A model generated the notes under the pieces. It worked only from the letters and a program-made list of their open reading frames with translations, made no database searches and had not been told where the DNA came from. A DNA stretch of 32,943 bases from a virus: IMG/VR virus record IMGVR_UViG_3300042466_000888, positions 1 through 32,943 of that record; one strand, given 5' to 3'. A program made the position numbers and the translations under genes. Position 1 is the stretch's first letter, and each line of letters opens with the position of its first letter. Positions 1-32,943 of the stretch are shown in pieces.

Positions 1-2157
1 TATACATTCTCAACTAGATTCATTGAAGACCCTATTATTTATGGACCTTATTTCCAAGGATCTTTACCTACACAAGGTGGTGGAGTCACATTAGCTCAAT
101 CCAAACAACAAAACCCAAAATCATGGGAAGCTCTTGAATACTATGTTGGTAAATCAAGTATTCCTGAATTAGTATATAAAGATAGTGGATCTTATATTAC
201 AGACTTCTTTGTTGATTTAAATGTTCTTTTTAATGAACAGAATGTTAAGGATTTTGCACCATTAATTAAAATATATGCAACCCAAAAGTTGGCTAATCCT
301 AAATTAAATTATACGAGTTTTTATAGTTTAATGGACAACTATATTATTGAATCCGATAACTACATTAGTAACATTATAAATGTTATGTTACCGGCAGTAA
401 GAAAACAATTACCTAATGTGTTCGTTGAAGAAGATAATTCACAAAATAGAGCCGACTTAGAAGCTGGTTTTACCGAGCAAACAAGAACTGAACTATGGGA
501 AACATTTAAGGCACTTAACGATAGTTGGATTGCAGGTTTTGATTTTGAAAGTAAAACATTATTTGAAGATGTATTATTGGTAGATAGGGCTAGCCGAAAC
601 GTTGGTGATAAAGTATTGGTTGATATTTTTGAGATTATGGATCTTATCGATGGGGCTAATTATAAAAACACCCTATTAGATATGGTAACAACCATATTAG
701 TGCAAAACAACTTCCAACACTTTATGTTACCAGCATATGTTAATTTTTATAATGTACAGGATGCTCAGAAAAACCCAACACCAAGACCTGACGGTAGTTT
801 AGAGTTTGGTAATATGCTTTTTGGAACATTCCTAAATGTGGATTACAGAAATAGTTCACCTAAATTCCTTTGTTATTATGCGAACAAACCAAGTGAACAC
901 TTGGATATGAAAGATAATATTGATTACAGATATCGTGATGATGCGTTTGACTTAAGAAGGGCTAGTGATAATCCTTTAATTGAAAATCAAATTGATAAAC
1001 AAGATTGGGCAAAATCAAACAAAGTAGTTGGTTTTAATGTTGACATGACAAGACAAAACCAACAAATCTTTAAATCATTTAGTGTTGCTCAGGATCCTGG
1101 TAAACCAACATCTGAATCACTTGAGATGTTAAATCAAATGGCAAACTTAGGTCAAAACAGAAGATCAACAACACAATCAGTTTCATTATATAACCTATAT
1201 AAAAATAGAAGTTATAGTTGTAGTGTGGATATGATGGGTAATGCTTTAATACAACCCATGATGTACTTTAACATCAGAAACATTCCTATGTTCTCAGGTC
1301 CTTACATGATTACAAAAGTTTCCCATAGTGTTAATGAGGGTGGTTTTGAAACACATTTTGAAGGTACAAGACAACCATTCTACAGTTTACCAAGAATTGA
1401 TAATTTTATTCAAACACTTAATGTGAAAATATTATCAACAATCGATAGTAAGATACAAGAAAGAGAAAAGAAATTAAGAGAAAGTTCTACAAATATTATT
1501 GCTCAGAAAGATAATGTTTTAGCTAACTTACAGGCACAAGAAACTCTTACAAAATCACAAGATTGTCAAACTAATTTGAATCCAAGATATTCACAATATA
1601 CCGCAATTGATGTCCCTACTGCGACATCTAAAACAACTAAAGAGTTGTTTGATACAATTGTTAAAGTGTTAACAAATCTTAATGTTGGACCTACAACCGG
1701 AACGACATTCCAAACTTACACGGCGTTACTGTTTGAATTTATTTATGTTGATACAGGAAATAGTTCTAAAATTACAGGTTATGAAAACAATTATTCTACT
1801 ATCAATCTTAAAGAGGTTTATGGACCATCTTTTACTAATTATGTAAATAATAAATTTTATTGTGTAAAAAGAGGTACTGATAATAATTTACCAGTTGCTA
1901 GTTTCAGATCGTTTGAAAGTTTTATTGAATTTGCGTTTTTCAGAATAAAAGATATACTCAGTAATTTAGAATCAGATCTTAAATCAGGGTTAACGGTATT
2001 ACAGTCAATTACAAAACAATACATACTTAATTACCCGGTAGGACAACCTCCTAATGTTTACGACACTATGATTGAACAAGATAAGAAAATTATTGAACAA
2101 GAATTTACAAAGGCGATACAAGTTTTTGACACCGTCCAAACTTTTAAAATTAATTGA
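1..2157 (+). CDS. Baseplate hub-like virion protein (5' end outside window)
   Basis: The frame is open from base 1, so the start lies upstream; 718 codons are visible. A TTG at 289 could be taken as a start, but the reading frame runs unbroken through it, so I treat the gene as 5'-truncated. Around nt 1228-1371 the product has a beta-rich stretch with PYMITKVSHSVNEGG followed by F-E-T-H-F-E-G-T-R. This resembles the late-control-D/gp27-type hub barrel, where a 'Y.I..V.H....G.F.T.F...R' pattern is common. A charged, helical, coiled-coil-like segment follows (about nt 1414-1566), then a Thr/Asn-rich tail. Its place in a T4-like structural block fits a hub or tail-tip role. The match is by pattern only. 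It could instead be another large tail protein. Confidence 0.5.
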   Translation, partial: YTFSTRFIEDPIIYGPYFQGSLPTQGGGVTLAQSKQQNPKSWEALEYYVGKSSIPELVYKDSGSYITDFFVDLNVLFNEQNVKDFAPLIKIYATQKLANPKLNYTSFYSLMDNYIIESDNYISNIINVMLPAVRKQLPNVFVEEDNSQNRADLEAGFTEQTRTELWETFKALNDSWIAGFDFESKTLFEDVLLVDRASRNVGDKVLVDIFEIMDLIDGANYKNTLLDMVTTILVQNNFQHFMLPAYVNFYNVQDAQKNPTPRPDGSLEFGNMLFGTFLNVDYRNSSPKFLCYYANKPSEHLDMKDNIDYRYRDDAFDLRRASDNPLIENQIDKQDWAKSNKVVGFNVDMTRQNQQIFKSFSVAQDPGKPTSESLEMLNQMANLGQNRRSTTQSVSLYNLYKNRSYSCSVDMMGNALIQPMMYFNIRNIPMFSGPYMITKVSHSVNEGGFETHFEGTRQPFYSLPRIDNFIQTLNVKILSTIDSKIQEREKKLRESSTNIIAQKDNVLANLQAQETLTKSQDCQTNLNPRYSQYTAIDVPTATSKTTKELFDTIVKVLTNLNVGPTTGTTFQTYTALLFEFIYVDTGNSSKITGYENNYSTINLKEVYGPSFTNYVNNKFYCVKRGTDNNLPVASFRSFESFIEFAFFRIKDILSNLESDLKSGLTVLQSITKQYILNYPVGQPPNVYDTMIEQDKKIIEQEFTKAIQVFDTVQTFKIN

Positions 2158-2165
2158 TATTTATA
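2158..2165 (+). promoter_or_regulatory. TATTTATA motif, candidate late promoter core
   Basis: TATTTATA begins directly after the stop codon of the hub-like gene and ends 13 nt before the ATG at 2179. The same element stands upstream of other structural transcription units (11538, 12118, 23860, 30285). The promoter role is inferred from position and recurrence. Confidence 0.45.
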
Positions 2166-2178
2166 ATAAAAGACAACT

Positions 2179-2403
2179 ATGAATACAAAATTGTTATTGG
2201 ATAACTACTTGGGTAAAAATACAAGAGTTTCTGAAAAAGATATGGGAGATGGTACTAAACAAGTTTGTGATTTAGACACAGGTGATTGTTATACTGTACG
2301 AATGAAAGACGGCTTGATTGAAAGAGTCGATAATACTATGAGAACCTTTAAGAAAGTTCAAGTTGAGACCAATAAAGGTATAAAAACATTACTAAACGGA
2401 TAA
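2179..2403 (+). CDS. Small protein of unknown function (74 aa)
   Basis: This is a short complete gene between two larger ones, with its stop one base before the next ATG. The product is charged and soluble-looking, with no membrane segment. The middle has paired D-T-G-D-C-Y-T and V-C-D-L-D-T-G stretches, suggesting a small beta-hairpin fold. I do not recognise the family. The TATTTATA motif upstream and tight spacing to the following gene suggest late expression together with it. A structural or accessory virion role is possible but unproven. It is judged real from its tight packing and intact frame. Confidence 0.7.
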   Translation: MNTKLLLDNYLGKNTRVSEKDMGDGTKQVCDLDTGDCYTVRMKDGLIERVDNTMRTFKKVQVETNKGIKTLLNG

Positions 2404-2404
2404 G

Positions 2405-3097
2405 ATGAGTATAGACGAAAGAATATTAAAAGAGATTAAACGATATAATTCGATTAATAATTACATTTCGGAACAAGAAGTTCCTGAACCTCCAGTAGAC
2501 CCACTTGCGGCAGCAGCACCTGCTGATCCTGCGGCTGGCGAAATTCCCCCACCTCCGGGTGATGTACCTGTTGATCCAGCAGCTCCAGCACCACCAGCGG
2601 CACCGGCAGTAGGTGCGGAACCAACACCTGTTGATGTTGCTACAGACCCTGATGTTGAAGAAGTTGGTGCGGAAGGTGAAGGTGAAGTTGAGGAATTAGA
2701 TATTACTGATTTAGTTGATTCACAAAAAACTATGGCGGACAAACAAGAAGAATATTTTGAAAACTTGTTTAACCAAATTAAAACTATGGAAGATAAATTA
2801 TCTGAAATGGACACGCTGGTTTCAAAAATAGATACTTTAGATGCTAAAGTTGAAAAATACAGACCTAAAACCGCACAAGAGAAATTAGAATTACGTTCAT
2901 TAGATTCAGGACCATTCAAACAAAATTTGGCAGACTTCTTTAAAGATAAAGAGGGAGAAATGGAAATGACTGGTAAGAATGAATACGTTCTAACAAAAGA
3001 CGACGTGGAAAATTTTAGCCCATCTGAAATTGAAAAAACATTCAATGAACCGATGGAAGACGAAGACGATATTTTATTAAACAGATATAATTCATAA
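2405..3097 (+). CDS. Pro/Ala-rich coiled-coil protein, possible internal or prohead protein
   Basis: This 230-aa protein has three parts. Residues 1-24 look like an amphipathic helix ending in NNYISEQ. Residues about 26-85 form a low-complexity Pro/Ala/Val/Asp stretch, probably disordered. Residues about 105-155 are heptad-like and charged (EEYFENLFNQIKTMEDKL, then repeated I-D-T-L-D-A-K), which fits a coiled coil. The C-terminus is acidic (EPMEDEDD). Local base composition is richer in G+C than its neighbours because of the Ala/Pro codons. A hairpin terminator follows at once, so it is the last gene of its unit. No enzyme motif is visible. The layout resembles phage scaffold or internal proteins, but that is only an inference. 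Confidence 0.75.
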   Translation: MSIDERILKEIKRYNSINNYISEQEVPEPPVDPLAAAAPADPAAGEIPPPPGDVPVDPAAPAPPAAPAVGAEPTPVDVATDPDVEEVGAEGEGEVEELDITDLVDSQKTMADKQEEYFENLFNQIKTMEDKLSEMDTLVSKIDTLDAKVEKYRPKTAQEKLELRSLDSGPFKQNLADFFKDKEGEMEMTGKNEYVLTKDDVENFSPSEIEKTFNEPMEDEDDILLNRYNS

Positions 3098-3102
3098 GGT
3101 TA

Positions 3103-3133
3103 AAGGTCGATTATTTCGACCTTAACTTTTTTT
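3103..3133 (+). terminator. Rho-independent terminator after the coiled-coil gene
   Basis: The 8-bp stem AAGGTCGA / TCGACCTT (3103-3110 with 3116-3123) has a 5-nt loop, and flanking TTAA bases can extend the pairing. A run of seven T follows at 3127-3133. It separates the left structural unit from the replication cassette. Confidence 0.85.
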
Positions 3134-3144
3134 GGCGACACTAT

Positions 3145-3173
3145 TTGACTATAACTTTTTATACAACTATAAT
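3145..3173 (+). promoter_or_regulatory. Sigma70-like promoter for the replication cassette
   Basis: TTGACT (3145-3150), a 17-nt spacer and TATAAT (3168-3173) form a near-perfect -35/-10 pair just after a terminator and about 30 nt before the ATG at 3205. The Bacteroidota-type elements TTTG (3144-3147) and TAATTTTA (3170-3177, compare TAnnTTTG) overlap it, with slightly long spacing. It would drive the single-strand binding protein gene. The TATTTATA motif is absent here. Confidence 0.6.
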
Positions 3174-3204
3174 TTTAACATAAACCTTTAATTTTTATTT
3201 ACAC

Positions 3205-4077
3205 ATGGCGACAAATGTTTTAGACGCAGTACTTTCACAGTACGAAAAATCAACACAGAGTTCTACGAACTCATCATCTAAAATGTCTTCTGAAGATCGA
3301 ATGAAGAAATACTTCGCGGCTCTTTTGAAAGACAACGAAAAACAAGGTCAGAGACGAGTACGTATTCTACCAACAACAGACGGATCTTCACCGTTCAAAG
3401 AAGTATGGTTCCACGAAATCCTTGTGGACGGTAAATGGCAGAAATTTTACGATCCAGGAAAGAATGACAACGAGCGTTCACCTTTGAATGAAGTTTATGA
3501 AGAACTTATGTCAACAGGTAAAGAAACTGACAAACAATTAGCAACACAATACAGAGCACGTAAGTTTTATATTGTGAAAGTAATTGATCGTGATAACGAA
3601 CAAGACGGAGTTAAATTTTGGCGATTTAAACACAACTACAAACAAGAAGGAATACTTGATAAAATCATTCCAATTTGGAAAGCAAAAGGTGATGTAACCG
3701 ATCCTGATAATGGTCGTGATTTGATCCTTGAACTTACAAAGGCTAAGACTCCAAAAGGAGCAACTTACACAGTAATTCAAACGGTTATGTATGATGACCC
3801 ATCACCAATCTCTAACGAAGAAACTCAAATGTCTGAGTGGGTTGCTGATGAATTAACTTGGGAAGATGTATACTCTAAAAAACCTGTTGAGTATCTTGAG
3901 GCAATCTCTCGTGGTGAAACTCCACGTTGGGATTCAGAAAAAGGTGGATATGTTTACTCAAACACTGAAACTTCTGAATTTTCTATGGGTGGAACACCAA
4001 AAGTTGAAGTAAAATCAATCAACGAGGTTGCTGATCCACAAGCAAACGATGAGGCTGATGAAGAATTACCATTCTAA
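3205..4077 (+). CDS. 32: gp32-like single-stranded DNA-binding protein
   Basis: This 290-aa protein coats single-stranded DNA during replication and recombination. A basic, Lys/Arg- and Ser-rich N-terminus comes first. A core follows with the pattern seen in T4-type gp32: RRVRILP near residue 52, then FYDP, a long hydrophilic stretch, and YRARKFYIVKVIDRDNEQDG. The protein ends in an acidic tail closing with DEADEELPF, the kind of tip used by SSBs to recruit partners. Length matches T4 gp32 (about 300 aa). The zinc site of T4 gp32 (one His, three Cys) cannot form, because there is no cysteine in the whole protein. The gene has its own promoter and terminator, as expected for a product needed in quantity, and it precedes the recombinase, nuclease and helicase genes. 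Confidence 0.85.
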   Translation: MATNVLDAVLSQYEKSTQSSTNSSSKMSSEDRMKKYFAALLKDNEKQGQRRVRILPTTDGSSPFKEVWFHEILVDGKWQKFYDPGKNDNERSPLNEVYEELMSTGKETDKQLATQYRARKFYIVKVIDRDNEQDGVKFWRFKHNYKQEGILDKIIPIWKAKGDVTDPDNGRDLILELTKAKTPKGATYTVIQTVMYDDPSPISNEETQMSEWVADELTWEDVYSKKPVEYLEAISRGETPRWDSEKGGYVYSNTETSEFSMGGTPKVEVKSINEVADPQANDEADEELPF

Positions 4078-4097
4078 TTTTAAATAGGAAAAATATA

Positions 4098-4127
4098 ACG
4101 GGAGCAGTTTATTGTTCCCGTTTTTTT
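4098..4127 (+). terminator. Rho-independent terminator after the SSB gene
   Basis: ACGGGAGCAG (4098-4107) pairs with TTGTTCCCGT (4112-4121) with two G-U wobbles and a 4-nt loop, followed by seven T (4121-4127). It makes the SSB message largely independent of the recombinase gene downstream. Confidence 0.85.
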
Positions 4128-4164
4128 GTTTATATTTTAGTACAAACACTAACTGAATATTCAT

Positions 4165-5172
4165 ATGGCTTTAAAGAAAAATGACTTTAGTTCGATCAAG
4201 AAAAAATTCTCATCGGACGCAAAATACAAACCACAAAGATTCTTTGATTTAGGATCTGACTTCTTAGATGCGGTTGGTCTACCTGGACCTGCAATCGGTC
4301 ACCTTAATATGTATTTAGGTCACTCTGATACTGGTAAAACTACCGCACTTGTTAAAACCGCTGTTGATGCACAAAAGAAAGGTATTCTTCCTGTGTTTAT
4401 TATTACGGAACAAAAATGGTCTTTTGATCACGCAAAACTTATGGGTTTTGAATGTGATGAAGTTGTTGATGAAGAAACTGGTGAATTAGATTGGGATGGA
4501 TTTTTCCTCTTTAATAATAACTTCAGTTATATTGAACAAATTACCGATTACATTAACGATCTATTAGATGCACAAGTGAAAGGTGAATTGGATTATTCAC
4601 TTTGTATTATGTGGGATTCAGTCGGATCGGTTCCTTGTAAAATGACGTATGAAGGTAAAGGTGGTAAACAACACAATGCAAGTGTTTTAGCAGATAAAAT
4701 TGGTATGGGTATTAACCAACGTATTTCAGGATCTCGTAAATCGGATTCTAAATATGAAAATACCTTAATCATTGTCAACCAACCTTGGGTAGAATTACCT
4801 GACAATCCATTTGGTCAACCTAAGATTAAAGCGAAAGGTGGAGAAGCGATTTGGTTAAACTCTTCTTTGGTATTCTTGTTTGGTAATCAAAAAGGAGCGG
4901 GAACAACAAAGATCACGGCAACAAAAGATAAGAGAACTGTGAAGTTTGCGTCAAGAACAAAAGTGTCGGTTATGAAAAACCACATCAATGGTCTTGGATT
5001 TGAGGACGGTAGAATTATTGTAACCCCACACGGATTCTTACCGGGTAAAGACACTACAGAGGAAAAGGCATCAATAGAAAAGTATAAGAAAGAATACGCC
5101 GACTATTGGAAAGACGTAATCGGAGTTGATGGTGACTTTGATTTGAAAACAGAAAAAGAAGAGGTAGAGTAG
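4165..5172 (+). CDS. uvsX: UvsX/RecA-like recombinase
   Basis: This 335-aa ATPase would form filaments on single-stranded DNA and catalyse strand exchange, working with the gp32-like protein. Walker A is GHSDTGKT at residues 52-59. The catalytic Glu equivalent is probably E82 in FIITEQKW. Walker B is LCIMWDSVGS with D151. A Gly-rich DNA-binding loop region follows (AKGGEAIW near residue 225). The C-terminus is charged and acidic, as in RecA-family proteins. The length is a little below T4 UvsX (about 390 aa). The start is the only ATG that retains the basic N-terminus, and no Shine-Dalgarno sequence is visible. The gene sits between SSB and 5' nuclease in a replication/recombination cluster, which supports the assignment. 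Confidence 0.88.
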   Translation: MALKKNDFSSIKKKFSSDAKYKPQRFFDLGSDFLDAVGLPGPAIGHLNMYLGHSDTGKTTALVKTAVDAQKKGILPVFIITEQKWSFDHAKLMGFECDEVVDEETGELDWDGFFLFNNNFSYIEQITDYINDLLDAQVKGELDYSLCIMWDSVGSVPCKMTYEGKGGKQHNASVLADKIGMGINQRISGSRKSDSKYENTLIIVNQPWVELPDNPFGQPKIKAKGGEAIWLNSSLVFLFGNQKGAGTTKITATKDKRTVKFASRTKVSVMKNHINGLGFEDGRIIVTPHGFLPGKDTTEEKASIEKYKKEYADYWKDVIGVDGDFDLKTEKEEVE

Positions 5173-5193
5173 AAATCATTTAAGTTTTAGGAA

Positions 5194-6201
5194 GTGTCCA
5201 AAACATTATTAGTAGACGGAAATAATTTATTGAAAATTGGATTTCATGGTGTTAGAGAATTCTATCACAATGGGAAACACGTTGGTGGTGTTTGGCATTT
5301 TCTAAATACTCTTCGTAAATTCTTAGAAGAACACAACTACAATAAAGTTGTTGTTTTTTGGGATTCTAAAACCTCATCCCTACAAAGAAGGATGATTTAC
5401 CCCAAGTACAAATTAAATCGTAAATCTTCAGATTCAGAATCGAAAGAAGAATCTTTTGCAGAACAAAAACAAAGGGTTAAACAATACCTCGAGGAGATGT
5501 TTGTAAGACAATTAGAAACGGAAAACGCTGAAGCTGATGACTTGATTGCTCAATATTGTAAAATCTCCTTAGACGAAGAAAAAACGATATTTTCCAGTGA
5601 TCGAGATTTAACTCAATTAATTGGGGAGAAAGTATCGATTTATTCACCATCCACAAAACAATATTATAAGGTTGGAGATACAATAAAGATCAACGATGTT
5701 GAGATTCCACACTATAATATTAAGACCGTAAAGATTCTCACTGGTGATAGTTCGGATAATATCGATGGTATTTTCTATCTCGGTGAGAAAACTTTGGTTA
5801 AATTATTTCCTGAGCTACTTGAAGAATTAGTACAAATACCATATATTTTGGATAAGAGTACTAAATTACTTAAAGACGAGAAGGGGAATGTAGCACTTCA
5901 AAATCTATTAAGTGGAAAAACTAAAGAAGGTATTTTTGGTGATGAATTTTATGTGATCAATCAAAAGATCGTAGATTTAGATGAACCACTATTAAGTGAT
6001 GAAGACAAAGAATTGGTAGGACTATATTACACTGAGTCGTTGGATCCCGACGGAAGAGGATATAGAAATCTAATTAGAATGATGATGGAAGATGGATTCT
6101 TCAAATACCTACCAAAGGGTGACGACGCTTGGGTAAGTTTTTTGAAACCATTTCTTAAGTTAACAAGAAAAGAAAAAAGTAAGTTTAGAAACAAAAAGTA
6201 G
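5194..6201 (+). CDS. rnh: T4 RNase H-like 5'-3' exonuclease (FEN family)
   Basis: This 335-aa FEN/5'-nuclease would remove RNA primers and flaps from lagging strands. The acidic metal-binding residues are in the family order: D8 in LLVDGNN, D57 in VVFWDSK, E113/D115/D116 in NAEADDLI, D136/D138 in FSSDRDL, and D185/D188 in TGDSSDN. The basic YPKYKLNRK (69-77) is the usual arch region. Length is close to T4 RNase H (305 aa). The GTG start is chosen because the first catalytic Asp is only eight codons in and an in-frame TAG lies just upstream. It is 21 nt downstream of uvsX and probably cotranscribed with it. The C-terminus is strongly basic. Confidence 0.88.
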   Translation: MSKTLLVDGNNLLKIGFHGVREFYHNGKHVGGVWHFLNTLRKFLEEHNYNKVVVFWDSKTSSLQRRMIYPKYKLNRKSSDSESKEESFAEQKQRVKQYLEEMFVRQLETENAEADDLIAQYCKISLDEEKTIFSSDRDLTQLIGEKVSIYSPSTKQYYKVGDTIKINDVEIPHYNIKTVKILTGDSSDNIDGIFYLGEKTLVKLFPELLEELVQIPYILDKSTKLLKDEKGNVALQNLLSGKTKEGIFGDEFYVINQKIVDLDEPLLSDEDKELVGLYYTESLDPDGRGYRNLIRMMMEDGFFKYLPKGDDAWVSFLKPFLKLTRKEKSKFRNKK

Positions 6202-6216
6202 AAAACAAAACAAACT

Positions 6217-6666
6217 ATGAAAGATCAAGAAATAACAAAAGTTGAATTTTTGTTAATGTGTAATGACAACATCGTAGTCCAAAGGTTCTTTAATGTTCGT
6301 GGGTTTAATAGAAACGCTCACAAATCTGAAGAATTTTATGACTACATCTCAAGTCTTTACGGAGAGTTACAATACGATTTAAAAATGAGATCGGTAACTT
6401 ATATGTTGGACAACCAATATGAAATATCAGAGAATCCAGACGTTTTAAATACGTCAATTACAGACGGACCTGAAAATTTTAACCTAATTATTAAGCTCGG
6501 AGATATGACAATTTGTCAGAGAGTATTCGACGCTAAAGTGTACCCTCCAAAGGTTAGATACACCGTAGACCTACGCCCGAAACTAAAAACCATACTTGGC
6601 ACCCTGACTGACATTTTTTCAGGTGAAAAATTTAATTTCGCATACCCTGAATTTATCAAAAACTAA
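6217..6666 (+). CDS. Protein of unknown function (149 aa) in the replication cluster
   Basis: This complete gene sits 15 nt after the RNase H-like gene and 34 nt before the helicase gene. The product is soluble, mixed alpha/beta, with aromatic stretches (QRFFNVRGFNRN; MTICQRVFDAKVYPP) and two Cys. No catalytic signature is visible. The position between a 5' nuclease and a replicative helicase makes a replisome accessory role plausible, such as a helicase loader or a small transcription/replication adaptor. Nothing in the sequence proves that, and T4 gp59 is longer (217 aa). I do not recognise the family. Confidence 0.75.
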   Translation: MKDQEITKVEFLLMCNDNIVVQRFFNVRGFNRNAHKSEEFYDYISSLYGELQYDLKMRSVTYMLDNQYEISENPDVLNTSITDGPENFNLIIKLGDMTICQRVFDAKVYPPKVRYTVDLRPKLKTILGTLTDIFSGEKFNFAYPEFIKN

Positions 6667-6669
6667 TAC

Positions 6670-6677
6670 TATTTATT
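6670..6677 (+). promoter_or_regulatory. TATTTATT, variant of the TATTTATA motif
   Basis: One mismatch from the TATTTATA motif, 23 nt before the helicase ATG. It is the only such element before a replication gene, so it may be chance or a dual-use promoter. Confidence 0.25.
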
Positions 6678-6683
6678 TTTACT

Positions 6684-6690
6684 AAAGGAG
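6684..6690 (+). promoter_or_regulatory. Strong Shine-Dalgarno (AAAGGAG) for the helicase
   Basis: AAAGGAG lies 10 nt before the ATG at 6701. It is the clearest Shine-Dalgarno sequence in the window. Most other genes have only A/T-rich leaders, as is usual in Bacteroidota. It fixes the helicase start. Confidence 0.7.
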
Positions 6691-6700
6691 AAAAAACTAT

Positions 6701-8083
6701 ATGGCGACAGGTAAAAATTTTGAGTATTTAGGTAATACTTTTCAATTACAATTATTAAATCAAATCATCGTAGACAAAGACTTTTCACATTCAATTATTG
6801 ATGTGATTGAGAACAATTATTTTGAAAACAAATACTTTAAAATAATCATTCAGATGATTAGAGAGTATTACGTAAAATACGACCACACCCCGTCGTTTGA
6901 AACTCTTGAACAAATTACAAAATCAGAACTCCAACAGGAGATCGCATCTAAGATTGTTATGGATACAATTAAGAAAATTAAGGATGCACCTATTGATGGC
7001 GTAGGTTTTGTACAAGAAAAAGCTTTAAAATTCTGTAAACAACAAGAACTACAAAAAGTAATGGGTAAGGCTCAAAAGATCATCGATGGTGGTGAGTTTG
7101 AGAACTACGACACACTTGAAGAAATGGTTAAAACCGCTCTTCAGGTTGGAGCAAAAGACACTTCTATGTTAGACGTATTCTCCAACCTTGAACAAGTTCT
7201 TGAAGATGATTACAGACATCCAGTTCCAATGGGAATACCAGGTATTGATAGATTATTGAAGGGTGGTTTGGCAAAAGGAGAAATTGGAGTTATCTTAGCA
7301 CCAACAGGTGTTGGTAAGTCAACTATCTTAACCAAGATGGCAAACCACGCATTTAATCTTGGATTTAACGTACTACAGATATTTTTTGAAGACAACCCAA
7401 AGGTTATCCAAAGAAAACACTTCACTTTATGGACTAAGATTCATCCTGACGATTTGTCAGAAAAAAGAGATGAGGTAATGTCTAAAGTTAGAGAAATTGA
7501 GGAGTCAATGCCAAATAAGTTGATTATGAAAAAGTTACCATCGGATACTATGACGATGTTACAAATCAAAAATCAAATTAGAAAAATGGTTTCTGATGGG
7601 ATTAAAGTTGATATGATCATTTTAGATTACATCGATTGTGTGGTACCTGATAAGAACTTAGGTGATGAATGGAAGAGTGAAGGGTCTGTAATGAGAGCAT
7701 TTGAAGCAATGTGTCACGAGATGAATATTGTAGGATGGACCGCGACACAAGGTAACAGATCATCAATTTCATCAGAAGTGGTAACAACAGATCAAATGGG
7801 TGGATCAATTAAAAAAGCTCAGGTGGGGCACGTAATTATATCGGTGGCTAAGACATTACAACAAAAAGAAATGAAGTTAGCAACCATTGCAATTACTAAA
7901 TCAAGAATCGGTGATGATGGGGTCGTATTTGAAAATTGTAAATTCGATAACGCGATGATTGAAATTGATACTGAAAGTACAACAACGTTCTTAGGTCTTG
8001 AAGAACAGAAAGAAGAAAGACAAAGACAACGAGTTAAAGAACTCTTAGATAAGAGAAAACAACGAGAAACACAGTCAAATTAA
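6701..8083 (+). CDS. 41: Replicative DNA helicase, gp41/DnaB-like
   Basis: This 460-aa hexameric helicase would unwind duplex DNA at the fork. The N-terminal about 150 residues are helical, as in the DnaB/gp41 collar. The RecA-like motor starts near residue 180 with VPMGIPGIDRLLKGGL. Walker A is APTGVGKST (200-208). FFEDNP follows, and the Walker B-type strand is VDMIILDYIDC near residue 305. TATQGNR then occupies the position of the DnaB sensor motif, and IAITKSRIGDDG the arginine-finger region. The C-terminus is a charged helix rich in Lys/Arg/Glu/Gln. Length agrees with T4 gp41 (475 aa). A strong Shine-Dalgarno precedes the ATG. Confidence 0.9.
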   Translation: MATGKNFEYLGNTFQLQLLNQIIVDKDFSHSIIDVIENNYFENKYFKIIIQMIREYYVKYDHTPSFETLEQITKSELQQEIASKIVMDTIKKIKDAPIDGVGFVQEKALKFCKQQELQKVMGKAQKIIDGGEFENYDTLEEMVKTALQVGAKDTSMLDVFSNLEQVLEDDYRHPVPMGIPGIDRLLKGGLAKGEIGVILAPTGVGKSTILTKMANHAFNLGFNVLQIFFEDNPKVIQRKHFTLWTKIHPDDLSEKRDEVMSKVREIEESMPNKLIMKKLPSDTMTMLQIKNQIRKMVSDGIKVDMIILDYIDCVVPDKNLGDEWKSEGSVMRAFEAMCHEMNIVGWTATQGNRSSISSEVVTTDQMGGSIKKAQVGHVIISVAKTLQQKEMKLATIAITKSRIGDDGVVFENCKFDNAMIEIDTESTTTFLGLEEQKEERQRQRVKELLDKRKQRETQSN

Positions 8084-8104
8084 CAAATAAGTAAATTATA
8101 ATAA

Positions 8105-9052
8105 ATGGAAAAAATACTAGTAGAAAATCCTGGTCGATTCGTCATCTTCCCTATTGAACACAACGATATATGGGAATATTACAAACAACACCAAGCTGCT
8201 TTTTGGACAGCTGAAGAGGTGGATTTAACAAACGACATCAGAGATTGGGAAACATTAACTGATAATGAGAAATACTTCATCAAAAATGTATTATCATTTT
8301 TTGCGGCATCAGACGGGATTGTGAATGAAAACTTGGCAGAAAACTTCTACCGAGAAGTACAATACCCTGAGGCGAAATTCTTTTATGGAATCCAATTGGC
8401 GATGGAAAACATCCACTCACTTATGTACTCACTTTTGATTGACACATACATTAACAACCCGAAAGAGAAAGATGAATGTTTCAACGCAATCGATAGATTA
8501 CCAGCAGTTCAGAAAAAAGCTAAATGGGCATTGGATTGGATTGAAAACGCATCGTTCGCAGAAAGATTAGTTGCGTTCGCAGCGGTCGAAGGTATCTTTT
8601 TTTCAGGATCGTTCTGTTCCATATTTTGGATGAAATCAAGAGGAATAATGCAAGGTTTGTGTAATGCTAACTCACTTATCTTTAAAGATGAGAACTTACA
8701 CTGTGATTTTGCAATTCACTTATTGAATAACCACTTGGAAAATAAACCTTCAGAGAAAAGAATCAAAGAGATTGTATTATCTGCTCTTGAGATTGAAAAG
8801 GAATTTATCACAGAATCACTTCCAGTTTCACTAATAGGAATGAACTCAAACCTTATGAAACAATACCTTGAATTTGTGGTTGACGGATTACTCGTTAAGA
8901 TGGGTTGTGGTAAACAATTCAATGTTGAACAACCGTTCAAATTCATGGAGCAAATTGCTGTTGAAACAAAAGGTAATTTCTTTGAGTCCAGAACTATGGA
9001 ATATCAGAAGGCGAAATTGAACGAAACAATAACATTTACAGACGACTTTTAA
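8105..9052 (+). CDS. nrdB: Ribonucleotide reductase class Ia, beta subunit
   Basis: The R2 subunit carries the diiron-tyrosyl radical cofactor for making deoxynucleotides. All metal ligands are present in order: D70 (AASDGIV), E101 and H104 (MENIHS), E162 (AAVEG), E196 and H199 (KDENLH). The radical tyrosine is Y108, seven residues after E101 as in Escherichia coli NrdB (E115/Y122). The C-terminus ends in TFTDDF, an aromatic-acidic tail of the kind that docks into NrdA. At 315 aa it is slightly shorter than the E. coli protein (376 aa), as is common in phage. The nrdA gene follows after 9 nt, so the subunits are almost certainly coexpressed. Confidence 0.95.
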
Positions 9053-9061
9053 ATTTAGATT

Positions 9062-11491
9062 ATGTCATTAAAAATTATTAAACGAGGTGGTGAGATTGTA
9101 TCATTTAACCCACAAAAAATTTACAACAGAGTTAAAAGATCTGCAAAAGGTTTAAACGTAAATTCGGATGAGATCTTCATTAAGGTTATTACTTCAGTAC
9201 CAACTGAGGGTGAAATAACAACTAAGGAACTTGATAAGTTAGTTAACGAGATTGCGGCGTCTTATACCGGTAGTCACCATGATTACTCAAGATTGGCCGC
9301 TTCAGTTGCAATATCTTCTTACCATAAGGAAACAAATGATAGTTTCTCACAAACAATGATGGAACTTTATAAGGATGGTATTATCAACGAAAAACTTATT
9401 GAAACAATTAAAGAGTATGGTGAGGATACAATCGATGCTGTGATCAATCACGAAAACGATTATAACTTTGACTATTTTGCTTGGAGATCTTTACAAGAAA
9501 TGTATTTGTTGAAGAAACCAACTGGTAAAGTAATCGAAAGACCACAACATATGTATATGAGAGTCGCATTGTGGGTAACAACAAACATTACTGATGCTTT
9601 TGAATACTATAAATCGTTATCAGATCAGTTAATTTCAAAGGCAACACCTATCATGATTAACGCGGGAACAAAAGTTCCACAGTTAGCGTCTTGTGTATTA
9701 CACTATAACGATGCTGACTCAAGAAAAGGTTTATTGGATACCTTAACAGATATATCTACATTTTCTTCAGACGCTGCGGGTATCGGACTTTCTATGTCTA
9801 ACATCCGTAGTAAAGAAAGTAGAATCTCAAGTTCAGGTGGTTATGCCGGTGGACTATTAAAATACCTTAAGATTGTGAATGAGTCACTTAGATTCTTTAA
9901 TCAACAAGGTCGTAGACCTGGTTCAGCCGCAATCTATCTTGAACCATGGCACAAAGACATCTTTGATCTTTTGGATATTAAAAAGAATACAGGTGCTGAA
10001 GAACTAAGAGCTCGTGATTTATTTACATCATTATGGCTTCCCGATAATTTCATGAGAGCAGTTAAAAATAACGGTGATTGGTATTTGTTCTGTCCTAATG
10101 ATATTAAAAAGTCGGGTCTTAAACCATTACAAGAGTGTTATGGTGATGAATATGAGTCTGTATATAATAAGGCAGTTGAATTAGGTCTTGGTAAAAAAGT
10201 TAAAGCTCAGGATATTTGGACCAAAGTTATTGAATCGCAAGTTGAAACTGGTGTTCCATACTTATGTTCTAAGGATAATGCCAATAAAAAGACTAATCAT
10301 CAAAATATTGGGGTTATTAAACAATCTAACCTTTGTAATGAAATCTACCAATACACAGATGAGGAAACAACAGCAATCTGTACGTTATCATCTATGGTTT
10401 TGAAAAACTTTATCAAATCAGGAAAATTTGATTTTGAACTTTTACACAATGAAGTTAGAAAGGTTGTTAGATCTTTAAACAAAGTTGTGGACATCAACAA
10501 CTACTCAACAGAAAAAGGTAGAAAAGGTGGGTTAGAACAAAGAGCAATTGCAATTGGAACTCAAGGTTTAGCGGACGTATTCTATTTAATGGATTACATC
10601 TTCACATCAGAAGAAGCGAAACAATTAAATAGAGACATTTTTGAAACAATCTATTACGCGGCAATCTACGAAAGTAACCAATTGTGTAAAGATGGAAAAT
10701 ACGAACCCTACAAATTCTTCAAAGGGTCACCAATGTCACAAGGGACATTCCAGTTCGATATGTGGAATGTGGATGAGTCAAACTTATCAGGAATGTGGGA
10801 TTGGAGTAAATTAAAGAAAAGTGTTATGGAGTATGGTGTATGTAATTCACTATTCACGGCACAAATGCCAGTGGCGTCTTCAGCTAAAATCACAGGTTCT
10901 TATGAAATGACTGAACCAGCTCACTCGGCAATCTTTAACAGACGAGTAGTTGGTGGTGAGATCATGATTGTAAACAAATACTTAATTGCTGACTTTGAAA
11001 AGATAGGTATATGGTCTGAGGATTTGAAAAATGAAATCATTATGAATGAAGGATCAATTCAAAATATTAACTTTAATAATTACTTAGACCCTGAGGATAA
11101 GATTTACAATAAGAAAGTGAAACGAATTGAACACTTAATACCTAAGTATAAAACAATTTGGGAGATTTCACAAAAACAACTTATCGATATGGCTGCAGAT
11201 AGAGCACCATTTATAGATCAATCACAATCTATGAATATCTACATGTCTAACCCAACATTATCAAAGATTACATCATCACATTTTCACTCTTGGGAAAGTG
11301 GTTTGAAAACACTTTGTTATTATGTTAGAACTAAGGCAATATCAACAGGGGCAAAACATTTAGCAATGGATATCTCTAAAAAAAATAAACCAAGAGTAAC
11401 ACCTGAACCACCAAAGGTTGATTATACAAATATGAATTTACCACCAAAACCTGAGAATTCTGATTTTGAATGTTTTGGATGTTCATCTTAA
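9062..11491 (+). CDS. nrdA: Ribonucleotide reductase class Ia, alpha subunit
   Basis: This 809-aa catalytic subunit reduces ribonucleoside diphosphates. An ATP-cone begins at the N-terminus (IIKRGGEIVSFNPQKI), so allosteric activity control may be kept. The catalytic residues are present: C211 in LASCVLHY pairs with C440 in AICTLSS, and N423/C425/E427 lie in SNLCNEI. The C-terminal shuttle Cys pair is C804/C807 in ECFGCSS. The length is normal (E. coli NrdA is 761 aa). No intein or frameshift interrupts it. The gene ends in a strong terminator, closing the replication and nucleotide cassette. No glutaredoxin or thioredoxin gene is visible in the window. Confidence 0.95.
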   Translation: MSLKIIKRGGEIVSFNPQKIYNRVKRSAKGLNVNSDEIFIKVITSVPTEGEITTKELDKLVNEIAASYTGSHHDYSRLAASVAISSYHKETNDSFSQTMMELYKDGIINEKLIETIKEYGEDTIDAVINHENDYNFDYFAWRSLQEMYLLKKPTGKVIERPQHMYMRVALWVTTNITDAFEYYKSLSDQLISKATPIMINAGTKVPQLASCVLHYNDADSRKGLLDTLTDISTFSSDAAGIGLSMSNIRSKESRISSSGGYAGGLLKYLKIVNESLRFFNQQGRRPGSAAIYLEPWHKDIFDLLDIKKNTGAEELRARDLFTSLWLPDNFMRAVKNNGDWYLFCPNDIKKSGLKPLQECYGDEYESVYNKAVELGLGKKVKAQDIWTKVIESQVETGVPYLCSKDNANKKTNHQNIGVIKQSNLCNEIYQYTDEETTAICTLSSMVLKNFIKSGKFDFELLHNEVRKVVRSLNKVVDINNYSTEKGRKGGLEQRAIAIGTQGLADVFYLMDYIFTSEEAKQLNRDIFETIYYAAIYESNQLCKDGKYEPYKFFKGSPMSQGTFQFDMWNVDESNLSGMWDWSKLKKSVMEYGVCNSLFTAQMPVASSAKITGSYEMTEPAHSAIFNRRVVGGEIMIVNKYLIADFEKIGIWSEDLKNEIIMNEGSIQNINFNNYLDPEDKIYNKKVKRIEHLIPKYKTIWEISQKQLIDMAADRAPFIDQSQSMNIYMSNPTLSKITSSHFHSWESGLKTLCYYVRTKAISTGAKHLAMDISKKNKPRVTPEPPKVDYTNMNLPPKPENSDFECFGCSS

Positions 11492-11499
11492 AAAAAAAG

Positions 11500-11529
11500 A
11501 AATCACGATTTATTCGTGATTTTTTTTTT
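11500..11529 (+). terminator. Rho-independent terminator after nrdA
   Basis: The 9-bp stem AAATCACGA / TCGTGATTT (11500-11508 with 11514-11522) has a 5-nt loop and is followed by T to 11529. An A run just upstream means it could also act on the opposite strand. Confidence 0.88.
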
Positions 11530-11537
11530 GTTGTTGA

Positions 11538-11549
11538 TATTTATAAATA
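11538..11549 (+). promoter_or_regulatory. TATTTATA motif, here a perfect 12-nt palindrome
   Basis: TATTTATAAATA reads the same on both strands. It contains TATTTATA and also TATAAATA, the T4 late-promoter core, 9 nt before the ATG at 11559. It directly follows a terminator, so a promoter is expected here. Confidence 0.5.
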
Positions 11550-11558
11550 AAAATTATC

Positions 11559-12047
11559 ATGAAAAAAGTAATTAAACTAACTGAAAGAGATCTTACTAAT
11601 ATTGTCGCTAAAGTGATAAGAGAAGAACAAAAAAGTAAAAAGAGCCTTAATGAAGGTGTATTATTAACTTTAGGTGGACTTGCACTTGGTGGGGCTGTAA
11701 TTAAAAAAGCATACGATTATATAAAAAACAGACAACTTAAAAATAATATGTCTGAGACAGGTAACGTTAAAAAATCGAAAGATGGTAAATTTACCATGAA
11801 AGAATATGAAGACAATGAGTCTGGTGAAACGTTTTGGGGTGTTGATGTAACTGACCACACTAGAGGTGAAGGATATGAGGAGAGACGAGTTTTATTATTT
11901 AAAAACGATCCTGAAAGAATTGAAAAAATCTTAAATTCCGAAGTTAAACATGATTATTCTGATGAGGCGTATATGACAGATGGATACGAAGACATGTTCG
12001 GACAATTCAAATCCGACAAACGAATTGATTTAGATATCGAAGATTAA
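11559..12047 (+). CDS. Protein of unknown function with amphipathic N-terminal helix (162 aa)
   Basis: The gene forms its own transcription unit between two terminators. Residues 1-24 read as a basic amphipathic helix (KLTERDLTNIVAKVIREEQ). Residues about 33-53 are Gly/Leu/Ala-rich (LLTLGGLALGGAVIKKAYDY) and could be a membrane segment or a Gly-zipper helix. The remaining about 105 residues are soluble and acidic, probably alpha/beta (MKEYEDNESGETFWGVDV), with an Asp/Glu-rich end. No catalytic motif is seen. The N-terminal helix followed by a Glu recalls capsid-targeting peptides of T4 internal proteins, but that is an inference. The TATTTATA palindrome upstream suggests late expression. Confidence 0.75.
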   Translation: MKKVIKLTERDLTNIVAKVIREEQKSKKSLNEGVLLTLGGLALGGAVIKKAYDYIKNRQLKNNMSETGNVKKSKDGKFTMKEYEDNESGETFWGVDVTDHTRGEGYEERRVLLFKNDPERIEKILNSEVKHDYSDEAYMTDGYEDMFGQFKSDKRIDLDIED

Positions 12048-12050
12048 TCC

Positions 12051-12079
12051 AAAACCCTCCCCAAAAAGGAGGGTTTTTT
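12051..12079 (+). terminator. Rho-independent terminator
   Basis: The 10-bp stem AAAACCCTCC / GGAGGGTTTT (12051-12060 with 12068-12077) has a 7-nt loop and the T run continues to 12079. It isolates the 162-aa gene from the baseplate block. Confidence 0.9.
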
Positions 12080-12117
12080 ATTTCCATAAATTTTTTACTT
12101 AAAAAAAACTGAACTTA

Positions 12118-12125
12118 TATTTATA
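12118..12125 (+). promoter_or_regulatory. TATTTATA motif before the baseplate block
   Basis: TATTTATA ends 6 nt before the ATG of the gp25-like gene and follows a terminator. If it is a -10 element, transcription would begin at or very near the start codon, giving a leaderless message. Confidence 0.5.
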
Positions 12126-12131
12126 TGTGAT

Positions 12132-12590
12132 ATGGCAAATGGTATTACATATGGTATTTCTTTCCCCTTCGTTGACTCATTCACAGGTAGATACTTGGAT
12201 GTTACAAATTCAACAGAAGGTGAAGTAAGATCAAGTTTGGTTCACTTAATTCTGACAAGAAAAGGGTCAAGATATTTCTTACCTGATTTCGGAACTCGTT
12301 TATATGAGTTTATTTTTGAACCTCTTGATGGTCCTACATTTTCAGATATAGAATCTGAAATACGAGATACTATTGGTAACTACATGCCGAACTTACAAGT
12401 AACCAATATAACAGTAGAACCAGCATCTGCGGGTTTAGAAGATAAGGGTGAAACAATTAATCAATACGGTGAAAGAGAATTTAGGGTTACTAATATTGCT
12501 CAATTAGAACACACAGCAAGAATCAAAATAGATTATAGAATAACAGATTCCGCTTTTGAATCTAGTGATTTTATCATTATCAATATTTAA
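12132..12590 (+). CDS. 25: Baseplate wedge protein, gp25/GPW family
   Basis: This 152-aa protein belongs to the gp25-like family, whose members help initiate sheath assembly at the baseplate. The signature region is residues 33-64: RSSLVHLILTRKGSRYFLPD, then FGTRLYEFIFEP, with the conserved 'G.R...PDFG.RL..F.FEP' pattern. A beta-alpha-beta tail follows (IESEIRDTIGNYMPNLQV and ARIKIDYRI). Length is close to T4 gp25 (132 aa). It is followed after 6 nt by the gp6-like gene, the same order as in T4 (25-6). Confidence 0.9.
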   Translation: MANGITYGISFPFVDSFTGRYLDVTNSTEGEVRSSLVHLILTRKGSRYFLPDFGTRLYEFIFEPLDGPTFSDIESEIRDTIGNYMPNLQVTNITVEPASAGLEDKGETINQYGEREFRVTNIAQLEHTARIKIDYRITDSAFESSDFIIINI

Positions 12591-12596
12591 TAGTAT

Positions 12597-14438
12597 ATGG
12601 CAGAAAAGAAAATATCTTACACGGTCCGAGATTTTCAAGGAGTAAGAACGGAGTTAATTAACTTTACAAGAACCTATTACCCTGATTTAGTTCAAAACTT
12701 TAATGATGCGGGTATTTTCTCTGTTATGTTAGATTTAAATGCTGCAGTAACAGATAACTTAAACTTTCAGATTGATAGGAGTATACAAGAAACTGTACTA
12801 CAGTTTGCACAACAAAAGAATTCAGTATATAATATTGCAAGAACTTACGGATTAAAAATACCAGGTCAAAGACCATCAGTTGCTTTGGTTGATTTCTCAA
12901 TCACGGTTCCGGCTTTTGGTGATAGAGAAGACTTAAGATATTGTGGTGTTTTAAGAAGAGGATCTCAGGTTAATGGAGCTGGACAACCATTTGAAACGGT
13001 ATATGATATTGATTTTGCGTCACCAATAAATGCTGAAGGATCACCAAATAGAGTAAAGATACCTAACTTTGATTCAAGTGGTAAACTAATTAACTACACA
13101 ATTGTTAAAAGAGAAGTTGTTGTTAATGGTATTACTAAAGTGTATAAGAGAGTTATTACTGCTAACGATGCTAGACCTTATTTAGAATTATTCTTACCTG
13201 AGAAAAATGTTTTGGGTATAACAAGTGTTTTATTAAAACAAGGAACACAATACTCAACAATACCTCAACCACAAGAGTTTATTACAGTAGGACCTGATAG
13301 ATGGTTCGAAGTTGATGCTTTAGTACAAGACAGAGTCTTTATTGAGGACCCAACTAAAGTTTCAGATCAACCTGGTATTAAGGTTGGTAGATATATAACA
13401 ACATCTAACAAATTCATATCCGAATATACACCTGAAGGTTTCTGTAAAATGACTTTTGGTGGTGGAAATATATCAGCAGAAGAACAATTAAGAGAATTCG
13501 CTCGTGATGGTAAAGGTTTTGATTTAAGTAGATATACAAACAATTATGCGATGGGTGCGGCTTTGACACCTAATACAACACTATTTGTTCAGTATAGAAT
13601 TGGTGGTGGGTTATCAAGTAATTTAGGTATTAACACTATCAATCAGATCGGTACCGTGTCATTTGCGGTAAACGGTCCTTCAGATTCAGTTAATAGAAGT
13701 GTTATTAATAGTTTGCAGTGTAATAACGTAACCGCAGCAATTGGGGGTGCGAACATACCAACAACTGAAGATGTTAGAAACATGGTCGCATTTAACTTTG
13801 CAGCACAAAACAGAGCTGTTACGGTAAATGACTACAACTCAATCATAAGAACAATGCCTTCTCAGTTTGGTGCACCTGCTAAAGTTGCAATCACAGAAGA
13901 AAATAATAAGATAAAAATTAAAATGTTATCTTACGACACAAGTGGTAGTTTGACAAATGTTATATCAAACACACTTAAACAAAATGTTGCCAATTACCTA
14001 TCCAACTTTAGGATGATAAATGACTATATCTCAATTGAGGCTGCGGAAACAATTGACCTATCGGTAACTGTTGACGTTGTATTAGATAATAGTCAGAATC
14101 AAGGTGCGGTGATTGCCAAAGTGATTCAGCAGGTGAGTGAATTCTTTAACCCGTTGGTTCGAGAATTAGGTCAGAACGTTAATATATCTGAATTAAGGAG
14201 AATACTACAATCGGAAAATGGTATTGTAAGTGTATCTGATGTTCTATTCTTTAACCAAGTTGGAGGTCAGTATTCATCAGCACAAACATCGATGCCGTAT
14301 TCAGATCCATTAACAAGACAGATCCAACCAACGGCTGATACTATATTCGCAACACCAACCCAAACTTACCAAATTAGATACCCAAACAAGGATATTAATG
14401 TAAGGGTATTGAACTTAAAATCGGTAAACTTCTCTTAG
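12597..14438 (+). CDS. 6: Baseplate wedge protein, gp6/baseplate J-like
   Basis: This 613-aa protein is the likely core wedge subunit that forms the ring around the hub. The N-terminus has the family pattern: YTVRDFQGVRTELI, YYPDLVQNFNDAG, then SVMLDLNAAVTDNLNF and an A-Q-Q-K-N-S-V-Y-N-I-A-R helix (residues 8-95). Near residues 395-425 comes VRNMVAFNFAAQNRAVTVND followed by YNSIIRTMPSQFG, the conserved baseplate-J stretch with the 'NR.VT..DY..I' core. The C-terminal part has short alpha/beta repeats (VIAKVIQQVSEFFNPL). Length is close to T4 gp6 (660 aa). It is cotranscribed with the gp25-like gene. Confidence 0.88.
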   Translation: MAEKKISYTVRDFQGVRTELINFTRTYYPDLVQNFNDAGIFSVMLDLNAAVTDNLNFQIDRSIQETVLQFAQQKNSVYNIARTYGLKIPGQRPSVALVDFSITVPAFGDREDLRYCGVLRRGSQVNGAGQPFETVYDIDFASPINAEGSPNRVKIPNFDSSGKLINYTIVKREVVVNGITKVYKRVITANDARPYLELFLPEKNVLGITSVLLKQGTQYSTIPQPQEFITVGPDRWFEVDALVQDRVFIEDPTKVSDQPGIKVGRYITTSNKFISEYTPEGFCKMTFGGGNISAEEQLREFARDGKGFDLSRYTNNYAMGAALTPNTTLFVQYRIGGGLSSNLGINTINQIGTVSFAVNGPSDSVNRSVINSLQCNNVTAAIGGANIPTTEDVRNMVAFNFAAQNRAVTVNDYNSIIRTMPSQFGAPAKVAITEENNKIKIKMLSYDTSGSLTNVISNTLKQNVANYLSNFRMINDYISIEAAETIDLSVTVDVVLDNSQNQGAVIAKVIQQVSEFFNPLVRELGQNVNISELRRILQSENGIVSVSDVLFFNQVGGQYSSAQTSMPYSDPLTRQIQPTADTIFATPTQTYQIRYPNKDINVRVLNLKSVNFS

Positions 14439-14453
14439 TAATTTATTTTTCTC

Positions 14454-14471
14454 AAAATAAGATTATTTTTT
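14454..14471 (+). terminator. Weak AT-only hairpin with T run
   Basis: AAAATAA and TTATTTT face each other across two bases and run into T. The stem has no G-C pair and the loop is very tight, so at best it is a partial terminator after the gp6-like gene. Confidence 0.25.
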
Positions 14472-14489
14472 CTAAAATAGGAAATAAAC

Positions 14490-14497
14490 TATTTATG
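14490..14497 (+). promoter_or_regulatory. TATTTATG, variant of the TATTTATA motif
   Basis: One mismatch from TATTTATA, 17 nt before the ATG of the 1859-aa gene. The ATG inside it (14495) opens a six-codon frame whose TAA overlaps that start codon. Confidence 0.35.
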
Positions 14498-14514
14498 AAA
14501 AAACGAAATCTTTA

Positions 14515-17500
14515 ATGCCCAAATCATATAGAATAAGAACCGAAGTTGGTGTTGACAAATACATTAACGTCAATTTAGAACAAGATTGGGAATCTTTGGA
14601 AGTATTATCCTTAAAGATTCTTGCTAATGATTTATACACAAGGATGTGTGCTGATTACGGTGTTGTAGTTGGTCGTGTTTTTGTTAATAACGGGTTTGGT
14701 TTACCAAACGCAAAAGTTTCCGTGTTTATCCCTTTGGATGATGCGGATGAAGTTGATCCCGTTATATCAGAGTTATACCCTTACAGAACGATTACGGATA
14801 CTAATGAAGAAGGTTACAGGTATAACTTACTTCCTAAATTACCATCATATCGAGGACACCAATCTACAGGTACATTCCCAAATGTGGGTGATGTATTAAT
14901 GGATGAGTCATATATTGAGGTTTATGACAAATACTACAGATTTACCGTAACAACAAATGAAAGTGGTGACTTTATGATCTTTGGTGTACCAACTGGTACC
15001 CAAACTATTGTAATGGATGTCGACCTTTCAGATATAGGTTGTTTCTCATTAGCGCCACAAGACTTAATCCAACAAGGACTTGCAACTGAAACTCAAGTTA
15101 ACGGATCCACATTTAAAACCTCAACTAACTTAAGAGAATTACCACAAATTAAAAACTTGGTATTTGATGTGGATGTTGCACCATTTTGGGGTGACCAAGA
15201 TTTATGTCAAGTTGGAATTACAAGAGTAGATTTCGATTTAACAAAACAAGCAAACATTAATATTCAACCTACGTCAATCTTTATGGGATCAATTATCTCA
15301 ACAACAAATGACGATGCGTTAAAGGTGGGTTGTAAACCTAAAAATAATACAGGTAACTTATGTGAATTAGTTTCAGGACCTGGCGAAATACAGGCGATTA
15401 GACATACGATCAATTCTGATGAAAATGGTTTACCGATATTAGAAGTTTATCAAGTAGAACAAGAAGGGAAAGTTATTGATCCTGACGGTACATATGTACT
15501 CAACGTTCCGATGAACCTGGATTACGTATTCACTAATGAATTCGGAGAACAAGTATTGTCAGACGACCCAAGTAAAGGGATACCAACGAAGGGTAAATAT
15601 AGATTTAAGTTCAAGTGGCAAAACGAAGAAGGACTACAAAATAGCTTCCAAAGGGCAAATTTCTTGGTACCTAATATTAAAGAATATGGATGGTCAAATT
15701 CTGCGAATGATCCATTTGATCAAGCAACACAATCATATACCTATCAAATATCTGCGGGTGCGATATCAGGTGTGACTCAAATACAATCATTTGGTTTTGA
15801 TGCTGGTATTTCATTAGATAATGCAATAAACAGCTCGTCATATGAGGTATATTTAAATGGGGTTGAATATACAGGATCACTTAATTCAATACCGTTTAAC
15901 ATTGGTGATACAATACAAATTGTTGGTACGCCAATTAATCCTAACGTAACTCAAGACTTTTCGTTTACGGTTTATCCTGAAACATTATTTAATTTATTAA
16001 AATCTTACGCATTTAGTTTAGATTGGGATGATTATGTCAATCCCCAAGAAGCGATTGATTGTGAGGATACATTCTACGAATTCAAGTACAATAAGGTATA
16101 TACGACTGCCATGTTCTTAGATAGATACAAGAACGGTATTGGTAGAGCAAAACATTTAGGTATAAAAGAAATTGATAACAGATCGTGTAAGTCTACCGTA
16201 AATACATTCCCTGTGAATGATATTATACGAAACTTTGATCCGATATTCTTCGTATTCAATATACTAATTAATATTCTAACATTTCCAATATTAGTTTTAT
16301 TATTTGTTGCTCACTTTATTTCGTTTATTTGGCCAATACTAAAATATGTGTTGATAGTGTTGAGTATTTACTTAACTTATGACGCCGCGGTTGCATTATT
16401 TAATGCAATTCAAAGTGGTATACAATTAATAAGTGCGGGAGCAGGGGTTTTCCAAGTGGGTCTTGGTGTTACTGTTAACGTTGGTTTTATTTTGGAGGGT
16501 ATACGTTTAATTTTCGCAGGTATATTCCTAATTGCCGCGGCAACATTTAAACTTATACTAGCCGCAGCATTTTTAGCTTTTGCGGTTGTGGCGGCAATTA
16601 AAGTTAAAGGGTTCCCAAGAATTGCATTACCTATGATTGCATATCCTGATTGTACAAGTTGTGATTGTGATTGTGGAAATGCGGAACAAGATGATAATTT
16701 TGACATTAATAGTGTTAATGATGAACTTGAGGCTGCGGCTCAAACAGGTGGAAGTAGTTTTTATGATACAACATTAGTACCATCTCTTAGTATTATCGCA
16801 CCTGTAAACTCAGCAGGATCTTACGAAATAGAGCATCCTAATTTAGTCGGACCCAATGATGACCCAACTCAAGATGAATACCAGTGTGGTGGAATAGGGC
16901 CATATAAAAACTTAGCTAATTTAATAGGTGATGAAGATATTAGTCAAAATTTAGCGGTTCAAGCGTCTTTAGATTTGGCTAGAGTCATTTCAGGATACGA
17001 TGTACTATCATCAACTAATCCTAACCGTCTATATGTTAATGAACAATATCTACTACACGCACCACAACCTTTTTTATGGTCTGCGGATAAACAATTATTC
17101 CCAACCTATGACCTTGTTGCAGACGCTAGATATTTTGCATACCCACTATCTAAAACTTTCCCACAACAGCTAAACGACTTCAATACAAGAGATAAATATT
17201 TTAATTTTGGAGGGGCTGTTAATCAAATTAAAACTACTGTTAACCCAAGTCTAGGGTCCGAATTTTTCTTGGATCAAGTTGTGGTAATTTTGATGAGTGC
17301 CGGTGCGACAAGTCAAATAGGTGTAGGTAATGTTTGCTCATTCCAAAATCCTAACTATTTGGATACTCAGTCATCCAATCGTCTGTTAAACTTAACAGGT
17401 GCGACACTTAACCAATTCGGTACAAATTCAATTACAGGTACAACGTTAATTGGTAATTCAGTTCCAAGTCAAATAAGTTATGCGAACCCAACGAATCCGA

Positions 17501-20094
17501 CTCAAAATCTTCCGGCAAACATTGTCCTTAGTTTACCTGAGGTTAGCCAACTACCAGTACAAGGTAATCCTAACGTAGAACAGAGTTATTTACAATATGC
17601 GACAGACGTGGAATACTTCCAACTCATAACAGGATTAACTGTAAATGACTTTATAGGTATTGATCAATTAAATACTGGTTTATTCCCTAACAATTATTTG
17701 AGACATAGTGTGTCCATTGCAACTCCAGACTGTCCTGTAGGGTCTAATAATTTTAGTTCGTGGACAATTAATAATGTTATAACCTTAATGGGTGGATGGG
17801 AAGGTTATGAAGTTTGTATCTTCGTAAGAGGTGTCGACCCATTCACACCAAAACAAACTATAAAATATGATTTATCTAAGGTATTTGGTTTCACATCGTT
17901 AAATGGTTCGGTACAGATAGAAGGTTCTTATTATTTGAATAGACCAATACAAGGATATTCATCGTTTGCTTCAGGAAATAAACCTGTTAGTCACGTCAGT
18001 TCGACTAACAACACGTCAAACTTATATTTCCCTTCATTTGCATTTACACCTGATGTTACTAAATTTACTGCGTTCACATCTAACTTACCTTATTTCTATT
18101 TGTGTACCGACGATACTAACGTTTCGGGTATTGGGTCATATACTCCTGTTAATACAGGTTGGCAGACTACATCAAGTTTGACTACAGGAGGTAATTTATA
18201 TCAATTACTGGCAAGTTCTAACTTCACAATACCGAGACAACAATCTGCACCGACACAATATGTTGGTGGTGGATCATTCTTGGCGTGGAATCTAAATATA
18301 CCATTTAACTATACTTTATACACAAACTCAGGTGGTGGTTGTGATCAAGATTGTCAAAAAGATCAATATTACTCAACTCAAAATGGTTGGTTTAATAACA
18401 CAAATGTTGGTGGTAACATTTCAGTTCTTTATTCACCTGCTTATTATCGATATGGTTTAACACCTGTGACCTTCCAATCTACTAATATAGTAATGAGGAG
18501 TGATAGGTTACCTACATCAACTAAAGTGGAAAACGGACTTCAAAATAGAACGGGATATGCATTACACCAAAATAATAACTTTACGGTTTACAATGCGAGT
18601 GGTATTGCTTCTGAACCTACAATTTCTGCCGGGTTAGATTTACCAAGTGGTGAACAACAAGATGAGGATGCATTTGTATCAGGTCTTACCGATACGTTAA
18701 CTTGTGAAGGTATGGTCCCATTAGAATGTTATAGTGGTTCAGGAAGTAATGTTGGTGTTATACCGTCTAGTCAATGCTCCATTCCCGCTAACCGAATGGT
18801 TAATGGTTGTTATTGTTTGTTAAATAAAACTTATTTGGCTGAATATCCTGAAGACGCTAGATTGTTCTTAGAATGGAAAACAAGATTTACCATGAACTTT
18901 GCTGCTTGTAGAGGTATTTTTGCTCAAGTCTTCCAAAACAATTGGATTAACGGAGTACTATATATGTTCAACTTTAACAAGAGAACAACCTTCAGTTCGA
19001 TCGGTAATCCTAATTATAATTATTGTGAACAAGTTATTGTGTTTAATGACCTAAATAATAGTTTTTATTATAGATCATCACCATGGAGTGGTACTAAATT
19101 TATAGGTAAAAATTCACCTTCATTTAACTCCTCAAACCCTTTCGCCGACTTCCCTGGTTTCGGATACAATAAAAAACAAATCCAATTTCCAACGACGGTG
19201 GTTGATTTAGGTCCGAGAGATGCGTTTATTAATGAGATTTGTTGTGGTGGAATAGATGGGTTTGGTGCGTATTTTGCTGACCAAATGAAAGCAACATCAT
19301 ACCAAGATAACTCAGACATTATTCAGTTAGGGTTTTTATCTAGAATTTTAAATGATGGTGTTAGACAAAGAATGATACCTCTTAAGGTTGGTGACGACTC
19401 AAGTGAAGGACAAGGAGTAATCCAATTCTTCAATAGTACAAGAGGTGGTTATAGAATTGATGGTGATTGGGCTCAAATGTTATCAATAAATTCTGAGTGG
19501 AAGGTATTACCATTTATTACTGAAAACGTACCAAGTAACAACTATATATTCTTTGGTGATAATGGTGCTACAGGTAATCAAATTAAACCTGTAATGGGAT
19601 TATTTTTCCAAACACCAACACCTAATCTAAATTATAGAAAAATCGAATCTCCGGGAATCCAAACGTATAGTACATCACCACTTATTGAGGAAAAATTTGG
19701 TTATTCTAAGTCACAAGTTGTACCTCACTACAAATGGTCTTTAAAGACAAGTAACCCTACCTCTAATATATTTGGAACTGAAGATAACAACTGGGTTACT
19801 GATAATGTTTATAACGGAGGGTTTTTTAGTGACAAGTATCAAGAATTAGATTTTACTAATTTAAATGAGAAATATATAACTCAAAGTACAAGATTAGGTT
19901 ATATCTCTAATTACGTTAACGGAATACCAACACCACAACCCTCAATTAATACAATTATACAAGGACAACCAGTTGGTACTAATCAACAAGCAATCGTTGT
20001 CGGTGCTCCTTACCACTTCTATTTTGGATTGAATAATGGTAAGACCGCAGTAGATAGATTCTATAAACTTTATGTATCAACCGCTGAATTGTAA
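14515..20094 (+). CDS. Giant baseplate-block structural protein with multi-pass hydrophobic segment (1859 aa)
   Basis: I do not recognise the whole protein. Residues about 45-165 look like a carboxypeptidase-regulatory or transthyretin-like beta sandwich (GRVFVNNGFGLPNAKVSVF, then TDTNEEGYRYNLLP). Residues 577-695 are almost wholly hydrophobic and can be split into about four membrane-spanning stretches (for example ILTFPILVLLFVAHFISF and LIFAGIFLIAAA). Directly after them comes a Cys cluster C713, C716, C718, C720 (CTSCDCDCG). The rest (about 740-1859) is Asn/Thr/Ser/Gly-rich and beta-like, as in tail proteins, with more Cys groups (GGGCDQDCQKD; NEICCGG). It stands between the gp6-like gene and further tail genes, where T4 has gene 7, but length and content differ. 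Its stop overlaps the next ATG (TAATG). Virion role is inferred from context. Confidence 0.8.
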   Translation: MPKSYRIRTEVGVDKYINVNLEQDWESLEVLSLKILANDLYTRMCADYGVVVGRVFVNNGFGLPNAKVSVFIPLDDADEVDPVISELYPYRTITDTNEEGYRYNLLPKLPSYRGHQSTGTFPNVGDVLMDESYIEVYDKYYRFTVTTNESGDFMIFGVPTGTQTIVMDVDLSDIGCFSLAPQDLIQQGLATETQVNGSTFKTSTNLRELPQIKNLVFDVDVAPFWGDQDLCQVGITRVDFDLTKQANINIQPTSIFMGSIISTTNDDALKVGCKPKNNTGNLCELVSGPGEIQAIRHTINSDENGLPILEVYQVEQEGKVIDPDGTYVLNVPMNLDYVFTNEFGEQVLSDDPSKGIPTKGKYRFKFKWQNEEGLQNSFQRANFLVPNIKEYGWSNSANDPFDQATQSYTYQISAGAISGVTQIQSFGFDAGISLDNAINSSSYEVYLNGVEYTGSLNSIPFNIGDTIQIVGTPINPNVTQDFSFTVYPETLFNLLKSYAFSLDWDDYVNPQEAIDCEDTFYEFKYNKVYTTAMFLDRYKNGIGRAKHLGIKEIDNRSCKSTVNTFPVNDIIRNFDPIFFVFNILINILTFPILVLLFVAHFISFIWPILKYVLIVLSIYLTYDAAVALFNAIQSGIQLISAGAGVFQVGLGVTVNVGFILEGIRLIFAGIFLIAAATFKLILAAAFLAFAVVAAIKVKGFPRIALPMIAYPDCTSCDCDCGNAEQDDNFDINSVNDELEAAAQTGGSSFYDTTLVPSLSIIAPVNSAGSYEIEHPNLVGPNDDPTQDEYQCGGIGPYKNLANLIGDEDISQNLAVQASLDLARVISGYDVLSSTNPNRLYVNEQYLLHAPQPFLWSADKQLFPTYDLVADARYFAYPLSKTFPQQLNDFNTRDKYFNFGGAVNQIKTTVNPSLGSEFFLDQVVVILMSAGATSQIGVGNVCSFQNPNYLDTQSSNRLLNLTGATLNQFGTNSITGTTLIGNSVPSQISYANPTNPTQNLPANIVLSLPEVSQLPVQGNPNVEQSYLQYATDVEYFQLITGLTVNDFIGIDQLNTGLFPNNYLRHSVSIATPDCPVGSNNFSSWTINNVITLMGGWEGYEVCIFVRGVDPFTPKQTIKYDLSKVFGFTSLNGSVQIEGSYYLNRPIQGYSSFASGNKPVSHVSSTNNTSNLYFPSFAFTPDVTKFTAFTSNLPYFYLCTDDTNVSGIGSYTPVNTGWQTTSSLTTGGNLYQLLASSNFTIPRQQSAPTQYVGGGSFLAWNLNIPFNYTLYTNSGGGCDQDCQKDQYYSTQNGWFNNTNVGGNISVLYSPAYYRYGLTPVTFQSTNIVMRSDRLPTSTKVENGLQNRTGYALHQNNNFTVYNASGIASEPTISAGLDLPSGEQQDEDAFVSGLTDTLTCEGMVPLECYSGSGSNVGVIPSSQCSIPANRMVNGCYCLLNKTYLAEYPEDARLFLEWKTRFTMNFAACRGIFAQVFQNNWINGVLYMFNFNKRTTFSSIGNPNYNYCEQVIVFNDLNNSFYYRSSPWSGTKFIGKNSPSFNSSNPFADFPGFGYNKKQIQFPTTVVDLGPRDAFINEICCGGIDGFGAYFADQMKATSYQDNSDIIQLGFLSRILNDGVRQRMIPLKVGDDSSEGQGVIQFFNSTRGGYRIDGDWAQMLSINSEWKVLPFITENVPSNNYIFFGDNGATGNQIKPVMGLFFQTPTPNLNYRKIESPGIQTYSTSPLIEEKFGYSKSQVVPHYKWSLKTSNPTSNIFGTEDNNWVTDNVYNGGFFSDKYQELDFTNLNEKYITQSTRLGYISNYVNGIPTPQPSINTIIQGQPVGTNQQAIVVGAPYHFYFGLNNGKTAVDRFYKLYVSTAEL

Positions 20095-21893
20095 TGACCG
20101 TAGACCCAACAGAAAGAATAATATTATCTACACAGAGGTATAAGTCAGCACCAAGAACTGATCAATTTATAAATGTACCTTTAGCTCAAACTTCTAAAGA
20201 TTTAGTTGAATACGATAGAAGTGTTGATTTGAATTTGGTAAATGTTTTTGAGGAAGAAAGACAATTATCTAGTATTTTCAGACCAGTTACTAAGTTTACA
20301 ATTTTATTTGAAAATGGAATTTCTGGATCAACAACTTATGTCCCATACAGAGACAATCTGTACTACACAAATGCTGTCGGGAACGCTCAAGACTATTATT
20401 ATCAAGGTAATCAACCATCAGTTCCACCATTACCCACTAATCAAAATGTGCCGTGGGACGGTTTACCACAATACCCTGAGTTTGATTTTATAAGAACTGA
20501 TAATAGTGTCATTGGTTACACACAACCACCCAATAATCACCTTACATTTAAGAATGTTAGTGCAACAACATACAATTGGTCTCATCATATAAGTTATCCA
20601 TATGCTAATGACTTTACAAAAACATTATTCACGGTTGAACCCGATTCACCTATAACATGGTCTTGGGTTGTGTCGAATGGAATACCTTATTATGTGGTTG
20701 CAGGGGCTAACCTACAAAGAAACAACATTGTTTTTAAATCCCCGATGAAACACGGATTATCGGTTGGTGAATATGTTTATTTATCTGTAAATTATAATGG
20801 TAATAGCATGTTCCAAGTAACGTCTTTAGGTGACGGAGCTTCAGGATCTGACGAATATATTTTTAATATTAGAAATGTCGGATATACAGGAACCACTTTC
20901 CAAACCAACACCCAAGGAACGTTTAGAAGAGTGGTAAACGCTGCAAATTCAGCAGATACTATAAGTCAGTACTATATCCGTAAACACAGAATAATAACTA
21001 ACCCTGATTGTGCAGTTTTGGTAAACGCGGGTTTTGAAAGAAATATTTATGGTGATAAAAAGAAATGTGAAATTAAAGTTTTAACACCAAATCAAAAACA
21101 AAGAACGTCAATTAAAGAAGGTAGTAGATCTTATACTTTATCGTTTAATTGTGATATCGATATAAATGGTTTAAGAGACAATCAAAATAGACCACTTACA
21201 CAACTTTTCTTCACGACAATTTGGAGAGGTTATTTTGGTTGGACAAGAAACATGAAACAAGGATGGGAATTCAACACATTTTTACAAGATAATAAACCTC
21301 AAACTTGGTGGGATCAAAATAACCCCAATTCAAATACAAATATCCCACAGGGGCAATATACTTCTTTAGTAGGTTCAGGACCTTTCTTTTATAACCAACT
21401 TTTACAATCAGGTGATACTATTGACGGAGATTTTTGCGAGTGGAATAGTTTTAATCAACTTGAGAGAGTTATATCAACATACCAACACAAGATTAAATTT
21501 AATCAAAATTGGTTCGGGATTTTTAATAATGGTTTAAATAGTACTAATCAAATTGGATACTTCTACCAACCACATAACCCAGTACAGATTGGTGCGTTTT
21601 CTGACTATATAGAAGAGGGTAGCTCAACTACTGTTGTGGGTATACCACCATACGCTTATTACTCAACAACTAACGCTTTGTTTAGATGGAGAGATCTATA
21701 TCCGTATGGGTTTGTGGATACTGATGGTATTGGGGTCGATTTTCCATTTATGAATGGTGCTCACTATCCATATATTAATACGATTTTTAGAATTACACCT
21801 GAAAATTATAACATACCAAGTGATTACGCTCAAGGTAAAGTTCCACAGAACATAAACACAATTGAGGATCCATTAGTAGATGAATGCGAATAA
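20094..21893 (+). CDS. Baseplate or tail structural protein, unrecognised (599 aa)
   Basis: It starts in the TAATG overlap with the preceding gene, so the two are probably translated in a coupled way. The product is rich in Asn, Tyr, Gly and aromatic residues, typical of beta-structured tail proteins, and has no membrane segment or catalytic motif. The N-terminus (TERIILSTQRYKSAPRTDQF) and the DLNLVNVFEEERQLSS stretch look helical and may anchor it in the baseplate. A middle region contains TSIKEGSRSYTLSFNCDIDI and WRGYFGWTRNMKQGW. T4 gp8 occupies a comparable place, but I see no convincing similarity. Virion role is inferred from operon context. Confidence 0.75.
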   Translation: MTVDPTERIILSTQRYKSAPRTDQFINVPLAQTSKDLVEYDRSVDLNLVNVFEEERQLSSIFRPVTKFTILFENGISGSTTYVPYRDNLYYTNAVGNAQDYYYQGNQPSVPPLPTNQNVPWDGLPQYPEFDFIRTDNSVIGYTQPPNNHLTFKNVSATTYNWSHHISYPYANDFTKTLFTVEPDSPITWSWVVSNGIPYYVVAGANLQRNNIVFKSPMKHGLSVGEYVYLSVNYNGNSMFQVTSLGDGASGSDEYIFNIRNVGYTGTTFQTNTQGTFRRVVNAANSADTISQYYIRKHRIITNPDCAVLVNAGFERNIYGDKKKCEIKVLTPNQKQRTSIKEGSRSYTLSFNCDIDINGLRDNQNRPLTQLFFTTIWRGYFGWTRNMKQGWEFNTFLQDNKPQTWWDQNNPNSNTNIPQGQYTSLVGSGPFFYNQLLQSGDTIDGDFCEWNSFNQLERVISTYQHKIKFNQNWFGIFNNGLNSTNQIGYFYQPHNPVQIGAFSDYIEEGSSTTVVGIPPYAYYSTTNALFRWRDLYPYGFVDTDGIGVDFPFMNGAHYPYINTIFRITPENYNIPSDYAQGKVPQNINTIEDPLVDECE

Positions 21894-22683
21894 AGTTAAA
21901 ATATTAAAAACCGATTTAGATCAGTCTATTAATATCCCAATTAATATGCAATGGGATTTTACTGGTAGAGATGAGGCGATAAGTGAATACGAAACAAGTA
22001 TATTACAACAAGTAATTGGTGTCGCGACAGATTTTGAAATTGCGAGGTTTGCTCACAACGTATTCCCCAATTTTGATTCTGCGATTGATTATGAGTTTTA
22101 TTTTTATGATTATACCCAACCTATCACAGCAACTACTATCGGGTCATGGGATGTTTCATATTTAGATCTTGGGTTCAGTGCGGAACAAGTATATTACTAT
22201 AGTAAACCATTCACAAAGTCATTCTTTAAGTTAGACCTTTTCGATAGTGATAATGAAAAGACACAACAATTGTACCTATCACTTATTTTACCGGTACAAC
22301 AAGGTAGAACTGAAACGGTGATATTATCACCTTTAATTGGTCCGATCGAAATTAAAAAACCTAAGATGGTTTTGGATTATATTGGGGATAAAGAAGGATT
22401 CTTCATTTATTGGTTAAGAAGTAGAGAGATTATAAATGTTGATACTTTCTATATGACTGCAAGTTTCTTTGATGCCAGAACAGGAGTCTTCAAAAGAATG
22501 ACTAATACCAAACAAGATTTGATTATACCTGACAAATTTACTTTTGATAACTCTACATATTTCTATTATAGAGTAGATTTGGATTATAACCAAAAAACAT
22601 ACGAAGTGTTTTCAACCCAAACCAACCTAAGAGTTGGTGATTCAACAACACCGATAAAATGGTATGAATATGTTAACCCATAA
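21880..22683 (+). CDS. Tail or baseplate structural protein, unrecognised (267 aa)
   Basis: The start overlaps the preceding gene by 14 nt and the stop overlaps the next start by one base, so it is embedded in a coupled string of tail genes. The protein is mostly beta with many Phe/Tyr residues (YEFYFYDYTQP; FFIYWLRSREI). There are no cysteines, no signal peptide and no membrane helix. The early segment SINIPINMQWDFTGRDEAIS is moderately conserved-looking. No family was recognised. A structural role is inferred from its neighbours. Confidence 0.75.
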   Translation: MNANKVKILKTDLDQSINIPINMQWDFTGRDEAISEYETSILQQVIGVATDFEIARFAHNVFPNFDSAIDYEFYFYDYTQPITATTIGSWDVSYLDLGFSAEQVYYYSKPFTKSFFKLDLFDSDNEKTQQLYLSLILPVQQGRTETVILSPLIGPIEIKKPKMVLDYIGDKEGFFIYWLRSREIINVDTFYMTASFFDARTGVFKRMTNTKQDLIIPDKFTFDNSTYFYYRVDLDYNQKTYEVFSTQTNLRVGDSTTPIKWYEYVNP

Positions 22684-23858
22684 TGGAATTGCAAGAATAT
22701 AAGTTTATTATTTCACCCGAGAACATCAAAAGTGATCTTGTATTTGTTTCATATACGGGGGATACAGATATTACAACAATTATCGATCCTTGTTGTTTAA
22801 CCGCGACAACGATTAGTGCGACAACCACAGGTACCACGGGTGTTTATTTACCTATGGATTATCTTTTATCTGGTAATACAGGTGGAACATCATTTTTAAC
22901 GGGACTTTCCGTTAACATCATGTTTACTGAATCTGCGGTTGATTTTGGGTATTATACACCAACAGATGGTTTGATAATTCAGGCGGACGTATTGAATAAT
23001 TTTATTGTAACGGCTAACACTCTAAACCCATATACGTTTACATTTTATAATACCTCCGATTTGGAGTTTATAAAGTTCTTACAATTATCAAAATATAGTT
23101 TAGATTGGGGTGATGGATCGCCAATACAGCCTATTTTGGGTATAACACCTTTATCACACACTTACCCAACCGCACCGAATACATATACAATTACTTTAAC
23201 CGCAAGTTCACCTTGGGGTATCTCTAAGGTTGAGAAAACGGTGATCACACCATATACAAACGTTGTTATAACCAACCCTCAAGGTAGTATTACTTTCTAT
23301 CCTGCAGGTGGTACTTGGACTGGCACACCGATCAGTTATGATTATATTTTTACGGGAGATTCAAACACAGATATCAACGATTATTATTCATACAATTACA
23401 CTTCAGTACCATTCGTAGTCACAGGTTTCACTGAATCAACATTAAATGATTTGGCACAATATGGACCAAAAATAAATTTAGCGGGTGGTAAATATAAATT
23501 GGGTGTTCAGGTTACAGGTACAACAGGAGAGATCGGAACATATTGGGGTGTTGATCCTACAGGTCTTTATTCGGCGTACACTATTAATGGTGTAAACTAT
23601 TTTGATTACGAAGATTATACAATTTATATAACCGAATCTTATGGTTTAGTACCAGGTGATTTAGTTTTAAGTGCGTTAACCAAAAACGAAGCCCTGTTAA
23701 ATGTTATTGATGAACCTGAAATAATCACAAATGTATTTGTTGAACGAGGTAAATATACTGCGTTAGAAAATGTGATGAGGTTAGGGGAAGTTGATAATGT
23801 GGGTGATTTAGAAAAATACGGATACAAATATTTTAATGTTGAAAAAGTATCCACTTAA
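22683..23858 (+). CDS. Tail protein with PKD-like beta-sandwich domain (391 aa)
   Basis: Residues about 136-190 match the PKD domain pattern: SLDWGDGSP, then LSHTYPTAPNTYTITLTASS and a following beta strand (KVEKTVITPY). The W-G-D-G and H-T-Y-P...Y-T-I-T-L signatures are characteristic. PKD domains are common in secreted Bacteroidota surface proteins and glycan-binding proteins. In a phage tail they suggest a spacer or a receptor-contact module. The N-terminal part is Thr/Gly-rich, with a Cys pair near residue 38 (PCCLTA). The start is in a TAATG overlap with the gene before. The C-terminal about 60 residues look helical (NVFVERGKYTALENVMRLGE) and may be the attachment to the baseplate. Confidence 0.75.
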   Translation: MELQEYKFIISPENIKSDLVFVSYTGDTDITTIIDPCCLTATTISATTTGTTGVYLPMDYLLSGNTGGTSFLTGLSVNIMFTESAVDFGYYTPTDGLIIQADVLNNFIVTANTLNPYTFTFYNTSDLEFIKFLQLSKYSLDWGDGSPIQPILGITPLSHTYPTAPNTYTITLTASSPWGISKVEKTVITPYTNVVITNPQGSITFYPAGGTWTGTPISYDYIFTGDSNTDINDYYSYNYTSVPFVVTGFTESTLNDLAQYGPKINLAGGKYKLGVQVTGTTGEIGTYWGVDPTGLYSAYTINGVNYFDYEDYTIYITESYGLVPGDLVLSALTKNEALLNVIDEPEIITNVFVERGKYTALENVMRLGEVDNVGDLEKYGYKYFNVEKVST

Positions 23859-23859
23859 C

Positions 23860-23867
23860 TATTTATA
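23860..23867 (+). promoter_or_regulatory. TATTTATA motif inside the tail block
   Basis: TATTTATA starts within a few bases of the previous stop codon and ends 21 nt before the ATG at 23889. An AAGGAAAA stretch between them may serve as a weak ribosome binding site. Confidence 0.45.
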
Positions 23868-23888
23868 AAAAAGGAAAAAAGATTAAAA

Positions 23889-24794
23889 ATGGCAACAGGT
23901 AATTACGGAACTATAAGACCATCAGATGTTAGTCCTGAAGACGTTGAAATCGTTATGGTTTATACTGAATCAAGAGACGATACTCAAAACTTCACATTAA
24001 CAACCCTGAATGCTCAAGATGTGTTGAGACCATACTTCAATAATGCAGAGACAGGAGGAAGTAATGTCGAGATATTAGGTGGTTTATACAACCTAAAACT
24101 TCCTGCGGACCAATTCAATAGATTAGGTATATATACGTTAATGATTAGACCAGCACAAATCAGAACAACAATTACTGATTGTGGTGTGTTATCAGCATTA
24201 CCCAATGTGAAAGGTCTTGTGATAGACCTTAATAATGTACCTGTTGAATATCGAAACAAATTCGTTAATCAAGGTTTAGTTGGTTTTAGAGTTGAGTATT
24301 TAAATCCTGATGGGACAAAAATACCTAATTTCTTTAGAATCATTACCTCATCGTTCTATTGTGAACCTGTGGTGCAAAACCTTACAAACACAATCCAAAA
24401 ATCTATTAGATATGCTTATGTTGAAGGTGCGACTAATTTATTATTCTGTACTTTATCACCTTCGTCATCACCAACAAACAAACCAAGTGCAACACCATTT
24501 ATAGGTCAACCAAATCAAAGTATTATTATCTCAAATACGTACTTTAATCCTATAAGTACTGAAATTGAGATCGTAGATCAAGACATCTCAACACTTGCGA
24601 TTGCTCTTTACGGTAATCAAACTAAATCTATCGAAGACGGTATTTACACTATTTACGATTCTGACAATAATATCTACAAACAATACAACTTGTATGAAAT
24701 TAAAGACCAGTTCAATACACTTCTTTATGAAGTTAGACAAGATCGTGGTGATAACATCGACTTTTCTAAAGCATTTAACAATATTACAGCTTAA
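23889..24794 (+). CDS. Tail or baseplate structural protein, unrecognised (301 aa)
   Basis: This complete gene is preceded by the TATTTATA motif, and its stop overlaps the next start (TAATG). The N-terminus MATGNYGTIRPSDVSPEDVE resembles the short extended leaders of baseplate subunits. Residues about 30-170 look like a beta sandwich (GLYNLKLPADQFNRLGIYTL; GLVGFRVEYLNPDGTKIPNF). A Ser/Pro-rich linker (SPSSSPTNKPSATPF) separates it from a C-terminal alpha/beta part ending KAFNNITA. It has no enzyme motif. It probably forms part of the baseplate with the 995-aa protein encoded next to it. Confidence 0.75.
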   Translation: MATGNYGTIRPSDVSPEDVEIVMVYTESRDDTQNFTLTTLNAQDVLRPYFNNAETGGSNVEILGGLYNLKLPADQFNRLGIYTLMIRPAQIRTTITDCGVLSALPNVKGLVIDLNNVPVEYRNKFVNQGLVGFRVEYLNPDGTKIPNFFRIITSSFYCEPVVQNLTNTIQKSIRYAYVEGATNLLFCTLSPSSSPTNKPSATPFIGQPNQSIIISNTYFNPISTEIEIVDQDISTLAIALYGNQTKSIEDGIYTIYDSDNNIYKQYNLYEIKDQFNTLLYEVRQDRGDNIDFSKAFNNITA

Positions 24795-27781
24795 TGGCAA
24801 CACAGAAATTTACTTGTCCGCCTCAAAGTAGTGCAGCAAATCAATTCTCTAACAATTTAGTTGGGGTACAACTTGTTGCGGGCGGAGGTTTGACACAAGC
24901 AAATTTCAACTTCACTACAAACATAACGGAAAAACAAAATAGAACTTTTACGATAGGTGCATTTTCAGACCCTATCAATTTGGAGTCTATTAATATTGAA
25001 ACAAATGTTGAAGCTGCTGAAATTTTAGCGGCGAACTACCGAGTTTATCCTAACTACGACTTAAGTCAGGTTACTAACTTTACTCAATACGGATCCTTAG
25101 TAAAAAGGTTCTCAACCTCTATTACGAAGATCATTAATTTTTTCCCTGCCGGTTTAGAGGTACCACCTCAGACTGACAAATTTATTAATCAAGAAACCGC
25201 ATTTAATATTATATACGATTCGGTGGAAGATGACACAACGTTGGAAATACACCTTTCCTCAATAAGAAACCCATTTGAAATTGATTTTTCACAAAACGCA
25301 GAAATCAATATGATGTATAATGAGAATCAGGTTTCGTCTTTGAGAAATATGAAGTTAGAGTATAAGAAATATGTTCTTTTTATTAATGGGCAACAATACC
25401 CACTTAACTATCTATACCCAACCAATAGTGATTCGACAAGTCTTAAAATAATTGTAGATGGAAACCCATTCAGTGGTAATCAAATATCATATGATTACTT
25501 AGTAATTAGACCAAACGATTTCGAAGTGAATAAAGTATTCAATTTGAACTTCGACCCCGTTGAAAATTTCCTACTTAATAGACGAATTACACCTGTATAC
25601 ACCGCAAAATTTGTTGTACCAAAAGAATTAGAGGATGGTACGTTTGCGATCTCAAGTGAATACGCAACATTCCCTCAAGCGGGTATTTGGAATTTAGATA
25701 TCGTTACGGTTCGTTTTGATAACTACTTAGTACAAATTAATGACTTCGCTATAAACCTAGATCAGTACAATACGAACTTAATCTCAAGGTTTATGACAAC
25801 AGGTGCGTTAAAAGAGTTCGACACACCAGATCAGAGATTTGAAAAATTATTACAGATATATGGTAGAAGTTTCGATGAAACAAAATCATTTATTTCAGCG
25901 TTAGGTAATATGAATAGTGTTCATTATACCATACAAAATGACATACCATCACAATTATTAAAAAACTTAGCTCAAACATTAGGTTGGGTTACTAATTTCT
26001 CACCAATCTCAAATGAGGAATTATTACAGGCAGTATTCTCAACACAACCAAATACATTTCCAGGTTTACAAATAGGACAGACACCTGAGGAGATTAACTA
26101 TCAATTCTATAGAAACTTAATATTAAATTCTGCTTACCTATTTAAATCAAAGGGTACAAGAAAGTCTATTGAATGTCTTTTGAGAATGGTTGGTGCACCT
26201 GAAGCATTAATTGACTTTCATGAATATGTCTATGTTGCTGACCAACGAATTAATATGAGAGAATTTGACCAACAATACTTTCAGATTACAGGTGGTACCT
26301 TGAACCTACAAATTCCGGTATTACAAGGAGATAATACATTCTCAATACAAGGAGTTCAATATACAGGATTTACAACGGTTTCAGTTAACTCAAATGTATT
26401 AACGGTAAGAGAAGATTACCCTGTAGATGCTTTTGGATGCCCTCAAATGCCAATAGCGACCGAGACTTATTACTTCCAAATAGGGGGCGGTTGGTTCGAG
26501 TCAACTCCACAACATAGAATGCCTGAGTTTGCAGTACCAACTAACTTGGTATTCACAGGTAATAACCCTAACTATCAAACTCAACTATTACCATTTAATT
26601 ATGGTGAAGAATATCTACAAAGATATAGACAATTCCCATACATGAATTTAGGATTTAAGTTGAGAAGAGTTGCCGACAACAAAAAAAGTTGGGTAGATAC
26701 CGATCCATTCTTAAGAACAAGTTTTGATGGTGGATTTAATTCGTATTATGAAGCGGGTGAAGATTGTTTGGTATTGAATGTGAAAAACGTTGACATTATG
26801 ATGAATCCAGCACAAGGATTAGTTTATGATGTTTGGACGATGTCAAGACAATTTAATTTCCCAATTCCTGAACAAGGTTTGTTCTACACACCACCTTCAC
26901 CTTGTAATATACCAAACCCATACCCTAAGTTAGGTGGTATAGATTGGACGACAATTGTACCAAAACCAAAACAAAAAACATTCTTTGAGTTTGCTCAAAC
27001 ATTTTGGAGAAACATGGTTAACACAAGAAACAGACAAACTATCACAGATGGTAAGACTGGAGGTTACCCAACACTCCAATCAATTTATTGGAGATATTTA
27101 GAATCTCAAAAATTAGCGGGAATTCAAAACGATAACTTCACATATCAAACGATGATTGATTATGTGAATGGAATGGGTAATTATTGGATTAGAATGGTGG
27201 AACAAATGGTTCCGGCAACAACAATATGGAATACAGGTGTTAGATTAGAAAACTCGGTTCTTCACAGACAAAAGTATGTGTGGAGAAGACAAGAAGGATG
27301 TAAGTTTATTCCGGTACCTTGTAAACCTTGTACTCTATCAACACAGCTGTATGTACTTGATTGTCCTGTACAAGAAGTGATTTGTGGTTTGTATCCTTGG
27401 AATAATGACCCATTGATTACATCTTTTGGTGTTGTATTAAATCAAACATTACAAACATTCTTTAGTCAAAACGGACTGAACTCAACAGTTTGTTCTCTTA
27501 ATACCGTTTCATCAACTTGGTATGTTGATATTAGACAGAACGGAGTTTTAATAGAACAATATGGTTTCTTTAATGGTGTTGGACCAAGCCAATTCCCAAC
27601 CGACACTCAGTGGGTGGATGCTTTAGGAATAGCTTTAGGTAATTTACTAACATCAGGATATAGTTATAATATTGATGAGGATAGTGAAAATGTAGTCGTA
27701 TTTAATAATAATTGTGTGCCTAATTTTGACGACTTCCAAATAAACGTAGGAATAGAATTCGAAATATTTTGTAACCAATAA
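24794..27781 (+). CDS. Large baseplate wedge protein with tail-protein-I (gp7-like) region (995 aa)
   Basis: Residues about 340-480 have the arrangement of the P2 gpI / tail-protein-I family, the counterparts of T4 gp7: FEKLLQIYGRSFDETKSFI, NDIPSQLLKNLAQTLGW, then LILNSAYLFKSKGTRKSIEC and LLRMVGAPEALIDF. The 'F..KGT..SI..LL...G' pattern is characteristic. With the gp6-like protein it would complete the wedge core. Residues before this are beta-rich and those after include aromatic tail-like sequence. A Cys-rich stretch lies near residues 835-865 (GCKFIPVPCKPC, then VLDCPVQEVICG), possibly a metal site. The last about 100 residues resemble the C-terminus of the next gene product. The assignment to gp7 is an inference by pattern and place. 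Confidence 0.78.
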   Translation: MATQKFTCPPQSSAANQFSNNLVGVQLVAGGGLTQANFNFTTNITEKQNRTFTIGAFSDPINLESINIETNVEAAEILAANYRVYPNYDLSQVTNFTQYGSLVKRFSTSITKIINFFPAGLEVPPQTDKFINQETAFNIIYDSVEDDTTLEIHLSSIRNPFEIDFSQNAEINMMYNENQVSSLRNMKLEYKKYVLFINGQQYPLNYLYPTNSDSTSLKIIVDGNPFSGNQISYDYLVIRPNDFEVNKVFNLNFDPVENFLLNRRITPVYTAKFVVPKELEDGTFAISSEYATFPQAGIWNLDIVTVRFDNYLVQINDFAINLDQYNTNLISRFMTTGALKEFDTPDQRFEKLLQIYGRSFDETKSFISALGNMNSVHYTIQNDIPSQLLKNLAQTLGWVTNFSPISNEELLQAVFSTQPNTFPGLQIGQTPEEINYQFYRNLILNSAYLFKSKGTRKSIECLLRMVGAPEALIDFHEYVYVADQRINMREFDQQYFQITGGTLNLQIPVLQGDNTFSIQGVQYTGFTTVSVNSNVLTVREDYPVDAFGCPQMPIATETYYFQIGGGWFESTPQHRMPEFAVPTNLVFTGNNPNYQTQLLPFNYGEEYLQRYRQFPYMNLGFKLRRVADNKKSWVDTDPFLRTSFDGGFNSYYEAGEDCLVLNVKNVDIMMNPAQGLVYDVWTMSRQFNFPIPEQGLFYTPPSPCNIPNPYPKLGGIDWTTIVPKPKQKTFFEFAQTFWRNMVNTRNRQTITDGKTGGYPTLQSIYWRYLESQKLAGIQNDNFTYQTMIDYVNGMGNYWIRMVEQMVPATTIWNTGVRLENSVLHRQKYVWRRQEGCKFIPVPCKPCTLSTQLYVLDCPVQEVICGLYPWNNDPLITSFGVVLNQTLQTFFSQNGLNSTVCSLNTVSSTWYVDIRQNGVLIEQYGFFNGVGPSQFPTDTQWVDALGIALGNLLTSGYSYNIDEDSENVVVFNNNCVPNFDDFQINVGIEFEIFCNQ

Positions 27782-29979
27782 TGATTCAAGTATTTAACTT
27801 TAATATAACAGGAGATTGTAGTAATACAGGGAGTGGTGCGGTATCGTTTGATATTACTGGAACAACCCCAACAGTCGCACCTTTTAGTATTACAGATGCG
27901 ACAGGTCAAGGGTTATTACCCTTATCTGCAGCAACATTAACATATACGGTTACAGGATTAACAGGTGGAACTTATTACGCAACGATTGCCGATTCATCTT
28001 CCGAAAAGGTAGTCCAAAACATATACATATCGACGGGTACAACCGCAACAATAGATTCTACAGCACCATCTTGTGGTTTAGATAATGGGGTTATTACAGG
28101 GTTTACAAGTGCGGTTTATGGAAACTCAACATTTGAATTATATGATGGTGATAATAACTATATTACATCGGCAATAACACCAACGACGTATTATGAATTT
28201 ACAAACCTTTCTGCGGGAACTTATTATATTGTAGCAAACGATGGTGGTGGATGTACCGGTATTACATCATCTGTCATTTTAACAACATCAACAGGATTTA
28301 CATTTGGTGGATATGTTGTTGATGATGCGAGTTGTATTGGTAGTGGTAGTGGTAAAATATTTATCACAGGACTTACACCTCCGGTCTCAGCATATACAAT
28401 AAATTGGAGTTCAAATGTAGGGTCACAAACTGGTACCACAGTAACAGGATTGACGGGAGGTACTTATATCGTCTCAATAGAGAATCCATCGGGATGTACA
28501 GGATCTCAGTCATTTTTTGTAAATACGGTAGCACCTTTAGAGTCTGCGGGTTTTATAACAATATCACAACCAAGTTGTTTTGCGAATGACGGTGAAGTTG
28601 AGTTCCTAATTGCAAATGGTACCGCTCCTTATTTCTTTAGTGGGTCATCTGGTCAGGTTGAAATAACATTTGATACCTCGGTAACATTTACAGGATTATC
28701 ATCGGGTGCTTATTCATTCTTAGTAACTGATGCTGGTTTATGTACCATTTATGATTCTGTGAGTTTAATAACACCTAATTCATTTAGTACGGTTGCAATT
28801 AATACGACAAATTCGTTCTGTTCATCAAACGATGGATCTATTCAGGTTTTAGTGGATAATGGGTTGAGTAATGTTAATAACCTCCTAACAACAATTTCAG
28901 GATCAACGGGAATACAACAAAGCGGAACAATAGGAAACCCAAACCAAACATTCAACGGACTACCTAATGGTAATTATTTGGTTACCGTGACTTCAGCGGG
29001 TTGTACATATACCGCAACAACAACCATAAGCTCTACAAATTTATATAGTGCAACAACGGCAGTTACAGGAACTACTTGCGGTAGTAATAACGGCAGAATA
29101 GAGGTTACAGTTTCAACAGGAGGTACGTTACCCTATCAATTTACTTTGACAGGACCAACAGGACCAAACCCGTCAACTATTAATAATCCTGTTGGTGTGT
29201 TCACCAACCTAAAAGGTGGTAATTATACCTTGACAGTTCAAGATTCGGGATTACCGACATGTGTCCAAAGTTTTACGATTTATGTTGATGTTAGTGATCC
29301 TGTTTATTTTAATTTATTCCCATCACAACCTTTAAATGGTAATGATGGATCAATTACAAGTTTTATTTATTCAGGAGAACCACCATTTAATTTGATTTGG
29401 AGTGGTGGAAGTATAAATGGTTACACAGGAAGTACAGTCACAGGTTTAACAGCAGACACATATAGTTTAACTTGTACTGATGCTAGTGGTTGTTCACTTA
29501 CAAAATCTGTAATACTAACAGGAACTAAAAAATATGTTGATTATCGATATTATACAATTTGTGAAGAACAATTCTTTGATAGTGGATTGGTGCAGAAAAA
29601 ATCAATAAGATCCATGTATTTGGAAGGTTTTAATGATCTTACAAGTGGGGATACAAATTGTATAATTAATTCTGCGGACTTCACAATATATGCCGAGGTG
29701 GGGGGACAATCGGCACAAACCGAGTTCTATACCTCAACAGGTACTACCGATTACCCAAGTGACACGGTTTGGGCTGATGCGATCGTAAATATATTAGAAG
29801 ATTTTGTTGGTATTTCTGGTGTTACCGTAGATATCATATCAAATAGAATTACAATAACGGCAGCTTGTGAAGACTTAAAGAAGAATTGTGGTAATCAACC
29901 CATAAATCCATTACAAGATAGTGAAATAAAAGTTAATTTATTAATTGATTACGACATATCTTGTGTTAGTTGTAGTTAA
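27781..29979 (+). CDS. Tail protein with about seven SprB-like repeats (732 aa)
   Basis: The first about 600 residues are tandem 70-90-residue beta-sandwich repeats. The usual unit is a Cys near the start, an N-D-G-x-I or similar strand, a G-x-x-P-Y/F segment, then 'L..GTY...V.DA.GC' and a final strand. Clear examples are VTGLTGGTYIVSIENPSGCT, FTGLSSGAYSFLVTDAGLCT and VTGLTADTYSLTCTDASGCS. This is the pattern of SprB repeats in flavobacterial gliding adhesins. The first repeat lacks the second Cys. The C-terminal about 100 residues form a different domain shared with the preceding protein. No signal peptide is present, so it is not a secreted host protein. It most likely forms a fibre, spike or adhesin of the tail. 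The start overlaps the previous stop by one base. Confidence 0.8.
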   Translation: MIQVFNFNITGDCSNTGSGAVSFDITGTTPTVAPFSITDATGQGLLPLSAATLTYTVTGLTGGTYYATIADSSSEKVVQNIYISTGTTATIDSTAPSCGLDNGVITGFTSAVYGNSTFELYDGDNNYITSAITPTTYYEFTNLSAGTYYIVANDGGGCTGITSSVILTTSTGFTFGGYVVDDASCIGSGSGKIFITGLTPPVSAYTINWSSNVGSQTGTTVTGLTGGTYIVSIENPSGCTGSQSFFVNTVAPLESAGFITISQPSCFANDGEVEFLIANGTAPYFFSGSSGQVEITFDTSVTFTGLSSGAYSFLVTDAGLCTIYDSVSLITPNSFSTVAINTTNSFCSSNDGSIQVLVDNGLSNVNNLLTTISGSTGIQQSGTIGNPNQTFNGLPNGNYLVTVTSAGCTYTATTTISSTNLYSATTAVTGTTCGSNNGRIEVTVSTGGTLPYQFTLTGPTGPNPSTINNPVGVFTNLKGGNYTLTVQDSGLPTCVQSFTIYVDVSDPVYFNLFPSQPLNGNDGSITSFIYSGEPPFNLIWSGGSINGYTGSTVTGLTADTYSLTCTDASGCSLTKSVILTGTKKYVDYRYYTICEEQFFDSGLVQKKSIRSMYLEGFNDLTSGDTNCIINSADFTIYAEVGGQSAQTEFYTSTGTTDYPSDTVWADAIVNILEDFVGISGVTVDIISNRITITAACEDLKKNCGNQPINPLQDSEIKVNLLIDYDISCVSCS

Positions 29980-29982
29980 TTC

Positions 29983-30279
29983 ATGCCTAATCAAGTAACC
30001 ATATTAAGTGCGGTTGGTATTACACCACCTTTTAGTGGAACTGCCTGTGATGTTTACGGAAACAACTGTGTTTATGTTGGTAGTGGGTCAACATTCCCAA
30101 CCACATTTACTTTACCATCACAATTCAATACAGCACCTGCGTTACAATTAACTATTACAGATTCTGCGGGATGTACCCTAAGTGAAACGATTTATTGTGA
30201 AGCCGAAGGTCAACCAAAACAGTTCCAAAATCTTGATTATTTCTTCTTTATGGGAGGAGACCAATATAATTTCCAATAA
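29983..30279 (+). CDS. Small tail protein with a single SprB-like half-repeat (98 aa)
   Basis: It begins 3 nt after the SprB-like gene. The sequence has the Cys-containing strand (GTACDVYGNNCVYVGSG) and then LQLTITDSAGCTLSETIYC, matching the second half of the repeats in the gene before it. The C-terminus (KQFQNLDYFFFMGGDQYNFQ) is aromatic-rich and unlike the repeats. It may be a capping or connecting subunit, or the remains of a repeat split from its neighbour. The TATTTATA motif of the fibre gene starts 6 nt after its stop. Function is unknown. Confidence 0.7.
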   Translation: MPNQVTILSAVGITPPFSGTACDVYGNNCVYVGSGSTFPTTFTLPSQFNTAPALQLTITDSAGCTLSETIYCEAEGQPKQFQNLDYFFFMGGDQYNFQ

Positions 30280-30284
30280 TACAA

Positions 30285-30292
30285 TATTTATA
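30285..30292 (+). promoter_or_regulatory. TATTTATA motif before the tail fibre gene
   Basis: TATTTATA ends 7 nt before the fibre ATG, nearly the same spacing as at the gp25-like gene. As a -10 element it would produce a leaderless or almost leaderless message. Confidence 0.5.
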
Positions 30293-30299
30293 AGTTGAT

Positions 30300-32943
30300 A
30301 TGGCATTACTAACAGATCAAATATTAGCGACAGGAGTTTCACTTAATGATTTAATACATATTGTTATTACGGGTGATACCTCACAAAATCCTGCCGGTTC
30401 ATCGTATAAAGCAACTATTCAACAAGTCGCAACTGCAATTGGTGGTAAAACTGGAACTAGTGGTACTTCGGGTACAAGCGGAACTTCAGGAAATAGTGGA
30501 TCTTCAGGGTCTTCAGGTACTAGCGGAATAAATGGTACAAGTGGTACGTCTGGAACAGATGGAACTTCAGGTACAGACGGAACTAGCGGAACAGATGGAA
30601 CTTCAGGTACAGACGGAACTAGCGGAACAGATGGATCTTCAGGAACTAGCGGAACTTCGGGTACTAGCGGAACAGATGGAACTAGTGGAACAGACGGAAC
30701 TTCAGGATCGAGCGGTTCTTCAGGGACTAGCGGAACAGATGGATCTTCAGGTACTAGCGGAACTTCAGGGACTAGCGGAATAGATGGAACTAGCGGAACA
30801 GATGGGACTAGCGGAACAGATGGAACTTCAGGAACAAATGGGACTAGCGGAACAGACGGAACTTCAGGAACAAATGGGACTAGCGGAACAGACGGAACTT
30901 CAGGATCGAGCGGTTCTTCAGGGACTAGCGGAACAGATGGATCTTCAGGTACTAGCGGAACTTCAGGGACTAGCGGAACAGATGGGACTAGCGGAACAAA
31001 TGGGACTTCAGGAACAAATGGGACTAGCGGAACAAATGGGACTAGCGGAACATCTGGTACGGATGGATCTTCAGGGACTAGTGGAACATCTGGATCAAGT
31101 GGTAATCCATTAACGGTATATGACTCATCATCAGGAGTAACAGTAACAAATGTTACTGGAATGACTTTCAGTGGATCATCAGTTGTTGCAAACGGACAGA
31201 ATGTAATTATTACAATGACAGGGTCAACCGGTACATCCGGATCAAGCGGTACTAGCGGAAACTCAGGTTCTTCAGGTTCTTCAGGAACATCTGGATTAAG
31301 CGGTACATCTGGTTCGTCAGGAACTAGCGGTAATAGCGGAAGTTCAGGAACATCAGGATCAAGCGGTTCTTCAGGAACATCAGGATCAAGCGGTTCTTCA
31401 GGAACATCAGGATCAAGCGGTTCTTCAGGAACTTCAGGTTCGAGTGGTACTAGCGGTGCAATCGGAAAAGATGGTAATGATGGATCAAATTCTGGTAGGT
31501 GGATTTACCAATCATCAGCAACAACAACACCATCAATTGCTAACTTCTCAACTGATTCAGACTCCGTTGGTTTTGTATCTAATATTTACATTAACGATGA
31601 GTCAATAAATACTGTTGACTATACTTCATGGTTAGCCGGTATTGATACAATACAAGCAACAGGAAGACCTGTTTATTTACAAATTACTCAACTTGGTAAT
31701 AATAGTATTATTGGTATATGGACCGTAGGTACAATTGGTGTAATCGGTACTGTGTATAGTTTTGGTTCACTTAGTCCTGTTGTAACTAACGGAACTTTTA
31801 GTGTGGGTGCAACATATACAATATCTTGGGTTTACGATGGTGTTAGTGGAAGTTCAGGTAGTTCAGGTACAAGTGGGTCATCAGGATCATCTGGAACTAG
31901 CGGAACTTCGGTTATTGTACCAGGATCAAACAACGAAATACTCACCTCAAACGGAGCTGGTGGTATTGTTGCGGAAAACTTAGCGACTTTTGATGGTACG
32001 ACTTTAGCTTTAAATAAAAACAGCACGTCACCTAACATTACCTTAACTGATTCTGGATCAACATCTAATGATGTTTATATTAGGTTTTCACCAACAGCAA
32101 CAACCGCAACATATGCGGTAGGTATCGATAAGAGTGACGGCAACACATATAAAATTACATATGGGTCGAATGTAACACCAAGTACCGGTAGTGCAAGATT
32201 AGAAATAACTTCAGGTGGTACAGTAAACATACCAACAAACAGTAACAACACTATATTCAATATAGGAACTGCGGAACAAGTTGGTGTCTATGCGACTACA
32301 ACATCATCAGGGTTTAGATTTTATAATGGTTCCAGTAATATGGATCAATATAGTTCGATCATACAATACGATAATTTTTCCGAATACACGACAAACGTAG
32401 GTAATACAAATAGTGCGGCTATTTCATACTTTACAAATATGGCATTGTCCGGTGAAACAAACTTTGGTTGTAATGCGGGGATTCCTGATATGACTCTTTT
32501 TAACTCGGGATCAACGAGTAACTTCATAATAGGTGGTGCTGGTTTATACGTTAGATATAATTTAAGTGTTGATGGGAAAGTGAGGGTTGGAACTCAAGGT
32601 TCTGGAACTGGAACTGCAAATGTTTATAGAGACCCAACAACAGGTATTTTAGGTCCAATTTCTTCTGACGTTAGATTAAAAACAAATATAACACAAATAT
32701 CGGGAGCAACAGATATTATTTCTAATTTGAGAGGAGTTTACTTTAATTGGGTGAGTAATGAAGATTTTATAATAAGCGATGAATCCAAACAAGTTGGTTT
32801 GATTGCTCAAGAAGTTGATCAGTATTTTCCTGAGGCGGTTACACCTAATGGTGTTAAAGATTATAAATCTGTTAAATATGGTGAAATGGTTTCATTACTT
32901 ATTGAGGGTTTTAAAGAACAGAATGAAGTAATAAAATCTTTAC
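30300..32943 (+). CDS. Tail fibre with collagen-like repeats and S74 chaperone (3' end outside window)
   Basis: The ATG at 30300 opens a frame that stays open to the window end (881 codons). Residues 1-50 form a small N-terminal attachment module (VSLNDLIHIVITGDTSQNP). Residues 52-268, 308-399 and 517-537 are Gly-X-Y triplets, mostly G-T-S, G-T-D and G-S-S, which would form trimeric stalks. Between and after them are beta-rich segments that may include the receptor-binding part. The C-terminal region is a peptidase S74 intramolecular chaperone: SSDVRLKTNI (residues 788-797, with the Ser789-Asp and Lys794 pattern of self-cleaving fibres), then VGLIAQEVDQYFPEAV and SVKYGEMVSLLIEGFKEQNE. Self-cleavage would occur at the Ser after trimer formation. 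The true stop is beyond the window, probably soon, as the domain is nearly complete. Confidence 0.88.
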   Translation, partial: MALLTDQILATGVSLNDLIHIVITGDTSQNPAGSSYKATIQQVATAIGGKTGTSGTSGTSGTSGNSGSSGSSGTSGINGTSGTSGTDGTSGTDGTSGTDGTSGTDGTSGTDGSSGTSGTSGTSGTDGTSGTDGTSGSSGSSGTSGTDGSSGTSGTSGTSGIDGTSGTDGTSGTDGTSGTNGTSGTDGTSGTNGTSGTDGTSGSSGSSGTSGTDGSSGTSGTSGTSGTDGTSGTNGTSGTNGTSGTNGTSGTSGTDGSSGTSGTSGSSGNPLTVYDSSSGVTVTNVTGMTFSGSSVVANGQNVIITMTGSTGTSGSSGTSGNSGSSGSSGTSGLSGTSGSSGTSGNSGSSGTSGSSGSSGTSGSSGSSGTSGSSGSSGTSGSSGTSGAIGKDGNDGSNSGRWIYQSSATTTPSIANFSTDSDSVGFVSNIYINDESINTVDYTSWLAGIDTIQATGRPVYLQITQLGNNSIIGIWTVGTIGVIGTVYSFGSLSPVVTNGTFSVGATYTISWVYDGVSGSSGSSGTSGSSGSSGTSGTSVIVPGSNNEILTSNGAGGIVAENLATFDGTTLALNKNSTSPNITLTDSGSTSNDVYIRFSPTATTATYAVGIDKSDGNTYKITYGSNVTPSTGSARLEITSGGTVNIPTNSNNTIFNIGTAEQVGVYATTTSSGFRFYNGSSNMDQYSSIIQYDNFSEYTTNVGNTNSAAISYFTNMALSGETNFGCNAGIPDMTLFNSGSTSNFIIGGAGLYVRYNLSVDGKVRVGTQGSGTGTANVYRDPTTGILGPISSDVRLKTNITQISGATDIISNLRGVYFNWVSNEDFIISDESKQVGLIAQEVDQYFPEAVTPNGVKDYKSVKYGEMVSLLIEGFKEQNEVIKSL
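30453..31103 (+). repeat. Collagen-like Gly-X-Y coding repeat, block 1
   Basis: 217 codons of uninterrupted Gly-X-Y, with X mostly Thr or Ser and Y Ser, Asp or Asn. Nine-base units such as GGAACTAGC and GGAACAGAT recur many times with small codon changes. The low complexity creates long spurious frames in other registers. Confidence 0.92.
30687..30978 (+). repeat. Two perfect 94-bp direct repeats inside block 1
   Basis: Bases 30687-30780 and 30885-30978 are identical. The offset is 198 nt, which is 22 Gly-X-Y triplets, so loss or gain of one unit keeps the frame. This suggests recent duplication within the fibre stalk. Confidence 0.85.
31221..31496 (+). repeat. Collagen-like Gly-X-Y coding repeat, block 2
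   Basis: 92 codons of Gly-X-Y, richer in G-S-S than block 1. The unit GGATCAAGCGGTTCTTCA is repeated about three times in direct succession near 31350-31430. It ends with GAIGKDGNDG, a more typical phage collagen sequence. Confidence 0.88.
31848..31910 (+). repeat. Collagen-like Gly-X-Y coding repeat, block 3
   Basis: A short run of 21 codons (G-S-S-G-T-S type) that links an inserted beta domain to the distal part of the fibre. Confidence 0.8.

Follow-up and report, generated by a model that had tools for sequence, protein, structure and literature searches.

A membrane-like hydrophobic block with an exchangeable second half in a giant protein encoded beside the baseplate genes gp25 and gp6 of uncultured phages

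The passage of DNA across the inner membrane is poorly understood for contractile phages, and a virus record of 32,943 bases (IMG/VR record IMGVR_UViG_3300042466_000888, analyzed over its whole length and called the window here) raises the question of what a long membrane-like segment does in a giant protein encoded next to baseplate genes. By reading, and with one RecA match below threshold, the upstream part of the window appears to carry replication-type genes (RecA/UvsX-like, DnaB-like, and ribonucleotide-reductase-like). These are followed by the genes for a gp25-like baseplate wedge protein (12132..12590; PF04965, 2.3e-12; phrog_261, 2.5e-18), a gp6-like wedge protein of the Baseplate_J type (12597..14438; phrog_219, 8.7e-21; PF04865, 2.9e-6), the giant protein of 1,859 aa (14515..20094), and further probable tail proteins. 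Among the latter, p599 (20094..21893) and p267 (21880..22683) are without a family match and occur in 149 and 124 loci of the family described below, and p995 (24794..27781) likely fills the gpI/gp7 slot of the wedge. The genes with coordinates above, and all parts of the giant protein named below, are on the plus strand. The gene's place beside gp25 and gp6 bears out a first-pass annotation that had assigned it to a baseplate block. Positions 27781-29979 encode a 732-aa protein of short repeats which, as an impression from its sequence, recalls Bacteroidota surface adhesins.

Positions 16243-16674 correspond to residues 577-720 of ORF 14515-20094. Using a Kyte-Doolittle window of 19 aa and a threshold of >=1.6, we found four hydropathy windows in the giant protein (580-598, 602-620, 642-660, and 665-683) and none elsewhere in it; of the 22 ORFs of the record that were scanned, just one other, 8105-9052, has a hydropathy window, a single one. 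The mean hydropathy of residues 577-695 is 1.876, which none of 10,000 shuffles reached (best shuffle, 1.21), and the clustered hydropathy of this stretch is significant. Two other measures were rejected as indicators of significance, namely the number of hydropathy windows (whole-protein shuffles average 2.4 and go up to 9) and the low charge (5 charged positions in 119 residues; shuffle median 18, minimum 3). A cruder energy-like score gave three segments, not four. The highest 119-residue mean among 21 T4 tail proteins was 0.56 (gp29), and four of these proteins (gp7, gp11, gp18, and gp29) have one hydropathy window each. The block is followed by a CxxCxCxC motif (Cys 713, 716, 718, and 720; 16651..16674), so that both the membrane-like stretch and the four cysteines are present as initially described.

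We looked for relatives of the giant protein in viral contigs. A first scan yielded 258 relatives and retained 80 of them, and three more scans widened the set; since at most 80 loci were taken per scan (three scans found 258, 194, and 83 relatives), the family size is a lower bound. Members of the family are common among viral contigs from the environment, a single scan giving at least 258. Among the 155 full-length sequences that we aligned, fragments excluded, are the copy from the window itself and duplicates from contigs fetched more than once; clustering at 95% left 79 representatives, on which most counts are based. Two further alignments held 61 of the 79 representatives, hand-picked (A3), and 31 p995 sequences (A4). 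The search for homologues that the first-pass annotation had proposed thus succeeded in viral contigs and not in named phages, where tblastn at E<=1e-5, which distant relatives can escape, gave no relative. One pattern scan of prokaryote genomes, which distant relatives can likewise escape, gave 14 stretches that fit a pattern, none of them a relative. The giant protein had no match in PHROGs, Pfam, NCBIfam, or PDB sequences, and its family was not described in the titles or abstract beginnings of the open-access papers searched.

Conservation is high at and around the start of the block. The upstream flank, residues 501-576 (16015..16242), is among the best-conserved parts, with a mean pairwise identity of 0.84 versus 0.58 for the whole protein, and contains the invariant C516 and C558. 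The first hydrophobic helix, residues 577-612 (16243..16350), is present in 79/79 representatives and displays a polar stripe composed of N582 and H600 (both in 79/79) and N586 (70/79); N582 and H600 are 18 residues apart and therefore lie on one helix face. All four cysteines of the CxxCxCxC motif are kept in 155/155 aligned sequences and 79/79 representatives. In total, 19 Cys of the giant protein are invariant in the 79 representatives, and they are spread over the protein.

The second half of the block, residues 613-697 (16351..16605), is variable and is missing in 12/79 representatives. The spacing between K559 and C713 is 141-159 residues in 67/79, 84 in 9, and 70-71 in 3. The 12 short forms have one hydropathy window each, and the long forms have two (12 sequences), three (28), four (26), or five (1). 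The initial estimate of about four spans consequently suits the window's copy, which has four hydropathy windows, and not the family, where they are no conserved unit and 12/79 keep one segment. The two short classes form separate clades, each with a support of 1.0, in a tree made without the block and rooted at its midpoint, which hence gives no direction of loss versus gain. Overall, the block is a real, conserved, and unusual feature.

We then considered how it may fold. AF2, which has no knowledge of membranes, was run with the 79 sequences and modeled residues 1-1180 with a mean pLDDT of 66. Within the block, it placed helices at residues 576-646 and 656-696 (block means 46-76), and the flanks 518-576 and 702-729 had a confidence below 50. 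A hairpin is plausible on this model, and its placement relative to the rest of the giant protein carries low model confidence. The modeling called for at the outset thus produced two helices and left the membrane state neither proven nor refuted. As anticipated, long beta-rich regions flank the block in the models. Residues 751-1364 (16765..18606) are confidently modeled and beta-rich, without known fold match; fold searches with residues 700-1859 gave no usable match (none at E<=0.001, one chain with Z 3.0). The first half of the protein had no Foldseek match at E<=0.001, and one domain-level likeness was found by VIA-align: the N-terminal domain, residues 45-250 (14647..15264), is similar in fold to transthyretin and to carboxypeptidase-regulatory domains (best Z 9.6, rmsd 2.3, 79 aligned). 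The tail-knob fold of the phi29 gp9 type was absent from the best fold-search matches, for which the models queried were long and multi-domain. A domain at residues ~403-487 (window ~15721-15975) recurs in an ORF of 345-352 aa in 6/9 related contigs (E 9e-10 to 2e-6); this ORF lies upstream of the sheath gene in the 129.8-kb relative G001, where the domain is at 45258-45509, and the domain seems duplicated in the 2,015-aa relative in contig G004.

Helix moments calculated at 100 degrees were significant for residues 577-612 (p 0.01), 613-646 (p 0.003), and 656-696 (0/5,000 shuffles). The helices of the block are thus amphipathic, and a buried bundle would show such periodicity too. It is possible, though on balance we doubt it, that the block is a structural hairpin buried in the baseplate, where it would act as a hydrophobic zipper that joins its copies to each other or to a different tail protein, without ever meeting a bilayer; the second half would then vary, on the same doubtful footing, because its virion partner varies. 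This would agree with the long AF2 helices, which are unbroken at the expected span ends, and with T4 gp7, which belongs to the soluble baseplate despite its hydrophobic segment and a note of a predicted integral membrane domain on its record. Three observations argue against burial: a mean of 1.88 over 119 residues compares with at most 0.56 in the 21 T4 tail proteins; the hairpin tip, residues 644-657, is without K or R in 67/67 long forms (and uncharged in 47/67); and the orthologs of gp25, gp6, p599, p267, p391, and p301 are without matching replacement in close pairs of phages, as detailed below. As for the flanks of the hairpin, residues 541-572 are net positive in 79/79 and residues 696-711 are net positive in 67/79. 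Such a tip and such flanks look like those of a hairpin that would enter a bilayer tip first, for which colicin hairpins offer a comparison.

The genetic setting bears on which machine the protein belongs to. Relatives of gp25, gp6, p599, p267, p391, p301, and p995 are present in 102-178 of the fetched loci, counted as presence rather than as gene order locus by locus and only in loci long enough for each gene. A sheath match was found in 8/10 larger related contigs, twice above the Pfam cut-off, and PHROGs recognize sheath, tube, and gp53-like genes in G001. Given the gp25 and gp6 neighbors, the recurring neighbor set, and these sheath matches, the giant protein is probably a component of a contractile tail. 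One of the related contigs (L157, or G003; 296,330 bases) has 174 bases common to both ends at 99.4% identity, so its genome may be circular or complete, though classed as linear.

Three adjoining proteins have a common N-terminal signature, which reads DKYINVNL in the giant protein (residues 14-21; 14554..14577), DQFINVPL in p599, and DQSINIPI in p267. When a related contig (68,172 residues) was searched with the corresponding regular expression, four matches appeared, all inside this cluster. The exact signature is kept in 49/72 giant-protein, 5/65 p599, and 4/58 p267 relatives, and a looser consensus is found in the three families alike. This common signature perhaps hints at like docking sites for the three proteins.

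The giant protein had been taken for a baseplate wedge protein, and its position directly after gp6 suggests gp7, the gene of which is also directly after gp6 in T4. The block would then be the helix hairpin of a gp7 core bundle, a reading that we consider very improbable. T4 gp7 has one hydrophobic segment, conserved in 7/7 gp7 sequences compared, and the T4 and XM1 wedges are described as using helical hairpins. However, hhalign gave no support for a relation between the giant protein and T4 gp7, whether the latter was entered singly or as a profile of seven sequences (a distant homology can escape), and a short look-alike of the block and the gp7 segment, noticed by eye, was rejected for want of hhalign support. 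Moreover, Tail_P2_I (PF09684) does not fall on the giant protein and falls on p995 in 6/9 related contigs (residues ~439-477), always below the cut-off (E 0.009-0.14) and, in one of the six, on end-cut ORFs taken for p995. It was also seen below the cut-off on the p995 relative in LR756508, and not in the other three contigs, in Flavobacterium phage immuto, or in Microcystis phage Mel-JY01; the same search in 14 control genomes gave a match in 6, of which 2 were above the cut-off. The large protein encoded after gp6 in Mel-JY01 is a relative of p995 (hmmsearch 1.8e-8 in a small set; hhalign 90%) and not of the giant protein, and the relation of p995 is less clear to those of immuto (hhalign 68%) and LR756508 (40%). 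The alignment of P2 gpI with p995 matches the expected motif without being significant. Comparison of the giant protein with the large post-gp6 proteins of immuto and Mel-JY01 gave no relation, the best E of a 42-sequence giant-protein profile against the ORFs of immuto, Mel-JY01, and LR756508 being 0.63. The giant protein is therefore probably not a gp7-type wedge protein, and p995 is the better candidate for that slot, although the evidence is weak.

Nor did we retain the identification of the giant protein as a tape measure, as its gene comes after gp6, a long way from the tube gene, and its model is mostly beta-rich. In G001, the sheath (1,116 aa), the tube (162 aa), and the proteins of 610 aa, 1,690 aa, and 2,348 aa (phrog_52) have no membrane window. 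Of 111 chosen ORFs of G001, those at cuts between fetched stretches being incomplete, 8 contain any membrane window; the giant protein leads with four, and two large ORFs further along, without an assigned role, show a single weak one each.

The variability of the second half proved to have a particular form. The long forms comprise 11 sequence types, and the short class was counted as a twelfth. With 20 type changes on the tree, against a minimum of 11 and a shuffled mean of 52.9, the types mostly follow descent, with extra switches. In loci L023 and L024, a stretch at residues ~623-677 is replaced between DNA flanks that are 98.3% and 97.1% identical, and in L161 and L169, the replaced stretch (residues ~624-687) lies between flanks identical at 97.8% and 91.9%. 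Inside these stretches, the DNA identity per 20-codon window is 0.32-0.52 and 0.42-0.47, respectively, which is too low beside such flanks to be explained by point changes. Close-pair comparison places the exchanged core of the second half at residues ~623-677 (16381-16545). An assembly error is possible for the L023/L024 pair, represented by one contig each; one side of the L169 case is supported by L160, L161, and L166, and L062/L080 and L043/L050 are further cases of replacement.

In 47 pairs of giant proteins at least 85% identical, 85-residue windows with an identity of <=55% were confined to residues 579-714. With windows of 60 columns, the block region leads (7/47 pairs, in three groups of related phages), and replacements are also seen at ~768-850 and ~1039-1135, in 1-5 pairs. 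The orthologs of gp25, gp6, p599, p267, p391, and p301 had no matching replacement among close pairs, and those of p995 had one window replaced, in two pairs. Short and long forms also meet in close relatives: the gp6, p599, p267, and p391 proteins of L065 (short; supported by L069) and L023 (long) are 99-100% identical, their giant proteins 70%, and the strong DNA similarity is interrupted from residue ~605 to ~1240. L054 and L039, one short and one long, have near-identical gp6 (99-100%) and giant proteins 69-70% identical. These results demonstrate that the second half of the block is exchanged between related phages as a cassette.

We propose that the giant protein would be built near the baseplate of a contractile tail and carry a helical hairpin active on membranes. 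Within the virion, the conserved flanks would hold the hairpin, and contraction would expose it, leading to its entry into the host envelope. Several copies would pack via the polar stripe N582, N586, and H600 and would contribute to tube anchoring or to a path for DNA or ions. The first helix would be the constant working part. The second half would face a host factor that varies, for example a protein of the inner membrane or a defense that blocks injection, so that phages exchange this half. Virion presence, sequestration, insertion, oligomerization, channel formation, and host-driven exchange are steps that we infer. In our estimation, it is about as likely as not that the block is a hairpin that inserts into the envelope, has one exchangeable half, and acts in the manner of the phi29 gp9 loop or T5 pb2. 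Insertion is supported by the clustered hydropathy, the invariant first helix, the tip free of K and R, the positive flanks, the AF2 helices, and the cassette swaps, and by the sheath-to-hub proteins of G001, which have no membrane window. It is weakened by the amphipathic helices, the 12/79 relatives without the second half, the low AF2 confidence in the block, the replacement of other regions of the giant protein with 60-column windows, and the two G001 ORFs with weak membrane windows.

A membrane contact could also serve assembly, with the block tethering the tail or its baseplate to the inner membrane of the host and playing no part in entry. Membrane-bound T4 baseplates were described in old reports, and a multi-pass segment would insert during translation. 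We nevertheless hold this to be unlikely, as such an anchor poorly explains the exchange of the cassette, and the flanks of the block are large beta-rich regions of the tail type.

Known tail proteins offer partial parallels to an envelope-inserting hairpin. The pore-forming L-loops of the phi29 tail knob protein gp9 are described as assembling into a barrel of helices that is hydrophobic on its outside (PMC6542822). Gp9 resembles the giant protein in being rich in beta structure and in carrying a hydrophobic stretch, in gp9 a loop that leaves the knob on genome release according to the same report (PMC6542822), and by hydropathy and AF2 secondary structure the giant protein indeed has a long hydrophobic insertion in a beta-rich protein. 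Unlike it, phi29 has a short non-contractile tail, and no sequence relation was found between the two proteins. T5 pb2 has a 46-residue hydrophobic stretch for which channel formation was proposed (PMC10038345); pb2 is, however, the tape measure of a siphophage, whereas the segment described here belongs to a protein of the baseplate locus, and no such segment occurs in the G001 proteins from sheath to hub. For T4 gp7, the record states that the "C-terminus is predicted integral membrane domain" (GenBank AF158101), which makes the statement of the first-pass annotation that no described wedge protein has this architecture too strong. The parallel is nonetheless limited: the gp7 segment, at residues 886-904, counts against uniqueness, yet it spans ~20 residues only, with no 119-residue block and no profile match.

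The exchange of the second half may also have a counterpart. As reported for siphophages, the tape-measure type correlates with ManYZ dependence, and escape from variants of SNIPE, an inner-membrane nuclease that targets the tape measure, maps to the same protein (PMC13190303). In light of this SNIPE/ManYZ parallel, the exchange of the second half is consistent with contact with a host factor that varies. Lambda-type tape measures are described as having a region that decides dependence on the inner-membrane proteins ManYZ and SNIPE escape, with one phage differing just there. Those are, however, tape measures of siphophages. The block may work like known membrane-penetrating tail segments, without a demonstrated membership in their families. 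What is new is where it is encoded, in the baseplate locus of a contractile tail, and that its inner half can be exchanged.

The CxxCxCxC motif had been proposed to bind metal and hold the hydrophobic segment closed until triggered. A lid on a four-span channel is not specifically indicated, since the cysteines are kept in the relatives with the shortest blocks too and invariant Cys are spread over the giant protein (19) and also occur in p995 (9). Rather than a gate, the motif may form a structural site, with either a bound metal or disulfides. In phage Milano, the baseplate is described as disulfide-linked, with bonds that must break for contraction (PMC10811340); its tail proteins are Cys-rich like the giant protein.

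L023/L024, the giant proteins of which differ mainly in the cassette, and L065/L023, which oppose a short and a long form, are natural test pairs. For a large clade of uncultured phages with contractile tails, we tentatively suggest that the membrane-penetrating element may be carried by a protein of the baseplate locus and not by the tape measure, the inner half of this element being a cassette that would set the inner-membrane partner used or the injection-blocking defense escaped. If true, these phages would have an entry element outside the tape measure, with constant residues N582, H600, and W606 and an exchangeable part.
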